A stretch of 64,000 nucleotides of DNA from Flavobacterium microcysteis (GTDB lineage Bacteria; Bacteroidota; Bacteroidia; Flavobacteriales; Flavobacteriaceae). The notes beneath the pieces are model-generated. The model saw only the letters and a program-made list of their open reading frames with translations, searched no databases and had not been told where the DNA came from. Positions 1-64,000 of this stretch are shown here, piece by piece. The first letter of the stretch is position 1; every line of letters starts with the position of its first letter. The DNA lies in assembly GCF_006385255.1 (NCBI RefSeq), contig NZ_VFJE01000056.1, positions 310,001-374,000 of the forward strand. Reading direction: 5' to 3'. The translations under genes and the position numbers were made by a program.

Positions 1-1287
1 TTGCCACAAGCAATTCCAGGTTCAGGTACAGGTATGACATTATGGTTGGTTTCTATGGCTATTTTCATCGCTTCTTCTTTGATGGGATCGTTGAACTACG
101 TAGTAACAGTTATCAACTTAAGAACTAAAGGTATGTCAATGACAAGATTGCCACTTACAATCTGGGCTTTCTTCATTACTGCAGTTATCGGTATCGTATC
201 TTTCCCGGTTCTTTTATCAGCTGCATTATTATTGATTTTCGATAGAAGCTTCGGTACTTCATTCTTCCTTTCTGATATTTATATCGCAGGAGAAGTATTG
301 CACTACCAAGGTGGTTCTCCAGTATTGTTCGAACACTTATTCTGGTTCTTAGGACACCCTGAAGTATATATCGTATTATTGCCAGCACTTGGTATTACAT
401 CTGAAATTATTGCAACTAACTCTCGTAAGCCAATCTTTGGTTACAGAGCGATGATTGCTTCTATATTAGCGATTGCATTCCTTTCAACTATCGTTTGGGG
501 TCACCACATGTTCATCTCGGGTATGAACCCGTTCCTTGGGTCAGTGTTTACTTTCACAACGTTGTTGATTGCAATTCCTTCTGCTGTAAAAGCATTTAAC
601 TACATCACGACCTTATGGAAAGGTAATCTGCAGATGAACCCTGCGATGCTTTTCTCAATCGGATTGGTTTCTACGTTCATTACGGGTGGTTTGACAGGTA
701 TCATCCTTGGAGATAGTACTTTGGATATTAACGTTCACGATACATACTTCGTTGTAGCGCACTTCCACTTGGTAATGGGTATCTCAGCACTTTACGGGAT
801 GTTTGCCGGAATCTACCACTGGTTCCCAAGAATGTTCGGTAGAATGCTAAACAAAAACTTAGGTTATATTCACTTCTGGGTGACTGCAATCTGTGCTTAC
901 GGAGTATTCTTCCCAATGCACTTTATCGGTATGGCAGGTCTTCCAAGACGTTACTATACAAACACAGCTTTCCCGTTATTTGATGACTTGCAAAACGTAA
1001 ACGTATTGATTACTGTATTTGCTTTAGTTGGAGGAGCTTTCCAGTTGGTTTTCCTTTGGAACTTCTTCGTAAGTATCTTCTACGGAAAGAAAGCAGTTCA
1101 AAACCCATGGAGATCCAATACTTTGGAATGGACAGCTCCAGTAGAACACATCCACGGAAACTGGCCTGGAGAACTTCCAGAAGTTCACAGATGGCCATAC
1201 GATTACAGCAAGCCTGGCTTTGATGATGATTTCGTTCCGCAAACAGTGCCAATGAAAGAAGGCGAAGAAGAACTTCACCATTCTTAA
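1..1287 (+). CDS. ctaD: Cytochrome c oxidase subunit I, C-terminal part (cut by window edge)
   Basis: This is the catalytic subunit of a heme-copper terminal oxidase, an inner membrane proton pump reducing O2 to water. The reading frame is open at base 1, so the N-terminus lies outside the window. The visible 428 residues carry the diagnostic motifs: GHPEVY (about residues 118-123), which supplies the CuB histidine and the cross-linked tyrosine; WGHHMF (about 166-171) with two more CuB histidines; and VVAHFHLVMG (about 251-260) with the heme ligands. Several hydrophobic helices follow, then a soluble tail rich in Trp and Pro. A strong terminator ends the transcript. The remaining oxidase assembly genes lie 24 kb away at 25.5-30.8 kb. 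The family assignment is certain; the oxidase subtype cannot be fixed without the missing N-terminus. Confidence 0.97.
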   Translation: MPQAIPGSGTGMTLWLVSMAIFIASSLMGSLNYVVTVINLRTKGMSMTRLPLTIWAFFITAVIGIVSFPVLLSAALLLIFDRSFGTSFFLSDIYIAGEVLHYQGGSPVLFEHLFWFLGHPEVYIVLLPALGITSEIIATNSRKPIFGYRAMIASILAIAFLSTIVWGHHMFISGMNPFLGSVFTFTTLLIAIPSAVKAFNYITTLWKGNLQMNPAMLFSIGLVSTFITGGLTGIILGDSTLDINVHDTYFVVAHFHLVMGISALYGMFAGIYHWFPRMFGRMLNKNLGYIHFWVTAICAYGVFFPMHFIGMAGLPRRYYTNTAFPLFDDLQNVNVLITVFALVGGAFQLVFLWNFFVSIFYGKKAVQNPWRSNTLEWTAPVEHIHGNWPGELPEVHRWPYDYSKPGFDDDFVPQTVPMKEGEEELHHS

Positions 1288-1304
1288 ATCATAAAAAGAG
1301 TACC

Positions 1305-1340
1305 AAAATCCGTTTCAAGAAATTGAAACGGATTTTTTTT
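1305..1340 (+). terminator. Rho-independent terminator after ctaD
   Basis: A 14-bp perfect stem (1305-1318 pairs with 1323-1336) with a four-base loop is followed by a run of T. It lies 18 bases after the ctaD stop codon. Confidence 0.9.
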
Positions 1341-1420
1341 TGAAAAAAGTTTTAGGTTTTTGTCCAATATTAAAATCTCGATTGTCATTACAGTATATAA
1401 CAATTAAAACTTCAAATAAA

Positions 1421-1873
1421 ATGGAACAAAGAATCAACATTCATGTAAAAGGGCAGGAGGCTATGAAAACACTTTTCGGCATTGGCGCCTACCTGAAAAA
1501 ATCACCTGTAGAACTAGCGCTTTTGGAATTAGTTTACTTTCGGGTATCTCAAATCAATGGCTGTGCTTATTGTTTGGATATGCATTCAAAAGATGCCCGT
1601 GCCAAAGGCGAAACAGAACAGCGTCTTTATGGTTTGAGTGCCTGGAGAGAAGCACCCTACTTTACAGAAAAAGAAAGAGCCGCATTTGCCTGGGCAGAAG
1701 AACTGACTAAATGTGAAGTAACAGATGCGGGTTATGCAGAAGTTGCAGCCCAATTTTCAGAACAGGAATTAATCGATCTGACTTTAGCGATTACAACTAT
1801 CAATACCTGGAACCGAATCAATATTGCTTTTCCTCATGCTATCGGAACCTATAAAGTTGGCCAGTTCGGTTGA
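1421..1873 (+). CDS. Carboxymuconolactone decarboxylase / AhpD-like protein
   Basis: This 150-residue protein belongs to the AhpD/CMD fold. It has the peroxidase-like motif with Cys48, Cys51 and His55 (CAYCLDMH), the redox pair and histidine used by AhpD-type alkylhydroperoxidases. The C-terminal part contains the usual AITTINTWNRI helix. An in-frame TTG at 1340 would add 27 residues, but it lies inside the ctaD terminator T-tract and the extension does not look like the family, so the ATG at 1421 is preferred. The next two genes encode a YCII protein and an ECF42-like sigma factor on the same strand, which suggests one unit responding to oxidative or chemical stress. The substrate is unknown. 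Confidence 0.9.
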   Translation: MEQRINIHVKGQEAMKTLFGIGAYLKKSPVELALLELVYFRVSQINGCAYCLDMHSKDARAKGETEQRLYGLSAWREAPYFTEKERAAFAWAEELTKCEVTDAGYAEVAAQFSEQELIDLTLAITTINTWNRINIAFPHAIGTYKVGQFG

Positions 1874-1925
1874 TTTTTAAATTGGAAACTTTCACTACAT
1901 TTAATACTATCAAAAACAAAACAAG

Positions 1926-2279
1926 ATGAATGAATTTGTATTAATAATTCGAAGAGATATGGTCAGCAAAGATGCCATACCATCGCCGGAACAAATGCAG
2001 GCGGCAATCAAACCATTCCAGGATTGGATTGGCGGTATAGCAGCACAAAATAAATTAGTTGCTCCACCCAAAAGATGGGACTCAGATGGGAGAGTAGTAA
2101 AACAAGATAACATAGTAACTAACGGACCTTATGCCGAAATAAAAGAATCAGTAGGAGGATTGTTCCTTATCAGAGCGGAAAACTATGATGAAGCCGTTGA
2201 AATCGCTAAAGGATGTCCTATTTTAAATTGGGGTGCCAGCGTAGAAGTACGTATGGCAGTTCAGACAGAATATAAGTAA
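1926..2279 (+). CDS. YCII-related (DGPF) domain protein
   Basis: The 117-residue protein is a single YCII/DGPF domain, a ferredoxin-like fold of unproven activity. Recognisable family pieces are the N-terminal FVLIIRRD strand, the central VTNGPYAEIKE segment and the C-terminal GASVEVR strand. The gene starts 52 bases after the AhpD-like gene and ends one base before the sigma factor ATG, so it is almost certainly co-transcribed and translationally linked with the latter. YCII proteins encoded next to a sigma factor with a long C-terminal extension are the hallmark of the ECF42 group. The upstream TACATTTA sequence near 1900 is one base off the usual -7 box, so a separate promoter is possible but weak. 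Confidence 0.9.
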   Translation: MNEFVLIIRRDMVSKDAIPSPEQMQAAIKPFQDWIGGIAAQNKLVAPPKRWDSDGRVVKQDNIVTNGPYAEIKESVGGLFLIRAENYDEAVEIAKGCPILNWGASVEVRMAVQTEYK

Positions 2280-2280
2280 G

Positions 2281-3513
2281 ATGGAAGACAGCCAGCTGCT
2301 GCATAATTTATTCAGGACAGAGTATCGGAAATTAGTTTCGGTACTCTGTTACCTGTTTGGTATTAAACACGTAGAAATTGCTGAAGATATTGTTAGCGAT
2401 ACATTTCTTGCCGCTACAGAAACATGGAGTTTGAAAGGCGTGCCGGAAAACCCTACGGCATGGCTGTATACGGTTGCCAAGAACAAAACCAAAAATTATC
2501 TCAAGCGGGATGTCTTTTTCGAACAGAAATTATCACCCGAGTTAAAATATGGGGCTGAGATGTCAGAAGAAATTGTCGTTGACTTGTCCTCTAAAAATAT
2601 TGCCGATAGCCAATTAGCGATGATTTTCGCTGTCTGCAATCCATATATCTCAACCGAGTCCCAGGTCGCTTTAGCTTTAAACCTGCTGTGCGGTTTCGGT
2701 ATTCAGGAAATTGCCGATGCTTTTTTGACCAACAAAGAAGTTGTCTACAAGAGAATCAATCGGGCCAAGGAAAAACTAAAGGTAGAAAACATTAAAATCG
2801 AACAGCCTACGGCATTAGAAATCAATGATAGGCTGGAACCCGTTCTCACAACCTTATACTTGCTGTTTTCTGAAGGATATTACTCCTCTTCACAAAATAC
2901 CATCTTGCGAAAAGATCTTTGTGCAGAAGCCATGCGGCTCGTTCATTTGTTAATGGAAAACAAGACTACCAATAAACCGTCCGTAAATGCACTATTTTCT
3001 TTAATGAGCTTTCATTCGTCACGATTCGATGCCAGAACCAATGAGAAGGGCGAAATCGTTTTGTATGACGACCAGGATGAGACAAAATGGAATCAGGAAT
3101 TGATTATCCAGGGAACCTATTTCTTAAACCAGGAATCAACAGGAGATACAATAACCAGATATCATTTAGAAGCCGGAATTGCCTATTGGCATACTCAGAA
3201 AGAAGATACCGACGAAAAGTGGGACAATATTCTTCAACTTTACAACAGCCTGCTCATATTAGAATATTCACCAATTGCAGCACTCAACCGTACTTTTGCA
3301 TTAGCCAAAGTTCATGGTAAAGAACTGGCGATTCAAGAAGCAGAAAAACTAAAATTGGAAGACAGCCACTTTTATTTTTCACTATTGGGACATCTGTATA
3401 CCGATTTTGATAATCATAAAGCACAAACACATTTTAAAAGCGCTTTGAAATTGGCTAAGTTGGAAGCCGACAAAGCAACTATTGAAAGAAATATTAAGAA
3501 GCTTGTCTTGTAA
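2281..3513 (+). CDS. ECF42-type RNA polymerase sigma factor with long C-terminal extension
   Basis: The first 170 residues form an ECF sigma factor: region 2 contains the IAEDIVSDTF helix (about 37-46), and region 4 contains the helix-turn-helix around GIQEIADAFLTN (about 140-151) followed by VYKRINRAKEKL. The remaining 240 residues are an extra domain, with the LYLLFSEGYYSS motif near 195-206 and helical repeat-like sequence to the end, as in DUF6596/TPR-containing ECF42 proteins. Total length 410 residues is typical of that group and about twice a simple ECF sigma factor. No anti-sigma factor is visible nearby; in ECF42 the extension itself is thought to control activity. Its likely targets are its own neighbours. 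Confidence 0.93.
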   Translation: MEDSQLLHNLFRTEYRKLVSVLCYLFGIKHVEIAEDIVSDTFLAATETWSLKGVPENPTAWLYTVAKNKTKNYLKRDVFFEQKLSPELKYGAEMSEEIVVDLSSKNIADSQLAMIFAVCNPYISTESQVALALNLLCGFGIQEIADAFLTNKEVVYKRINRAKEKLKVENIKIEQPTALEINDRLEPVLTTLYLLFSEGYYSSSQNTILRKDLCAEAMRLVHLLMENKTTNKPSVNALFSLMSFHSSRFDARTNEKGEIVLYDDQDETKWNQELIIQGTYFLNQESTGDTITRYHLEAGIAYWHTQKEDTDEKWDNILQLYNSLLILEYSPIAALNRTFALAKVHGKELAIQEAEKLKLEDSHFYFSLLGHLYTDFDNHKAQTHFKSALKLAKLEADKATIERNIKKLVL

Positions 3514-3526
3514 TAGCACGAAAATT

Positions 3527-4264
3527 TTAAAGTCTCCAATCGGTTTTTGCTATTTTTTTCTTTCCCCAGGCAATGACCTGCACACCTTCAGAATAATTAA
3601 TCAAATCAGGTTCTCTTCCTATCAGGTTTTTATATCTCGGGTAGGATAGCGCCATATCTGATATCGTAAGTGCTTTTAATGGCCATTCCGTATGGTGAAT
3701 TTCATATTCATTGATAAAACTTCCATCGTCTTGAAAAAGCGCATAACGTTCCGTCAGCCATCGCTCCAAATCCGTTTTTGTAGTTGTCGGTTCGCCTATT
3801 GTAAATTGAACATTGAGTTGGTCTTCAAACTCGGTATTGGATGAATCATAAAATTGCTCTTCACGTTTTATTTTAGAATACCGATACGGAAGTTTAGAGA
3901 TACTCTTTGCAACCTGACAGGACAAATTTTTTCCGCCTTCCATACTAAGAAAATACACTCCCGTTTTGCCTTTTTTCTTAATATAAGTCCTGACATTGAT
4001 TTCCAGAAAATTTGAAATAGGAGCAAAAGCAGGCATATATCTCGGACGGATCTTTTCCATTGCAAAAGCCACTACAGAAACCCAGGGCTTGCCTTCAAAC
4101 AGGTCAATTTCTAATTCTTCAGGTACAAATTTCTGCAATTCTTCTATGTCGACTTGCCAGTGTAAAAACAAAACATCATTCCATTCCTGATAAAAACGCC
4201 AACTGCTTTTTGGGATTTCCCAAGGACGATGTTTTGTATTCTCTAAAATTTCGCTTAGCTTCAT
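3527..4264 (-). CDS. DUF2071 (YqjF-like) family protein
   Basis: The 245-residue protein matches DUF2071/YqjF proteins, which share the acetoacetate decarboxylase-like fold. Supporting segments are the N-terminal WRFYQEWNDVLFLHWQV, the PEELEIDLFEGKPWVSVVAF strand region, and the NVRTYIKKKGKTGVYFLSMEG core. No signal peptide or membrane helix is present, so it is cytoplasmic. Its ATG overlaps the stop of the upstream permease gene in an ATGA arrangement (4261-4264), which indicates translational coupling. Its 3' end faces the sigma factor gene, 13 bases away, with no obvious terminator between them. Catalytic function is not known. Confidence 0.85.
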   Translation of the reverse strand: MKLSEILENTKHRPWEIPKSSWRFYQEWNDVLFLHWQVDIEELQKFVPEELEIDLFEGKPWVSVVAFAMEKIRPRYMPAFAPISNFLEINVRTYIKKKGKTGVYFLSMEGGKNLSCQVAKSISKLPYRYSKIKREEQFYDSSNTEFEDQLNVQFTIGEPTTTKTDLERWLTERYALFQDDGSFINEYEIHHTEWPLKALTISDMALSYPRYKNLIGREPDLINYSEGVQVIAWGKKKIAKTDWRL

Positions 4265-5691
4265 TCAGACTGACCTTCCTCAGATTTTGGTTTCGTGAAA
4301 TAATAAACAGGAATTCCCGCCAACATAATGGCAACACCCCAACCGCAGGTTTCAAGTCTTGTAATCAAAAGCGAAATGCATAAGGCAGAAGCAGTAATGA
4401 TATAAAGTATAGGAAGTACAGGATAACCAAAAGCTTTATAAGGTCGTTCAGCATCAGGCATCTTTTTTCGAAGTATAAATATGCCGTAAATTGTCAATAT
4501 GTAGAAAATAATAACGATAATCATCACATAGTCGAGCAAGGCTCCATATTTTCCGGTAAGGCATAAAACCGAAGTCCAGATACATTGTGCCCATAAAGCC
4601 CAGGCAGGAACACTTGCCGTATTCAGTGCGGCCGCTTTTTTGAAAAACAATCCGTCTTTTGCCATAGTATAATACACCCTTGCTCCGGCCATAATCAGTC
4701 CGTTGTTGCAGGCAAAAGTGGAAATCATAATCATGATGGCAATAATCAATGTACCAATATTGCCAAAAATATAGTTGGATGCCACTACAGCCACCCGGTC
4801 AGATTTTGCAAAAGCAATTTCTTCAAACGGCACAACAGCCAGATACATCAGGTTGGCAAGGATATAAAGAACAGTCACAATAAAAGTTCCTAAAAATAGG
4901 CTCAGTCCCACATTGCGTTTTGGGTTTTTCATTTCTCCTGCAATAAAAGTCACGCCATTCCAGGCATCGCTGGAAAATAACGAACCCACCATAGCGGCTG
5001 AAATTCCGGTTATCAAAGCGGTACCGCCAATAGGCAACCATGAGCCTGTTTTGGCATCAAATGATTTGGTGTTCCAGGCATCGGCCCAATTGGCATTCCA
5101 GATATCTGCTTTTGCTGCCATAAACAATCCAAAAACTACGAGACCGAGAAGAGAAAGTATTTTAATGATAGTCAAAACAGTCTGAAGCGTCTTACTGTTT
5201 TTAACGCCACGACTGTTGATATAAGTCAGCAGTATAATCGTAATGATAGAAACAATCTGAGCCGCATTCAGCTTAAAAGAACCAATCGTAAACAAAATAT
5301 TTTCATCGCTCAAAGGTTCATACAAATAAGCTGCAAATTTTGAAAAAGCAACACCAACGGCAGCAATCGTACCGGTTTGTATGACGGCAAAAAAGCTCCA
5401 ACCATATAAAAAAGCAATCAGTTTATTATAAGCTTCCTTAAGATAAACGTATTGTCCGCCTGCTTTTGGGAACATTGAGCTTAACTCTCCGTAACTCACT
5501 GCGGCAATAACGGTTATCAGTCCAGAAATAACCCAGATTAAGGTTAGCCATCCGGCAGAACCTACTTGTCTGGCGATATCGGCACTCACAATAAAAATTC
5601 CGGAACCAATCATGGAACCCACAACTAGCATCGTTCCATCCAATAATCCTAACTCTCGCTTTAAATGATTGTCTTCTTGTTGGTCTTTCAT
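4261..5691 (-). CDS. APC-family amino acid permease
   Basis: This 476-residue inner membrane protein has about twelve hydrophobic segments and the APC-superfamily first-helix motif GSMIGSGIFIVSA (about residues 26-38), where the broken helix binds substrate. The region around FPKAGGQYVYLKEAYN is typical of the LAT/amino-acid-polyamine-organocation branch. The C-terminus ends in a short charged tail. The gene is followed with a 4-base overlap by the DUF2071 gene, so the two form an operon. No TAnnTTTG box is seen directly upstream. The transported amino acid cannot be told from sequence alone. Confidence 0.92.
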   Translation of the reverse strand: MKDQQEDNHLKRELGLLDGTMLVVGSMIGSGIFIVSADIARQVGSAGWLTLIWVISGLITVIAAVSYGELSSMFPKAGGQYVYLKEAYNKLIAFLYGWSFFAVIQTGTIAAVGVAFSKFAAYLYEPLSDENILFTIGSFKLNAAQIVSIITIILLTYINSRGVKNSKTLQTVLTIIKILSLLGLVVFGLFMAAKADIWNANWADAWNTKSFDAKTGSWLPIGGTALITGISAAMVGSLFSSDAWNGVTFIAGEMKNPKRNVGLSLFLGTFIVTVLYILANLMYLAVVPFEEIAFAKSDRVAVVASNYIFGNIGTLIIAIMIMISTFACNNGLIMAGARVYYTMAKDGLFFKKAAALNTASVPAWALWAQCIWTSVLCLTGKYGALLDYVMIIVIIFYILTIYGIFILRKKMPDAERPYKAFGYPVLPILYIITASALCISLLITRLETCGWGVAIMLAGIPVYYFTKPKSEEGQSE

Positions 5692-5807
5692 ATAATTTTT
5701 TAAGGTTGTTTGTTAATTTGTGTTAAAGATATTAAAAAAACCTTATTTTGACTGATGTCGATTTTTTCTGTACCTTTCCTCATTCCCTAACTTTAAATTT
5801 TTTTGCT

Positions 5808-6119
5808 ATGAGCGATAAATATGCAGACATTCCATTGGTTCAAAATCAGGACAAAAGAAGATTCGAAATGGAAGTCGAAAATCATACGGCCTTTATTGAA
5901 TACATTATAAACAAAGACAACATCATGTATCTTACGCATACCGAAGTTCCAAAAGCTTTGGAAGGTAAAGGAGTGGGAGGAAGCATAGTTGGAAAAGCTT
6001 TGAATTATGTAAAGGATAACGGATACACTTTGGCTCCGCTCTGCCCGTTTGTTGCAGCCTATCTGAAAAGACATCCGGAATGGCAATCGATTTTGGCCAA
6101 AGGCTATAACGTAGGATAA
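5808..6119 (+). CDS. Small GNAT-type (YjdJ-like) N-acetyltransferase
   Basis: From the ATG at 5808 the protein is 103 residues, the typical size of the short YjdJ-like branch of GCN5-related acetyltransferases. It carries the acetyl-CoA loop GKGVGGSIVGKAL and the family C-terminus PLCPFVAAYLKRHPEW. The longer open frame from 5748 adds a sequence with no family match, so the shorter start is used. It stands alone between the divergent permease gene and ruvB. Substrate unknown. Confidence 0.88.
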   Translation: MSDKYADIPLVQNQDKRRFEMEVENHTAFIEYIINKDNIMYLTHTEVPKALEGKGVGGSIVGKALNYVKDNGYTLAPLCPFVAAYLKRHPEWQSILAKGYNVG

Positions 6120-6149
6120 TTAGCCCGGACTAAAAACGAACATTTTCTT

Positions 6150-6157
6150 TATCTTTG
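6150..6157 (+). promoter_or_regulatory. -7 box of ruvB (TATCTTTG)
   Basis: Match to the Bacteroidetes TAnnTTTG consensus. Only 4 bases separate it from the ruvB ATG, so transcription would start at or next to the start codon (a leaderless transcript). No clear upstream TTTG element. Confidence 0.6.
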
Positions 6158-6161
6158 CCAG

Positions 6162-7184
6162 ATGAATGCGAATCTAGATCCAACAAGCAACAATTACAAT
6201 CCGGAAGAACTTGATTTTGAGAAAAAATTAAGGCCTTTGTCCTTTGATGATTTCACGGGACAAGATCAGGTATTAGAAAATCTGAAAGTATTTGTTCAGG
6301 CTGCTAATCTTAGAAACGAAGCATTAGACCATACACTGTTCCATGGACCTCCGGGTCTTGGAAAGACTACGCTTGCTAATATTTTAGCAAACGAATTGGG
6401 AGCCGGTATCAAGATTACATCAGGCCCTGTTTTGGACAAGCCTGGAGATTTGGCGGGATTACTCACCAATCTTGAAGAGCGCGATGTGCTTTTTATTGAT
6501 GAAATCCATCGATTGAGTCCTATCGTTGAAGAATATTTATATTCGGCAATGGAAGATTTCAAGATTGATATCATGATTGAATCTGGCCCTAATGCAAGAA
6601 CCGTTCAGTTAAATCTGAATCCGTTTACGCTTGTAGGAGCTACAACACGATCGGGATTACTGACAGCGCCTATGCGTGCCCGTTTTGGTATCCAGAGCCG
6701 TTTACAATATTACACTACAGAACTTCTGACCTCAATAGTGGAACGCAGCTCAGCCATTTTAAAAATGCCAATTACGATGGAAGCGGCAATCGAAATTGCT
6801 GGACGAAGCCGTGGAACACCTAGGATTGCCAATGCCTTATTACGAAGAGTTCGTGATTTTGCACAGATTAAAGGAAATGGAAAAATTGATATAGAAATTG
6901 CAAAGTTTTCATTGAAAGCATTGCATGTCGATGCCCATGGACTGGATGAAATGGACAACAAAATCCTGACGACAATTATCGATAAGTTTAAAGGAGGCCC
7001 GGTAGGATTATCGACACTAGCCACAGCAGTTTCAGAAAGCGGTGAAACGATTGAAGAAGTCTACGAGCCGTTCTTGATCCAGGAAGGTTTTATTATTAGA
7101 ACACCTAGAGGAAGAGAAGTTACTGAAAAAGCCTATAAGCATTTAGGGAAAGTTCGAGCTAATATCCAGGGAGGGCTTTTTTAG
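6162..7184 (+). CDS. ruvB: Holliday junction branch migration DNA helicase RuvB
   Basis: RuvB is the hexameric AAA+ motor that drives branch migration with RuvA. The 340-residue length is normal. Walker A is GPPGLGKTT at residues 62-70, Walker B is LFIDEIHR at 110-117, sensor 1 is in the LVGATTRSG region, and the Arg finger region is APMRARFG. The C-terminal winged-helix domain ends in the usual NIQGG segment. The TAG stop codon shares its final G with the first unit of the word-repeat array that begins here. ruvA is encoded separately at 13.9 kb. Identification is certain. Confidence 0.99.
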
Positions 7185-7253
7185 ATTTAAGATTTTTGAT
7201 TTAGGATATTTGATTTCTGACTTCTGAAATTTAGGATTTAAGATTTTTGATTT
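7184..7253 (+). repeat. Left word-repeat array (GATTT-like), flanking the four-helix-bundle gene
   Basis: Low-complexity array of GATTT-containing words. The 19-mer GATTTAAGATTTTTGATTT occurs twice, at 7184-7202 and 7235-7253, 51 bases apart. The first copy begins on the last base of the ruvB stop codon. The words are the reverse complement of those in the array on the other side of the next gene. Confidence 0.85.
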
Positions 7254-7307
7254 GTGTTGGAGGGTGTTTGAATAGAATAAGATATAAGCCATTTAAATTA
7301 ATTATGT

Positions 7308-7670
7308 ATGACCTCGGAAGAATTAAAGGCAAGAACAAAAAAGTTCTCGTTAATGGTAATTGATATGGTAGAAAAACTGCCAAATACAATTTCAGGAAGA
7401 GCAATTGCCTATCAGGTAGTCAGAAGCGGTACTTCGGTTGGAGCGAATTATAGGGCTGTTTGTAGAGCAAGAAGTGATAGAGAATTTATTTCTAAAATGT
7501 CAATTGTTATCGAAGAAGCTGATGAAACGTTATTCTGGGTAGAAATTCTTCAAGAGAAAAAATGGATTGATTGCTCACTTCTAGACCTAATCTGGAAAGA
7601 AGGCAACGAACTAACAGCAATCTTCGTCAGCACAGCCAAATCAATAAAATCACGTCTAAACAAATCTTAA
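7308..7670 (+). CDS. Four-helix-bundle protein (S23 / intervening-sequence protein family)
   Basis: The 120-residue protein belongs to the S23/IVP four-helix-bundle family, first known from insertions in 23S rRNA genes of some bacteria and later found in many intergenic sites. Family segments visible are LMVIDMVEKLP, the loop AIAYQVVRSGTSVGANYRAV (about residues 34-53), KMSIVIEEADETLFWVEIL, and the final basic helix. It has no signal peptide. It is flanked by inverted arrays of AAATC-like words (7184-7253 and about 7690-7800) and lies between ruvB and queG. No promoter box is seen. The molecular function is unknown; association with a mobile or spreading element is inferred from the flanks. 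Confidence 0.88.
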   Translation: MTSEELKARTKKFSLMVIDMVEKLPNTISGRAIAYQVVRSGTSVGANYRAVCRARSDREFISKMSIVIEEADETLFWVEILQEKKWIDCSLLDLIWKEGNELTAIFVSTAKSIKSRLNKS

Positions 7671-7689
7671 GTCTAAAAGTGTAAAGTCG

Positions 7690-7800
7690 CAAGTCTAAAG
7701 CCTAAAGTACAAAATCCTAAAATCAAAGATCCAAAATCTTAAATCCCAAATCTAAAATCAAAGATCACAAATCATAAATCCCAAAGTCATAAATCAAAAA
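7690..7800 (+). repeat. Right word-repeat array (AAATC-like)
   Basis: About a dozen degenerate words of the form AAATC(C/T)(A/C) follow the four-helix-bundle gene and run up to the first conserved codons of queG. The stretch 7733-7745 (AAAATCTTAAATC) is the exact reverse complement of 7184-7196 in the left array, so the two arrays are inverted. There are no fixed-length repeats with unique spacers, so this is not a CRISPR. Confidence 0.85.
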
Positions 7801-7878
7801 TCCAAATACACGCAATTTATAAAATCCGAAGCCCAGCGCCTCGGATTTATTTCTTGTGGCATATCTAAAGCAGGATTT
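7756..7878 (+). other. Conserved queG N-terminal codons lacking a start codon
   Basis: Reading in the queG frame upstream of the first possible start (TTG at 7879), the codons from 7804 give [19 protein letters not shown] and then ISKAGF, which aligns with the N-terminus of QueG proteins. The frame stays open back to a TAA at 7753-7755, but there is no ATG, GTG or TTG between that stop and 7879; only ATA (7774, 7789) and ATT codons occur. The 7756-7800 part of this frame is word-repeat sequence. Confidence 0.8.
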
Positions 7879-8709
7879 TTGGAAGAAGAAGCTCCAAGAT
7901 TAGAAGCATGGTTAAAAAATAATGCCCACGGACAAATGGGCTATATGGAAAACCATTTTGACAAAAGGCTCAATCCTACACTTTTGGTTGACGATTCAAA
8001 AAGCGTCATTTCGTTATTATTGAATTATTATCCGCAAGAAACCCAAATAGCAGACAGCTATAAAATCTCAAAATATGCCTACGGACAGGATTATCATTTT
8101 GTCATAAAGGAAAAACTAAAAGAGTTGCTTTTTTCGATTCAGGAAAATATCGGCGAAGTTTCCGGACGAGCTTTTGTAGACTCGGCTCCTGTTTTAGATA
8201 AGGCTTGGGCAGCCAAAAGCGGTTTAGGCTGGATAGGGAAAAACAGTAACCTTTTGAGCAAACAGGTAGGTTCTTTTTTCTTTATTGCTGAACTGATTGT
8301 TGATTTAGAATTGGAATATGATACCGCTGTAACCGACCATTGCGGATCTTGCACCAAATGCATTGATGCTTGTCCTACTAGTGCGATTATTGCACCATAT
8401 GTAGTTGACGGAAGCAAATGTATTTCCTATTTCACCATAGAATTAAAAGACAATATTCCTCAGGAAATGAAAGGTAAATTTGATGACTGGGCTTTCGGTT
8501 GCGATGTTTGCCAGGATGTCTGTCCCTGGAACCGATTCTCCAAACCTCACAACGAACCCTTATTCAATCCGAATCCGGAATTGCTTTCCCTGACTAAAAA
8601 AGATTGGGAAGAAATCACGGAAGAAACATTTCGGGCAGTTTTTAAAAACTCAGCTGTCAAACGTGCCAAATATGATGGCTTGAAACGAAATATTGATTTC
8701 TTAAAATAA
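7879..8709 (+). CDS. queG: Epoxyqueuosine reductase QueG (start disrupted or non-canonical)
   Basis: QueG is the cobalamin and iron-sulfur enzyme that converts epoxyqueuosine to queuosine in the tRNA wobble position. The frame shows the core region [19 protein letters not shown] followed by GWIGKNS, the first [4Fe-4S] motif [12 protein letters not shown] and the second cluster motif [16 protein letters not shown] 7879 is the first usable start codon, but it would remove about 26 conserved residues encoded upstream from 7801. Either an ATA/ATT codon is used, or the N-terminus has been lost after the repeat array expanded into it. The C-terminal HEAT-like extension of some homologs is absent. 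Identity is clear; whether the protein is made full-length is not. Confidence 0.9.
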
Positions 8710-8736
8710 AAAAGCCTCATACAATGAGGCTTTTTT
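8710..8736. terminator. Bidirectional terminator between queG and the DUF885 gene
   Basis: Stem 8710-8720 pairs with 8724-8734 around a 3-base loop, with A-run on one side and T-run on the other, so it can serve both convergent genes. Confidence 0.88.
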
Positions 8737-8737
8737 A

Positions 8738-10513
8738 TTATTTCTTGCTTTGAATCCAAGCATTAATCTTGTCTTCCAATATTTTTAAAGGCAAGCAGCC
8801 CGAATCTAAAACCTGATTGTGGAACTCCTTTATAGAGAATTTAGCTCCCAATTCTTTTTCAGCTTTAGTACGAAGCTCGCGTATTTTCAATTGGCCTATT
8901 TTATACGACAAAGCCTGTCCAGGAATCGCCATATAACGTTCGATTTCTGCAACGATGCTTTCGGCTGGTTCGGCTTCGTTCTCCATAGAATATTGAATTG
9001 CCTGCTCACGTGTCCAACCTTTGGTATGCAATCCGGTATCTACTACAAGACGGATGGCACGGTGCATTTCAGCACTTAGCATTCCGAAATATTGATACGG
9101 GTCTTGGTATAGACCCAATTCTTTTCCAAGCGATTCAGTATACAGTGCCCAGCCTTCGCCATAAGCATTAAACCATATCGTTTTTCTAAATTCAGGCAGA
9201 CTCGTGTTTTCCTGCTGTAATGAAATTTGATAATGATGACCCGGAATTGCTTCGTGTAAGAACAGGTCTTCGTCAGCATAGTAGTTGTATTTCTTTACAT
9301 CTGGAATTGGTACGTAGAAAATACCGGGTCTTGTCCCGTCAACCGATCCCGGATTGTATTCAGCACTTGCAGATTTCTCACGGAAAGCTTCGGTTCTTTT
9401 GACTAGAAAAGGTGTTTTCGGCTTTAAGTCGAAAAGCTTATCCAAATTTGGTTTCATCTTTTCGTGTATGGCATTAAAGTTGTCGATTACCTGTTGTGGT
9501 TCTGTGAATGGCATTAGTTCTTTTTTGTCACGAACATAGTTGAAGAAATCTTTTAGGTTTCCTTTGAACCCAACCTGATTTTTGACCTTTTCCATTTCGG
9601 CAGATATACGTGCCACCTCACTCAAGCCTAACTTATGGATTTCATCGGCTGTAAGGTCGGTAGTCGTGTAGCGTTTGATTAAATGCTTATAGTAAGCGTC
9701 ACCTTGCGGAATGGCATTAATGCCACTTGTAGTCCTGCTTTTTGCTAAATAGTCCGTGCTCACATAATTGTATAAATTTTTGAGTGACGGTACTAATTTT
9801 TCAGTAATCAGCTTGGTATAATTGTCGGTGATTGTTTTCTTTTCATCCTCCGTAAATGTTTTTGGGAAAGCATTTAGCGGAGCATAAAATATGTGTGTTT
9901 TGTCCTCTTTGGCTAAATCTTTTAATTGAGGAATTACTTTTAAGGTCAGTGCTTTTGGCAAGACATAACCTTTAGAAACACCTTCTTTCATTTTGGCTTC
10001 GGCAGTAATAACCCAATCGTTAAAACCATTTAGTCTTTCCAGCCAATTCTTATAATCGTCTACGGTTTTAAATGGCTGCGCACTCGAACCGCTGGCATAT
10101 TGACCAATTATTAAAGGCATTCCTTCAAATTGGTTGATAGGCATCAGGTCTTTTCGGAATGTCAGAGCTTCCAGATTTGCATCGCATTCCCAAGCCAGGA
10201 TTGCTTTACTTAGCTTGTCATTTTCAGACAAAGTAGAATCGTCAAATTTTGCCAGTTCCTCTTTATATTTTGTAAAAAACACTTTTATTTTAGCGATATA
10301 GTCATCACTAAGGTCATTCGGAAGCAGATTGTTATAGCGGTTGTCGCCTGCGCTGGTCGCTTCCATAGGAAAAAGCTTCAGTCTTTCCTGATAGTAGTTT
10401 TCTAATACTGTCTTCAGTTTTTCATCCTCTTTTTTAGAAGTCTCACCTTTTTCTTTTTGGCAAGATTGGAGGCTGATATTAATGATGCATAGCAATAAAA
10501 GCAGTTTTCTCAT
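8738..10513 (-). CDS. DUF885 family lipoprotein, putative zinc metallopeptidase
   Basis: From the ATG at 10513 the product is 591 residues and begins with a short lipoprotein signal whose lipobox LQSC places the acylated cysteine at residue 18. The open frame continues 12 codons upstream, but that would bury the signal peptide, so the inner start is chosen. DUF885 proteins have a thermolysin-like zinc site: HEAIPGHHYQ is visible in the C-terminal third, followed by NAYGEGWALYTESLG with the third-ligand type glutamate. It is probably tethered to a membrane facing the periplasm or exterior. Peptide substrate is unknown. Confidence 0.9.
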   Translation of the reverse strand: MRKLLLLLCIINISLQSCQKEKGETSKKEDEKLKTVLENYYQERLKLFPMEATSAGDNRYNNLLPNDLSDDYIAKIKVFFTKYKEELAKFDDSTLSENDKLSKAILAWECDANLEALTFRKDLMPINQFEGMPLIIGQYASGSSAQPFKTVDDYKNWLERLNGFNDWVITAEAKMKEGVSKGYVLPKALTLKVIPQLKDLAKEDKTHIFYAPLNAFPKTFTEDEKKTITDNYTKLITEKLVPSLKNLYNYVSTDYLAKSRTTSGINAIPQGDAYYKHLIKRYTTTDLTADEIHKLGLSEVARISAEMEKVKNQVGFKGNLKDFFNYVRDKKELMPFTEPQQVIDNFNAIHEKMKPNLDKLFDLKPKTPFLVKRTEAFREKSASAEYNPGSVDGTRPGIFYVPIPDVKKYNYYADEDLFLHEAIPGHHYQISLQQENTSLPEFRKTIWFNAYGEGWALYTESLGKELGLYQDPYQYFGMLSAEMHRAIRLVVDTGLHTKGWTREQAIQYSMENEAEPAESIVAEIERYMAIPGQALSYKIGQLKIRELRTKAEKELGAKFSIKEFHNQVLDSGCLPLKILEDKINAWIQSKK

Positions 10514-10670
10514 AGGTGTAAGGGATTTGTGAAATGTCAGAGATTGCAAACGGATAGGCTTTTGACTCTCTGAATACTTTACACAATGTTAAAAAATATT
10601 ACCCATAATTCCTACATAAGATGCTTTTATCTCGGATTGACACAGAATTTTTCACAATAAGAAAAAAGCA

Positions 10671-10710
10671 ACCCTGGCAGGTTTCAAAACCCTGCCAGGG
10701 TACTTTTTTT
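10671..10710 (-). terminator. Palindromic repeat element, copy 1, acting as terminator
   Basis: Arms of ACCCTGGCAGG (10671-10681) and CCTGCCAGGGT (10691-10701) flank a short TTTCAAAAC-type centre. It lies just after the 10709 stop codon of the leftward lipoprotein gene and is followed on that strand by a T-rich stretch. A second copy of the same palindrome is at 63036-63070; this copy has lost one G from its left arm. Confidence 0.8.
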
Positions 10711-11296
10711 AAAAGTTTATAACCCTAATTGGAATGCCAGGATTTTCAGTAAGCGGGCATGTTTTTTTACGGTAGGTAACATTTATATCCAGTCTGTAAT
10801 CATAAGAACTGACAGAATAATACCGAATCAATTGGTAGCCTGTAATAATGTAATCAGAGCCAGGTCTTACATTCATGGCCAGTTGTTTCCATGCATTCAT
10901 TTGTGCGTTTAATGCGCTTGCACTATTACAACAACCATTTAAATTGGCTACAATTATTCGGGTTGTTGTGTCGCTTAGGCTACAGCCTGCTGGCAAAGCC
11001 TCAGTCCTGCAGTTGTTCAGCAGGCTAATCATTGTGTAAAAGTTTTGTTGGTCGATTCCGGATCCAGAAGTAAAGTTGCATCCGTCATTGGTTAGGTTTT
11101 CAGGACAGCCTGGCAGTGCAGCTGGGAGATTGCCGGCAGATTTAATGTCCTGAGCATTTTGAAAGTTCCTTGCGGCCTTCGTTGTTTCGTCATGTTGAAC
11201 GAAATCATCATTACTGCATGATGCAAAAAAGACAAAACCTGCAAATAATGCAGCCATAAAAAAATGTGCTGTTTTAAAATTTTTAAAATTTCTCAT
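10709..11296 (-). CDS. Cysteine-rich lipoprotein of unknown function
   Basis: I do not recognise a family for this 195-residue protein. It starts with a lipoprotein signal peptide ending in the lipobox FASC (Cys27) followed by SNDD. An aspartate-rich +2/+3 region after the cysteine is common in Bacteroidetes lipoproteins. The mature part has seven further cysteines, including a GCC pair, which suggests disulfide bonds in an extracytoplasmic protein. The C-terminal 60 residues look like beta strands (YSVSSYDYRLDINVTYRKK). It stands alone between maeB (divergent) and the DUF885 gene. The start fits the signal peptide well. Confidence 0.75.
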   Translation of the reverse strand: MRNFKNFKTAHFFMAALFAGFVFFASCSNDDFVQHDETTKAARNFQNAQDIKSAGNLPAALPGCPENLTNDGCNFTSGSGIDQQNFYTMISLLNNCRTEALPAGCSLSDTTTRIIVANLNGCCNSASALNAQMNAWKQLAMNVRPGSDYIITGYQLIRYYSVSSYDYRLDINVTYRKKTCPLTENPGIPIRVINF

Positions 11297-11342
11297 AAGT
11301 TAAATTAGTTTGTTTGCCTACTCTTGGAAAGGATTTTCGGCG

Positions 11343-11384
11343 TCCTCCTTTTTGAATGTTCTTTGATAGATACACAGAGGAGGA
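11343..11384 (-). other. Inverted repeat in the leader of the cysteine-rich lipoprotein gene
   Basis: TCCTCCT (11343-11349) and AGGAGGA (11378-11384) are perfect 7-bp inverted arms 28 bases apart, 47-88 bases upstream of the lipoprotein start. Could form a leader hairpin; function unknown. Confidence 0.35.
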
Positions 11385-11486
11385 TTTTTGTTACCCTAAA
11401 TTTTCAAGAAATTTTTAGTAACAGACAGCAACAATAAACTTTATAAAAGAATAGCATTAAAAGTTTCTCAGTTCCATTCAGACTTT

Positions 11487-11494
11487 TACCTTTG
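11487..11494 (+). promoter_or_regulatory. -7 box of maeB (TACCTTTG)
   Basis: TAnnTTTG match ending 24 bases before the maeB ATG. Confidence 0.7.
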
Positions 11495-11518
11495 TAAGTC
11501 CGAATAAAATATACAAAA

Positions 11519-13816
11519 ATGAACAAGTACAGTAAAAGAAGAGAAGCGCTATTATATCATGCGAAACCATCGCCTGGGAAAATTGAAGTCGTTCCAACCA
11601 AGGCATATGCAACCCAGAGAGATCTGTCGTTAGCCTATTCGCCAGGTGTAGCCGAGCCTTGTCTTGAAATTGCGAAGGATGTAAATAATGTTTATAAATA
11701 TACAGCAAAAGGAAATCTGGTAGCGGTAATTTCAAATGGAACTGCCGTTTTAGGATTGGGAGATATAGGCCCGGAAGCATCAAAACCGGTAATGGAAGGG
11801 AAAGCTTTATTGTTTAAGATTTTCGCAGATATTGATGTTTTTGATATTGAAGTAGACACAAAAGACGTTGAAAAATTCATTGAGACGGTAAAAAATATAG
11901 CTCCAACTTTTGGAGGAATCAACCTGGAAGATATTAAAGCTCCGGAATCGTTCGAAATCGAAAGAAGATTGGTTGAAGAATTGAATATTCCGGTAATGCA
12001 TGATGATCAGCACGGAACTGCGATTATTTCATCAGCAGCTTTGCTTAATGCTTTGGAATTGGCAGGAAAGAAAATTGAAGATGTAAAAGTGGTGGTTTCA
12101 GGGGCCGGATCGGCAGCTTTAGCTTGCGCTAACTTATACGTTTTGTTGGGAATCAATCCAGAAAATGTTATCATGTTTGATAGAAAAGGTTCTCTTTCTA
12201 AAAACAGAACAGATATATCTGAAATGCAAAGAAAATATGCCAATGGTGAGAAAAGTGTCACGTTGGAAGAAGCATTGGTAGGTGCTGATATTTTCCTTGG
12301 ACTTTCTTCAGGAAATGTAATGTCGGCAGAAATGCTGATGCAGATGGCGGAAAACCCAATCGTATTTGCAATGGCTAACCCAATTCCAGAGATCGATTAC
12401 CACCTTGCTATCGCAACCCGTCAGGATATCATTATGGCAACTGGCCGTTCCGATTTTCCTAACCAGGTAAATAACGTATTAGGTTTCCCTTATATATTTA
12501 GAGGAGCTATCGATGTGCGTGCGTCAAAAATCAATGAAGAGATGAAGATGGCTGCCGTAAAAGCATTGGCGTTATTAGCAAAAGAAACCGTTCCAGAGCA
12601 GGTAAATATTGCTTATGGAGAAACCAAACTGGTGTTTGGAAGAGACTACATCATTCCAAAACCATTTGACCCAAGATTGATTTCTGTTGTTGCTCCAGCA
12701 GTTGCTAAAGCGGCAATGGATTCTGGAGTTGCAGCACATCCAATTCAAGACTGGGAAAAATATAGAGAAGAATTAATGGAACGCCTTGGTTCCGATAATA
12801 AAATGGTTCGTTTATTGGCCAACCGTGCTAAAAGTGATCCAAAGCGTGTGGTTTTTGCAGAGGCAGACCACTTAGATGTATTAAAAGCAGCGCAGATTGT
12901 TCTTGAAGAAAAAATCGGAACTCCGATTCTTCTTGGAAATCGTGAAATCATCTTGGAATTAAAAGAAGAATTAGGTTTTGATGCTGATGTATTGATCATC
13001 GACCCAAAAACTCCTGAAGAAGACGAAAGAAGATTGCGTTATGCTAATTCATTCTGGGAAGCCAGAAGAAGAAAAGGAACCAGTTTGTTGGATGCGCAAA
13101 AATGGATGCGTGAAAGAAATTATTTCGCTGCCATGATGGTCAATGAAGGTGAAGCAGATGCTTTGGTTTCGGGTTATTCCAGAAGTTATCCATCTGTTGT
13201 AAAACCGATGATGCAGCTTATTGACAAAGCGCCAGGCGTTTCCAGAATTGCTACGACCAATATGATGATGACGAAAAGAGGTCCGATTTTCCTTTCGGAT
13301 ACGGCCATCAATCCAAATCCAACGGCCGATGAATTGGCAAAGATTGCATTAATGACAGCTAAAACCGTACGTATGTTTGGTATGGAGCCAGTTATAGCGA
13401 TGGTGTCTTTCTCAAACTTTGGTTCGTCTAGTGATAGTGGTGCACGAAAAGTTGCAGAAGCAGTTGCATATCTTCATAAATATTATCCAGACTTGGTAGT
13501 TGATGGAGAAATTCAGGCAGATTTTGCATTGAATTCAGAAATGCTACAGAAAAAATTCCCATTCTCTAAATTAGCCGGAAAGAAAGTAAATACACTTATT
13601 TTCCCTAATCTTGAAGCAGCTAATATCAATTACAAGATGCTAAAAGAATTAGACAAGTCAGTATCAATCGGGCCAATTATGATGGGGATGGACAAGCCAG
13701 TACATATTTTCCAATTAGGCGCAAGCGTAGAAGAAATGGTAAATATGGCAGCTGTTGCTGTTGTTGATGCACAAGAAAAAGAAAAAAAGCAGAAATCCAT
13801 AAAAGTCAATTTTTAA
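11519..13816 (+). CDS. maeB: NADP-dependent malic enzyme with phosphate acetyltransferase-like domain
   Basis: MaeB decarboxylates malate to pyruvate with NADP+. The 765-residue length reflects the two-part architecture: malic enzyme in residues 1 to about 430, with AYSPGVAEPCLEIA near the N-terminus, PVMHDDQHGTA for the metal site and the Rossmann motif VVSGAGSAALACANLY; then a PTA-like domain from about 430 to 750, including ATTNMMMTKRGPIFLSDTAIN. In characterised MaeB proteins the PTA domain is regulatory and binds acetyl-CoA rather than catalysing. It has its own promoter and is probably monocistronic, with ruvA following under a separate promoter. Identity is certain. Confidence 0.97.
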   Translation: MNKYSKRREALLYHAKPSPGKIEVVPTKAYATQRDLSLAYSPGVAEPCLEIAKDVNNVYKYTAKGNLVAVISNGTAVLGLGDIGPEASKPVMEGKALLFKIFADIDVFDIEVDTKDVEKFIETVKNIAPTFGGINLEDIKAPESFEIERRLVEELNIPVMHDDQHGTAIISSAALLNALELAGKKIEDVKVVVSGAGSAALACANLYVLLGINPENVIMFDRKGSLSKNRTDISEMQRKYANGEKSVTLEEALVGADIFLGLSSGNVMSAEMLMQMAENPIVFAMANPIPEIDYHLAIATRQDIIMATGRSDFPNQVNNVLGFPYIFRGAIDVRASKINEEMKMAAVKALALLAKETVPEQVNIAYGETKLVFGRDYIIPKPFDPRLISVVAPAVAKAAMDSGVAAHPIQDWEKYREELMERLGSDNKMVRLLANRAKSDPKRVVFAEADHLDVLKAAQIVLEEKIGTPILLGNREIILELKEELGFDADVLIIDPKTPEEDERRLRYANSFWEARRRKGTSLLDAQKWMRERNYFAAMMVNEGEADALVSGYSRSYPSVVKPMMQLIDKAPGVSRIATTNMMMTKRGPIFLSDTAINPNPTADELAKIALMTAKTVRMFGMEPVIAMVSFSNFGSSSDSGARKVAEAVAYLHKYYPDLVVDGEIQADFALNSEMLQKKFPFSKLAGKKVNTLIFPNLEAANINYKMLKELDKSVSIGPIMMGMDKPVHIFQLGASVEEMVNMAAVAVVDAQEKEKKQKSIKVNF

Positions 13817-13868
13817 CGTATTTTTTTGTTGATGAGCAATTAGATGAGGCTCAATAAAAGTTTTTCGT

Positions 13869-13876
13869 TACATTTG
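13869..13876 (+). promoter_or_regulatory. -7 box of ruvA (TACATTTG)
   Basis: TAnnTTTG match ending 18 bases before the ruvA ATG; probably also drives sprA, which starts 3 bases after ruvA ends. Confidence 0.65.
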
Positions 13877-13894
13877 GGATTTATTTAACAATTG

Positions 13895-14476
13895 ATGATA
13901 GCGCATTTACAAGGAAAATTAGTGGAGAAAAACCCTACGGAAGTAGTTATTGACTGCAATGGAGTAGGGTATCATGTAAACATTTCACTTCATACTTATT
14001 CTTTGCTTCCTGATTCGGAAAACATTAAGCTTTTTACTTATCTCCAGATCAAGGAAGATGCACATATTCTGTTTGGATTTGCTGAAAAATCAGAAAGAGA
14101 AATCTTCAAATTGCTTTTATCTGTTTCCGGAATCGGGGCAGGTATTGCAAGAACTATGCTTTCTTCATTGGAGCCAAAGCAAATAATCCACTCTATAGCT
14201 TCCGGCGATGTCGCAACTATCCAATCCATCAAAGGAATTGGTAGCAAGACTGCGCAGAGAGCTATATTGGATTTGAAAGACAAAGTGTTAAAAGTGTACG
14301 ATTTAGATGAAGTTTCTATTTCGCAAGACAATACAAACAAAGACGAAGCGTTATCTGCTTTGGAAGTTCTTGGATTTAACAGAAAATTGGCGGAAAAAAC
14401 TGTAGAAAAGATTGTTAAGGAAAATCCAAACGCAAGCATTGAAAACATTATTAAATTAGCCTTAAAAACCTTATAA
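13895..14476 (+). CDS. ruvA: Holliday junction branch migration protein RuvA
   Basis: RuvA binds four-way junctions and loads RuvB. The 193-residue protein starts MIAHLQGKLVEKNPTEVVID, the typical OB-fold N-terminus. The helix-hairpin-helix motifs are LLSVSGIGAGIARTML and IQSIKGIGSKTAQRAILDL, and the C-terminal domain III (DEALSALEVLGFNRKLAEKTV) is present. A TTG one codon earlier is possible, but ATG 13895 gives the normal first residue. Unusually for a repair gene, it is immediately followed by the secretion gene sprA, three bases downstream. Confidence 0.98.
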   Translation: MIAHLQGKLVEKNPTEVVIDCNGVGYHVNISLHTYSLLPDSENIKLFTYLQIKEDAHILFGFAEKSEREIFKLLLSVSGIGAGIARTMLSSLEPKQIIHSIASGDVATIQSIKGIGSKTAQRAILDLKDKVLKVYDLDEVSISQDNTNKDEALSALEVLGFNRKLAEKTVEKIVKENPNASIENIIKLALKTL

Positions 14477-14479
14477 TAC

Positions 14480-17400
14480 TTGAAAACTAACTATACTAAC
14501 GGCATTGCCTGTAACTTGAAGATTGGCTTTTGGCTGATTTCGATTTTTTTTAGTGTAACGATACAAGCACAAGAAGACGAGGAGGTTCAGGATACTACCA
14601 AAACAGGATATTCTGTTGGAAAAGTGGAATTAAAAAACCCGCCTAGTATTATAGAGGCATATACCTATGACCCGATTACAAATCGTTATATTTATACAAA
14701 TACCGTTAATGGTTTTAATATAAATTATCCCGTAGTTCTTACGCCGGAAGAATACGAAGAATTGGTGCTTAGGGAATCAATGCGAAAGTATTTTAAGGAA
14801 AAATCAGATGCGATAGAAGGTAAAAAAGACGGTAGCGATGCCAAGAAAAAAGACCTTTTGCCACGATACTATGTCAATTCTAGTTTCTTTGAAACCATTT
14901 TTGGTAGTAATACAATCGACATCAAACCGACAGGTTCTGTTGAGATGGATTTGGGAATCCGACATACAAAACAGGATAACCCTGCGCTATCGCCAAGGAA
15001 CAGAAGTACGACCACTTTTGATTTTGACCAGAGGATCAGTATGAGCCTTATGGGGAAAGTAGGGACGAAGCTAAATGTTAATGCGAATTACGACACAGAA
15101 TCTACTTTTGCTTTCCAAAACCTGATAAAGCTTGAATATTCACCGACGGAAGATGATATCATCCAGAAAATTGAAGTCGGAAACGTAAGCTTACCACTAA
15201 ACAGTACGCTGATTCGTGGAGCTCAGAGTCTTTTCGGGGTTAAAGCACAATTCCAATTTGGAAAAACTACAATTACGGGAATCTTCTCAGAGCAAAAATC
15301 CCAAACCAAAACAGTTACTGCCCAAGGTGGAGGAACGGTACAGGAATATGAATTATTTGCGTTGGATTATGACGCTGACAGACACTTCTTCCTTTCCCAG
15401 TATTTTAGAAATCAATACGACAGATCATTGCGAAATTATCCTTTGATCGATAGCCGTGTCCAGATTACAAGAATCGAAGTTTGGGTAACCAACCGCCAAA
15501 ACAGAGTCAGCACGACAGACAATAACCTCAGAAATATTATTGCGATTCAAGATTTAGGTGAAGCGCAGTTGACAGGACAAGATGATGACGAAGTTGTAGC
15601 AGCTAATCCTATACCAGGAGGTTTCTTTACAGCTCCCGCAAATACACCTTCAAAAAACTCGAACAACCGATATGATCCGGCAAAAATAGGAACGACAGGA
15701 GTATTGAGTCCGGCCATCCGAGAAATTGCAACAGCAAGCGCAGGATTTACAGGTGTTACAGTGAGCGAAGGAACGGACTATTCCAAATTAGAAAACGCCC
15801 GAAAATTATCACCAAGTGAATATACTTTCCATCCGCAGTTAGGATATGTTTCCTTAACACAGCGACTTTCTAATGATGAAGTTTTGGCTGTTGCCTACCA
15901 GTATACTATAGGTGACCAGATCTATCAGGTTGGAGAATTTGGTACTGATGGAGTCGATGCTACACAGGTAAGTAACGGTATTCCGACGACACAGAGTTTG
16001 ATCCTGAAAATGCTGAAAAGCAACCTGACGAATGTCAACAAGCCGGTTTGGAACTTAATGATGAAAAACATTTATGCTCTTCCGGGCGCTTATCAGTTAG
16101 AGCAGGAAGATTTTAAGCTGAACATCATGTATACGGATCCGTCGCCATTGAACTACATCACTCCGGCTTCGCCTGCGGCTTCTAACCCGTTACCGGCAGA
16201 TGTGGAGCAGACACCTTTGTTGCGAGTTTTCAATGTTGACCGATTAAACTATACAAACGATCCTCAGCCTAATGGAGATGGATTCTTCGATTTTATACCA
16301 GGATTAACAGTAGATAAACAAAACGGAAGGATCATCTTTACAACAGTAGAACCTTTTGGAGAACACCTTTTCAACAAATTAAGAACAAGCCCGACGCAGG
16401 ATTATAACGCTCCTGCTGCAGGTAACTATAACGGCAACCAGAATAAATATGTATACCGTTCGATGTACCGCAGTACACAAGCAGCGGCACTTCAGGATAG
16501 TGATAAGAACAAGTTCCAGTTAAAAGGAAAATTCAAATCAACAAGTGGTGACGGAATTGCTATTGGTGCATTTAACGTTCCTCAAGGTTCGGTTACGGTA
16601 ACTGCCGGAGGAAGAGTTTTGGTTGAAGGTGTTGATTATACCGTAAACTATCAGTTGGGAAGAGTTAATATTTTAGATGCTTCTTTGCAGGCTTCTGGAA
16701 CACCAATTGAAATTTCATTGGAAAATAACTCTGTTTTCGGACAACAGACACGAAGATTTTTTGGGGTTAACGTAGAGCATAAATTTAATGATAAGTTTAT
16801 TGTTGGTGCTACATTGTTAAAAATGAGCGAAAGACCGTTTACTCAAAAATCAAATTACGGTCAGGAATCTGTAAACAATACAATCATAGGTCTGAACACC
16901 AATTTCTCATCAGAAGTTCCTTTCTTGACACGATTGGTAAACAAGCTTCCTAATATTGATACGGATGTTCCTTCGAATATTTCCTTTAGAGGAGAGGTAG
17001 CTTACCTAAAACCGGATACCCCAAAAGCAGATAGATTCCAAGGCGAATCTACCGTTTATGTAGACGACTTTGAAGGATCACAGACTACAATCGATATGCG
17101 TTCTCCATTTGCATGGAGTTTGTCGAGTGTGCCTGAAAAACCAGTTATGAGTGATTATAACGACTTTGGAGGTTCTTTGACTACTTTAAACTACGGTTAT
17201 AAACGAGCAAAACTGGCTTGGTATTCTATTGACCCAACATTTTATGTACAAAGACCAGGTGGTGTTTCAGAAGACGACCTTAAGTTGTATAGCACAAGAA
17301 GAATCTATAGCAGAGAATTATTCCCGGTTACAGATATCGCAGTAGGTCAGCAAACAGTTATTAATACTTTAGATTTATCCTATTTTCCTAGAGAAAGAGG

Positions 17401-20400
17401 TCCGTATAACTTTAACCCGTTAGCACAGGCTACAAATAGCTTTACGCCAGATCAGGCTGTAGATAACTTTGGGGGAATTATGAGGGCTATCAATTCCACT
17501 GTGGAGTACATTCAATTTTGGATGTTAGACCCGTATTACAACGACCAAAGAGGTTCTGCTAATGCAGGCAATACTGGAAGACTATATTTCAACCTTGGAG
17601 AAATTTCAGAAGACGTTTTAAAAGACGGAAGAAAACAATACGAAAATGGACTTCCTGGTGCGGGTTCAACACAGCCTACATTCTCAACAATCTGGGGTAA
17701 AATTCCAATTTCACAATCTTTGATTTATGCGTTTGATACCAATGGTGGTAACAGACAGTTCCAGGATGTGGGTCTTGATGGTTTGAATGATGCAGAAGAA
17801 GCAGCACAATTCCCTGGATTCGCTTCACAACCTGACCCTGCAGCAGATAATTACCAATATTTCCTAAGTGCAACCGGAGATGTTATACAGCGTTATAAAA
17901 ATTATAACGGATTGCAAGGAAACTCTCCAATAGATGTTGGAGATACAAATAGAGGTGCAACGACTTTGCCGGATACTGAAGACATCAACAGAGACAATAC
18001 AATGAATGAAATCAATGCTTATTATGAATATGGCATTGAGATAAGACCAAACATGGTAGTTGGGTCAAGTCCGTATATTACTGATATTAGAGAAACAATA
18101 GCAAGTATTCCGGGACAAGAAACTACAGGAGCACGTTGGATTCAATTCAAGATTCCGGTTTCACAACCAGACAATACGATTGGAAGTATTTCCGATTTCA
18201 GATCGATTCGTTTCATGAGAATGTTCGTTACAGGTTTCAACGATCAGATCACACTTCGTTTTGGTGCTTTGGAATTGGTTCGTGGCGAATGGAGAAGATA
18301 TGTTAAGACTCTTGACCCGAACGAGCAGGATGACAATATCAACAATGCTGATGATACTGCTTTAGATGTTTTAGCGGTTAACATTCAGGAGAACGGAGAC
18401 AGATCGCCTATTAAATATGTTACACCTCCTGGAGTTGTAAGAGAGCAATTGTATAACAGCAACACCATTATAAACCAAAATGAGCAGTCGCTTTCTTTAA
18501 GAGTGACAAAAGCAAATCAGGCGCTTCCTGGACTTGGAGGTTTGGAACCAGGTGATTCCAGAGCGGTATTCAAGAACGTAAGTGTTGATATGCGTCAGTT
18601 CAAGAAATTAAAAATGTTCTTACACGCTGAAGCGTTGCCAGTACCTACAGATGTACAGCCTTTGTCAGACGATCAAATGGTAGCATTCATCCGATTTGGT
18701 AATGACTTTACGCAAAACTTCTATCAGGTAGAGATTCCGTTAAAAGTAACGCCACAAAGCTCTGCACTTACTGCAGAACAGGTTTGGCCGGAAGCCAACC
18801 AGATTGATTTAGCACTGTCGTTACTGACCAAGCTGAAAATTATGGCTATGGATCCAAACAATCCATTGTTGGTTCCAGATGCTTTGGGTGTAAAATATAT
18901 AGATGACTTTGTCTTGGATCCGTCATTAGCAGGAAGAATCAATCCATTGCGATTAGGTATCAAGGGAAATCCAAACTTTGGATTGGTAAGGACTTTAATG
19001 GTAGGTTTGAAAAACCGTCATTCAGATGATATTCGTGGTGAAGTTTGGTTCAACGAACTTCGTCTTGCAGACATGGACAATAAAGGCGGAATGGCGGCAA
19101 TTGCCAGCTTAGATAGTAACTTGGCTGATTTTGCTACAATTTCTGCAACAGGAAGAATGAGCACACAAGGCTTTGGTTCTTTAGAACAAGGGCCAAACGA
19201 AAGAAGTCGTGAAGATATCAAGCAATACGATATCGTGACCAATGTGAACTTAGGAAAACTGTTACCTAAAAAATGGGGAGTTAATCTTCCGTTCAACTAT
19301 GCTATAGGTGAAGAAAAGATTACTCCGGAATACGATCCGTTCAATCAGGATATTCGCTTGGATCAGTTGTTAGATAATACGCCTGATGCAGCAGCAAGAA
19401 ACAATATTGAAAGCAGAGCGGTTGATTATACGAAGAGAAAAAGTATCAACTTTATAGGAGTCAAAAAAGAAAGAGGTGCAGAGCAGAAACCGCATTTTTA
19501 TGACCCAGAAAACTTGACATTATCGTATTCGTTTAATGAAACAGAACACCATGACTATGAGATTGAAAACTTATTGGATCAACAGGTAAAAGCTTCTGTG
19601 GATTATACTTTTGCTTTCCAGCCAAAAGCGGTTGAGCCATTCAAGAACTCTAAGTTTATGAAGAAAAGCCAGTATTGGAAAATATTGAGTGATTTCAATT
19701 TCAACTACCTGCCATCTACAATTACCTTTAGTTCCAATATTATGAGACAATATAATAAACAGGAATATAGAGATGTAGATATTCAGGGAATTGGATTGTC
19801 GCCATTATATAGAAGAAATTACATGTTCAACTACCAGTATGGTTTCAATTATAATTTGACAAAAGCATTAAGAGTAAACTATACGGCATCTACCAATAAC
19901 ATTGTAAGAAACTATCTTGATGAATTTGGTGTTCCGATGGAAGATTTCACAATCTGGGATGATTTCTGGAACATTGGTGAAGCCAACCAGCACATGCAAC
20001 AGCTAACAGTTAACTATGACTTGCCGCTGAATAAAATTCCTGCATTAGGATTTATAAAATCGACTTATTCTTATACGGGTGATTACAGCTGGCAGCGTGC
20101 GACAGATGCTATGGCAACAGTTACTACTGATGATGGTACTTTCAATCTAGGAAATACAATCCAGAACAATGGTTCGCACCAATTGAATACTGCACTGAAC
20201 ATGGATGTTCTTTATAAGTATTTAGGATTAGGTAAAAAGCCAAAGGTGCCAACAAAACCAGCACCACAGGCACCGCCAAAACCAGGTGAGAAAATTACAA
20301 ATACTAACAAGCCGCAAACATCTGGAAGCAATGTGTTTATGGATGGATTGGTAGGAGTTCTGACCAGTGTTAAAAACATTCAGATCAACTATTCTCAAAA

Positions 20401-21679
20401 TGAAGGTACAGTATTGCCAGGTTTCATACCAGGCGTAGGTTTCTTTGGAACGACTAAGCCGTCTTTAGGATTCGTTATGGGAAGCCAGGCAGACATACGT
20501 TATGAAGCAGCAAAAAGAGGATGGTTGACAAACTATGAGGATTTCAACCAGAACTTTACCCAGACTTCTTCTAAGAAATTGAACCTAACTGCCAATGTTG
20601 ACCTGTTCCCTGACTTTAAGATTGACTTGACAGCAGACCGTTCCTATACTGAAAATTTCTCAGAACAATTTGATGCTGCAGATGGAGTGTATCATTCCCG
20701 TTCACCATACAACTATGGTAACTTCTCTATCTCTACTGTAATGATCAAGACAGCATTTGGAAAGAGTGATGAGAATTCGTCAGCAGCTTTTGATGATTTC
20801 AGAAACAACAGATTGACTGTGGCTGACCGTTTGGCAACAAGCTATTACGGAACTACAGAATTCCCGAGAACTACGGATGGTTTCCCTGTTGGATTTGGAA
20901 AAAATAGCCAATCGGTATTATTGCCTTCGTTCTTGGCAGCCTATACTGGAGCTGATGCTGGAGGAGTTAAATTAGGGCCTTTCAGAGATGTGCCAATTCC
21001 AAACTGGAATATAAAATATAACGGATTGATGCGCTATAAATTCTTTAAAGATAGATTCAAGCGTTTCTCTTTACAACACGGATATAGAGCATCCTATACA
21101 ATCAACTCGTTCCGTTCTAATTTTGAATACGACCAAAACCGTGATGCAGTTGATGCAAGTGGTAATTTATTAAGCAAGACTATTATTTCAAACGTTAACC
21201 TTGTGGAGCAGTTTAATCCATTGGTTAGGGTAGATTTTGAGATGAAAAACTCGTTTAAGGTATTGGCTGAGGTTAAGAAAGACAGAACGCTGTCGATGAG
21301 TTTTGATAATAACCTTCTTACAGAAGTAAGAGGAATGGAGTATATCTTAGGTTTGGGTTATCGATTTAAAGATGTTGTAATTACATCGAGATTGGCAGAC
21401 AACCCTACAAACACTATTCGAAGCGATATCAACCTTAAGGCAGATTTCTCTTTAAGAAAAGCAAACACGATCGTAAGATATCTGGATTATGATAATAACC
21501 AGTTAGCAGGAGGTCAGAACATCTGGTCGTTAAAATTAACTGCAGATTATGCATTCAGCAAAAACCTGACAGCAATATTCTATTACGACCACTCTTTCTC
21601 TAAAGCGGTGATCTCCACTTCGTTCCCATTGACCAATATCCGTACTGGTTTTACAATACGATATAACTTTGGAAATTAA
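14480..21679 (+). CDS. sprA: SprA, giant outer membrane translocon protein of the type IX secretion system
   Basis: SprA (Sov in Porphyromonas) forms the very large outer membrane beta-barrel pore of the T9SS and is required for gliding and secretion. The product is 2399 residues, the length expected for SprA. It starts with a signal peptide ending TIQAQ. The start codon is TTG at 14480, three bases after the ruvA stop; no ATG gives the signal peptide. The N-terminal PPSIIEAYTYDP segment, the long middle with repeated RGAQSLFGVKAQFQFGKTTITG-like beta hairpins, and the C-terminal strand ending TGFTIRYNFGN are characteristic. A proline-rich patch (KPAPQAPPKPGEK) occurs at about residue 1930. 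gcvH follows under its own promoter. Confidence 0.97.
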   Translation: MKTNYTNGIACNLKIGFWLISIFFSVTIQAQEDEEVQDTTKTGYSVGKVELKNPPSIIEAYTYDPITNRYIYTNTVNGFNINYPVVLTPEEYEELVLRESMRKYFKEKSDAIEGKKDGSDAKKKDLLPRYYVNSSFFETIFGSNTIDIKPTGSVEMDLGIRHTKQDNPALSPRNRSTTTFDFDQRISMSLMGKVGTKLNVNANYDTESTFAFQNLIKLEYSPTEDDIIQKIEVGNVSLPLNSTLIRGAQSLFGVKAQFQFGKTTITGIFSEQKSQTKTVTAQGGGTVQEYELFALDYDADRHFFLSQYFRNQYDRSLRNYPLIDSRVQITRIEVWVTNRQNRVSTTDNNLRNIIAIQDLGEAQLTGQDDDEVVAANPIPGGFFTAPANTPSKNSNNRYDPAKIGTTGVLSPAIREIATASAGFTGVTVSEGTDYSKLENARKLSPSEYTFHPQLGYVSLTQRLSNDEVLAVAYQYTIGDQIYQVGEFGTDGVDATQVSNGIPTTQSLILKMLKSNLTNVNKPVWNLMMKNIYALPGAYQLEQEDFKLNIMYTDPSPLNYITPASPAASNPLPADVEQTPLLRVFNVDRLNYTNDPQPNGDGFFDFIPGLTVDKQNGRIIFTTVEPFGEHLFNKLRTSPTQDYNAPAAGNYNGNQNKYVYRSMYRSTQAAALQDSDKNKFQLKGKFKSTSGDGIAIGAFNVPQGSVTVTAGGRVLVEGVDYTVNYQLGRVNILDASLQASGTPIEISLENNSVFGQQTRRFFGVNVEHKFNDKFIVGATLLKMSERPFTQKSNYGQESVNNTIIGLNTNFSSEVPFLTRLVNKLPNIDTDVPSNISFRGEVAYLKPDTPKADRFQGESTVYVDDFEGSQTTIDMRSPFAWSLSSVPEKPVMSDYNDFGGSLTTLNYGYKRAKLAWYSIDPTFYVQRPGGVSEDDLKLYSTRRIYSRELFPVTDIAVGQQTVINTLDLSYFPRERGPYNFNPLAQATNSFTPDQAVDNFGGIMRAINSTVEYIQFWMLDPYYNDQRGSANAGNTGRLYFNLGEISEDVLKDGRKQYENGLPGAGSTQPTFSTIWGKIPISQSLIYAFDTNGGNRQFQDVGLDGLNDAEEAAQFPGFASQPDPAADNYQYFLSATGDVIQRYKNYNGLQGNSPIDVGDTNRGATTLPDTEDINRDNTMNEINAYYEYGIEIRPNMVVGSSPYITDIRETIASIPGQETTGARWIQFKIPVSQPDNTIGSISDFRSIRFMRMFVTGFNDQITLRFGALELVRGEWRRYVKTLDPNEQDDNINNADDTALDVLAVNIQENGDRSPIKYVTPPGVVREQLYNSNTIINQNEQSLSLRVTKANQALPGLGGLEPGDSRAVFKNVSVDMRQFKKLKMFLHAEALPVPTDVQPLSDDQMVAFIRFGNDFTQNFYQVEIPLKVTPQSSALTAEQVWPEANQIDLALSLLTKLKIMAMDPNNPLLVPDALGVKYIDDFVLDPSLAGRINPLRLGIKGNPNFGLVRTLMVGLKNRHSDDIRGEVWFNELRLADMDNKGGMAAIASLDSNLADFATISATGRMSTQGFGSLEQGPNERSREDIKQYDIVTNVNLGKLLPKKWGVNLPFNYAIGEEKITPEYDPFNQDIRLDQLLDNTPDAAARNNIESRAVDYTKRKSINFIGVKKERGAEQKPHFYDPENLTLSYSFNETEHHDYEIENLLDQQVKASVDYTFAFQPKAVEPFKNSKFMKKSQYWKILSDFNFNYLPSTITFSSNIMRQYNKQEYRDVDIQGIGLSPLYRRNYMFNYQYGFNYNLTKALRVNYTASTNNIVRNYLDEFGVPMEDFTIWDDFWNIGEANQHMQQLTVNYDLPLNKIPALGFIKSTYSYTGDYSWQRATDAMATVTTDDGTFNLGNTIQNNGSHQLNTALNMDVLYKYLGLGKKPKVPTKPAPQAPPKPGEKITNTNKPQTSGSNVFMDGLVGVLTSVKNIQINYSQNEGTVLPGFIPGVGFFGTTKPSLGFVMGSQADIRYEAAKRGWLTNYEDFNQNFTQTSSKKLNLTANVDLFPDFKIDLTADRSYTENFSEQFDAADGVYHSRSPYNYGNFSISTVMIKTAFGKSDENSSAAFDDFRNNRLTVADRLATSYYGTTEFPRTTDGFPVGFGKNSQSVLLPSFLAAYTGADAGGVKLGPFRDVPIPNWNIKYNGLMRYKFFKDRFKRFSLQHGYRASYTINSFRSNFEYDQNRDAVDASGNLLSKTIISNVNLVEQFNPLVRVDFEMKNSFKVLAEVKKDRTLSMSFDNNLLTEVRGMEYILGLGYRFKDVVITSRLADNPTNTIRSDINLKADFSLRKANTIVRYLDYDNNQLAGGQNIWSLKLTADYAFSKNLTAIFYYDHSFSKAVISTSFPLTNIRTGFTIRYNFGN

Positions 21680-21714
21680 TTCGGAAAACATTTTAAAAAT
21701 ATATAAGTTAATAA

Positions 21715-21722
21715 TACATTTG
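21715..21722 (+). promoter_or_regulatory. -7 box of gcvH (TACATTTG)
   Basis: TAnnTTTG match ending 16 bases before the gcvH ATG. Confidence 0.7.
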
Positions 21723-21738
21723 CCCAAAACAACAAACA

Positions 21739-22119
21739 ATGAATATACCAGCAAATTTAAAGTATACGAAAGACCACGAATGGGTTAGCATAGATGGCGA
21801 TGTTGCAACTGTAGGGATTACAGATTTTGCACAAAAGGAATTAGGAGATATCGTTTATGTAGAGGTGGAGACCTTAGACCAAACTCTTGATAAAGATGAG
21901 GTTTTTGGTACGGTAGAAGCCGTAAAAACGGTGTCAGATTTATTCTTGCCGCTTTCAGGTGAAATTATTGAGTTCAACGAAACTCTTGAATCATCTCCTG
22001 AAAAAGTAAACACAGACCCATATGGTGATGGATGGATGGTGAAAGTAAAAATATCTAATACTTCTGAAATAGAAGGATTGTTAGATAGCGAAGCATACAA
22101 AAGCCTAATTGGAGCCTAA
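21739..22119 (+). CDS. gcvH: Glycine cleavage system H protein
   Basis: GcvH carries the aminomethyl group on a lipoyl arm during glycine cleavage. The 126-residue protein has the standard N-terminus [11 protein letters not shown] and the lipoylation motif [15 protein letters not shown] with the modified lysine at about residue 63. The C-terminal GDGWMVKVK segment is also standard. No other glycine cleavage genes are in the window. The last 11 bases overlap the start of the VanZ-like gene in another frame. Confidence 0.98.
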
Positions 22120-22489
22120 TAAAAAAAGAATACTGTTTCTTGCCCTGGCGGTTTTTTGGAGTATTTCCATTACAATAGCCTGCTTGGTGAGCATGTCAGA
22201 AGTTCCTACTGTTAATGTAGACCAATTTGATAAAATCGTGCACTTGTGCTTTTATGCTGTTTTTTCGATACTTTGGTTTCAGTATCTAAAAACAAAAATA
22301 AGAAACACAAAAAAGCTCTTTCTGTTCGTGTTTTTTCTTTCAGTTCTCTTTGGGATTTTGATTGAAATATGCCAGTCGCTTTTTACAGAAAGTAGGCAGG
22401 CTGACATGAAAGATGTTATTGCGAATACGATTGGCGCATTCTTGGGATTGGCACTAATGGCAGTTTACAATAAAAGATTTAAAAATTAA
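22109..22489 (+). CDS. VanZ-like family membrane protein
   Basis: The 126-residue protein has four hydrophobic segments and the VanZ-like signatures [16 protein letters not shown] and [32 protein letters not shown]. Its most likely start is TTG at 22109, inside the last codons of gcvH, so translation is coupled by an 11-base overlap; the first ATG is 28 codons later and would remove the first membrane helix. VanZ-like proteins have no agreed function outside glycopeptide resistance clusters, and nothing here suggests resistance. Confidence 0.87.
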
Positions 22490-22498
22490 TCTGAAAAT

Positions 22499-22525
22499 AT
22501 CCCGCTTCGGTGGGATTTTTTTATT
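22499..22525 (+). terminator. Terminator with UUCG loop after the VanZ-like gene
   Basis: ATCCCGC and GTGGGAT pair around a TTCG tetraloop (22499-22516) and are followed by a T-run. It lies 9 bases after the stop and directly before deoC. Confidence 0.85.
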
Positions 22526-22533
22526 TTTATCAT

Positions 22534-23277
22534 ATGGATATCAAGCAATATTTAGATTCGACCTACTTAAAAACGCCTCAACAGGCTGGAATCAGCGATG
22601 CTGAAAATGAAATAATCGTCAAAGGTTTTGTTCAGGAAGCTATTGATGAAGGCTTTAAGCTTATTATGATCCGTCCGAATATGGTGCATATGGCAAAACA
22701 GATGATTTTAAAAGCCGGTTCAAAAGTTTTAGTCGGAACAGTTATCGGATTTCCGGAAGGGAATTACTCTTTGGAGCACAAGCTGGAAGAAGCGCAGCAA
22801 GCAATCAAAGACGGAGCCGATGAATTGGATTTCGTATGTGATTATGAAGCCTTCAAAAAAGGAGAATTGGATCTGGTAAAGAAAGAAATCCTGAAAGGAA
22901 CCCAGCTAGGGTTGTCCAACCATAAGGTTGTGAAATGGATTATAGAAGTTGCGGCCCTAAACAGCCAGCAAATTATGCATCTTTCCTGTTTGGTAAAAAA
23001 TGTAGTTATTTCTAATTTTTCAGAAGACAATTATGCCTTGGTTTTTGTGAAGTCATCTACCGGGTTTTATAAAACAGAAGATGGTCTTCCTAATGGAGCA
23101 ACAGTTCCAACGATAATCATGATGCTTGAAAATGCATCGCCGCTGCCGGTAAAAGCGGCTGGTGGTGTCAGGACTTATGAAGAAGCAAAAGAAATGATTC
23201 GCTTAGGAGTCAAAAGAATCGGGACTTCGTCTGCAAAAGCAATTGCAAACGGAGAGGCGGCAAATAACGATTACTAA
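22534..23277 (+). CDS. deoC: Deoxyribose-phosphate aldolase
   Basis: DeoC cleaves 2-deoxyribose-5-phosphate to acetaldehyde and glyceraldehyde-3-phosphate in nucleoside breakdown. From the ATG at 22534 the protein has 247 residues. The Schiff-base lysine lies in VKSSTGF (about residue 172) and the second active lysine in VKAAGGVRTYEEA (about 207). The substrate-phosphate region GTSSAKAI is near the end. An upstream in-frame start at 22510 lies inside the preceding terminator and is rejected. remB starts 17 bases after the stop, so the two may be co-transcribed. Confidence 0.96.
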   Translation: MDIKQYLDSTYLKTPQQAGISDAENEIIVKGFVQEAIDEGFKLIMIRPNMVHMAKQMILKAGSKVLVGTVIGFPEGNYSLEHKLEEAQQAIKDGADELDFVCDYEAFKKGELDLVKKEILKGTQLGLSNHKVVKWIIEVAALNSQQIMHLSCLVKNVVISNFSEDNYALVFVKSSTGFYKTEDGLPNGATVPTIIMMLENASPLPVKAAGGVRTYEEAKEMIRLGVKRIGTSSAKAIANGEAANNDY

Positions 23278-23294
23278 AATCAGCAAGTCACTAC

Positions 23295-25403
23295 ATGAAG
23301 AAACTCCTACAGATTGCCGTCTTGCTTTTGTCCAGCCTTTCATTATGGGCCCAAAATAAAACCTGGGAAAGAGAGCAATTTCCTGTTTTTCCAAAATGTG
23401 AAGGGCAGCAGTCAGAAAATCTTGAAGCTTGCTTTTATAATGAGCTGCAGGATTTCGTGTTTGCTAATTTCAAGGTGCCACAGCAGGTAACGGAAAAAAA
23501 CTACAAAGGCAAAGTAATTGTGCTTTTTGAAGTCGATACGGCTGGAGTTTTTAAAATACAGTATATAGACGCAGTCGATGCCTCTTTAGCAGAAGAAAGC
23601 AAACGGGTTTTTGGATTGCTGCCAAAAATTAAACCAGCTACGTATAGCGGAAACCCAACCTATGCCAAATATACAATCAACATAAACATTCCTTTAGAAA
23701 AGCAGGCGGCTGTTGTTGCCGGTGCTAAAAAAGAAAATACAACTACTCTTGTAAAAGACAGGAGCAAGGAGCTGACGGAATTTGATAGTGTCGTTTACAA
23801 AAAGTTCGATAATCCGCAACTTAAAAGCCATCTTAATATTCCTTTTTCGCACAGCCTTTATGCGCAATTCGACAGAGCTTTGAATCAGGTAGGAAGCAAT
23901 AATCATACGGCTTCTAAACCTTATACCTATGCAGAAGTATCGAAATATTATGATCTGGAACAGGCCAATAAACAAATCCAGAAAAACAAGCAAGGTTGGT
24001 GGGGAAGAAAACTCTGGAATGAAAATCTTGTAGCAATTCAAGGTGACGGTTATTGGTTTACTATGAATCCTATTTTGGATTTAAGACTAGGGAAGAGCGA
24101 TCCAAGTAAGGCAGATTATACGTATCAGAATACCCGAGGCATTCAAATCCAGGGTGAAATCGGGAAAGAACTAAGTTTTACGGCTTCAATATTTGAAAGT
24201 CAGGGACGTTTTGCGGATTATTACAACAGATATGCGGAATCGATTAAGCCATCTGGTGGTAATCCGGCAATTATTCCAGGAGTCGGAATAGCAAAAGGTT
24301 TTAAAGAAGATGCCTATGATTTTCCAATGGCTGAGGCGAACATATCCTATACTCCAAGCAAGTTTTTCAACTTACAGTTGGGTTATGGTAGGAATTTTTT
24401 AGGTGATGGTTATAGGTCTTTGCTACAAGGCGATGGAACAAGTCCGTATCCTTTTTTTAAGATCAATACCAATTTCTGGAAAATCAAATACACCAATACG
24501 TATATGTGGCTGAAAGATGTGCGTCAAGAAGCTACTGAAGATAATACCTATGCCACAAAATTCATGGCAAATCATTACCTGAGCTGGAATGTCACAAAAA
24601 GATGGAATCTTGGTTTTTTTGAATCCGTAGTTTGGGCTAATCAGAACAATCGTGGTTTTGATGCCAGTTTCATTAATCCGATTATATTTTACAGAGCAGT
24701 AGAGTTCTCATCGTCCTCAAAAAGCGGTAATGCCCTTTTAGGTCTTACATCAAAATATAAATTTAGCAACCAGGTTCAGTTGTATGGACAATTCTTATTG
24801 GATGAATTCTCTGTTTCCGATATGAAAGCGGGAGATCAAAGCTGGAAAAATAAATTTGGGTACCAACTCGGAGCAAAGTATTTTGATGCTTTTAATATCG
24901 ATAACCTATTGCTGCAGTTAGAATACAACCATGTCCGCCCTTATGTGTATGCGCATAGCAACCCGTTGACAAATTATGCACATAGCAATCAAAGCATGGG
25001 GCACCAATGGGGAGGTAATTTTAAAGAATTAATTGGTGTAGCCCGATATTTTAAAGGAAGATGGTTTGCAGATGCCAAATTAACCTACGGAAAAAGAGGG
25101 CTCGATTTTGATACGGATGCAGATTCTTTCAATTATGGAGGGAATATCTATAAAAACTACAGCGAAGGAAGACCTCGTGATACCGGTGTTAAGACCGGAC
25201 AAGGAAATGAAACGACAATTCTTATTGCCGACTTGCAGGCGGGTTATCTGGTTAATCCGGCTACAAACCTGAAATTTTTTGCCGGGTTGATCTATAGAAA
25301 TTTCAATCCAAGTGTAGATACTCCGACGGCTTTTAAAGAAGATACAACTTGGTTTTCGATAGGTCTGAGAGCCGATCTTTTCAATTGGTATTTCGATTAT
25401 TAA
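23295..25403 (+). CDS. remB: RemB-like outer membrane gliding motility protein
   Basis: The 702-residue product has a signal peptide (cleavage after SLWAQ), a TonB-C-like N-terminal module of about 110 residues (FPVFPKCEG, YKGKVIVLFEVDTAGV), a linker, and a beta-rich C-terminal part with aromatic-ending strands typical of an outer membrane barrel, last strand ending in LFNWYFDY. This architecture and the position downstream of sprA-gcvH-vanZ-deoC match the gliding-motility gene remB of F. johnsoniae as I remember it. It has no T9SS sorting tail. The role in motility is taken from that relative and was not shown here. Confidence 0.8.
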   Translation: MKKLLQIAVLLLSSLSLWAQNKTWEREQFPVFPKCEGQQSENLEACFYNELQDFVFANFKVPQQVTEKNYKGKVIVLFEVDTAGVFKIQYIDAVDASLAEESKRVFGLLPKIKPATYSGNPTYAKYTININIPLEKQAAVVAGAKKENTTTLVKDRSKELTEFDSVVYKKFDNPQLKSHLNIPFSHSLYAQFDRALNQVGSNNHTASKPYTYAEVSKYYDLEQANKQIQKNKQGWWGRKLWNENLVAIQGDGYWFTMNPILDLRLGKSDPSKADYTYQNTRGIQIQGEIGKELSFTASIFESQGRFADYYNRYAESIKPSGGNPAIIPGVGIAKGFKEDAYDFPMAEANISYTPSKFFNLQLGYGRNFLGDGYRSLLQGDGTSPYPFFKINTNFWKIKYTNTYMWLKDVRQEATEDNTYATKFMANHYLSWNVTKRWNLGFFESVVWANQNNRGFDASFINPIIFYRAVEFSSSSKSGNALLGLTSKYKFSNQVQLYGQFLLDEFSVSDMKAGDQSWKNKFGYQLGAKYFDAFNIDNLLLQLEYNHVRPYVYAHSNPLTNYAHSNQSMGHQWGGNFKELIGVARYFKGRWFADAKLTYGKRGLDFDTDADSFNYGGNIYKNYSEGRPRDTGVKTGQGNETTILIADLQAGYLVNPATNLKFFAGLIYRNFNPSVDTPTAFKEDTTWFSIGLRADLFNWYFDY

Positions 25404-25442
25404 TTCAGTTTTCGCAAAACCTGCGTTTTTTGTGATTTGTTT

Positions 25443-25474
25443 TTTGTGATTTTCTTTCTGAACCAGTATCTTTG
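25443..25474 (+). promoter_or_regulatory. Promoter of the ctaB oxidase cluster (TTTG, 20 bases, TATCTTTG)
   Basis: The most complete Bacteroidetes promoter in the window: TTTG at 25443-25446, a 20-base gap, and TATCTTTG at 25467-25474, ending 20 bases before the ctaB ATG. Confidence 0.75.
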
Positions 25475-25494
25475 CGCAAGATTTCAAAATCCAA

Positions 25495-26424
25495 ATGAAA
25501 GCAGCATTGAGCACTACAGCAAATAACTTTTCCTTAAAATCCCTTTATATTGATTTCAGAGAAATCACAAAGGCAAGATTGGCAGTTAGCGTAGTTTTTT
25601 CTTCTATTGCAGGTTACCTGTTAGGATTTGATGCGGCTCACCCGTTCAAATGGGTAACTTTGATCATGCTTTCTGTTGGAGGCTACTGCATGGTTGGGGC
25701 GTCCAACGCTTTTAACCAAATCATCGAAAAAGACCTGGATGCTTTGATGGATAGGACAAAAAACCGTCCTGTTCCTTCCGGAAGAATGTCAGTAAACACG
25801 GCTTTTATCATTGCATGTGTTTTGACAATCATGGGTTTGGTGATTCTTTACAATATCAATCCTAAGACAGCCATGTTTGGCGCTATTTCTATTTTTCTTT
25901 ATACGAGTATCTATACGCCCTTAAAGACAAAAACGCCATTGTCTGTTTTTGTAGGTGCTTTTCCCGGAGCTATTCCTTTTATGTTAGGATGGGTAGCGGC
26001 TACAGATGAGTTCGGAATTGAAGCCGGAACACTTTTCCTGATTCAATTCTTCTGGCAGTTCCCTCATTTTTGGGCTATTGGATGGTTCTTGTTTGACGAC
26101 TATAAAAAGGCTGGGTTTTTTATGCTGCCAACCGGAAAAAAAGATAGGACTACGGCAACTCAAATTATACTGTATACAGTTTGGTTGATTGGAGCTTCGT
26201 TGCTTCCGGCGTTCTTTCCTGTGATAGGTTTGGTTGGAAGTAAGTTACAGTTAAGCCCTATTGCGGCGGTTGTTGTATTGTTGTTGGGAGTGTGGATGTT
26301 GATTTATGCTGTGAAATTGTATAAGTCTCGAGAAGCAAAAGCAGCACGAACATTAATGTTGGTGAGTGTATCTTACATTACCCTGCTTCAAATTGTGTAT
26401 ATAGCAGATAAATTTTTACGATAA
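25495..26424 (+). CDS. ctaB: Protoheme IX farnesyltransferase (heme O synthase)
   Basis: CtaB/CyoE attaches a farnesyl group to heme B to make heme O for terminal oxidases. The 309-residue protein has about nine membrane helices and the prenyltransferase Asp motif NAFNQIIEKDLDALMDRTKN, followed by RPVPSGRMS. The second conserved loop (TPLKTKTPLSVFVGAFPGAIP) is also present. The stop overlaps the ATG of the next gene by one base. It is the first gene of a seven- to eight-gene oxidase assembly cluster. Confidence 0.97.
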   Translation: MKAALSTTANNFSLKSLYIDFREITKARLAVSVVFSSIAGYLLGFDAAHPFKWVTLIMLSVGGYCMVGASNAFNQIIEKDLDALMDRTKNRPVPSGRMSVNTAFIIACVLTIMGLVILYNINPKTAMFGAISIFLYTSIYTPLKTKTPLSVFVGAFPGAIPFMLGWVAATDEFGIEAGTLFLIQFFWQFPHFWAIGWFLFDDYKKAGFFMLPTGKKDRTTATQIILYTVWLIGASLLPAFFPVIGLVGSKLQLSPIAAVVVLLLGVWMLIYAVKLYKSREAKAARTLMLVSVSYITLLQIVYIADKFLR

Positions 26425-27020
26425 TGGAAATGACGATAAAAGGAATGACTGCCAACGAGCATAAAGAAAGAAAAGCAAGGTCGTATAAGCTGATCTTGTG
26501 GTTTGCAATGATAAGCATGACGATGATGTTTGCTGGACTAACCAGTGCGTATGTCGTGAGTGCGTCAAGGCCAGACTGGTTAAATGATTTTGATCTTCCA
26601 AGCGCATTTTATGCTAGTACGGTTGTAATCATAATCAGTAGCTTGACATTTCATTTTGCAAAAAAGGCGATTCAAAAAGATAACAGAAGCCTGACTACTA
26701 CACTTTTGCTGGTGACTTTAGTGTTAGGATTACTTTTTGTCTATTTTCAATTCGAAGGCTTTAATCAGATGATTGCAATGAAGTTGTATCCTACGGGTCC
26801 TTCAAGTACAGTGACTACTTCTTTTATCTATGTAGTGGTGCTAGTTCACTTTGCTCACCTTTTTGGAGGTCTGATATCGCTTTTAATCATAATTTATAAT
26901 CATTTTAAACAAAAATACAATTCAGGTCAAACCCTTGGAATAGAGCTAGGTGCGATGTTTTGGCACTTTCTGGACTTTCTGTGGCTGTATTTGTTTTTAT
27001 TTTTATATTTCTTTAAATAA
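26424..27020 (+). CDS. Cytochrome c oxidase subunit III, shorter copy
   Basis: The 198-residue membrane protein has five hydrophobic segments and the subunit III motifs SAYVVSASRPDW, the central QFEGFNQM, and the final HFLDFLWLYLFLFLYFF, similar to the GxxYWHFVDxVW end of the family. It starts on the last base of the ctaB stop codon. A second, longer subunit III gene follows after 42 bases. Which subunit III packs with CtaD cannot be told from sequence; the pair is common in Bacteroidetes. Confidence 0.9.
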   Translation: MEMTIKGMTANEHKERKARSYKLILWFAMISMTMMFAGLTSAYVVSASRPDWLNDFDLPSAFYASTVVIIISSLTFHFAKKAIQKDNRSLTTTLLLVTLVLGLLFVYFQFEGFNQMIAMKLYPTGPSSTVTTSFIYVVVLVHFAHLFGGLISLLIIIYNHFKQKYNSGQTLGIELGAMFWHFLDFLWLYLFLFLYFFK

Positions 27021-27030
27021 GAAAAAAACG

Positions 27031-27038
27031 TAAATTTG
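27031..27038 (+). promoter_or_regulatory. -7 box upstream of the second subunit III gene (TAAATTTG)
   Basis: TAnnTTTG match ending 24 bases before the ATG; an internal promoter in the oxidase cluster. Confidence 0.6.
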
Positions 27039-27062
27039 GGAACTTTTTAACTAAATAACTTT

Positions 27063-28094
27063 ATGGGAGCTACTGTTACTACTGCAAATAGTGAAGGTAA
27101 AATTTGGGGAGGCGGCAACGAGCCTATGGGAATTAATTATGGTAAAATGATGATGTGGTTTTTCATCGTTTCTGATGCCTTAACATTCTCTGGATTTCTT
27201 GCAGCATACGGTTTTTCAAGATATAAATTCATTGAAACTTGGCCTCTGGCGGACGAGGTTTTTAGTCACTTTCCATTTATGCACGGTGTGGATGCTCCGA
27301 TGTACTATGTGGCATTAATGACTTTTATCTTGATTTTCTCATCTGTAACTATGGTATTGGCGGTTGACGCTGGCCACCAGATGAAAAAACAAAAGGTAGC
27401 CATTTATATGTTCCTTACCATTATTGGTGGTGGAATCTTCTTAGGTTCTCAGGCTTGGGAGTGGAAAAACTTCATCAAGGGAGAATATGGTGCTGTTGAA
27501 ACAAAAGGAGGAAGCATCCTTCAGTTTGTTGATGCAACTACAGGAAAAAGAGTGAAACTTTCGGATGTAGCTATTCCGCTTCATGAAGAAAGAGAACAAC
27601 TTTCAAGAAATAAAGGATTCTGGTTTTCAAGCGAAAGCACATTACCTGCTTATTCAGTAAATGAAGTGGTAGAAGGATTCAAGTCAAAACCTAACTTATT
27701 GGTTAGAACTGAAGCGACTTACCATCCAAATATGGCAAAAAATGTTGGGGTTCATCCAGAATTGAATAACTCAACTCACAAACACAAAACAATCTTAACT
27801 AGAGAAGAATCTCTTAAGAGATTGTCAGAAGTACACTATGTTGTAGAAGGAGCTAACCTGATTAGAAACGAATACGGTCAGAAATTATTTGCTAACTTCT
27901 TTTTCTTTATCACAGGATTCCACGGATTCCACGTATTTACAGGAGTTTTGATTAATATTTTGATCTTCTTTAATGTGGTTTTAGGAACTTACGAAAAAAG
28001 AAGAAGCTACGAAATGGTTGAGAAAGTAGGTCTTTACTGGCACTTTGTCGATTTAGTTTGGGTATTTGTATTTACATTCTTCTACTTAGTTTAA
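27063..28094 (+). CDS. Cytochrome c oxidase subunit III, long copy with soluble insertion
   Basis: The 343-residue protein has the family ends: GKMMMWFFIVSDALTFSGF near the N-terminus and GLYWHFVDLVWVFVFTFFYLV at the C-terminus. Between the GSQAWEWKNFI helix (about residue 130) and the FFFFITGFHGFHVFTG helix (about 280) there is a hydrophilic insertion of about 120-140 residues that ordinary subunit III lacks. It includes charged and His-containing stretches (HPELNNSTHKHK). The subunit IV gene follows 19 bases later. The insertion is probably periplasmic or cytoplasmic loop material; its role is unknown. Confidence 0.93.
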   Translation: MGATVTTANSEGKIWGGGNEPMGINYGKMMMWFFIVSDALTFSGFLAAYGFSRYKFIETWPLADEVFSHFPFMHGVDAPMYYVALMTFILIFSSVTMVLAVDAGHQMKKQKVAIYMFLTIIGGGIFLGSQAWEWKNFIKGEYGAVETKGGSILQFVDATTGKRVKLSDVAIPLHEEREQLSRNKGFWFSSESTLPAYSVNEVVEGFKSKPNLLVRTEATYHPNMAKNVGVHPELNNSTHKHKTILTREESLKRLSEVHYVVEGANLIRNEYGQKLFANFFFFITGFHGFHVFTGVLINILIFFNVVLGTYEKRRSYEMVEKVGLYWHFVDLVWVFVFTFFYLV

Positions 28095-28113
28095 TTTTTT
28101 AGAGATTATTATT

Positions 28114-28470
28114 ATGGCACACGCACACGAGTACGTTTCTAATACGAAAAGAATCTGGAAGGTTTTTATATTACTATCTGTTGTAACAATTGTTGAAGTT
28201 GCATTCGGTATATACAAACCAGCTATTTTGCACGATACTTTGTTTCTTCAAATGAATTTGCTTAACTGGCTTTTCATTGCATTGACAATCTATAAGGCAT
28301 ATTATATCGTTTGGGCATTTATGCACCTTGAAGGCGAAAAAAGTAATCTTAGGTGGAGTATTGTGGCACCTTTAGTATTCCTAATTATCTATTTAGTGTT
28401 CATCTTACTAGTTGAAGGTAATTATGTTTTTGATGTGTTCAAGAGTTCTCAAATAAAATGGAATTTTTAA
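28114..28470 (+). CDS. Cytochrome c oxidase subunit IV family protein
   Basis: The 118-residue protein has three hydrophobic segments and matches the small subunit IV of prokaryotic oxidases (KRIWKVFILLSVVTIVEVAFG, and WAFMHLEGEKSNLRW after the second helix). It stabilises the catalytic subunits in related complexes. It follows the long subunit III gene closely and ends in a strong terminator, so it is the last gene of the first transcript of the cluster. Confidence 0.92.
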   Translation: MAHAHEYVSNTKRIWKVFILLSVVTIVEVAFGIYKPAILHDTLFLQMNLLNWLFIALTIYKAYYIVWAFMHLEGEKSNLRWSIVAPLVFLIIYLVFILLVEGNYVFDVFKSSQIKWNF

Positions 28471-28485
28471 CAGCATATTAAATCA

Positions 28486-28518
28486 CAAAAAAAGACGGTA
28501 TTACACCGTCTTTTTTTA
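28486..28518 (+). terminator. Terminator after the subunit IV gene
   Basis: AAAGACGGT (28491-28499) pairs with ACCGTCTTT (28505-28513), preceded by A-run and followed by T-run. The T-run continues into the next promoter box at 28517. Confidence 0.9.
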
Positions 28519-28524
28519 TTTTTG
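28517..28524 (+). promoter_or_regulatory. -7 box (TATTTTTG) joined to the terminator T-tract
   Basis: TAnnTTTG match ending 24 bases before the ATG of the SCO-fold gene. It starts inside the T-run of the terminator. Confidence 0.65.
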
Positions 28525-28548
28525 CACTATAATAACTACCTCTCTACA

Positions 28549-29220
28549 ATGAAAAAAAATATAGTCCTTTTCGTGCTGTTTATACTTCCAATCGTTGCTT
28601 ATCTTTTTTTTGCTTCAGGTATTAATAGTTTTGCAAAACTTCCGACTATAACAGAGAAAATTCCTGACCTGCAATGGAAAACTGCAGACGGTAAAAGCGT
28701 AAGCCTTGACAATAAGATTACCATTTTAGGTTTTACCGGAAGCAAGGTGATTTATAACGAAGGAAACTTTTTCAACCTGAACCAAAAGATCTATAATAAG
28801 AATAAAAACTTCAAAGATTTTCAGTTTGTCATGGTCGCGCCAAAAGGAAGCGAAGGCGAAGTGAAAGAACTATTGGAGAAATTGAAACCGATTGCGGAAG
28901 ATAAGGATATCTCTAAGTGGATTTTTGTATTTGCAGCTCCGGAAGAAATCAAAGAATATTACTCAAAGCTGAATCTTGTTGGTAAGCTTGATGATAATAC
29001 AGGAACAGAAAATGTCTATATCGTAGATAAGCTAAGAAACCTGAGAGGAAGAAAAGGAGAAAACCTTGAAGGAAAACAGGAATACAAAGAAGGCTACTAT
29101 ACTATTTCTGCAGCCGATTTGCATAACGAAATGAGTGATGATGTAAAAATCATTCTATACGAATACAGGGCTGCTTTGAAAAAGAATAACCCTAAAGCAG
29201 AAATGAAAAGAAAAATTTAA
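28549..29220 (+). CDS. SCO-like thioredoxin-fold membrane protein without cysteines
   Basis: From the ATG at 28549 the protein is 223 residues, with one N-terminal membrane anchor and a soluble domain facing the periplasm. The pattern IPDLQWKTADGKSVSLDNK followed by ITILGFTGS resembles the start of the SCO/thioredoxin fold in the next gene. However, the protein has no cysteine at all, so it cannot bind copper or do dithiol chemistry in the SCO manner. The next gene, a normal SCO protein, begins 4 bases after its stop. It may be a structural or scaffold partner in oxidase assembly; this is inference from position. An upstream TTG at 28522 overlaps the promoter box and is rejected. Confidence 0.75.
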   Translation: MKKNIVLFVLFILPIVAYLFFASGINSFAKLPTITEKIPDLQWKTADGKSVSLDNKITILGFTGSKVIYNEGNFFNLNQKIYNKNKNFKDFQFVMVAPKGSEGEVKELLEKLKPIAEDKDISKWIFVFAAPEEIKEYYSKLNLVGKLDDNTGTENVYIVDKLRNLRGRKGENLEGKQEYKEGYYTISAADLHNEMSDDVKIILYEYRAALKKNNPKAEMKRKI

Positions 29221-29224
29221 TACG

Positions 29225-29962
29225 ATGAAAAATAAATCATACATCGGAATTTCATTTATTATCCTGGTTTTTGGAATCTATGCGATTCCTAAAATCATCG
29301 ACAGGGTAAAGAATAATGATATTTCTGTACAGGACCGACTAAACGTTCCGGTAAAAGAAAAGAAATCGGGAGAAGCTAAAAATCTGGTTAAGATTGGAAA
29401 TGCACCTCAATTTAGCCTGACAGACCAAAATGGGAAAACCATATCAAACAAAGATTTTGAAGGTAAGGTGTATGTGGTTGAATTTTTCTTCTCGACTTGT
29501 CCGTCAATCTGCCCGGTAATGAACCAGAATATGCTGATGATTGAAGACGAATTCGGGAAAAATAAAAATTTCGGAATTGCTTCGTTTACTATAAATCCGA
29601 CAAATGATACGCCTGAAGTCTTGAAAAAGCATGCGGAACAGTTGGGGGTTACATCTCCTAATTGGCATTTCCTTACAGGCGACCAGGATTATATTTACAA
29701 TATTGCCAACAAAGGATTTAATATCTATGCCGGCGAAAGCAAAAAAGAAGGTGATGCCGGATTTGAGCATTCAGGTTACTTTGCGCTGGTTGACAAAAAA
29801 GGAAATATCCGAAGCAGAAAAGATAAATCAGGAAATCCGATTATATTTTATACCGGTTTAAATTACAAAGACAAAGAAGGCTTCCAGGATGACCTGCAAG
29901 GTAAATACAAGCCAGGAATTCATGCCATCAAAGAAGATATTGCAATTTTATTAGATGAATAA
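29225..29962 (+). CDS. SCO1/SenC family copper chaperone
   Basis: SCO proteins deliver copper to, or reduce, the CuA site of oxidase subunit II. The 245-residue product has an N-terminal membrane anchor and the copper motif CPSIC (Cys92 and Cys96) within FFFSTCPSICPVMNQ. The third ligand histidine is in FEHSGYFALVDKKG near residue 178. It sits between the cysteine-less paralog and the DUF420 gene with 4- and 2-base gaps, a tight operon. The role in oxidase maturation is family knowledge supported by context. Confidence 0.95.
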   Translation: MKNKSYIGISFIILVFGIYAIPKIIDRVKNNDISVQDRLNVPVKEKKSGEAKNLVKIGNAPQFSLTDQNGKTISNKDFEGKVYVVEFFFSTCPSICPVMNQNMLMIEDEFGKNKNFGIASFTINPTNDTPEVLKKHAEQLGVTSPNWHFLTGDQDYIYNIANKGFNIYAGESKKEGDAGFEHSGYFALVDKKGNIRSRKDKSGNPIIFYTGLNYKDKEGFQDDLQGKYKPGIHAIKEDIAILLDE

Positions 29963-29964
29963 TT

Positions 29965-30513
29965 ATGGATAATAATTTGAATGCTGTTGAGCTGAAATAT
30001 AGAAAGTGGATTATTGTTTTGTCAATAGCAATTCCTCTTGTTGTAGCCATTCTTTTTGGTGTAAAGCTAAAGGATTTCGGATATGACGTTAAACCCTTAT
30101 CATTCCTGCCGCCAATTTATGCTACTATAAACGGAATTACCGCTATACTTTTGATTTCGGCTGTTATGGCAGTTAAAAACGGAAAAAGAAAACTGCATGA
30201 AAATTTAATGAAAACAGCTATTGGTTGTTCAGTGGCGTTTTTGGCAATGTATGTGGCCTATCATATGACAGCAGAAAGTACTCCTTATGGAGGTGAAGGA
30301 ATATCCAGATACATCTACTTTTTTATATTGTTGACGCATATTCTTTTGTCAATAATCATCATTCCTTTTGTTCTTATTACGTATGTAAGAGCCTTGGCTG
30401 AACGATTTGACAAACACAAAAAGCTGGCAAGAATAACGTACCCTATGTGGCTTTATGTGGCTATTACAGGGGTTGTAGTCTACGTAATGATTTCTCCTTA
30501 TTATGCGCACTAA
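29965..30513 (+). CDS. DUF420 (CtaM/YozB-like) membrane protein
   Basis: The 182-residue protein has five hydrophobic segments. The histidines in AYHMTAE and LLTHILLSIIIIP, and the segment ENLMKTAIGCSVAFLAMYVAYH, are typical of DUF420. CtaM of Gram-positive bacteria belongs to this family and is needed for heme-copper oxidase function, which agrees with the oxidase assembly context here. Its last 11 bases overlap the start of the next small gene. Confidence 0.92.
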   Translation: MDNNLNAVELKYRKWIIVLSIAIPLVVAILFGVKLKDFGYDVKPLSFLPPIYATINGITAILLISAVMAVKNGKRKLHENLMKTAIGCSVAFLAMYVAYHMTAESTPYGGEGISRYIYFFILLTHILLSIIIIPFVLITYVRALAERFDKHKKLARITYPMWLYVAITGVVVYVMISPYYAH

Positions 30514-30760
30514 AAAAAATAGCCTAAACAAAGGCCTTTCCCTGAAATGGGTATTCCCATTTTTAGCGATATTCTTTTTTTCTATGGATGCCAATGCGCA
30601 ATGTGCCATGTGTCGTGCCGTATTGGAAACAGAAGAAGGCGGAATCAAGGCAGAAGCGGTCAATGACGGAATCGTATACTTGATGGTGATTCCTTATATC
30701 CTGGTTGGTATTTTGGGATTTGCCATATATAAAATGAAAACAAAAAAAAAGCCTGAATAA
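30503..30760 (+). CDS. Small CxxC membrane protein at the end of the oxidase cluster
   Basis: This 85-residue protein has a signal-peptide-like N-terminus ending DANAQ, a CAMC motif just after it (near residues 34-37), a short soluble stretch and one C-terminal membrane helix with a basic tail. The gene overlaps the DUF420 stop by 11 bases, which signals translational coupling. The CxxC pair placed near the outer membrane leaflet side suggests a thiol or metal role in oxidase assembly, but no family with known function is recognised. Confidence 0.8.
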   Translation: MRTKKNSLNKGLSLKWVFPFLAIFFFSMDANAQCAMCRAVLETEEGGIKAEAVNDGIVYLMVIPYILVGILGFAIYKMKTKKKPE

Positions 30761-30774
30761 TCAGGCTTTTTTTT
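30743..30774. terminator. Bidirectional terminator between oxidase cluster and DUF4403 gene
   Basis: AAAAAGCCTGA pairs with TCAGGCTTTTT around an ATAA loop; A-run and T-run flank both sides of the convergent genes. Confidence 0.9.
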
Positions 30775-32170
30775 ATTTCAATCCGTCTATACTGACATCT
30801 ACTTTTCCGTTCACGGTGATAAAAGCAATGATGGCTTTGTTGGTGAGCTGAATCTTTTTGAATTCGATGCCTTCAATATTCCCATTCACAAAAACACCCG
30901 GCATAGGAGAATAATTCTTTAGATAATTCATCATGTTCTTTTTGCCTTCCTCAAGATTAGGTTTGATGGAGTAACGGCAGCTTTCCTGCATTTTTCTCAA
31001 TACCATTCCAGACGCCAGCCAATTTGCGGTTCTAATAAGCCTGTCTTTAGTATCAAGCACATAATCCAACTGGTCAAAATAGATTTCTTTAGTCGCATCA
31101 TTATATTGCGGATAGCCGGAAAGATAGATGGTTCCGTTAAGAGAGCCTAATAAATCCAGGGCAATAATCATCTTATTGTTCTTTTGCCAGATGTCGACCT
31201 TTTTCACCGTTACCTTTCTTTTCCCAGAACCAAATTCCTGTCCCTGGAAATTCTTCGTCATCAATTTTGAAGCATCCTGATAGGTTGAAATTGCCGCTAT
31301 ATTGGCAGAAATATAATCCGGCATTTTGGTCACCGGTTTTAAGACGATTTTATCTCTGTCGAGCTTGTTTTTTGGTTGTTGCCCTACAATGGTTTCCATG
31401 TTACACTTTAATCCCATTTCAAAAGAAACCATGTCTTTTTGAAGTTTGGAATTGGTTGCGTATAATTCTATCGGCACTATGCGTAACCAGGAATCATAAG
31501 TTTCGCTCATTTGAAACGGCGTACATATTTTTTCCAAAGCATCGAGCACATTAGGCTTGAAATCCATTGATTTTTTGATTGCCTCGTCCAGATTGTTTTC
31601 GATCTTGGATTTAAAAAGACGGATAGCCGGATTTATCAAGTAGGTGATAGCAACATTTTTTCCCGCAATCACGATGGTTGGACTTTCGTTCCATTCCAAC
31701 GACTTTATGGAAGTATCAGTATTCATCTTCCAGTTCGTAAGTCCTACATCGCTTAGTAGCGTAATAACACCGTTCATGTTGATTTCTCGGGTGTCATATA
31801 ATTTGATTCCGAGTTTGTCAATGCCGTATCGGTAATGAATGTTGATTTTTAAAGGAAGAACGGTCTTGATTTTTCCTTTCTCTTCAGAGATTTTTATATC
31901 AGCCAGCTTCCAGACTTTCATCTGTATATCATCATCTTCAATGTTTTTGTCTTCATAGATAACATCGTTCAGAAGCTTATTCGTCTGACTTTCGATATCC
32001 TTGAGTTTTATTTTTACAGGAAGATTGATGAAGGATGTGGAATTTTCATAAACCAGTGGCGAAGCATCGTCCGGTTCCGGTTTCAGCGCCTCTATTTTCT
32101 TTGTAGAAGCACAGCCACTCAATAGCAGCAAGGTTAGTAATGAGATTGATAGGCGGAAATATTTACCCAT
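30773..32170 (-). CDS. DUF4403 family lipoprotein
   Basis: The 465-residue protein begins with a lipoprotein signal and lipobox LSGC (Cys20). The mature part is rich in predicted beta strands and matches DUF4403 in its opening SFINLPVKIKLKDIE and the later NPAIRLFKSKIENNLDEAI. DUF4403 resembles proteins with tandem lipid-binding (BPI/TULIP-like) domains, and two related halves are plausible here. It is likely anchored in the outer membrane. No partner gene is adjacent; the TolC gene behind it is divergent. Confidence 0.85.
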   Translation of the reverse strand: MGKYFRLSISLLTLLLLSGCASTKKIEALKPEPDDASPLVYENSTSFINLPVKIKLKDIESQTNKLLNDVIYEDKNIEDDDIQMKVWKLADIKISEEKGKIKTVLPLKINIHYRYGIDKLGIKLYDTREINMNGVITLLSDVGLTNWKMNTDTSIKSLEWNESPTIVIAGKNVAITYLINPAIRLFKSKIENNLDEAIKKSMDFKPNVLDALEKICTPFQMSETYDSWLRIVPIELYATNSKLQKDMVSFEMGLKCNMETIVGQQPKNKLDRDKIVLKPVTKMPDYISANIAAISTYQDASKLMTKNFQGQEFGSGKRKVTVKKVDIWQKNNKMIIALDLLGSLNGTIYLSGYPQYNDATKEIYFDQLDYVLDTKDRLIRTANWLASGMVLRKMQESCRYSIKPNLEEGKKNMMNYLKNYSPMPGVFVNGNIEGIEFKKIQLTNKAIIAFITVNGKVDVSIDGLK

Positions 32171-32290
32171 GTCTTTAACGATTTAATTTCGAAGTAAATG
32201 TAAATTTATTTTTTAATATCTTTTCTAAAAAAATCTGTAACAGATTCCTTATTTAAAAGTCTAATAATTTTATTAAGTGAGTAAAAAAGC

Positions 32291-32298
32291 TAAATTTG
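32291..32298 (+). promoter_or_regulatory. -7 box of the TolC-like gene (TAAATTTG)
   Basis: TAnnTTTG match ending 37 bases before the ATG. Confidence 0.65.
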
Positions 32299-32335
32299 TA
32301 TTGCAATAACTTGCCCATATTGTACGTAATTATTT

Positions 32336-33778
32336 ATGAAAAAAACATTCGTCAGTAAAATTATTTTGATTTTTGCCCTTTTCTCTGGGCTTGTATCAAA
32401 TGCTCAGGCAAAAAAATGGACTTTGCAAGAGTGCGTGCAGTATGCATTAGACAATAATATTTCTATAAAACAAGCCGATTTAGACAGCCAGGTTGCGGAA
32501 ATTGACAAGAAAGATGCCTTTGGTAACTTTTTGCCAAGCATCAACGGTACTGCTGTCCATTCCTGGAATATTGGTTTAAACCAAAACATTACGACGGGTT
32601 TGCTTGAAAACCAAACCGTGCAGTTTACCTCTGCCGGGCTAAATGCAAACATTGATATTTACAAAGGACTTCAGAATATAAATAGAATGAAGAAAGCAAG
32701 ACTTTCCATGATAGCGGCTCAGTACAAGCTGACTAAAATGAAAGACGATATTTCTTTGAATGTAGCCAATGCTTTTTTGCAAATCCTTTTCAATAAGGAA
32801 AACTTGAAAGTCCAAAAAGAACAACTGCAGAATAACGAAAAACAAAAAGAAAGAACCAAAGCTTTGGTAGATGCCGGTTCTGTTCCAAGAGGCGATTTGT
32901 TGGATATTGATGCTACAGTAGCCAGCAGTCAGCAATCAGTAATCGTTGCAGAAAACACGCTGCTTATCTCGAAATTGAGCTTGGCTCAATTGCTTCAGAT
33001 AGAAAATTTCCAGGAGTTTGATATTCAGGATAATGACTATGAAGTAAGAGAAAGTGAAGTAATGCTACAAGCGCCTTCTGCCATCTTTGAAAAAGCTAAA
33101 GCAGAAAGATCTGAACTTAAAATAGCTAAAGCAAATCTGGAGATAGCTGAAAAAGACGTACAGATTGCAAGAGGCGCCTATCAGCCAAGCTTACAAGGGT
33201 TTTATAGTTTTAGTACAAGAGCTTCTTATTCTGATAGGATTGTTGATTATAATCTTAATTCGCAAAACCCTACACGAGTAATAGGAGTTGTTGAAGGCAC
33301 TAACCAGAATGTGGTTACACCAAATCTTTCGCCTATTTTAGGGAAACCAGCGCCAATTTTTGACCAGTTTAGCGATAATAAAGGACATTCTTTTGGTTTT
33401 CAATTGAATATTCCAATACTAAACGGGTTATCAGCCCGTAACAATGTAGCGCGTACTAAAGTGGCTCTGGAACGTTCAAGAACGCTATATAGCCAACAAG
33501 AACTAGATTTAGAGCGAAATGTTTATACAGCGTTTACAGATGCTAAAGGAGCTTTGAAATCGTATGAATCCGCTTTGGTTGCATTAGAAGCGAGAACAGA
33601 AGCATTTAATTATGCAAAAGAAAAATTTGATGTCGGATTGATGAATGCTTTTGAACTGAATCAGGCCCAGACACTCTATGTAAATGCACAGTCGGAAGTT
33701 CTAAGAACAAAATTCGATTATATTTTCAGAGTGAAAGTTTTAGAATTTTATTTCGGCATACCTATCCAAAAACAATAA
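32336..33778 (+). CDS. TolC-family outer membrane efflux protein
   Basis: The 480-residue product has a signal peptide (cleavage after NAQA) and the two homologous coiled-coil halves of TolC proteins. The first half begins WTLQECVQYALDNNISIKQADLD; the second contains ERSELKIAKANLEIAEKDVQIARGAYQPSL. It would form the trimeric outer membrane duct of a tripartite pump. A membrane-fusion protein gene follows 6 bases downstream, but no inner membrane transporter is encoded here. Confidence 0.95.
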   Translation: MKKTFVSKIILIFALFSGLVSNAQAKKWTLQECVQYALDNNISIKQADLDSQVAEIDKKDAFGNFLPSINGTAVHSWNIGLNQNITTGLLENQTVQFTSAGLNANIDIYKGLQNINRMKKARLSMIAAQYKLTKMKDDISLNVANAFLQILFNKENLKVQKEQLQNNEKQKERTKALVDAGSVPRGDLLDIDATVASSQQSVIVAENTLLISKLSLAQLLQIENFQEFDIQDNDYEVRESEVMLQAPSAIFEKAKAERSELKIAKANLEIAEKDVQIARGAYQPSLQGFYSFSTRASYSDRIVDYNLNSQNPTRVIGVVEGTNQNVVTPNLSPILGKPAPIFDQFSDNKGHSFGFQLNIPILNGLSARNNVARTKVALERSRTLYSQQELDLERNVYTAFTDAKGALKSYESALVALEARTEAFNYAKEKFDVGLMNAFELNQAQTLYVNAQSEVLRTKFDYIFRVKVLEFYFGIPIQKQ

Positions 33779-33784
33779 ATTATT

Positions 33785-35101
33785 ATGAAAAAGAAGACTG
33801 TTTATTATTTGTTAGGAGGAGCTATTCTTCTGATAATTCTTTTATTAGTGCTTTCAAAGGCAGGCGTCTTGGGAAATAAGGAAAAAGGAAAAGAAGTAGA
33901 GGTTGCCCAGGTAGAATCTATGACGATTATTGAAACAGTTTCTGCAACAGGCAAAATCCAGCCTGAAATTGAGGTGAAAATCTCTTCTGAAGTATCAGGA
34001 GAAATTATCGAATTGCCGGTAAAAGAAGGACAGGTAGTTAAAAAAGGCGACTTGCTTGTTCGCATTAACCCTGATTTATATACCTCGGGACTTAATCGTT
34101 CTGTGGCTAGCCTTTCAGGAACTAAAGCAGGATTGAGTCAGGCCGATGCGCAGTTCAAAGAAGCAAAGGCAAATTACGACAGAAATAAGACGCTTTTTGA
34201 AAAAGGGATCATTTCAAAATCGGATTGGGATAAGGCTGTTTCTTCATTTGAAGTAGCGAAAGCGACAAAACAGTCTGCCTATTACAATGTTCAAAGTGCT
34301 TCGGCAACAGTAAATGAAGCAAAAGATAATTTAGGGAGAACGACAATTTATTCGCCTGCTGACGGAACGATTTCTTCGTTAGGTGTGGAATTAGGAGAAA
34401 GAGTATTGGGTACGCAACAAATGACCGGTACAGAACTTTTGAGGGTAGCAAACCTGAACAATATGGAAGTAGAGGTAGATGTGAATGAGAATGATATTGT
34501 TAAGATCAATGTTGGCGATTCTGCAAAAGTTGAAGTAGATGCCTATCTTAAAAAAGAATTCAAAGGAGTTGTGACCAGTATTTCAAATTCTGCCAGTACA
34601 GCTTTGACAGCGGACCAGGTAACCAATTTCAAAGTGAAAGTAAGAATATTGAAAGAATCGTATGCCGACTTATTGGAAGGCAAACCGGCAAATTATTCTC
34701 CTTTCAGACCAGGAATGACTGCAACGGTTGATATTATCACAAAGAGAAAAGAGAACGTATTGTCCGTTCCGATTAGTTCTGTTGTAGTGAAAACAGATAC
34801 TTCGGCAACAAAGAAACCGGTAGTGGTCGATTCAAAAGATAACCAGAACAACAATCAAAAAACGCCAAAATCAGAGAAGAAGTTTGAGTGCGTTTTTGTG
34901 AAAGAAGGTGATAAAGCTAAGCTTAGGGTGATAAAAACCGGAATTCAGGATGATACTAATATCGAAGTTTCAACAGGCTTGAAAAAAGGCGATATAGTAA
35001 TTGTAGGTCCTTATGCTACAGTTACAAAAGATCTGAATACTGGAGATTTAGTACATATAAAACCTGATGACAAAGCCAAAAAAGATAAGACTAAAAGATA
35101 A
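33785..35101 (+). CDS. Periplasmic adaptor (membrane fusion) protein of an efflux system
   Basis: The 438-residue protein has one N-terminal membrane helix (YYLLGGAILLIILLLVL), split lipoyl half-motifs (ELPVKEGQVVKKGDLLVRINP and the matching TIYSPADGTISSLGVELGERV), an alpha-helical hairpin between them, and a beta-barrel domain. This is the HlyD/MacA-like adaptor layout. A Lys/Asn/Gln-rich linker (about residues 345-365) is low complexity. Its stop overlaps the tsaB ATG by one base, so tsaB is probably co-transcribed. The inner membrane partner must lie elsewhere. Confidence 0.94.
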   Translation: MKKKTVYYLLGGAILLIILLLVLSKAGVLGNKEKGKEVEVAQVESMTIIETVSATGKIQPEIEVKISSEVSGEIIELPVKEGQVVKKGDLLVRINPDLYTSGLNRSVASLSGTKAGLSQADAQFKEAKANYDRNKTLFEKGIISKSDWDKAVSSFEVAKATKQSAYYNVQSASATVNEAKDNLGRTTIYSPADGTISSLGVELGERVLGTQQMTGTELLRVANLNNMEVEVDVNENDIVKINVGDSAKVEVDAYLKKEFKGVVTSISNSASTALTADQVTNFKVKVRILKESYADLLEGKPANYSPFRPGMTATVDIITKRKENVLSVPISSVVVKTDTSATKKPVVVDSKDNQNNNQKTPKSEKKFECVFVKEGDKAKLRVIKTGIQDDTNIEVSTGLKKGDIVIVGPYATVTKDLNTGDLVHIKPDDKAKKDKTKR

Positions 35102-35760
35102 TGTCCTACATACTCAATATTGAAACAGCGACTAAAAACTGTTCGATAAGCATTGCCAAAGAAGGCGAAACGCTTTTTTGCAAAGAAATGTCTGAACAAG
35201 GCTATTCGCATGCAGAAAAACTACATGTTTTTATTGCAGAATCATTACAGGAATTAAATATTGATTTTTCTGATTTAAGTGCTGTAGCCGTCAGCCAGGG
35301 ACCGGGTTCTTATACCGGATTGAGAATAGGCGTTTCGGCAGCAAAAGGGCTGTGTTATGCCCTGAATATTTCGCTAATAGCAATTGATACTTTAGAGATA
35401 TTAGCCAGACAATTGTCTGTTTCTGATGGATTAATCATTCCAATGGTTGATGCAAGAAGAATGGAGGTCTATGATGCTGTTTTTGATAGCCAGCATGGCA
35501 AAATACGTGAAACAAAAGCCGAAATCATTACAGGAGATTCTTTCGCAGATTTAGAAGGAACCATTCACCTTTTAGGAGATGGGGCGATGAAATGTGCCGA
35601 AGTATTAAACAATAGCAGGTTTGTATATCACCCGGATGTCGTTTATCCTTCTGCTAAAGAAATGAGCAGCCTTTCTTTTGATAAGCATAAAAAAAGCGAC
35701 ATCGTTGATGTCGCTTACTTTGAACCTTTCTATCTGAAAGATTTTATATTACATAAGTGA
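35101..35760 (+). CDS. tsaB: tRNA threonylcarbamoyladenosine biosynthesis protein TsaB
   Basis: TsaB is the non-catalytic partner of TsaD in making t6A37 in tRNAs. The 219-residue protein has the ASKHA N-terminus YILNIETATKNCSISI and the hallmark GPGSYTGLRIG segment (about residues 66-76), followed by VDARRMEVYDAVF. Its 3' end overlaps the convergent gene at 35749-36435 by 12 bases, and its coding sequence contains a perfect 10-bp stem that works as that gene's terminator. Identity is certain. Confidence 0.97.
   Translation: MSYILNIETATKNCSISIAKEGETLFCKEMSEQGYSHAEKLHVFIAESLQELNIDFSDLSAVAVSQGPGSYTGLRIGVSAAKGLCYALNISLIAIDTLEILARQLSVSDGLIIPMVDARRMEVYDAVFDSQHGKIRETKAEIITGDSFADLEGTIHLLGDGAMKCAEVLNNSRFVYHPDVVYPSAKEMSSLSFDKHKKSDIVDVAYFEPFYLKDFILHK
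35687..35716 (-). terminator. Terminator for the leftward gene, embedded in tsaB
   Basis: AAGCGACATC (35694-35703) and GATGTCGCTT (35707-35716) form a perfect 10-bp stem with a 3-base loop. On the minus strand it is followed by a run of seven T. It lies within codons of tsaB encoding KKSDIVDVAYF. Confidence 0.8.
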
Positions 35761-36435
35761 ATTTATGAATTTCCCTAGTTGATTTAGGTCAGCTTCTTCA
35801 GAAAATGAAATCTTGTTTTCTTTGATGAATGAAGCAATTTCTTTTTCTTTTTCAGGTACCATAGAAACGATTGCTTTCTTCTTTAAAGGTAAAGTTTTTA
35901 TTTCTGCGTCACCTAATTTGAAGAAATACTCATCTTTTGATTTTGCATAAGTAGCTGGCTGATACGTATCATATCCAGAAGCAGGATGTACTTCAGGCTT
36001 AAGGTATACAGTTTCAGTTTTGTAAATCTTTACTTTTGAATTGTTGCTGATTAATTTCAAATATCCTTCTTTTTTTACTCCTTTTTCATTTGTATAGGCT
36101 ACATATTCATAAGAAGTAGGACTGTTTGTCAAGTTAATCATCGTGTTTAATTCAGCAGGTACAACCTTAACCTCATTATTGATGCTTACTTCCATGTCGT
36201 CAGTATAAGCATTGTGTCTCACCAAGATGATTTCATTAGAACCTGCGATTCTTGCAGGTAAGAAATTCTCGTTGAAGTACTTGGAACCAGCAGTTTTGTC
36301 AACCGCATTTTTATCGGCGAATCTTCGTTCGTTATTGGCAATGTCATTAACGGTTTGTTGTGCATTAATTTGTGCTTCAGCAAAATTTGAACATAATGCT
36401 GTAAGTGAGATGCTTAAAAAAAGTATTTTTTTCAT
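35749..36435 (-). CDS. Secreted protein of unknown function
   Basis: I do not recognise a family for this 228-residue protein. It starts with a signal peptide (cleavage near FAEAQ) and has no lipobox, membrane helix or T9SS sorting tail, so it is likely periplasmic or released. The middle contains short beta-like stretches (EIILVRHNAYTDDMEVSINNEVKVVP) and a Pro/Tyr-rich loop (SGYDTYQPATYAK); the end is a helical FIKENKISFSEEADL. The 3' end overlaps tsaB by 12 bases. No promoter box is clear upstream. Confidence 0.72.
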   Translation of the reverse strand: MKKILFLSISLTALCSNFAEAQINAQQTVNDIANNERRFADKNAVDKTAGSKYFNENFLPARIAGSNEIILVRHNAYTDDMEVSINNEVKVVPAELNTMINLTNSPTSYEYVAYTNEKGVKKEGYLKLISNNSKVKIYKTETVYLKPEVHPASGYDTYQPATYAKSKDEYFFKLGDAEIKTLPLKKKAIVSMVPEKEKEIASFIKENKISFSEEADLNQLGKFINSLM

Positions 36436-36479
36436 GATTTTAAATTGTTTATTCTAGTTTTTAGTTTTTATTATGATTT

Positions 36480-37289
36480 TTATGTAGTTGCTTTAATAAA
36501 TGGATTTTTTTCAATCTTTTCTAATTCGGTCAATATTTGTTCCAGAACATCAGAAGTCATACTTCCATAATTTTCATTCTTTGCCCATGGTCTAGCTACC
36601 AAATTTATGCCAGTATCTGTTAAATCACTCACAATTATAGCCGGAGCAGGATTCTTTAACACTTGTGGGTGGTTTTTCATAATCCCGGTTATGGTGTCTT
36701 TCACTTGCTTTATATCCGTCTCATAGTTTATTTTGATGACCAGGTCAGCTCTTCTGTTGCTATTCTGAGAATAATTCTTGATTTTGTTGTTTGAAAGTAT
36801 GCCGTTTGGAATGTAGACTATCTGATTGGAAGCCGTTAGCAGCTTAGTTGTAAAAATCTGAATTTCTAAAACTTTTGCTGTTTCCGCTTGTGCCTCAATT
36901 GTATCACCAACCTTAAAAGGTTTGAATAAAATGATAAGGACACCACCTGCAAAATTAGAAAGCGATCCTTGCAATGACAATCCAATGGCCAAACCGGCCG
37001 CTCCAAGTATAGCTACAAATGACGATGTTTCAACTCCAAGTTGTGAGATGAATGCAACAAATAGCAATACTCTCAATACCCAAATTAAAATATTTGCTAA
37101 GAACGTAGTAAGTGTCGGTTCAAGATTTCGGCTTATCATTATTTTTGTGGCAAGGCGGTTTAAAAGCCTTATTCCCCACAAACCTGCAAAAAGTAATAAG
37201 AAAGCGGATACTAGTTTAGGGGAATAATCCACCAAAATTGTAATAATGCGATCTGTAAAAGTTTCTATTTTTTGGGCATCAATCAACAT
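36480..37289 (-). CDS. MscS-type small-conductance mechanosensitive channel
   Basis: The 269-residue protein has three N-terminal membrane helices and the MscS pore helix GAAGLAIGLSLQGSLSNFAGGV (about residues 94-115) followed by PFKVGDTIE, the start of the beta domain. The cytoplasmic alpha/beta cage domain follows (KINYETDIKQVKDTI and the C-terminal YGSMTSDVLEQI). It is close to E. coli MscS in length (286). It would release solutes under hypo-osmotic shock. It has its own promoter box, 27 bases upstream. Confidence 0.95.
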   Translation of the reverse strand: MLIDAQKIETFTDRIITILVDYSPKLVSAFLLLFAGLWGIRLLNRLATKIMISRNLEPTLTTFLANILIWVLRVLLFVAFISQLGVETSSFVAILGAAGLAIGLSLQGSLSNFAGGVLIILFKPFKVGDTIEAQAETAKVLEIQIFTTKLLTASNQIVYIPNGILSNNKIKNYSQNSNRRADLVIKINYETDIKQVKDTITGIMKNHPQVLKNPAPAIIVSDLTDTGINLVARPWAKNENYGSMTSDVLEQILTELEKIEKNPFIKATT

Positions 37290-37316
37290 CCTCAGACACG
37301 AAATTTTTTAAAGAGT

Positions 37317-37324
37317 CAAAGCTA
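37317..37324 (-). promoter_or_regulatory. -7 box of the mscS-like gene (TAGCTTTG)
   Basis: TAnnTTTG match on the minus strand, ending 27 bases before the ATG. Confidence 0.6.
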
Positions 37325-37385
37325 ATAATTTAAAAAATAAATTTTTGTTAAATTATGAACAATTAATACTTTTTGTTTTGCAATT

Positions 37386-39416
37386 TTATGAGTTGCGAAG
37401 GTTTTTTATACTATTTAGTATAGAAACCATGTCTTCTAACGGTAATCCACAGGTTTTATTTTGGCATAAATAGAATAAATTTTTGCCTTTTTCAAATCGA
37501 GCCTTTAAGAAGGGAAGTTCTGAAGGTCTGTGAGTTCCGGCTAAAATAATGTTTGGTAAGTACTCTTTTTGGAGTAATAGTATGTTTTCCAAAGCATTTT
37601 CTCCGCAGACAGCAAGTTCCCGATTGGCGTCTGAAAAATTTAAAAAAGCCTGCAGCCAATTTGAAAAAGCAGAAGGATAGTCAATATCAGGCAATATATG
37701 GGCAAGCATTTTTTGTGCTACAGTTTCATAATAGGAGTTTTCAAAGTAAATGGCCAACTTGTATAGGTTGTTTGCCATCGTAGAGTTTGAGGCAACAATC
37801 ACATTGTCTTCTAATTCGTAGTGCTTTGTAATCAGTGCAGTATCTAAATCAGAGGTAAAGGCGAAAAAACCATTAGAGGAATCATAAAAATGATCAAAGC
37901 AATAGTCTGTAAGCTGTTTGGAATCCCGAAGCCACTTTTCGTCAAGAGTAACTTCATATAAGGCAATAAAAGCATCGATTACGAAACAGTAATCTTCAAG
38001 ATAACCGTTGATGGTGTTTTTGCCGTTTTTGTGATTATGAAGAAGATTTCCTTCGGGTGTCCAAAGGTTCTCAATAATAAAGGTGGCATTCTTTAAAGCA
38101 ATGTTTAGGTATTCTACCGTTCCTAATGCTTTATAAGCATCCACATATCCCTTAAGCATTAATGCATTCCATGAAGTAAGGCATTTGTCGTCCAACCGTG
38201 GTTTTTTTCTTTTTTCTCTTGAAATATATAGTAGCTTTTCCCAGTTTTCTTTTTTACTGTGCAATTCGGTACTATCTAAATTAAATTGACGGGCAATTGT
38301 TTCCAAGGATTCCGTTTGGATCAGGACATAGTTGCCGTTTTCCCAATGGCCAAAATCATTGATGTTGAAAACAGTACCAAACAGTTCAAAATCTTCTCCT
38401 ACTATAGTTTTCAATTCTTCCTTTGTCCAGACGTAAAAAGCGCCTTCTTCTAAATGTCCTTCGGTGGTCAGACTATCTGCATCCAATGCTGAAAAGAAAC
38501 CTCCGTTTGGAGCAGTAAGTTCTTTTGAGATAAAGGATAATGTCTTTTCAATAATCTCTTTATATAAAGGGTTTCGGGTGAGTTTATAAGCTTCAGCATA
38601 TAAAGAAACCAATTGTCCGTTATCATAGAGCATTTTTTCAAAGTGAGGTACATGCCATTTCATGTCGACAGAATAGCGGGAAAAACCGCCATCAACAGTA
38701 TCAAACAAACCGCCATAAGCCATTTTGGTAAGCGTCAGGTTTACAAATTCGAATAAATTGCTGTCTTTTTGCTGATAGGCATACCGCAATAGGAAAGAAT
38801 AATTGCTGGGCATCATGAATTTTGGAGCTCTGGCATATCCTCCAAATTCCCAATCAAAGCTTTTTTTCCATTTTTCAACCAATGCTTCAAGGTTGTCTTG
38901 GTTAAAATTATTGACGGTTTCAGGTTGTTGTATAAAACTGATAGCATTAATACCCTGATGTAACTTTTCAGCATAATCCAGCATTTTTTCTGGATTTGCT
39001 ACATAAAGCTGTTGGAGTTGCTCGAGCGTATCCATCCATTCCTCTTTTCTAAAATAGGTTCCTCCCCAAACAGGCCTGCCATCCGGAAGGCACACTACAT
39101 TCATAGGCCAACCGCCACGACCAGTCATAATTTGTACGGCTTTCATATACACCGCATCAATATCCGGTCTTTCTTCTCTGTCTACCTTAATATTTATAAA
39201 ACTTTTGTTCATTACGGCTGCCGCTTCTGAGTCTTCAAAAGTTTCGTGCTCCATGACATGGCACCAATGACAAGCCGAATAGCCAACGCTCACAATGATC
39301 ATTTGGTTGGTTTCTTTAGCCAGGTCCAATGATTCTTGGTTCCAGGCTTTCCAATGCACCGGATTGTTGGCATGTTGCAGAAGATATGGGCTTGTTTCTT
39401 TATGCAGCTCGTTCAT
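37386..39416 (-). CDS. YyaL-like protein with thioredoxin-like (DUF255) domain
   Basis: This 676-residue cytoplasmic protein has an N-terminal DUF255 domain with the CHWCHVM motif (about residues 50-56) after the opening SPYLLQHANNPVHW, and a long C-terminal (alpha/alpha)6-barrel-like domain related to N-acylglucosamine epimerases and glycosidases (for example GYLEDYCFVIDAFIALYEVT). The length is that of the family. The biochemical activity of YyaL/spermatogenesis-associated 20 proteins is unproven. It is a stand-alone gene with no clear promoter box; a terminator lies just upstream behind dodecin. Confidence 0.93.
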   Translation of the reverse strand: MNELHKETSPYLLQHANNPVHWKAWNQESLDLAKETNQMIIVSVGYSACHWCHVMEHETFEDSEAAAVMNKSFINIKVDREERPDIDAVYMKAVQIMTGRGGWPMNVVCLPDGRPVWGGTYFRKEEWMDTLEQLQQLYVANPEKMLDYAEKLHQGINAISFIQQPETVNNFNQDNLEALVEKWKKSFDWEFGGYARAPKFMMPSNYSFLLRYAYQQKDSNLFEFVNLTLTKMAYGGLFDTVDGGFSRYSVDMKWHVPHFEKMLYDNGQLVSLYAEAYKLTRNPLYKEIIEKTLSFISKELTAPNGGFFSALDADSLTTEGHLEEGAFYVWTKEELKTIVGEDFELFGTVFNINDFGHWENGNYVLIQTESLETIARQFNLDSTELHSKKENWEKLLYISREKRKKPRLDDKCLTSWNALMLKGYVDAYKALGTVEYLNIALKNATFIIENLWTPEGNLLHNHKNGKNTINGYLEDYCFVIDAFIALYEVTLDEKWLRDSKQLTDYCFDHFYDSSNGFFAFTSDLDTALITKHYELEDNVIVASNSTMANNLYKLAIYFENSYYETVAQKMLAHILPDIDYPSAFSNWLQAFLNFSDANRELAVCGENALENILLLQKEYLPNIILAGTHRPSELPFLKARFEKGKNLFYLCQNKTCGLPLEDMVSILNSIKNLRNS

Positions 39417-39442
39417 AGGGTAGTAGTTTTTAATTATAAAAA

Positions 39443-39466
39443 AAGCGTCTCGAATTCGAAACGCTT
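39443..39466 (-). terminator. Terminator after the dodecin gene
   Basis: A 24-bp palindrome centred on GAATTC with one mismatch, followed on the minus strand by a T-run. Confidence 0.8.
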
Positions 39467-39488
39467 AAATGTAAGATGATTTGAATGC

Positions 39489-39689
39489 TTATTCCAACTC
39501 GAAGGTAAGTTTTAAAGTTACCCTAAATTCCTTAACCGATCCGTTTTGTACCGTAGCGCTTTGGTCCTGGACATAAACCGATTTTATGTTTTTTAAAGTT
39601 TTTGATGCTTTGGAAACAGCTTTTTTAGTAGCATCCTCCCAGCTTGTCTCCGAGCTTGAAAGAATCTCAATTACTTTTAATACAGACAT
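39489..39689 (-). CDS. Dodecin family protein
   Basis: The 66-residue sequence matches dodecins, small proteins that form hollow dodecamers binding flavin or other cofactors. The family pattern is complete: VLKVIEILSSSETSWEDATKKAVSKASKT, then IKSVYVQDQSATVQNG and the final strand EFRVTLKLTFEL. The tryptophan in SETSWEDA is the one that stacks on flavin in dodecins. It has its own terminator and lies downstream of the NifU-like gene. Confidence 0.95.
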   Translation of the reverse strand: MSVLKVIEILSSSETSWEDATKKAVSKASKTLKNIKSVYVQDQSATVQNGSVKEFRVTLKLTFELE

Positions 39690-39745
39690 AATTTGCTAGT
39701 TTTAAATTGTTTATCTTATAAAGATAGCAAATAAATGTCGTTTTG

Positions 39746-40645
39746 TTAACCGTTTAAAGCTTCTACTTTTATGTCTTCGTCGTTTAGCATGTCTTTCAAC
39801 ATATTCTCGATACCGCTTTTAAGTGTGAATGTTGATGAAGGACATCCGCTGCAAGCACCTTGCAATACAACTTTTACTCGTTTTTCATTTTCATCATAAG
39901 AATCAAAAAGAATATTACCTCCATCAGCAGCTACTGCCGGCTTCACATATTCTTCAAGAATGTTGATGATTTGCTGTGAGGTTGTATCCAAATTGTCAAA
40001 ATTCTCAATTTTCTGCTTTTCAGTTTTCGGATTCAAAGCTGCAATGCTTTCATCAATAACGGTACCGCCATTTTCAATAAACTCTTTAATAAAAGATCGA
40101 AGTTCATAAGTGATATCCTGCCATTCTTTTACAGCATATTTCGTTACAGAAATATAGTTTTCGTCAATAAAAACTTCCTTCACATACGGAAACTTGAACA
40201 ACTCTAATGCTAGGGGAGAAGCAGCAGCTTCATCAATATTTTTGAATTCCATAGCCGTTTTGGTCATCATTCGGCTACCTACAAATTTTTGTACAGATGG
40301 ATTCGGTGTGCTTTCAGCATAAACCGTTAGAGGCTGTTTTGTTGCCTTCTTCTCTGTAATGGTCAGGATTTGTCCGCCTTTGTTGACAAAGCTTTCAATT
40401 TGCTCTGCAACCGCATCTTTTACATCGTCCCATTCTACAATATTATAGCGTTGGATAGCTATAAAATTTCCGGAGATAAAAACCGCTTTTACAAACGGTA
40501 AGTAAAATAATTGTTGGGCTAGAGGCGAATCTTTAGCGTCGTCTATGTTTTTGAATTCAAAATTTTCATTTTGTGTAATAAAATCAGGCAATTCAAACTT
40601 CAGAATTGTCGGATTTTGGGTCTCTTTTATAGTAACAGTTATCAT
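39746..40645 (-). CDS. NifU-like iron-sulfur carrier with two Nfu N-terminal domains
   Basis: The 299-residue protein has a C-terminal NifU domain with the CSGCPSSTFTLKSGIENML motif, whose two cysteines hold a [4Fe-4S] cluster for transfer to apo-proteins. In front are two related Nfu_N-type domains: residues about 5-70 (NPTILKF ... FKNIDDAKDSPLAQQLF) and about 110-180 (NPSVQKF ... FKNIDEAAASPLALELF). Most Nfu proteins have a single such domain. A -7 box is 17 bases upstream. Confidence 0.92.
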   Translation of the reverse strand: MITVTIKETQNPTILKFELPDFITQNENFEFKNIDDAKDSPLAQQLFYLPFVKAVFISGNFIAIQRYNIVEWDDVKDAVAEQIESFVNKGGQILTITEKKATKQPLTVYAESTPNPSVQKFVGSRMMTKTAMEFKNIDEAAASPLALELFKFPYVKEVFIDENYISVTKYAVKEWQDITYELRSFIKEFIENGGTVIDESIAALNPKTEKQKIENFDNLDTTSQQIINILEEYVKPAVAADGGNILFDSYDENEKRVKVVLQGACSGCPSSTFTLKSGIENMLKDMLNDEDIKVEALNG

Positions 40646-40662
40646 TGGAATCTTATTTTGAG

Positions 40663-40670
40663 CAAATTTA
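40663..40670 (-). promoter_or_regulatory. -7 box of the NifU-like gene (TAAATTTG)
   Basis: TAnnTTTG match on the minus strand, ending 17 bases before the ATG. Confidence 0.65.
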
Positions 40671-40866
40671 ACAAAGAAATTTTCGGTGAAATGTTATATT
40701 TGGTTTTTTATAGAATAAATTAACAGTTCTTTCGTTTTTGTTTAACACCCAGACATTATTGAGGCGAATTGATTTTTTAAGAGCATTTTAATTTTTTTCT
40801 TAAAGTTTCTATAAAAAGTGATTGTAATATTAACGAATTAGTATAGCAACCTAACACAAAAATTTA

Positions 40867-40874
40867 TATATTTG
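40867..40874 (+). promoter_or_regulatory. -7 box of the PorP/SprF-like gene (TATATTTG)
   Basis: TAnnTTTG match ending 117 bases before the ATG, which implies a long 5' leader. Confidence 0.6.
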
Positions 40875-40991
40875 ACCGCTACGAAAAATTACTCATTCTT
40901 ATCAACCTGCGTGTTTAATAAGGTAATCTAGGAATAGCAATTTTTTTTAATTAATAATTAAGAGCGTTTTTCATTAATAAAGATAGACCCC

Positions 40992-41984
40992 ATGAATTTT
41001 AAAAAGAGGTATTTAGCATTATTATTGTTATTGTCACAAATATCGTTTTCACAAGAAGGAATTGCCGTTTATTCAGATTACTTATCCGATAATTATTATT
41101 TGATTCACCCATCTATGGCGGGTGCTGCAAATTGTGCTAAAGTACGTTTAACAGCTCGTCAGCAATGGTTTGGTCAGGATGATGCCCCTGCTTTGCAGAC
41201 TTTGAGTTTTAACGGAAGAATAGGAGAACAGTCAGGTGTGGGTATCATACTTTTTAATGACAAAAATGGTTACCATTCACAAGTAGGAGGGAAAGTTACT
41301 TATGCCCACCATATCATGTTTTCAAGAGGCGATTATGATCTAAACCAGTTGTCGTTTGGTATGAGTGCCGGTTTGGTACAAAGTAAATTAGACGAATCAG
41401 AATTTGAAGGATTCGACCCTATTGTAGTAGGAGGAGTTTATCAAAAAGATTCTTATTTCAATGTTGACTTTGGAGCTTCCTATAATTATTTGGATTTTTA
41501 CGCTCACTTTACTGTGAAAAATGCGATTGCAAATATCAGAAGAGAAATCTACACAGATTACGAATCAGATAACTTAAGAAAATATTTGTTCAGTGCCGGA
41601 TATGTTTTTGGTGATCCGGACAGACTTCAATGGGAGCCTTCTTTCTTGTTCCAATATGTTGATGAAACTAAAGAAAAGTCAATCGACATAAACTTAAAAG
41701 TATACAAAGATTTAGATTTTGGAAAACTTTGGGGTGGTTTGTCTTATAGAAGAAGCTTTGACGGAGCACAATACCTTGATGGTAACAGTGTTTCTGATCA
41801 GAAATTACAATACATTACTCCAATCGTAGGCTTAAATTATAAAAACTTTATGGTTGCTTACACCTATTCTCAGCTGACAGGTAACGTAAAGTTTGATAAC
41901 GGTGGTTTCCACCAAATCACTTTAGGTCTGAATTTATTCTGCAAAAGAGAAAAATGGGATTGTAATTGTCCTGCTGTTAATTAA
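40992..41984 (+). CDS. PorP/SprF family outer membrane protein
   Basis: The 330-residue protein has a signal peptide (cleavage near SQISFSQ) and the PorP/SprF opening IAVYSDYLSDNYYLIHPSMAGAANCAKVRLTARQQW, then repeated amphipathic strands ending FHQITLGLNLFCKREKW. Family members are outer membrane partners of T9SS-secreted or gliding adhesins, usually encoded next to the cargo. Here no large adhesin gene is adjacent. A strong terminator follows. The long leader and stand-alone position suggest separate regulation. Confidence 0.9.
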   Translation: MNFKKRYLALLLLLSQISFSQEGIAVYSDYLSDNYYLIHPSMAGAANCAKVRLTARQQWFGQDDAPALQTLSFNGRIGEQSGVGIILFNDKNGYHSQVGGKVTYAHHIMFSRGDYDLNQLSFGMSAGLVQSKLDESEFEGFDPIVVGGVYQKDSYFNVDFGASYNYLDFYAHFTVKNAIANIRREIYTDYESDNLRKYLFSAGYVFGDPDRLQWEPSFLFQYVDETKEKSIDINLKVYKDLDFGKLWGGLSYRRSFDGAQYLDGNSVSDQKLQYITPIVGLNYKNFMVAYTYSQLTGNVKFDNGGFHQITLGLNLFCKREKWDCNCPAVN

Positions 41985-42009
41985 TTATTTTAAAGTTGAT
42001 ATTAATTCT

Positions 42010-42048
42010 GTCCCGATAATCGCAGCGCCTTTATCGGGACTCTTTTTT
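42010..42048 (+). terminator. Terminator after the PorP/SprF-like gene
   Basis: GTCCCGATAA (42010-42019) pairs with TTATCGGGAC (42031-42040), followed by a T-rich run. Confidence 0.9.
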
Positions 42049-42055
42049 ATATTCT

Positions 42056-42574
42056 ATGCTAATAAAAACTGTAAATGGCAAAAGCCCTTCGATTCCTGAA
42101 GATTGCTATGTTGCCGAAAATGCGACTATCATTGGAGATGTAACTTTTGGTGCTTCCTGCAGCGTTTGGTTTAACGCTGTGATTCGTGGTGATGTGCATT
42201 ATATTAAGATTGGAAATAAAGTAAACATCCAGGATGGAGCCGTTATACATTGTACCTATCAAAAACATCCGACCGAAATTGGAAATAATGTATCAATAGG
42301 GCACAATGCTATCGTACATGGCTGTAAGGTTCATGATAATGTATTGATAGGAATGGGAGCAATCGTAATGGATAATTGCGTTATTGAAAGCAATTCTATT
42401 GTTGCGGCCGGAGCGGTAGTCACGCAGAATACAGTTGTTGAGTCTGGAACTATATATGCAGGTGTTCCGGCCAAGAAAGTAAAAGATATTAATAAGTCCG
42501 ATTTCGCAGGCGAAATTGAACGCATCTCCAATAACTACGTTATGTATTCCGGCTGGCTAAAAGACGAGGAATAG
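42056..42574 (+). CDS. Gamma-type carbonic anhydrase family protein
   Basis: The 172-residue protein is a left-handed parallel beta-helix of hexapeptide repeats, as in gamma carbonic anhydrases (YrdA/PaaY group). The metal-ligand histidines are in GAVIHCTY, SIGHNAIVHGC; the end GVPAKKVKDI is the usual helix after the last coil. Many such proteins bind zinc or iron without proven carbonic anhydrase activity. The start lies just behind the terminator of the preceding gene. It ends 9 bases from the convergent murI. Confidence 0.92.
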   Translation: MLIKTVNGKSPSIPEDCYVAENATIIGDVTFGASCSVWFNAVIRGDVHYIKIGNKVNIQDGAVIHCTYQKHPTEIGNNVSIGHNAIVHGCKVHDNVLIGMGAIVMDNCVIESNSIVAAGAVVTQNTVVESGTIYAGVPAKKVKDINKSDFAGEIERISNNYVMYSGWLKDEE

Positions 42575-42583
42575 TTTTAAGAT

Positions 42584-43363
42584 TTAAAAATCTTTTTGGA
42601 CAACAGTATATTGGCTCCCCAAAATAGTTTGCAGGACTTTTGGGTCTGAATTGGTGTAGAACAGTGTGCTGTGTTCACCAGTAGCTGTATTAAGTCCGAT
42701 TTTTTCTTCAAGCACTTTGTGCGTCTGTCTGGCCACAGCTTCACCAGAATCGATGATTTTGATGTGTGGTGGCAGGATTTCCTTGATTTGAGGAATCAGG
42801 TAAGGATAATGGCTGCAACCCAGAACTAGGTAATCGATATTGGCTTCAATCATCGGGGTTAAATAGGTCTTTAGAAGCGAAGTCATTTCTTCGGAATACA
42901 TTTCACCATCTTCAATCAGTTTGACTAAATTATAGCCCACCTGTTCAATGATATTGGTTTCTTGGAATTGTTCGGTAGCTTTATTGAAAAGCTCGCTGTT
43001 AAGCGTTCCTTTGGTGGCTAAGATGCCAATAGTTTGTGTTCGGGAGTTATTGGCTGCCGGTTTGATGGCTGGTTCAATTCCAATAAAAGGAACATCATAT
43101 TTGGCTCTTAATTCTTTAATTGCATTTGTGGTGGCCGTATTGCAAGCTACCACAATAATCTTGGCGTTCTGATTTAAGAGGTACTCGGTATTTTTAATGC
43201 TTAATGCAATAATCTCATCTTTTGTTCTTTGGCCATAAGGCGCATTTCTGCTATCGGCCAGATAGATAGTGTTTTCGTTTGGCATCAATTGATGGATTTC
43301 TTTCCAGATAGATGTGCCGCCTATTCCGGAGTCAAAAAGTCCTATTGGGTTTGTATTTGTCAT
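42584..43363 (-). CDS. murI: Glutamate racemase
   Basis: MurI makes D-glutamate for peptidoglycan. The 259-residue protein has the N-terminal substrate loop LFDSGIGG, the first catalytic cysteine in VACNTATTNA and the second in LGCSHYPYL, with the histidine beside it. Length is normal. It is the last gene of a leftward envelope cluster (bamA, skp, murI) but has its own -7 box only five bases from the ATG, suggesting a leaderless transcript. Confidence 0.98.
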   Translation of the reverse strand: MTNTNPIGLFDSGIGGTSIWKEIHQLMPNENTIYLADSRNAPYGQRTKDEIIALSIKNTEYLLNQNAKIIVVACNTATTNAIKELRAKYDVPFIGIEPAIKPAANNSRTQTIGILATKGTLNSELFNKATEQFQETNIIEQVGYNLVKLIEDGEMYSEEMTSLLKTYLTPMIEANIDYLVLGCSHYPYLIPQIKEILPPHIKIIDSGEAVARQTHKVLEEKIGLNTATGEHSTLFYTNSDPKVLQTILGSQYTVVQKDF

Positions 43364-43368
43364 AGAAA

Positions 43369-43376
43369 CAAAAGTA
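43369..43376 (-). promoter_or_regulatory. -7 box of murI (TACTTTTG), joined to terminator
   Basis: TAnnTTTG match on the minus strand, 5 bases from the ATG and directly after the T-tract of the skp-like terminator. Confidence 0.6.
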
Positions 43377-43410
43377 AAAAAAAACTGCTCAATAAATTTG
43401 AGCAGTTTCT
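43377..43410 (-). terminator. Terminator after the shorter Skp-like gene
   Basis: AAACTGCTCA and its complement TGAGCAGTTT pair around an AT loop. On the minus strand a run of nine T follows and leads into the murI -7 box. Confidence 0.88.
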
Positions 43411-43429
43411 AAAATATTTGGTTTTTTGA

Positions 43430-43933
43430 TTAGAACCCAAGTTCTTTCTTTACATCAGCAGTAATGTTTGGTCCGTCAGCAAGTAAAATCATAGCTGAAT
43501 CCAAAACATATTGGTATCCTTTAGCTTTTCCTACTTTTTGGATAGCTGCTTTGATTTTTTCTTGGATAGGCTTGAATAAATCCTGCTCTTTTTGCTGTAA
43601 TTCTTTTTGAGCATTTTCGCCGTAATCTCTGATTCTTTTTTGCATGTCCTGAATCTCAACAGCTCTGTCTTGATTTACTTTCTCAGAAACTGTACTTGAT
43701 TCCGCATCATATTTTTTTAGTTTGGCTTGGTATTCATCAACCATCGTTTTGTAATCAGCATTGTAAGTCTGGTTCAATTTCTCAAGTTGCTTTTGCCCTT
43801 CTAACATTGCAGGCATCTTAGCCATAATTTCACTAACGTCAACATGTGCAGTCTTTGCTTGGGCATTCATAGTTTGACTTACACCAATGAAAAGCGCTGC
43901 GGCGATTAGTAAAGTTTTCAGTTGTTTCATCAT
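43430..43933 (-). CDS. OmpH/Skp-like periplasmic chaperone, short form
   Basis: The 167-residue protein has a signal peptide (cleavage after MNAQA) and the Skp/OmpH layout: HVDVSEIMAKMPAM at the start, a long coiled-coil middle rich in K, Q and E, and the closing YQYVLDSAMILLADG strand. Skp trimers hold unfolded outer membrane proteins for BamA. It follows a longer paralog after 27 bases, and both lie downstream of bamA in the same direction. Confidence 0.93.
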   Translation of the reverse strand: MMKQLKTLLIAAALFIGVSQTMNAQAKTAHVDVSEIMAKMPAMLEGQKQLEKLNQTYNADYKTMVDEYQAKLKKYDAESSTVSEKVNQDRAVEIQDMQKRIRDYGENAQKELQQKEQDLFKPIQEKIKAAIQKVGKAKGYQYVLDSAMILLADGPNITADVKKELGF

Positions 43934-43960
43934 TTTAAAGTATTAAATATTAATTTAGTT

Positions 43961-45016
43961 TTAGTTCCCTTTGTCGTTTTCTTCAGAGGTTTTCTTTTCT
44001 TCTTTTTCTTTCTTAGCTGCTTCTCTTTCTTTTCTTTTTTCTTCAAGAGCTTTTTTGCGCTCGTCTAATTTTCTCTGTCTTTCTTCAGCAGCGTCTTTTT
44101 TAACCTGTTCCATTTTTGCTTTCTTTTCTTCAGCAGTTTGTCCGGCAGGTTTCTTTTCTTCTGTTTTATCTTTTTCTCCTTCTTTTACGTCAGAAGCGGT
44201 TGCTTTATCAGCAGCAGGCTTTTCTTCTTTTTTAGAATCGTCTGCTTTTGTTTTTGCTGCATTTCTTTTTTCTTCTCTTTCTGCTAACAGCTGCGCTCTT
44301 TTTTCTTCAAAAGCTTTTCTTTTTTCTTCAGCGGCAGTCTTTCTGTCCTCAAGCATTTTTTCTCTGGCCGCTTTTTTGTCGTCCAATACTTTTTGTCTTT
44401 CAGCTAATTCAGGATTAGCATCAACCATGTCCTGTTTGCGTTCTTTTTCAGCTTCTTCTTTCAGCTGTTTTTTGCTTAACTGCTCTCTTTTTTCGGCTCT
44501 TGTCAGTTGTCGTACTACAAGGTCGCTAATGTTATGTCTTTGCGCTCCAAACAACATTGTAAGATCAGATGATTTGTCAAAAATAAAATCATACTTTTTG
44601 GTCTCTGCAATATCCTGAACAATAGTAAAAACCTGATCTTGGATTGGTTTTACCAAAACAGCTTTTTGTGTGATCAGGTCACCAGTAGATCCAAATCTTT
44701 TTTGTTGGAAATCTAATAATTCATTTTCAAGAAATGAGATTTCTTCTTCTCTTTCTTCAATAAGCTCTTTTGTCAATAAAACTCTTTCTGTTTTAAGGTT
44801 CTCTTTCAGCTTATTGATTTCATTTCTTTTTACTTCAGCTTCTTGCTTCCATTTCTGAGCTTTCAGCTCAAGCTGGTTTTTTGCCTCAGCATAGTCAGGA
44901 ACTTTTTCTAAAATATATTCCATGTCTATGTATCCAATACGAATACCTCGTGTCTGCGCATTAATGGCAGTTGAAAAAGAAGCTACTAGCAGTAGTATAA
45001 AAAAATGTTTTCTCAT
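43961..45016 (-). CDS. OmpH/Skp-like chaperone with long charged C-terminal extension
   Basis: The 351-residue protein begins with a signal peptide (after AINAQ) and a Skp-like domain of about 170 residues (IGYIDMEYILEKVPDY ... YDFIFDKSSDLTMLFG). It then continues for about 175 residues of almost only Lys, Glu, Ala, Arg and Asp, with blocks such as EEKRKAFEEKR and ERQRKLDERKKALEEKRK. This is expected to form a long single helix or coiled coil. Normal Skp ends after the first domain. Composition suggests repeat expansion. It lies between bamA and the short skp-like gene. Confidence 0.92.
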   Translation of the reverse strand: MRKHFFILLLVASFSTAINAQTRGIRIGYIDMEYILEKVPDYAEAKNQLELKAQKWKQEAEVKRNEINKLKENLKTERVLLTKELIEEREEEISFLENELLDFQQKRFGSTGDLITQKAVLVKPIQDQVFTIVQDIAETKKYDFIFDKSSDLTMLFGAQRHNISDLVVRQLTRAEKREQLSKKQLKEEAEKERKQDMVDANPELAERQKVLDDKKAAREKMLEDRKTAAEEKRKAFEEKRAQLLAEREEKRNAAKTKADDSKKEEKPAADKATASDVKEGEKDKTEEKKPAGQTAEEKKAKMEQVKKDAAEERQRKLDERKKALEEKRKEREAAKKEKEEKKTSEENDKGN

Positions 45017-45047
45017 ATTCTTAATGTTATATTAGAAAATATCGTGC

Positions 45048-45055
45048 CAAATTTA
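45048..45055 (-). promoter_or_regulatory. -7 box of the long skp-like gene (TAAATTTG)
   Basis: TAnnTTTG match on the minus strand, ending 31 bases before the ATG, in the gap after bamA. Confidence 0.65.
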
Positions 45056-45060
45056 AGTTT

Positions 45061-47628
45061 TTAAAACTGTTGTCCAATAATGAAATGCGTTTCCCATCCA
45101 TTTTTTTCGGTACCGCCAGGAACTGGATCAAATCCGTGACCAAAGTCGATACCTAATAATCCGAATGCTGGCATAAATACTCTCAGACCAAAACCTGCGG
45201 AACGTTGTAATACAAACGGATTATAATCTCTAAAATTGTCATAGGCTGCTCCGGCTTCAAGGAAAGTCAAAGCATAAATTGACGCAGCTCCTTTCAATGT
45301 GATTGGATATCTCAATTCTAATGAGAACTTATTATAAATTGTTGCTCCGTTTTGGTTTCCTTTATTATCCAATGGTGTCAGAGATTGGTTAGGATAACCT
45401 CTCAACTGTATTACCTCACGACCGTCTAATGAATAGTTCGCTAAACCGTCTCCACCAAGGAAGAATCTTTCGAAAGGAACCAGACCTCTGTCATTATTAT
45501 AAGCTCCTAAGTAACCGAATTCACCCAATGAACGAAGTACGAATTTACCATAAATTTTTGTATACCAATCAGCTTTGAATTTAATTTTATAGTATTCCAG
45601 CCAATTAAATTTCTTTTGGTCGATTTTTGATTGGTCCGCAACTATGTTTCCATCGGTGTCTGTTGTTTGATAATTCGGATCATTTTTTAAGTTCGCATAA
45701 TCAACTCCATTGAAAAGTGAGTATGGTAAAGTGAATTTTGCACTAATGCTAAATTCTGAACCAAAAGTTGGGAAGATAGGGTCAATACCTCGGCTATCTC
45801 TTCTTAATCCAATAGTGTACGCCAGGTTTCGTGAATTTCCATTTCCGAATGTAAATAACCCGGTGTTGTAATTGTTCAGGTCGTAGTACTGGAAGCTGAT
45901 TCCTTGTGAAAGGATAAAGTAGTCATCCGGTACATTAAGTTTCTTAGCAATACCTACCGATATAGATGTGATGTTAAAACTCTTGTCTCTGTCAACATTA
46001 CTAGTTCTTCCGGTATACAAAAACTGCTTACTATGTGAGATAGATCCAGAGAATTGTACTGGTTTTTTTCCGCCAAGCCATGGTTCTGTGAAAGAAAGGC
46101 TATAGGTTTGGAAATAAGAACTTCCTTGAAGTCGTAAGGCCAATTTCTGTCCGTCTCCCATTGGAAGCGGAGTATATGCGTCTTTTTTGAAAATATTTTT
46201 GATAGAGAAGTTGTTAAAAGAAAGACCTAGGGTTCCAATGAAACCGCCACCGCCGTAACCTCCTTGAAGCTCAATCTGGCTGGATCCTTTTTCAACAACA
46301 TTGTATTCGATGTCGACTGTACCAGCTGCCGGATCTACGTTTTTGAATTTTGGCTCTAATGCCTGAGGGTCAAAGAATCCTAATTGTCCAAGTTCACGAA
46401 GCGTTCTCATCAAAAGCTCCTTGCTGTATTTTTGTCCCGGAAGCGTTCTTAATTCACGATAGATTACCTTGTCGTTAGTTTTGTCGTTTCCTACTACAGT
46501 AATCTTGTTGAAATAAGCCATTGGACCTTCCATGATTCTGATTTCGAAATCGATGGTATCGTTGGCTGTTTTTACTTCTACCGCATTTACGGTTGAGAAT
46601 AAATAACCACTGTTTTGGTACAAGTTTTTGATGTCGTTTCCGTCAGGTTTTGTCTTGTCTTCAATTCTTTTTTGCAACAATACACCATTGTATGTATCTC
46701 CTTTTTTGATACCCAACATTTTGGTCAAACCTTGATCAGAATATACAGAGTTTCCTAGGAATTTGATGTTTCCGAAGTAGTACTTGTTACCTTCTTCGAC
46801 TTTTAGTTTGATGTCAACTGTATTTTTGTCTTTGTTGTAAGTGATAGAGTCAGAAACGACACGTGCATCGCGATATCCTTTTTCTTTGTAAGCGGATACG
46901 ATATTTTCTAAATCTTCATTATATTTTTCCTTAATATACTTCGAGCCTTTCCAGAAACGTAACGGGAATCTCGTTTTGGTATTTTTCATTGCCTTTCTGA
47001 TTTTTCCATCAGAAAATTTCTCATTGCCGTCAACAACAATAGAGCTTACTTTTACTTTCTTGCCTTTGTCAATGTTGATGAGCATTTTCACCTCATTTCC
47101 GGCTGTAGTATCTGGATAAGTGTTAATAACAACTTTAGTGTTATAAAACCCGTCTTTTTTGTATTTGTTTTCGATGTAGTTTTTGGTAGTAGTGATAAGG
47201 TTTTCATTGACAATCTTGCCTTTTGTTAGCGAATTGTCTTTGATAAGTCCTTCTACCTTAGATTTTTTTACACCGTTGATTTTTACTTCGCTAAGTTTTG
47301 GTAACTCGCTGATATGCATGTCGATAAAAATACTATCGCCATCAATTCGGTTGATATAGGTGTCAATTTCGTTGAATAATCCCAGCTTCCATAATTTTTT
47401 TATGGCGCTACTGATTTCTTCACCAGGGACTGTGATTTTTTGGCCTTTTTCAAGACCTGCAAATGTAACAACTGTTTGTTCGTTATAGCTGATTTTTCCG
47501 ATGACACTTACACCGGCTAGGATATATTCTCTTCCTTGATCAAATGGTACTCTCTCTTGGGCTTTTGCTTGGAAAATATTTCCTAAAACTAATACGGTTA
47601 AGAATAGTTTAATGCTTTTATCTAACAT
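45061..47628 (-). CDS. bamA: Outer membrane protein assembly factor BamA
   Basis: BamA inserts beta-barrel proteins in the outer membrane. From the ATG at 47628 the protein has 855 residues and a signal peptide ending FQAKAQ. Five POTRA domains span about residues 30-430 (for example KGKKVKVSSIVVDGNEKFSDGKIRKAM) and the barrel covers the rest, with the conserved RGYPNQSLTP segment and final strand ETHFIIGQQF. The longer frame from 47664 would overlap uppS by 29 bases and hide the signal peptide, so it is rejected. The gene starts 7 bases after uppS ends. Confidence 0.97.
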   Translation of the reverse strand: MLDKSIKLFLTVLVLGNIFQAKAQERVPFDQGREYILAGVSVIGKISYNEQTVVTFAGLEKGQKITVPGEEISSAIKKLWKLGLFNEIDTYINRIDGDSIFIDMHISELPKLSEVKINGVKKSKVEGLIKDNSLTKGKIVNENLITTTKNYIENKYKKDGFYNTKVVINTYPDTTAGNEVKMLINIDKGKKVKVSSIVVDGNEKFSDGKIRKAMKNTKTRFPLRFWKGSKYIKEKYNEDLENIVSAYKEKGYRDARVVSDSITYNKDKNTVDIKLKVEEGNKYYFGNIKFLGNSVYSDQGLTKMLGIKKGDTYNGVLLQKRIEDKTKPDGNDIKNLYQNSGYLFSTVNAVEVKTANDTIDFEIRIMEGPMAYFNKITVVGNDKTNDKVIYRELRTLPGQKYSKELLMRTLRELGQLGFFDPQALEPKFKNVDPAAGTVDIEYNVVEKGSSQIELQGGYGGGGFIGTLGLSFNNFSIKNIFKKDAYTPLPMGDGQKLALRLQGSSYFQTYSLSFTEPWLGGKKPVQFSGSISHSKQFLYTGRTSNVDRDKSFNITSISVGIAKKLNVPDDYFILSQGISFQYYDLNNYNTGLFTFGNGNSRNLAYTIGLRRDSRGIDPIFPTFGSEFSISAKFTLPYSLFNGVDYANLKNDPNYQTTDTDGNIVADQSKIDQKKFNWLEYYKIKFKADWYTKIYGKFVLRSLGEFGYLGAYNNDRGLVPFERFFLGGDGLANYSLDGREVIQLRGYPNQSLTPLDNKGNQNGATIYNKFSLELRYPITLKGAASIYALTFLEAGAAYDNFRDYNPFVLQRSAGFGLRVFMPAFGLLGIDFGHGFDPVPGGTEKNGWETHFIIGQQF

Positions 47629-47635
47629 TAAAATT

Positions 47636-48376
47636 TTATTTAATTTGTTCACTTGTTTTTCCAAATCTACGTTCTCTTTTTTGATAGCTAATTATAGCTT
47701 CATACAAATCTTTTTCCCTAAAGTCAGGCCACAATACTTCTGTAAAGTATAATTCTGCATAAGCTATCTGCCAAAGTAAGAAATTGCTGATTCTATGTTC
47801 GCCACTGGTTCTTATTAATAAATCAACGTCTGGTAAATTTTGCGTGTAAAGATGCTGATTAATAATTGATTCGTCAATAGCGTCTGTTGAAATTATATTA
47901 TTTTTAACTTTAGTGCTAATACTCTTTACTGCTGAGATGATTTCCTCACGGGAACCGTAGCTTAGCGCAAGAGTTAGCGTCATTCTGTTGTTGTCTTTTG
48001 TTTTAGAAATTACCTGTGATAATTCTTTTTGGGCAGAAGCTGGCAATTTTTCAAAATTACCTATAATGTTGAGCTTTATGTTGTTTTCGGTAAGCGTTTT
48101 AAGCTCATTTTTTAACGAGTTTATAAGAAGCTTCATCAGAGTGTCGACTTCTAGCTTTGGACGGTTCCAGTTTTCAGTAGAAAAAGCGTAGAGCGTGAGG
48201 TTTTCAATGCCTAACTTAGCACAAGTCTCTACAGTAGTCCTTACGGCTTTGGTACCGTTTTCGTGACCAAAGGCTCTGAGCATGCCTTTTTGTTTAGCCC
48301 AACGGCCATTGCCATCCATAATGATGGCCAGGTGCTTTGGGAGATTGTCTTTGTTTATAGTGTTAAGTATGTCCAT
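47636..48376 (-). CDS. uppS: Isoprenyl transferase (undecaprenyl diphosphate synthase)
   Basis: UppS makes the C55 lipid carrier for cell wall and polysaccharide synthesis. The 246-residue protein has the first motif HLAIIMDGNGRWAKQKG, the ENLTLYAFSTENWNRP region, and the final DLLIRTSGEHRISNFLLWQIAYAELYF motif. It lies 3 bases from the porG-like gene upstream and 7 bases from bamA downstream, a tight envelope operon. Confidence 0.98.
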   Translation of the reverse strand: MDILNTINKDNLPKHLAIIMDGNGRWAKQKGMLRAFGHENGTKAVRTTVETCAKLGIENLTLYAFSTENWNRPKLEVDTLMKLLINSLKNELKTLTENNIKLNIIGNFEKLPASAQKELSQVISKTKDNNRMTLTLALSYGSREEIISAVKSISTKVKNNIISTDAIDESIINQHLYTQNLPDVDLLIRTSGEHRISNFLLWQIAYAELYFTEVLWPDFREKDLYEAIISYQKRERRFGKTSEQIK

Positions 48377-48379
48377 TCG

Positions 48380-49063
48380 TTATTCTGCACAGTAGCAAGG
48401 CTTGTTTCCAAAGGTATACGTTAGTGTGAAACCTGTAAAAACATACCAATCTTTGCTGTTTAAATTTCCAAATCGCAATGATTCAAAGCTGTTGTTCTTT
48501 GGGTTACTTCCATCCAGATTATCTGTAAAAGTATATCGCGCCCCGGCTTCAAATCCTAAAATCAGTTTTTCCGCAATTCTAGTCTTTATGCCGACTGTCA
48601 TTGGTATTGCAAAACTGCTTTTATTGTCATCTTCCTCATACTGGTTATTCCTATGGTATAATTCTGTATAACCAAAATAACTTATACCAGAATATACATA
48701 AGGCGTCAGCAAAAAGCCCGATTCATGCAAATTAAAATCAAAAAAATTGAATTCAAGGCCTAAAGATAATTCTTTTACACTATTTTCAAAGTTTAATCCT
48801 CTTTGTTTTCTGGCTTGAGAGTCGGAATCGTGATCGTTGGATGTTATTTTTCCCTGCGTATAAGAAATTCTCCAGGAATGTCTCGGACTTTTATTCCATT
48901 TATAAAGTATTCCAAAGGCAAATTCATTGGGCTTGACATAGTTTGTCGGACCCACGTCTCCTATGTAGTTGTTACCGCCGGCAAAAATTCCAATTTCATG
49001 GATTTGGGCATTGGTAACGGCATAACTTAAAATGCAGAACAAAGTGATTATTATCCGATTCAT
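48380..49063 (-). CDS. PorG-like outer membrane protein (DUF6089)
   Basis: The 227-residue protein has a signal peptide (after VTNAQ) and an eight-stranded barrel-like pattern: EIGIFAGGNNYIGDVGPTNYV, ELSLGLEFNFFDFN, EKLILGFEAGARYTF and a final FTLTYTFGNKPCYCAE. It matches DUF6089, the family of the T9SS component PorG, and in Porphyromonas porG likewise sits beside uppS, bamA and the ompH genes. Function in T9SS is inferred from this similarity and order. Cysteines near the C-terminus (CYCAE) are a feature I would not expect in a plain barrel. Confidence 0.82.
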   Translation of the reverse strand: MNRIIITLFCILSYAVTNAQIHEIGIFAGGNNYIGDVGPTNYVKPNEFAFGILYKWNKSPRHSWRISYTQGKITSNDHDSDSQARKQRGLNFENSVKELSLGLEFNFFDFNLHESGFLLTPYVYSGISYFGYTELYHRNNQYEEDDNKSSFAIPMTVGIKTRIAEKLILGFEAGARYTFTDNLDGSNPKNNSFESLRFGNLNSKDWYVFTGFTLTYTFGNKPCYCAE

Positions 49064-49082
49064 TTATTAAAAAATAAGGGTG

Positions 49083-49090
49083 CAAATATA
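49083..49090 (-). promoter_or_regulatory. -7 box of the porG-uppS-bamA operon (TATATTTG)
   Basis: TAnnTTTG match on the minus strand, ending 19 bases before the porG-like ATG. Confidence 0.7.
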
Positions 49091-49212
49091 ATAATTATGA
49101 GCACTTATCAACTGTCTAATAATTAAATATCCTTAATTTTAGACAAATGATAGGCTTTTCGATTTAAAGTAAACGAAACTTATGTGCTGATAGTATAAGA
49201 AGAAAAGGATTT

Positions 49213-50097
49213 TTAGTTTCTCTTGTCCTCGCCCCAAAGCAATTTTGTACGTAATGTTTTTAGGAAACTTTTTTCAGGAAGCTCGACCATATTGATCTGG
49301 AACGGTGTCTTTTTTATGGTCAGGACCGTCTTGTTACTTATAGAGGCTACTCTTGAATCCAACGAAACAAGATAGTGTTCTTCTCTGCCAGAAACTTTTA
49401 ATTTGATTTCAACATTGTCAGGAATCACAAAAGGTCTTGCGTTCAAATTATGGGGTGCGATAGGCGTAATTACAAAACTTTCAACTGCAGGCATTAAGAT
49501 TGGACCGCCACAGCTTAAGGAATATCCGGTTGAGCCTGTAGGCGTTGAAATGATAAGGCCGTCCGCCCAATATGAATTTAGATACTCGTCGTTCAGGTAG
49601 GTCTCAATCGTGATCATCGAGGTGGTGTCTTTCCTGTTGACGGAAATCTCATTCATCGCAAAATTCAGGTTTTCGGTTCCGGGAATTTTTTCGGTACTTT
49701 CAAGACTGAGTAAAGTTCGGGGTGATAGGGTATAGTTTTTATCAATAATATACCGCATCAGTTCATCAATATTTTCTTTTTGGACCGTCGCTAAAAAGCC
49801 AAGTCTTCCGGCGTTAATCCCTAAGATTGGAATTCCGGAATCTCTTACCAGCGTAGCGGCACGTAAAATTGTCCCGTCTCCGCCAATACTTACCAAAATG
49901 TCGACATTTCTGTCTAGATCATCATAATCATGAAAAGTATTGTATTCCTTTTTAATGATATCTTTCTCATATAAGATTGCCAGAAACTCGTCTTGGATGA
50001 CCAACTCTACGTTGTTTTTGTTGAAGAACACAAAAATGTCGCGTATGATTGGTTCTGTGCTATTTTGATAATATTGACCGTAAATCGCTACTTTCAT
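49213..50097 (-). CDS. nadK: NAD kinase
   Basis: NadK phosphorylates NAD+ to NADP+. The 294-residue protein has the GGDGTILRAA nucleotide-binding loop (about residues 73-82), NAGRLGFLATV, and TPTGSTGYSLSCGGPI. Length is normal. It follows the CBS-domain gene by 21 bases and is separated from the porG-like gene by 149 bases with a separate promoter. Confidence 0.98.
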   Translation of the reverse strand: MKVAIYGQYYQNSTEPIIRDIFVFFNKNNVELVIQDEFLAILYEKDIIKKEYNTFHDYDDLDRNVDILVSIGGDGTILRAATLVRDSGIPILGINAGRLGFLATVQKENIDELMRYIIDKNYTLSPRTLLSLESTEKIPGTENLNFAMNEISVNRKDTTSMITIETYLNDEYLNSYWADGLIISTPTGSTGYSLSCGGPILMPAVESFVITPIAPHNLNARPFVIPDNVEIKLKVSGREEHYLVSLDSRVASISNKTVLTIKKTPFQINMVELPEKSFLKTLRTKLLWGEDKRN

Positions 50098-50118
50098 TTC
50101 TGATAATCTGTGTTTGGG

Positions 50119-50778
50119 TTATATGTTTAAATATTTGTCCAGGTAATCTGAGCGTTCTTTCAGGGCATTTAGGTAGTTGTCTTCCTGGTGCTCAGAAATA
50201 ATTTCATAATTATAACGTCTGAAGGTCTGGATGATATCATTCATAGAACCTAAAGTGATCTTTATGGTAACCTGGATTTTATCGGCTTCGGCATTCGAAA
50301 CAAACATGCCAAGTAGTTTTCCGTTATTGCTTTCAACAATTTGCGAAATCTGGCTCATGGAATAATCGTTGATATTTTTTTCGACTATGATAATTCCTCC
50401 CATTTCTTTTAGGAAAGGAGTTTCATGGAAAAATTTGATAATATCCGTAATGTCGTAGTAGCCAATATAGTTGTTTTTTTCGTCCAGGACAGGAACGATG
50501 CCGGTATGGTTTCTGGCGAAAACTTCTAATAGATCCAACCAGATCATATTTTTTCGAGCATAAAATCCTTCCAGGGTATAACGATAATCCGATATTTTTT
50601 TCTCAGCATCAAAAGTTTCTACATCATCTCCTGAAATACTACCAATGTAAATGCCGTTTTCCAAAACTGGAAAATGCGAAAAGGGTAGGTCAGCAAAAAA
50701 ATCCTGAACTGATTCGATAGTGTCGTCTACAGCTATCGCCTTGATGTCGTTATTGATGTAATCTGTAATTTCAGTCAT
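50119..50778 (-). CDS. CBS-domain pair protein
   Basis: The 219-residue cytoplasmic protein has two N-terminal CBS motifs (SVQDFFADLPFSHFPVLENGIYIGSISGDD and EVFARNHTGIVPVLDEKNNYIGYYDITD) and a C-terminal ACT-like segment (GGIIIVEKNINDYSMSQISQIVESN). Such proteins often sense adenine nucleotides. It precedes nadK in the same direction, which suggests a shared transcript and possibly a link to nucleotide level sensing; the ligand is unknown. Confidence 0.9.
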   Translation of the reverse strand: MTEITDYINNDIKAIAVDDTIESVQDFFADLPFSHFPVLENGIYIGSISGDDVETFDAEKKISDYRYTLEGFYARKNMIWLDLLEVFARNHTGIVPVLDEKNNYIGYYDITDIIKFFHETPFLKEMGGIIIVEKNINDYSMSQISQIVESNNGKLLGMFVSNAEADKIQVTIKITLGSMNDIIQTFRRYNYEIISEHQEDNYLNALKERSDYLDKYLNI

Positions 50779-50843
50779 GGCCCAATGTCAATAATCGTTG
50801 CAAAATAATCAAAAAATAGCACAAAACACCGTGTTTAACTTTG

Positions 50844-50851
50844 TATTTTTG
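50844..50851 (+). promoter_or_regulatory. -7 box of pdxJ (TATTTTTG)
   Basis: TAnnTTTG match ending 31 bases before the pdxJ ATG. Confidence 0.65.
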
Positions 50852-50882
50852 TATTTAATAATTTTATACAAAAAGCATTCCA

Positions 50883-51596
50883 ATGACAAAATTAAGCGTA
50901 AACATAAATAAAATAGCTACTTTAAGAAATGCCCGAGGTGGCAATGTTCCTGATTTGTTGCAAGTTGCTAAAGATATACAGCGTTTTGGGGGAGAAGGAA
51001 TCACGATTCATCCAAGACCCGACGAACGTCATATTCGATATCAGGATGCGCGTGATCTGAAGCCGATAGTTTATACAGAATATAATATTGAAGGAAATCC
51101 GGAGCCGAAGTTTATTGACCTGGTATTGGAAGTAAAGCCTACACAAGTGACTCTTGTGCCGGATGCCGTAGATGCAATTACTTCTAATGCAGGCTGGAAT
51201 ACGGTTAAGCATCAGGATTATCTGAAAGAGATTATCCAAGAATTTCAAAGAAACGGAATCAGGACTTCTATTTTTGTGGATCCGGTACTTGAAATGATCG
51301 AAGGTGCTAAAGAAACCGGCACTGAAAGAATTGAATTGTATACAGAAGCTTTTGCTCACCAGTATGGGCTAGGGAATAAGGACGGCATATTGCCTTATGT
51401 TGAAGCGGCAAAACTGGCAAACGAATTGAATTTAGGGATCAATGCGGGTCATGACCTAAGTTTGGATAATATGCAGTTCTTCAAACAAAATATTCCTAAC
51501 CTTCTCGAAGTTTCTATTGGGCATGCCTTGATTTCTGAAGCTATTTATTTAGGGCTCGAGAATGTAGTCAATATGTATCTCCAAAGATTGAAATAA
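50883..51596 (+). CDS. pdxJ: Pyridoxine 5'-phosphate synthase
   Basis: PdxJ condenses 1-deoxyxylulose-5-phosphate with 3-amino-2-oxopropyl phosphate in vitamin B6 synthesis. The 237-residue protein begins with the typical KLSVNINKIATLRNARGG and continues with GITIHPRPDERHIR, then QVTLVPDAVDAITS and the ending VSIGHALISEAIYLGLENVVNMYL. The hydrolase gene follows 19 bases later and is probably co-transcribed. Confidence 0.98.
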   Translation: MTKLSVNINKIATLRNARGGNVPDLLQVAKDIQRFGGEGITIHPRPDERHIRYQDARDLKPIVYTEYNIEGNPEPKFIDLVLEVKPTQVTLVPDAVDAITSNAGWNTVKHQDYLKEIIQEFQRNGIRTSIFVDPVLEMIEGAKETGTERIELYTEAFAHQYGLGNKDGILPYVEAAKLANELNLGINAGHDLSLDNMQFFKQNIPNLLEVSIGHALISEAIYLGLENVVNMYLQRLK

Positions 51597-51615
51597 CCCG
51601 ATAAAAAAACAGATT

Positions 51616-52380
51616 ATGTTGTATTCAAGAATTGAAGGCGAGGGAAAGCCATTGCTTATTCTTCACGGTTTTTTGGGAATGTCAGATAACTGGAAGACGT
51701 TTGCGGGGCAAATAGCGGCTGAGGGATTCCAATTGCATATTTTAGATCTCCGCAATCATGGAAGGAGTTTTCATTCGGATGTGTTTACGTATGAAGCGAT
51801 GGTTAAGGATGTATTTGAATATTGCGAAGAACAAGGCTTGGATAAGGTTTCGATTTTAGGTCATTCTATGGGAGGCAAAGTAGCAATGTTTTTTGCAACA
51901 ACCTATCCGGAGAAAGTCGAAAAATTGATAGTGGCAGATATTGGCCCTAAATATTACAGACCGCACCACCAGGATATTTTGGCAGGATTAAATGCCGTGG
52001 ATTTATCGCAGAAACCCGATCGTTCTCAGGTTGAAGAAATCCTGAAAGAGTATGTCTCGGATTTTGGAACGCGCCAGTTTTTAATGAAAAGCCTGTATTG
52101 GATTGAACCAGGACAGTTGGCTTTCCGTTTTAATCTTCCGGTTTTTAATGAGCAAATTGATAATATAGGAAAAGCGCTTCCGGATAATGCTCTATTTGAA
52201 AAACCAACCTTGTTTTTAAGAGGTGGAAATTCAAATTACATCAAAGATGAAGATTTTGAAACGATACGACACCATTTCCCAAATTCGGAAATTAAGACGA
52301 TAGCTAATGCAGGACATTGGCTCCATGCCGAAAATCCTAAAGATTTTTATAGCGAATCGATTCAGTACCTGTTAAAATAA
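51616..52380 (+). CDS. Alpha/beta-hydrolase, YbfF-like esterase
   Basis: The 254-residue protein has the alpha/beta-hydrolase fold with oxyanion segment LHGFLGMSDNW (about residues 19-29), nucleophile elbow GHSMGGK (serine about 83), acid in the IKDEDFETIRHHF region and the catalytic histidine in ANAGHWLHAENP. It resembles short-chain acyl esterases of the YbfF group. It is co-directional with pdxJ and ends in a strong terminator. Natural substrate unknown. Confidence 0.9.
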   Translation: MLYSRIEGEGKPLLILHGFLGMSDNWKTFAGQIAAEGFQLHILDLRNHGRSFHSDVFTYEAMVKDVFEYCEEQGLDKVSILGHSMGGKVAMFFATTYPEKVEKLIVADIGPKYYRPHHQDILAGLNAVDLSQKPDRSQVEEILKEYVSDFGTRQFLMKSLYWIEPGQLAFRFNLPVFNEQIDNIGKALPDNALFEKPTLFLRGGNSNYIKDEDFETIRHHFPNSEIKTIANAGHWLHAENPKDFYSESIQYLLK

Positions 52381-52418
52381 AAAAAATCCCTTTCTGAAAC
52401 CAGAAAGGGATTTTTTGT
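52381..52418. terminator. Bidirectional terminator between hydrolase and T9SS cargo genes
   Basis: AAAAAATCCCTTTCTG pairs with CAGAAAGGGATTTTTT around an AAAC loop. Confidence 0.92.
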
Positions 52419-52432
52419 AGAATTTATAAAAG

Positions 52433-53779
52433 CTATTGTTTTGCAAATTTGATAGTTTCTTTAGCTCCACTGTCATTTGTAGCTGTCAGAACATACATTC
52501 CTGTTTCAAGACCAGAAACATTCAGGCTTACTTGGTCTTGTGAAGAGAATTTTTGATTTAAAATCTGTTTTCCTAGTAGGTCGTAAATAGCAACTTCGTT
52601 GATAGAAGCTCCGCTTAGGTTTAATTGGTTGTTAGCCGGATTTGGATACGCTTTGAAAGTCTTGCCAGAAGCAATGTCTTCTATTCCTAAAGCAGATCCT
52701 GTGTATTTATAGATTCCTTCAGTTGGTGTTGCGCCAGTCGTAAATCCGCTTGCCCAACCTGTAGTTCCGTTTAAAAATGCAATGGAAACTCTCTGAACTC
52801 CTGAGTCAATTTGTGTCCAAGATGTTCCGTTGTTGTTGCTATATCCTGTAAAAAAATTATCACCGTCTGTGCCAGTTCCAACAAGTACATTTGTTCCTTT
52901 AATGTAGTTTAGGTTCGTGTAATTAGAAGTGTAGCTTGCGCCAGAGTCCCATGAAGTTCCTCCATTTGAAGTTTTATACAAAGTATAAGTGTTGACTGCA
53001 GAAGAACCGCTTCCGGTTGTGCTTCTGGCTAACAAAATACCATTGTTGTTGTCGCTAAAGAAAATTTGTCCTCCAACTGCAGTTGCTGAAAAGTCAGTAA
53101 TTGGAGTGTCTAATTTTGTCCAGGTTGCACCCATGTCTGTTGTTCTGTATAGTTTTCCTTTATTGGTCACAAACCAAAAAGAGTTGCCTGCTGCAACATT
53201 TCCGCCATTATATCCGTATTCGTCAGATTCTGGATTAGGAAGAGAAGCTGCTGGTACAGCTGTCCAGGTTGTACCGCCATTGCTGGTAGTGTAAACTTCA
53301 AACTCTCCTGCTACAGGGTCGCCTTCGGTAACACCATTATTCTCATCGAAAAAGTGAACCACATTAAAGAAGGAAGATCCTATTGTAGAATATGCGCCTG
53401 TATTTTGTTTGGTCCAGCTTGTACCTCCGTTTGTCGTTTTCCAAACGCCACCAAGTCCGTTGGTTGGGTGTACGGCTCCTGCCCATGCTGTTGTAGCGTT
53501 GATAGGCATAAGATTAGTTATTTCAAGTGTGGCACTTCCAACGTTAATCGTTCCTGTGGTCCATGTTGTACCACCGTTAGTGGTTTTTGTGAAAATCTGT
53601 ACATTGGCACCAGTGGCGCTTCCATCGTAGCCTTTAGCCCAAACGGTATTGGCATCAACAATGTGAATCTCGTCTAATCCGCGGCTTGCAGCAGTAAATC
53701 CTGTGTTTTGGGTTGCCCATTGTGATTGCATAGTCCAGCTGGCGGCTAACAATGCCATTAAAAGTAATTTTTGTTTCAT
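52433..53779 (-). CDS. T9SS cargo protein with BNR/Ycf48-like repeats and type A sorting domain
   Basis: The 448-residue protein has a signal peptide (cleavage near TMQSQ), six copies of a motif like TSNGGTTW (BNR/Ycf48-type beta-propeller blades) across residues 60-340, and a C-terminal type A T9SS sorting domain of about 80 residues (FKAYPNPANNQLNLSG to the end KETIKFAKQ). It is therefore secreted by the T9SS that sprA and the porG-like gene contribute to. Such propellers are structural or adhesive; sialidase activity is not suggested because the catalytic residues of sialidases are absent. Confidence 0.93.
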   Translation of the reverse strand: MKQKLLLMALLAASWTMQSQWATQNTGFTAASRGLDEIHIVDANTVWAKGYDGSATGANVQIFTKTTNGGTTWTTGTINVGSATLEITNLMPINATTAWAGAVHPTNGLGGVWKTTNGGTSWTKQNTGAYSTIGSSFFNVVHFFDENNGVTEGDPVAGEFEVYTTSNGGTTWTAVPAASLPNPESDEYGYNGGNVAAGNSFWFVTNKGKLYRTTDMGATWTKLDTPITDFSATAVGGQIFFSDNNNGILLARSTTGSGSSAVNTYTLYKTSNGGTSWDSGASYTSNYTNLNYIKGTNVLVGTGTDGDNFFTGYSNNNGTSWTQIDSGVQRVSIAFLNGTTGWASGFTTGATPTEGIYKYTGSALGIEDIASGKTFKAYPNPANNQLNLSGASINEVAIYDLLGKQILNQKFSSQDQVSLNVSGLETGMYVLTATNDSGAKETIKFAKQ

Positions 53780-53803
53780 TGTAGTTTTTTTTGGTTAAGA
53801 ATC

Positions 53804-53811
53804 AAAGGTAT
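53804..53811 (-). promoter_or_regulatory. -7 box of the T9SS cargo gene (TACCTTTG)
   Basis: TAnnTTTG match on the minus strand, ending 24 bases before the ATG. Confidence 0.65.
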
Positions 53812-53860
53812 AAAATTTGATTTCATGACCTTGTGAATTTAACATATCGTAAAAAAACCT

Positions 53861-53868
53861 TATATTTG
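53861..53868 (+). promoter_or_regulatory. -7 box of the phage-holin-like membrane gene (TATATTTG)
   Basis: TAnnTTTG match ending 22 bases before the ATG. Confidence 0.65.
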
Positions 53869-53890
53869 AATGAACATAAATCGATAAATT

Positions 53891-54259
53891 ATGAATTTGA
53901 TTGTAAGAATTCTTATTACGGCTGTTTTAGTAATGATAATAGCGCATTTTATGCCGGGTGTTGCTCTTAAGGGCACGCACGGGATCTCGTCAGAAAATTT
54001 TGTGACGGCAATAATTGTTGCGGTAGTGTTGGGATTGTTGAATTTATTCGTAAAGCCTCTTTTGGTTTTACTCACACTTCCTGTAACGGTCATCACCTTT
54101 GGATTGTTTCTTCTGGTGATCAATGCGTTGATAATTATGCTCTGTGCAAATCTGGTCGATGGCTTTGCAGTTTCAAGTTTTTGGACGGCACTTTTGTTTA
54201 GCTTGATTTTGTCTATTTTGCAGTCTGTCGTGTTCTCGCTGACGGGAGGAGATAAATAA
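53891..54259 (+). CDS. Phage holin family IV-like membrane protein
   Basis: The 122-residue protein has four hydrophobic segments and the family motif GLLNLFVKPLLVLLTLPVTVITFGLFLLVINALIIMLCANLVDGF, with the central NLFVKP turn. Despite the family name, these proteins are widespread chromosomal membrane proteins and there is no phage context here. Function unknown. Confidence 0.9.
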   Translation: MNLIVRILITAVLVMIIAHFMPGVALKGTHGISSENFVTAIIVAVVLGLLNLFVKPLLVLLTLPVTVITFGLFLLVINALIIMLCANLVDGFAVSSFWTALLFSLILSILQSVVFSLTGGDK

Positions 54260-54330
54260 TATAGCCTATTTGATAGCAGATAGTTATCATATTTGTTAAT
54301 CCTATATTAATACATGAATGTAAAACTTGG

Positions 54331-54365
54331 TTGGGTTGTAAAAATGTTATAATTTTGCAACCCAA
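54331..54365 (+). other. Inverted repeat around the tig promoter
   Basis: TTGGGTTG (54331-54338) and CAACCCAA (54358-54365) are perfect 8-bp inverted arms on either side of the tig -7 box. The right arm begins one base past that box, so the pair could be an operator. Confidence 0.5.
54350..54357 (+). promoter_or_regulatory. -7 box of tig (TAATTTTG)
   Basis: TAnnTTTG match ending 25 bases before the ATG, with a TTG at 54327-54329 twenty bases upstream. Confidence 0.7.
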
Positions 54366-54382
54366 TTTTAGTATGTAAAAAA

Positions 54383-55708
54383 ATGAATATTACAAGAAAT
54401 AATGTTGACGCATTAAATGCGGTTGTAACAGTTGAAGTATCAAAGGCAGATTATGCTCCTCAAGTTGACAAAGTTTTAAAAAACTACCTGAAAAATGCTA
54501 GCATTCCTGGTTTTAGAAAAGGCGCAGTTCCAATGAGCCTAATCCAGAAGCAATACGGGAAAGCAGTTTTGCTGGAAGAAGTAAACAAGGTTTTGCAAGA
54601 AAATCTGAACAACTACCTGGCTACTGAGAAACTGGATATACTTGGGAATCCGCTTCCAAAAATTAACGAAGACTTCAATTGGGATGCTGATGATTATTCT
54701 TTTGAATTCGAATTAGGTCTTGCGCCTGAATTTACAGTTGATTTAGAGGCTAAAAACAAAATCACTTACTATAAAATTACAGCTGATGACAAAATGCTTG
54801 ATGATCAGGTACAACGCATCCAGAAGCAGTATGGTAAATTGATTTCTAAAGATACAGTAGAAGAAGGTTTTGATGTGACTGGTACTTTTACAAACGAAGA
54901 AAACGGAATCAATAATACGGCTACAATTTCTCTTGATATCTTCAAAGATAAAAAGACAGCTAAAAAATTCATCGGAAAGAAAGTTGGTGATGTAGTTACA
55001 TTAAAAACTAAAGGTCTTTTTGATGACGATCATAAATTGATGGATTACCTTAAGGTAGGTCACGATAATGTTCACGGTCTTGATATTGAAGTAGATTTCA
55101 AAATTGAAGAAATCAATGCATCAGAATTGGCAGAACTAAACCAGGAACTTTTTGATAAATTGTTTGGTGAAGGAAATGTAACTTCTGTTGAACAAGTAAA
55201 AGAAAAAATCAAAGAAGATGCTGAAAAGCAATTTGCTTCTCAAGCAGATCAAAAATTCATAAATGACGTAACATCTTCTTTGTTAGAAAATACAAAATTT
55301 GACTTGCCAGCTGAATTCTTGAAAAAATGGATACAGACTGTAGGTGAAACACCTTTGACTGCTGAGCAGGCAGAAGAAGAATATGCAAGATCTGAAAACG
55401 GACTTCGTTACCAATTGATTGAGGGTAAAGTGATGTCACAAAACAACCTTCAGATTACTTTTGATGACTTGAAAGCGTATACTGCTGAGATTATCAAAAA
55501 ACAAATGGCACAATTCGGACAGATGAATCCAACTGACGAAGATGTAGATGGAATTGTAGCAAGAGTACTTTCAAACCAGGAAGAAGTAAAAAGACTTTCT
55601 GAGCAGGTAATGAATGAGAAAATGCTTGGTTTGTTCAAAGAAAAAGTAAAAGCAAAGACAAAAGAAGTTTCTTACGAGCAGTTCATCAAAGAAATGTACG
55701 GAGAATAA
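54383..55708 (+). CDS. tig: Trigger factor
   Basis: Trigger factor is the ribosome-bound chaperone for nascent chains. The 441-residue protein has the ribosome-docking loop PGFRKGAVP (about residues 41-49), a peptidyl-prolyl-isomerase-like middle domain that looks degenerate (no clear FKBP active-site pattern), and the helical C-terminal arms to the end SYEQFIKEMYGE. It precedes clpP and clpX, the common tig-clpP-clpX order, but a weak terminator and 220 bases separate it from clpP. Confidence 0.96.
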   Translation: MNITRNNVDALNAVVTVEVSKADYAPQVDKVLKNYLKNASIPGFRKGAVPMSLIQKQYGKAVLLEEVNKVLQENLNNYLATEKLDILGNPLPKINEDFNWDADDYSFEFELGLAPEFTVDLEAKNKITYYKITADDKMLDDQVQRIQKQYGKLISKDTVEEGFDVTGTFTNEENGINNTATISLDIFKDKKTAKKFIGKKVGDVVTLKTKGLFDDDHKLMDYLKVGHDNVHGLDIEVDFKIEEINASELAELNQELFDKLFGEGNVTSVEQVKEKIKEDAEKQFASQADQKFINDVTSSLLENTKFDLPAEFLKKWIQTVGETPLTAEQAEEEYARSENGLRYQLIEGKVMSQNNLQITFDDLKAYTAEIIKKQMAQFGQMNPTDEDVDGIVARVLSNQEEVKRLSEQVMNEKMLGLFKEKVKAKTKEVSYEQFIKEMYGE

Positions 55709-55735
55709 ATTCTTGAAAAAATCGTTATCTTTAAG

Positions 55736-55764
55736 GCGCCAAAGTATTTTTTGGCGCTCTTTGT
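55736..55764 (+). terminator. Possible terminator after tig
   Basis: GCGCCAAA (55736-55743) pairs with TTTGGCGC (55750-55757), followed by an imperfect T-rich tail. Confidence 0.55.
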
Positions 55765-55931
55765 TTTATGCTTTTTCAGATTTTTATACTCAGAAACTGA
55801 CGGATTGTCCGATTGTGTAAATGCTTTTCATGCCAATAAGGTAAGATTTGCTCTTAGCACGAACTTTGCATACTCAAAGAATATAACAAGAACTGTTTTT
55901 ATAACTCGTAACTTTTAACTTAATTAAAAAA

Positions 55932-56591
55932 ATGGATTACGGTAAAGAATTTAAAAAATTTGCTATAAAGCACCAGGGCGTTAACAGCATGTATTACGAT
56001 AAAATCGTTAATAGCATGACGCCATATATTATTGAAGAAAGACAATTAAACGTATCGCAATTAGACGTGTTTTCACGTTTGATGATGGACAGAATCATTT
56101 TCCTGGGAACAGGAGTTGATGATCATGTAGCCAACATTATTCAGGCGCAATTGCTGTTTTTAGAAAGCGTGGATTCCTCTAAAGATGTACAGATTTATAT
56201 CAATTCTCCTGGAGGAAGCGTATATGCCGGATTAGGAATTTATGATACTATGCAGTATATCAAACCAGATGTGGCTACAATCTGTACAGGAATGGCAGCT
56301 TCTATGGGAGCAGTTCTACTTTGTGCAGGAGCAGAAGGAAAACGTTCGGCTTTGCCACATTCAAGAGTTATGATTCACCAGCCATCAGGAGGAGCACAAG
56401 GAGTTGCGACTGATATGGAAATCAACCTTCGCGAAATGCTGAAACTTAAAGATGAATTATATGAAATCATCGCTAAGCATTCAGGACAGCCTTTTGATAA
56501 AGTTCATAAAGACAGCGAAAGAGACTATTGGATGAAAGCTGATGAAGCGAAAGAGTACGGAATGATTGATGAGGTTTTGAGAAGAAGTTAA
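55932..56591 (+). CDS. clpP: ATP-dependent Clp protease proteolytic subunit
   Basis: ClpP forms the two-ring protease chamber used with ClpX. The 219-residue protein has the QLLFLESVD and [19 protein letters not shown] segments, the nucleophile serine in [11 protein letters not shown] (about residue 120) and the histidine in [10 protein letters not shown] (about 145). The aspartate lies in the later DSERDYWM stretch. The catalytic triad is complete. clpX follows after a palindromic repeat of 75 bases. Confidence 0.97.
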
Positions 56592-56603
56592 TAAATTTAG
56601 TTT

Positions 56604-56656
56604 ATAGTGGATAGTAGATAGTTTATAAACTATCCACTATCCACTATCCACTATCA
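56604..56656 (+). repeat. Palindromic array of CTATCCA words between clpP and clpX
   Basis: Bases 56604-56647 form a 44-bp near-perfect palindrome (one mismatch per arm), built from repeated ATAGTGG on the left and CTATCCA on the right, and the CTATCCA words continue to 56656. It fills almost the whole clpP-clpX gap. Confidence 0.85.
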
Positions 56657-56666
56657 ATTAATAAAT

Positions 56667-57902
56667 ATGGCTAAAGAAGTATTAGAGTGTTCTTTTTGTG
56701 GAAGGAAAAAGCCAGAAACAAATCTGCTTATTGCAGGGATTGACGCGCATATTTGCGACAGATGCATCGAACAGGCGCATGGAATCGTCATTGAAGAATT
56801 AAAGCAGAACAAAAGAAATGGAGCCATGGCTTCGGATCTGATTTTGCAAAAACCAAAAGAGATTAGAGCTTTTTTGGATAAATATGTTATCGGACAGGAT
56901 CAGACTAAAAAAGTAATGTCGGTTGCTGTTTACAATCACTACAAGCGTTTAATGCAGCAGCAATCCGATGATGAGGTTGAAATCGAAAAGAGCAACATCA
57001 TCATGGTTGGCCAGACTGGTACAGGAAAAACATTGGTAGCAAAAACCATCGCGAAAATGTTGGATGTGCCATTGGCAATAGTGGATGCGACAGTATTGAC
57101 GGAAGCAGGCTATGTGGGTGAAGACGTAGAAAGTATTCTTACGAGATTGCTTCAGGCGGCTGACTATGATGTAGCGAAAGCAGAAAGAGGAATCGTTTTT
57201 ATTGACGAGATTGATAAAATTGCCAGAAAAAGCGATAACCCATCCATCACAAGAGACGTATCCGGAGAAGGTGTTCAGCAGGCGTTATTAAAACTGTTGG
57301 AAGGAACGGTAGTGAATGTACCGCCAAAAGGAGGAAGAAAACACCCGGACCAAAAATTTGTTGAAGTAAATACGCAGAACATCTTGTTCATTGCCGGAGG
57401 TGCTTTTGACGGAATAGAAAGAATTATTTCTAAACGTTTGAACCGTCAGGCTGTTGGATATGGTTCTTCAAAAAACACAGACAATATCGATAAGGATAAT
57501 CTGTTGCAGTATGTTATACCAAAAGACATCAAAGATTTCGGATTGATTCCGGAAATCATCGGTCGTCTTCCGGTTTTGACACATATGGATCCGCTTGATA
57601 GAGAAACCTTAAGAGCTATCCTTACAGAGCCTAAAAATGCGCTAATCAAGCAATACCAAAAACTTTTGGCTATGGACGATGTAGAGCTTACAGTTTCAGG
57701 CGAAGCGTTGGATTATGTAGTGGATAAGGCATTGGAGTATAAACTTGGTGCTCGTGGTCTGCGTTCTTTATGCGAGGCTATCTTGACTGATGCGATGTAT
57801 GACCTGCCAAGTTCAGACGACAAGGCTTTGGTGATTGATAAATCATATGCTGAAAATGCGTTGGACAAAAACCTTTTGCAGCGTTTGAAAGCAGCATCTT
57901 AA
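56667..57902 (+). CDS. clpX: ATP-dependent Clp protease ATP-binding subunit ClpX
   Basis: ClpX is the AAA+ unfoldase of ClpXP. The 411-residue protein has the N-terminal zinc-binding domain [12 protein letters not shown] ... HICDRC, Walker A GQTGTGKT (about residues 114-121), Walker [11 protein letters not shown], and the pore-loop region [11 protein letters not shown]. The [16 protein letters not shown] and C-terminal [19 protein letters not shown] segments are standard. No -7 box lies in the repeat-filled gap, so it probably relies on the clpP transcript. A strong terminator follows. Confidence 0.98.
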
Positions 57903-57923
57903 AAAAAATAATTACTGAAAATA

Positions 57924-57957
57924 AAAATCCCGATGATAACTCATCGGGATTTTTTTA
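57924..57957. terminator. Bidirectional terminator between clpX and the TonB receptor gene
   Basis: AAAATCCCGATGA pairs with TCATCGGGATTTT around a TAAC loop, with flanking A- and T-runs. Confidence 0.92.
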
Positions 57958-57970
57958 TGTCTGATTTGAA

Positions 57971-60430
57971 TTAAAGTCCTTTGCCTCCTTCGTTGGCTTT
58001 CTCGACCTGGATGTTGGTGTTTTCCGTTTGTAATTTCTGGTTTCCGAAGTTATAGGTCAATGAGATTCGGAAAGTCCTGGAGTCATTCTTTTCGTAAAAT
58101 AAGGTTCTCAGGTTTTTTCCTTCTACTAATGCGTTTACTTCATTTGCGTTGAAGACATCAAAGCAGTGGAGTCCTACTTTTAGCTTTTTATCCAAAAATG
58201 CCTTGTTGAAGGAAATATCAAATTGTTGGATGGGCTTTTCAATTCGGTAAATCTCCCAGTTTCCTTTTGGAAGGAAAAAGTAAGACATATTATTAGTAAT
58301 TCCCCACGGAAGATGAGTTTGTGCTTCTAAACTAAAGTTTACCATTCCTTTGTTCTTGAATGTGAAATCATAGCCTTCGATATCTGTTTTTATATAGTTG
58401 ATGTTGGCATAGATGTAATTCATCTTGTCAATCTCATTCAATCGTTTTGAAAACTCTTCTCTGCTTTTGAAAAAATAGTCTAACGGAATAGGGAAAGACA
58501 AAGAAGTACTAAATGTTTTGATTTTGTCAAAGGCAGCAAATGTCCTGTTGCTTACCAATTCGCCATCTTTTGCGCTAAAAATGAATTGGGTGTCGTTTTT
58601 GGCAACGGCATAATTAGTGCTAAGACTCACATATTGAAAAGCTGTAATCTTGAATCCGTAATTGTCAAAAAATATAGGCTGTAGCGCTATATTTCCCGTA
58701 GAAGTATTGTATCGGTTAAAGTTCGAGCCGTTATTCGGGTCAATCGTAAAATAACCCGGCTGTGAAATCTTTTTGGAATAAGAAGTACTCAGGTTGATGT
58801 TTTCTGTTGCCTCAAACAAAATGCTGGCATTTGGGAAAAAACGATTGTTGTTGAATTTGATTTTATCAGCAACCGTGCTTGCTTCTCGCTCAATCTCGAA
58901 ATTTTCAAAACGAAGACCGGCCGTGAAATTGAATTTTTTATACTTCTTTCGGGCTTCCACATAAAATGCGAGGTTATGTTCTGTATAATCAAAATCAATA
59001 ACCGATTCGTAAATGTTGGAGTTGAATATGGCATCGCTGTCTTCTTCAAAATTGTATTTCCCTAAGTCTTTTACTTTTGTCGTATTGTATTTTCCTCCCG
59101 TATTAATAGTAAAGGCATATTTTTCAAAAGGGAATGAAAAATCATACTTCAAATAATAATTGGTCAAACCAAAATCAATATCAGAATTGTTGTAGGTGTA
59201 TTTATTATTTTCAAAAGAAGTGGAACGGTTCAACGGATTTCGGTCAAACATATTAGTGTAAGCAATTACATCTAGTGTTCTGCCTAAGGTGTCGAGTTTT
59301 GTCTTAAACTGCAAACTCAATTCCTGATTGTTTGCTTTTGTTTTAGCTATACCGTGGTTGCTGAAATCAATTGTATTACCAAAAGCCGTACTTGTATTGT
59401 CATTACTATCGTTGGAAAGGCTCATGTTGTAATTGAAAAGAATATTAGATTTGTCGGATAATTTATAATTGAGTCCGGTTCTCCAATACACGTTTCTGAA
59501 AATCATAGTCTCAAAATTTTCCTGCTGTAACTTTACCGGTGGATTAAAATAGGTGAATTCCTGTCCGTTTTTGTTTCTGTTTTCACGTTCAATATAGTTT
59601 ACGCCAAACATCGTCTGCCAGCTCAGGTTATTTTTCTTTCCATTGAGAAGAATCTGTGGGCTTGGCTTCTGGTATTTGTTGAAATTGTAGTTGATGTTGA
59701 AGCTGGCATTCACACCCTTCATTTTTTTGCTATTGGTCACAATATTGATAATAGAACCGCTGGCATTAGCATCATAAGCAGCGCCGGGATCATAAATAAG
59801 TTCTATTTTTTCGATAGCATTGGCAGGAAGGCTGTTCAGGTAATTCTGAAGATCGGTTCCAGTCAGGTTACTTGGAGCACCGTCAATATAAACGGTAACG
59901 CCTTTTCCGTTTAAAGTCAGTCCGCCAACAGGTGAAGCTACTACTCCGGGAAGTTTTTTAATGGCTTCGAGTGTGGTGCCACTATTTAGCATTCCGTTTT
60001 CTTTAATGCTGATTATAGTCTTGTCAGACTCGACTTTCATGTATTGACGCTGGTTACCATAAACGGTCACTTCGCTCAATTCATTTGTCTTGTCTTTTAG
60101 CTCGATATTCTGGATGATTTTTTCCTGGTTTTGTGCAGTCACTTCAAAAGGAAGGGCTGTTTCCTGAATGTCTAATCCTGAAATGGTAAAGATGTAATTC
60201 CCAAAGTCAAGTTTTTTGGTAAGCGTAAATTTACAGCCATTGGCCCGATAGGCACCGATTTTAGTCTTGCTGTTTCCTTCGATTTTTTCCAGAAGAATTT
60301 CTCTTTCTGACGAATCGCTTTCACAGGGAATACCGCTTTTCGGGCTGTTAAGTTCAAGGTAGGTGGGTGATTGTTGTGCAGATACGATGCTGCTTATGCT
60401 TAAGGCAAGCATAACAAATAGTGATTTCAT
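57971..60430 (-). CDS. TonB-dependent outer membrane receptor (OMP_b-brl_3 type)
   Basis: The 819-residue protein has a signal peptide (after IVSAQ), a carboxypeptidase-regulatory-like domain (about residues 20-110), a plug domain (for example IKKLPGVVASPVGGLTLNGKGVTVYIDG and LIYDPGAAYDANASGSIINIV) and a large barrel. It resembles the outer-membrane-beta-barrel-family receptors rather than SusC, and no SusD-like gene is adjacent. The C-terminal tail after the last strand (NTNIQVEKANEGGKGL) is short and hydrophilic. Ligand unknown. Confidence 0.93.
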   Translation of the reverse strand: MKSLFVMLALSISSIVSAQQSPTYLELNSPKSGIPCESDSSEREILLEKIEGNSKTKIGAYRANGCKFTLTKKLDFGNYIFTISGLDIQETALPFEVTAQNQEKIIQNIELKDKTNELSEVTVYGNQRQYMKVESDKTIISIKENGMLNSGTTLEAIKKLPGVVASPVGGLTLNGKGVTVYIDGAPSNLTGTDLQNYLNSLPANAIEKIELIYDPGAAYDANASGSIINIVTNSKKMKGVNASFNINYNFNKYQKPSPQILLNGKKNNLSWQTMFGVNYIERENRNKNGQEFTYFNPPVKLQQENFETMIFRNVYWRTGLNYKLSDKSNILFNYNMSLSNDSNDNTSTAFGNTIDFSNHGIAKTKANNQELSLQFKTKLDTLGRTLDVIAYTNMFDRNPLNRSTSFENNKYTYNNSDIDFGLTNYYLKYDFSFPFEKYAFTINTGGKYNTTKVKDLGKYNFEEDSDAIFNSNIYESVIDFDYTEHNLAFYVEARKKYKKFNFTAGLRFENFEIEREASTVADKIKFNNNRFFPNASILFEATENINLSTSYSKKISQPGYFTIDPNNGSNFNRYNTSTGNIALQPIFFDNYGFKITAFQYVSLSTNYAVAKNDTQFIFSAKDGELVSNRTFAAFDKIKTFSTSLSFPIPLDYFFKSREEFSKRLNEIDKMNYIYANINYIKTDIEGYDFTFKNKGMVNFSLEAQTHLPWGITNNMSYFFLPKGNWEIYRIEKPIQQFDISFNKAFLDKKLKVGLHCFDVFNANEVNALVEGKNLRTLFYEKNDSRTFRISLTYNFGNQKLQTENTNIQVEKANEGGKGL

Positions 60431-60564
60431 TTTGATTAGTTTGATTGATGATGATACCCATCAGACTTTTCAAAATGGAATTTGTTACAGAAAAAACTTA
60501 GTTTTTATTAAGGGCAAAACAACTTTAACACTTTTCCCGGATTTTCAATAAGTAAGAATCTCAA

Positions 60565-62091
60565 TTAGGTACTTACAGAATGTTGCATCGACTTTAATTC
60601 CTCCAGATAATTCCTTTGGTTAGAAAGTCTCGGAATTTTGTGTTGTCCGCCTAACTTGTCCTGTTCTTTTAGCCAATCATAGAATAAGTTTGTTCTGGCT
60701 ACGTTAATGATTAACGGGTTTAAGGTCATGTTGTTATGGCGTTTTGCCTCGTAGTCCGAATTTAGAGACTGTAGCGTATCGTCTAAAACCTGCCTGAAAT
60801 GGGCAATGTTTTCGGGGTCATTCTTAAATTCAATCATCCATTCGTGTGCGCCTTTTTCTTTTCCTTCCATAAAGACAGGAGCTACAGTATAATCAATAAC
60901 CTCGGTGTTGGTCATTTTGCAGGCTTTCGCAATGGCCTTATCCGTATTTTCAACGATAAGCTCTTCTCCAAAAACATTAATATGGTGCTTGGTTCTGCCG
61001 CTCACACGAATTCTATAAGGATTTAAAGAAGTAAACCGGACAGTGTCACCAACCATATAGCGCCATAATCCAGCATTGGTAGTGATGATGATAGCGTAAT
61101 TTTTATCTAATTCTACTTCAGACAACCTGATGGTTTTTTGTTCTGGTGTTCCAAAAGTATCCATCGGAATAAATTCATAGAATATTCCATAATCAAGCAT
61201 CAATAACAGGTCGCTTGAATTGTTAAGATCCTGGATGGCAAAAAATCCTTCAGACGCATTGTAGATTTCGTAATATTGGAACTCTGAGTTAGGCAGGATT
61301 TTTTTGTATTGTTCACGATACGGTTCAAAACTTACACCGCCGTGAAAATAAACTTCAAGATTAGGCCAGATTTCGAGCAGATTTGATTTTCCGGTTGCTT
61401 CCAATGTTTTGTTCATCAGGACAAGCATCCAGGAAGGAACTCCCGCAAAACTGGTCACATTTTCATGGATTGTTTCATTAATGATAGCCGGAATTTTGGT
61501 TTCCCATTCGCTCATCAAAGAAACTTTGTTACTTGGCGTACTGCTAAATTCAGCCCAGATTGGCATGTTGTCAATCAGGATGGCAGACAAATCTCCAAAA
61601 AAAGTATTGTTGTCCTCATACAATTGCTTACTGCCACCAAGACGAAGACTCTTGCCGGTAAACAATTGCGATTCTTCATTATTGTTAAGATATAAACTCA
61701 ATAAATCTTTTCCGGCCTTATAATGGCAATTTTCTAATGCCTCGGTACTCACCGGAATGAATTTACTTTTGGCATTGGTCGTTCCGCTGGATTTGGCAAA
61801 CCATTTTATAGGAGTATTCCAGAAAACATTTTGCTCGCCCTTTCTTGTCCTTTCAATTAAAGGCTCCAAATCTTCATAGGTAGAAACCGGAACTCTTTCG
61901 GTAAATTCCTGATATGATTTTATGGAAGAAAAACCATACTGTCTGCCAATGATAGTTTGTTCAGAGGCACGTATCAAGCTCAGAAGCAACTCTTCCTGAA
62001 CTTCATTGGGATATTTCAGGAATAATTCAATCTGATGGATTCTTTTCTTTAAAATCCATGTTGCCACCGAATTGATTATGGGTAACGCCAT
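60565..62091 (-). CDS. GH3-like adenylate-forming enzyme
   Basis: The 508-residue cytoplasmic protein matches bacterial GH3 auxin-responsive-promoter family proteins. The ATP-binding signature WFAKSSGTTNAKSKFIPVS is complete, and LFYDWLKEQDKLGGQHKIPRLSN near the C-terminus is a common family ending. Plant GH3 enzymes conjugate amino acids to auxin; the bacterial substrates are not known to me. It has its own promoter box 47 bases upstream and no operon partner. Confidence 0.93.
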   Translation of the reverse strand: MALPIINSVATWILKKRIHQIELFLKYPNEVQEELLLSLIRASEQTIIGRQYGFSSIKSYQEFTERVPVSTYEDLEPLIERTRKGEQNVFWNTPIKWFAKSSGTTNAKSKFIPVSTEALENCHYKAGKDLLSLYLNNNEESQLFTGKSLRLGGSKQLYEDNNTFFGDLSAILIDNMPIWAEFSSTPSNKVSLMSEWETKIPAIINETIHENVTSFAGVPSWMLVLMNKTLEATGKSNLLEIWPNLEVYFHGGVSFEPYREQYKKILPNSEFQYYEIYNASEGFFAIQDLNNSSDLLLMLDYGIFYEFIPMDTFGTPEQKTIRLSEVELDKNYAIIITTNAGLWRYMVGDTVRFTSLNPYRIRVSGRTKHHINVFGEELIVENTDKAIAKACKMTNTEVIDYTVAPVFMEGKEKGAHEWMIEFKNDPENIAHFRQVLDDTLQSLNSDYEAKRHNNMTLNPLIINVARTNLFYDWLKEQDKLGGQHKIPRLSNQRNYLEELKSMQHSVST

Positions 62092-62103
62092 TTTTTAGGT
62101 TTG

Positions 62104-62127
62104 AGTTATGATTTATGAGTTATGAAT
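62104..62127 (+). repeat. Short GAGTTATGA word repeat
   Basis: GAGTTATGA-like words occur three times (62104-62127) just upstream of the GH3-like gene. It resembles the other word-repeat arrays in style but is shorter. Confidence 0.45.
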
Positions 62128-62138
62128 TCTAACTTTAC

Positions 62139-62146
62139 CAAAAATA
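62139..62146 (-). promoter_or_regulatory. -7 box of the GH3-like gene (TATTTTTG)
   Basis: TAnnTTTG match on the minus strand, ending 47 bases before the ATG. Confidence 0.55.
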
Positions 62147-62215
62147 AAAAAAATAGTCGAAAGTCAAGTATTTCTGACTATAAAGCAATCACCTCACTTA
62201 AATCTGAAAAATATA

Positions 62216-63013
62216 ATGCAATACGAAGGGGTTCTTACTAAGATGGAAACGGAATTTGCAAGTCCGATTCAATATTATATGACTTTTGAAAACAGCTTCT
62301 TGAACGTAAATCAGGCTCTTGACAAGAACATAGAAATAAGCTTTTTAGGCTATCAATGCCTGAACTGTTCCAAAAAGAAGAAAATCTTCCGCCAGGGTTT
62401 CTGTTATGATTGTTTTTATAGCAGTCCGGCAGTTGGAGACTGGATTATGAGACCTGAACTTAGTACGGCACATTTGGGCATTGCAGACAGAGACTTGGAT
62501 TATGAAACCCGAGTACAGCTGCAGCCGCATATTGTGTATCTTGCTTTGTCAAGTGAGATAAAAGTAGGAGTGACGAGAAAAACTCAGGTTCCTACCCGGT
62601 GGATCGATCAGGGTGCTGATGAAGCCGTTTCTATTGTTGAGGTTCCTAACCGTTATCTGGCAGGAATTACAGAAGTTGCTCTTAAAGATCATTTTGTAGA
62701 TAAGACCAATTGGCGAAAAATGTTGCAGAATGAAGTGGTTTCGTTGGATTTGATGGCGGAACGGGCACGAATCTTTGAAAGACTACCGGAAGAAGTGAGA
62801 CCTTATTTCAATACCGACTTGAACGAACATTTTGTAATGAAATATCCGGTATTAAAATTTCCAAAAAAAGTCACCGGACTGAATCTGGAAAAAACTCCAA
62901 ACTACGAAGGACGCCTGGTAGGTGTAAAAGGACAATACTTAATCTTTGAAGATGGAACGGTTTTAAATGTTCGCAGTTATGAAGGTTATGTTATTGGGAT
63001 GAATATTTCTTAG
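62216..63013 (+). CDS. DUF2797 domain protein
   Basis: The 265-residue protein matches DUF2797. It has a zinc-ribbon-like group of cysteines (YQCLNCSKKKKIFRQGFCYDCFYSS, cysteines near residues 44, 47, 59 and 62), then VYLALSSEIKVGVTRKTQVPTRWIDQGADEA, a stretch reminiscent of GIY-YIG-like folds. Its role is unknown. It is a single gene that converges on the AsmA-like gene with a palindromic repeat between them. Confidence 0.9.
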   Translation: MQYEGVLTKMETEFASPIQYYMTFENSFLNVNQALDKNIEISFLGYQCLNCSKKKKIFRQGFCYDCFYSSPAVGDWIMRPELSTAHLGIADRDLDYETRVQLQPHIVYLALSSEIKVGVTRKTQVPTRWIDQGADEAVSIVEVPNRYLAGITEVALKDHFVDKTNWRKMLQNEVVSLDLMAERARIFERLPEEVRPYFNTDLNEHFVMKYPVLKFPKKVTGLNLEKTPNYEGRLVGVKGQYLIFEDGTVLNVRSYEGYVIGMNIS

Positions 63014-63030
63014 AAAATACTTTAAACAAA

Positions 63031-63080
63031 AAAAAACACCCTGGCAGGGTTTCAAACCCTGCCAGGGTGTTTTTTTTTGT
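63031..63080. terminator. Palindromic repeat element, copy 2, bidirectional terminator
   Basis: A 35-bp palindrome (63036-63070) with arms ACACCCTGGCAGGGTTT and its complement around one central C, flanked by A- and T-runs. It shares its stem with the element at 10671-10701 and lies between two convergent genes. Confidence 0.88.
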
Positions 63081-63097
63081 TTTATTAAAAGAGATAA

Positions 63098-64000
63098 CTA
63101 TTCTTTTTTCTTCTTATTAAAAAGTCCCTTGATTCCTTCAGATACTTTTGTTTTTACATCTTCCTTAGTATTAGGTGTCTGCGTTTTTGTAGTATCCTTT
63201 TTGTTGCCACCCAAAAGATTTTCTAGAGCGCTTGTTCCTTTGGTAACCAATTTGTCTTTTTCAGCTTTAATCAGCTGGTTTGCCAGTTTGGTAGCAGCCT
63301 GTTCAATATCAGTAGAAACTTTAGGGCTTTTGAAATTACCGGTAAGAATTGCTGTAACCGGAATGTTTTCCAATTTATTGGCTTCAGCTGGAGTCAATTT
63401 TGAAATGAGCTTGTTGGCGTCATTGCCTAAGTATTTTGCAGGAACATCAAATTTCAGGTTATAATTCATCGACTGGTCAAAACCATGCTGTCCGCCAACA
63501 TTAATCTTAATATCTTGATATTTGATATCAAAAGGTTTTACATTGACTTTTCCGTCTTTAAAGGTAAGGTTCGCCTTTAAGTCGTTCAGGTTTAGTTTTT
63601 GCAAATCGATAAACTTTACCTTTTCATCAAGCTTGTTCAATACGGCAGAATTCTTAGCATTTATTGTAGTTGATAATAACTGTCCAAAAAGATCTCCCGA
63701 CAATGTATTCAGATCTGGCGACATGGTTTTGGCATCCAAATTACCAGACAGTTTGATAGTCGAATTCAGTTTTCCGTTAATAGCATCTGCAATCGGAGCG
63801 ATTTTTTTCATCATGTCCAGCTGCGTAAATGTCTGGTTGATGTCAACTGTGGTTAGTCCAAGATTCATGTCAAATGTTGGTACTTTGCCTTTAGTAGAAA
63901 CGTCTCCGGTAGCAGTAATCAATCCGTTAAAGATAGAAGTTTTTAAGTTTTGCAATGAAACAGCTTCGTCCTTTACTACAATTTTTCCAGATACATCTTT
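63098..64000 (-). CDS. AsmA-like family protein, C-terminal part (cut by window edge)
   Basis: The leftward frame is open to the last base of the window. The visible part (300 codons) has the AsmA C-terminal region: DVSGKIVVKDEAVSLQNL continuing into KTSIFNGLITATGDVSTKG, then GKLNSTIKLSGNLDAKTMSPDLNTLSGDLFGQL and a final Lys/Thr-rich tail (KKDTTKTQTPNTKEDVKTK). AsmA proteins are large inner-membrane-anchored bridges thought to move phospholipid to the outer membrane. The TTG at 63955 is not a true start, because the conserved sequence continues upstream of it. The N-terminus lies outside the window. Confidence 0.88.
   Translation of the reverse strand, partial: KDVSGKIVVKDEAVSLQNLKTSIFNGLITATGDVSTKGKVPTFDMNLGLTTVDINQTFTQLDMMKKIAPIADAINGKLNSTIKLSGNLDAKTMSPDLNTLSGDLFGQLLSTTINAKNSAVLNKLDEKVKFIDLQKLNLNDLKANLTFKDGKVNVKPFDIKYQDIKINVGGQHGFDQSMNYNLKFDVPAKYLGNDANKLISKLTPAEANKLENIPVTAILTGNFKSPKVSTDIEQAATKLANQLIKAEKDKLVTKGTSALENLLGGNKKDTTKTQTPNTKEDVKTKVSEGIKGLFNKKKKE

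Follow-up and report, generated by a model that had tools for sequence, protein, structure and literature searches.

The queG gene of Flavobacterium microcysteis is probably intact and translated from a near-cognate ATA codon beside an IVS-like repeat cassette

To our knowledge, few bacterial genes carry start codons that IF3 rejects. In Escherichia coli, codons discriminated against are notably AUU, AUC, AUA and CUG. The infC gene with an ATT start is described as autoregulating, and the sigR gene of Streptomyces as starting at GTC and being repressed by IF3 (both in PMC5472188). Among repeats located near gene starts, TAACTGA heptamers are reported to precede start codons in Beggiatoaceae, Cyanobacteria and some Bacteroidetes (PMC4679880). 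The 23S rRNA intervening sequences (IVS) are described as short elements with an ORF of the PF05635 four-helix-bundle family and with complementary ends able to form a long stem (PMC4990558). Here we describe a queG gene which, as judged by sequence comparison, joins the genes with non-canonical starts known from infC and sigR, together with the repeat cassette located beside it.

Like infC, queG can be found without ATG, GTG or TTG and with a near-cognate codon at a fixed place, preceded by a pyrimidine; unlike infC, whose state was universal in the 30 loci seen, queG occurs in both states in the genus (45 of 202 loci lack a canonical start). With sigR, as described in PMC5472188, queG shares that it is a gene other than infC whose start outside ATG, GTG and TTG is conserved across species. 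The two differ in that sigR, according to the same source, encodes an oxidative-stress regulator with an experimentally proven GTC start, whereas queG encodes a tRNA enzyme with ATT, ATC or ATA (ATH) or CTG, as seen by comparison only. The repeats beside queG resemble those described in PMC4679880 in that heptamers are repeated in direct orientation shortly before a start codon, but TAACTGA is one fixed heptamer, whereas the queG-side units are variable, stand in inverted orientation on the two sides of a four-helix-bundle gene and enter the coding sequence. As for the IVS of PMC4990558, the cassette is likewise a short element with a PF05635 ORF and complementary ends with a predicted long stem, although it is placed between protein genes and ends on both sides in degenerate heptad arrays with a unit that varies by locus. 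Because it lies between ruvB and queG and not in 23S rRNA, we consider it IVS-like and not an IVS.

The window analysed is a stretch of 64,000 nucleotides of the F. microcysteis genome, and ruvB, the four-helix-bundle gene, queG and the queG codons described below are on its plus strand. In it, ruvB (6162–7184; TIGR00635/PRK00080), the upstream neighbour that served as start-codon control, is followed by a four-helix-bundle gene between two inverted heptad arrays and then by queG. QueG is the last enzyme of queuosine synthesis. Our reading of this locus, which we consider quite probable, is that queG is intact and would give a full-length QueG of 306 residues from the near-cognate ATA at 7789, in an amount probably limited by IF3, and that the array is a separate matter.

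Direct reading of the queG frame gave a TAA stop at 7753–7755 and then no ATG, GTG or TTG until the TTG at 7879–7881, as an earlier sequence-only reading of this DNA had pointed out. This first canonical codon, which also appears in the ORF list, falls within the conserved N-terminus, and the mechanical ORF list places queG at 7879–8709 (276 aa). The same reading had stated that only ATA and ATT codons were available, which was mistaken: the frame contains ATC 7771 and GTC 7786 as well, in addition to ATA 7774, ATA 7789, ATA 7819, ATT 7849 and ATA 7861. When opened at 7756, the frame scored 342.8 bits with the TIGR00276 QueG model (cut-off 200). Its product carried the QueG_DUF1730 (PF08331) and Fer4_16 (PF13484, 4Fe-4S double cluster) domains, both above their cut-offs, and matched the solved QueG structures 5d08 and 5d6s. 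The proposed start is ATA 7789–7791, codon −9 in the comparison described below, with GTC 7786 as second choice; from it queG would occupy 7789–8709, with 306 codons and a TAA stop, and downstream of the start the frame is intact. A search of 6900–8800 with Rfam for known RNAs such as the cobalamin riboswitch yielded seven weak matches, none of which reached the gathering score and all of which were at 8620–8782, the end of queG.

QueG was searched in 199 Flavobacterium genomes, 188 of which gave a match. Thirty loci from this genus search, 120 further listed matches and 80 titled loci were pooled, and the resulting 230 loci were reduced to 202 distinct ones, nearly all Flavobacterium, by removal of exact start-region repeats. 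Divergent queG genes are under-represented in this collection, because the 150 genus loci are the best-scoring matches listed of the 188 genomes and the titled loci are the best 80 of 563; about 38 genus genomes with weaker queG matches are outside the sample. Codons were numbered taking the Phe of xxFIKSEAKRLGF as 0. The lack of a canonical start, which characterises IF3-discriminated genes of the infC and sigR type, was found in the window and in 45 of the 202 distinct queG 5' ends, with no ATG, GTG or TTG from the in-frame stop to codon +3, these loci being related so that their counts are not independent trials. By genome, 32 of 150 genus genomes were in this state. A canonical codon was present within −14 to −4 in 148 loci (89 ATG, 49 TTG and 10 GTG, counting for each locus the one nearest −10) and only further upstream in nine. 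All nine loci titled Winogradskyella or Bizionia had a canonical start nearby. On a quick tree made with about 330 bases of queG (193 rows, nine far loci left out), the canonical and non-canonical states need 19 changes, gain and loss of the canonical start not being distinguishable. The closest relative among the matches listed, L037 (90% identity), has ATA at the codon of the window and no four-helix-bundle match upstream; it is counted outside the 45, since in-frame TTG and GTG codons precede this ATA by 9 and 13 codons.

For ruvB from the same loci, a canonical start was found in 159 of 159 and none lacked it (186 loci had a match, and 10 late alignments, three cut loci and repeats were dropped). 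As 45 of 202 queG loci are set against 0 of 159 for ruvB, the lack of canonical queG starts exceeds chance. Both tgt and queA had ATG at the conserved place in 30 of 30 loci. The positive control, infC, showed no ATG, GTG or TTG between stop and start in any of 30 loci, taken from 38 genomes with a match, and the start codon was ATA in 29 and ATC in one; infC of the window's own genome starts at ATA. In the rest of the family, where 120 genomes were surveyed and 111 had a match including that of the window, one of the 110 other loci, each from a different genus, was without a canonical queG start nearby (−18 to −2); this locus, L447, has ATA at the same place. At the class level, with loci from 30 of 54 genomes with a match (the window's included), the 29 other queG loci all had a canonical start.

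All 45 loci that lack a canonical start have ATT, ATC, ATA or CTG at −10, −9 or −8. A near-cognate codon at one place across species, as in IF3-discriminated genes, was thus found, 40 of the 45 loci having it at −9; further upstream, each codon from −20 to −11 is one of these triplets in 4 to 9 of the 45. Among these 45 loci the mean difference between loci is 0.45–0.76 for each position of codons −20 to −10, drops at codon −9 to 0.28 in position 1, 0.09 in position 2 and 0.69 in position 3, and follows a coding pattern from there. Positions 1 and 2 of codon −9 are better conserved than those of −8 and −7, as expected of a start codon. Codon −9 of the window is ATA 7789, and this conservation supports initiation at that codon, in agreement with the suggestion of the sequence-only reading that an unusual start codon is used. 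Conserved QueG residues had also been rightly recognised in frame, although their onset had been placed at about 7804; in the relatives, conservation at protein level begins at the codon matching 7789, and for this reason a start at TTG 7879 would remove 30 residues instead of the 26 or so calculated before. In 14 of the 45 loci an in-frame stop lies three codons or fewer upstream of −9, and therefore few alternatives to the −9 region exist there; an upstream start combined with read-through or a frameshift was set aside on account of these stops. Ile is also common at −9 in loci with a canonical codon nearby (108 of 148), so codon −9 is possibly conserved in part for the residue itself. A canonical codon that could act as an inner start is found at +11 in 27 of the 45 loci, and in the window there is none before +21.

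A start somewhat further up, at GTC 7786 or at the array-made ATA 7774 or ATC 7771, would produce a slightly longer QueG. The three codons are in frame and a GTC start is described for Streptomyces sigR (PMC5472188), but the onset of conservation at −9 and the free variation of the codons further up make this alternative improbable. The exact start codon is nevertheless less sure than the site, because 17 of the 45 loci have a near-cognate codon at −10 as well, where the window has GTC 7786.

The base context of the near-cognate codon was also compared. A pyrimidine directly precedes it in 39 of 40 queG loci and in 30 of 30 infC loci, and also precedes ATA 7789 in the window, versus 80% of tgt, 44% of queA and 57% of ruvB starts (109 sites); the binomial p of this bias, with kinship ignored, is 2.9e-10. 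In the 40 queG loci, A has a frequency of 0.72 at −12, 0.68 at −11 and 0.57 at −3, and the corresponding values for the 37 cassette-free loci are 0.68, 0.59 and 0.54. According to the ribosome profiling of F. johnsoniae described in PMC6847099, A at 0, −3, −6, −12 and −13 favours translation; queG agrees with it at −3 and −12, and is unremarkable at −6 (0.42) and −13 (0.17). A leaderless mRNA produced from a TAnnTTTG box at a fixed distance was considered but not supported, as the 16 occurrences of this box in the 202 loci were scattered save for six at −8, a distance from the start that is too short. As a separate observation, the start in the infC loci (L237–L266) always follows a pyrimidine, and the preceding triplet is mostly GCC or GTC.

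The four-helix-bundle gene (7308–7670) matched TIGR02436 with 74.1 bits (cut-off 24) and PF05635, "23S rRNA-intervening sequence protein", with 43.2 bits (cut-off 33.8). The left arm of the cassette, identified by direct reading at 7184–7258, is a degenerate heptad array of the GATTTnn type, inverted relative to the right arm, in which TRF reported an array of period 14 at 7179–7216. The right arm (7695–7806; TRF rows 7695–7743, 7712–7806 and 7719–7806, the last a period-7 array) is a degenerate array of the AAATCnn type that continues into the first queG codons. When the right flank is reverse-complemented, it has 26 seven-base words in common with the left arm, versus three in direct orientation. 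RNA pairing of the two arms across the four-helix-bundle gene was predicted at −132.8 kcal/mol (z −2.46 against 20 shuffles, none of which did as well). ATA 7789 has two of its three bases inside the predicted stem, and it is possible that such a structure over the queG start affects translation.

With a profile of 33 four-helix-bundle proteins, 21 of the 202 loci were found to contain a gene of this kind at most 700 bases before queG, and the 21 proteins form two clades, A with eight loci, including that of the window, and B with 13. The queG gene lacks a canonical start in 8 of 8 loci beside clade A and in 0 of 13 beside clade B (Fisher 4.9e-6, relatedness not corrected; when cassette and start type were compared over independent pairs, the pairs were too few and the median p was 0.25). 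CTG at −9 or −10 occurs in six of the 45 loci, all six beside clade A. In nine neighbours of clade B (L027, L070, L152, L166, L196, L211, L216, L220 and L224) the heptads were read as translated into the QueG N-terminus, and the conserved QueG body from IKxEAxRLGF on persists where arrays have replaced queG 5' ends. Of the 45 loci lacking a canonical start, 37 gave no four-helix-bundle match within 700 bases upstream, and 34 of these 37 have ATH at −9. Thirty-five of the 37 are also without marked 7-base periodicity upstream, a test that degenerate arrays could escape; heptad-like repeats are present upstream of queG in L047 and L167, which have no cassette match. As read from these sequences, heptad arrays rewrite queG 5' ends in relatives, yet the near-cognate start occurs without them.

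These data bear on the second proposal of the sequence-only reading, that the array replaced the former start codon and shortened the protein, so that QueG would start at TTG 7879 or the gene would be decaying. The array does overlap the first queG codons, a part of the proposal that holds, arrays have replaced queG 5' ends in relatives, and TTG 7879 is the sole canonical start. The array was discarded as the general cause of start loss by the 37 loci without a four-helix-bundle match, and protein-level conservation, in the 45 loci, of the codons ahead of TTG 7879 speaks against truncation. In addition, the first canonical codon in some of these is at +28 (four loci), +32 (one) or +40 (seven), beyond the CGIS motif, and the remainder of queG is an intact frame, all of which leaves this explanation very little probability. 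An assembly error concealing a normal start in this genome is hardly credible: repeats are error-prone, but 44 other distinct loci are in the same state and the corresponding codon of L037 is ATA too.

In the explanation that we prefer, a start at ATA 7789, weak initiation at this codon would give full-length epoxyqueuosine reductase. Comparison supports that, in part of Flavobacterium, queG has given up ATG, GTG and TTG while keeping one of ATT, ATC, ATA and CTG at a constant site, like infC there. From the known behaviour of such codons, we infer that IF3 would reject initiation complexes formed on them, keeping the QueG level low, and that this level would rise when IF3 activity falls; control of queG by IF3, and any benefit of it, belong to the interpretation. 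The array is one arm of an IVS-like cassette, overlapping the first codons and able to change which weak start is present, and would not have caused the genus-wide loss of canonical queG starts. A wider and rather doubtful proposal is that Flavobacterium queG might be under IF3's own start-codon checkpoint, with ATH after a pyrimidine in both genes, tying wobble modification to initiation fidelity. Under the same proposal, site-specific IVS-like cassettes might rewrite the start from outside, giving ATA or CTG next to one clade and, next to the other, ATG, GTG, TTG or N-termini encoded by the array.

If IF3 control is true, queuosine modification would be linked to initiation fidelity. The predicted N-terminus of QueG is corrected by the proposed start, and the case illustrates that gene finders hide near-cognate starts by shifting them inward, as the ORF list did for queG. 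Since queG offers dozens of natural variants with many switches between canonical and near-cognate states, the use of near-cognate starts becomes testable, and the neighbouring cassettes, whose repeat arrays take the place of the initial codons of a conserved gene, amount to a natural experiment. In the open-licence literature, searched by titles and abstract starts, we found no published report of a non-canonical start in queG, nor in the open-licence literature a description of these four-helix-bundle repeat cassettes.

Some additional observations were made on the repeats. By qualitative reading of the flanks, all six PF05635 four-helix-bundle genes of this genome (L001–L006, L006 being 7308–7670) seem to be flanked by inverted heptad-like arrays, with units that differ per locus, such as TTTAGGC, GACTTTC, ACTATCC and CCTAATT. 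A lag-7 score above 0.4 in at least one flank was obtained for 7 of 29 four-helix-bundle loci of the genus, versus 5 of 29 for tgt, 3 of 28 for queA and 3 of 29 for infC, a weak separation that reflects the degeneracy of the arrays. An inverted heptad pair, GTGGATAGTAGATAGT / ACTATCC, with about 3.9 repeats and without a four-helix-bundle gene, is present at 56600–56656 of the window, in a gap between ORFs that, from their translations, we take to be ClpP-like and ClpX-like.

The gap between ruvB and queG is a hotspot in the relatives, occupied by four-helix-bundle cassettes of the two clades or by other inserts. Among the latter are a repeated palindromic element with GGATGCCGCT..ATCAGGGCTAG and, named by reading, a cytochrome P450-like gene and, in L037, a possible toxin-antitoxin pair. 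In L032 and L164 the first queG codons (…CATAAATTATACTCAGTTCAT…) are duplicated just upstream, adjoining the array, like a target duplication. The first 14 bases of queG in L037, ATAAATCATAAATC, resemble two units of the window's array, and one may speculate that the array unit was copied from a gene start. A Flavobacterium-like ruvB-queG arrangement is also present in L072 and L109, contigs titled as Klebsiella pneumoniae and Rhizobium sp. MAGs, and these bins are probably mislabelled or contaminated.

Finally, codon −3 of queG (7807–7809 in the window) encodes Tyr, His or Asn in 44 of the 45 non-canonical loci and in 145 of the 148 canonical ones, nearly always as NAY. Codons of the NAY kind are those read by queuosine tRNAs, and conservation of the residue alone may account for this pattern.
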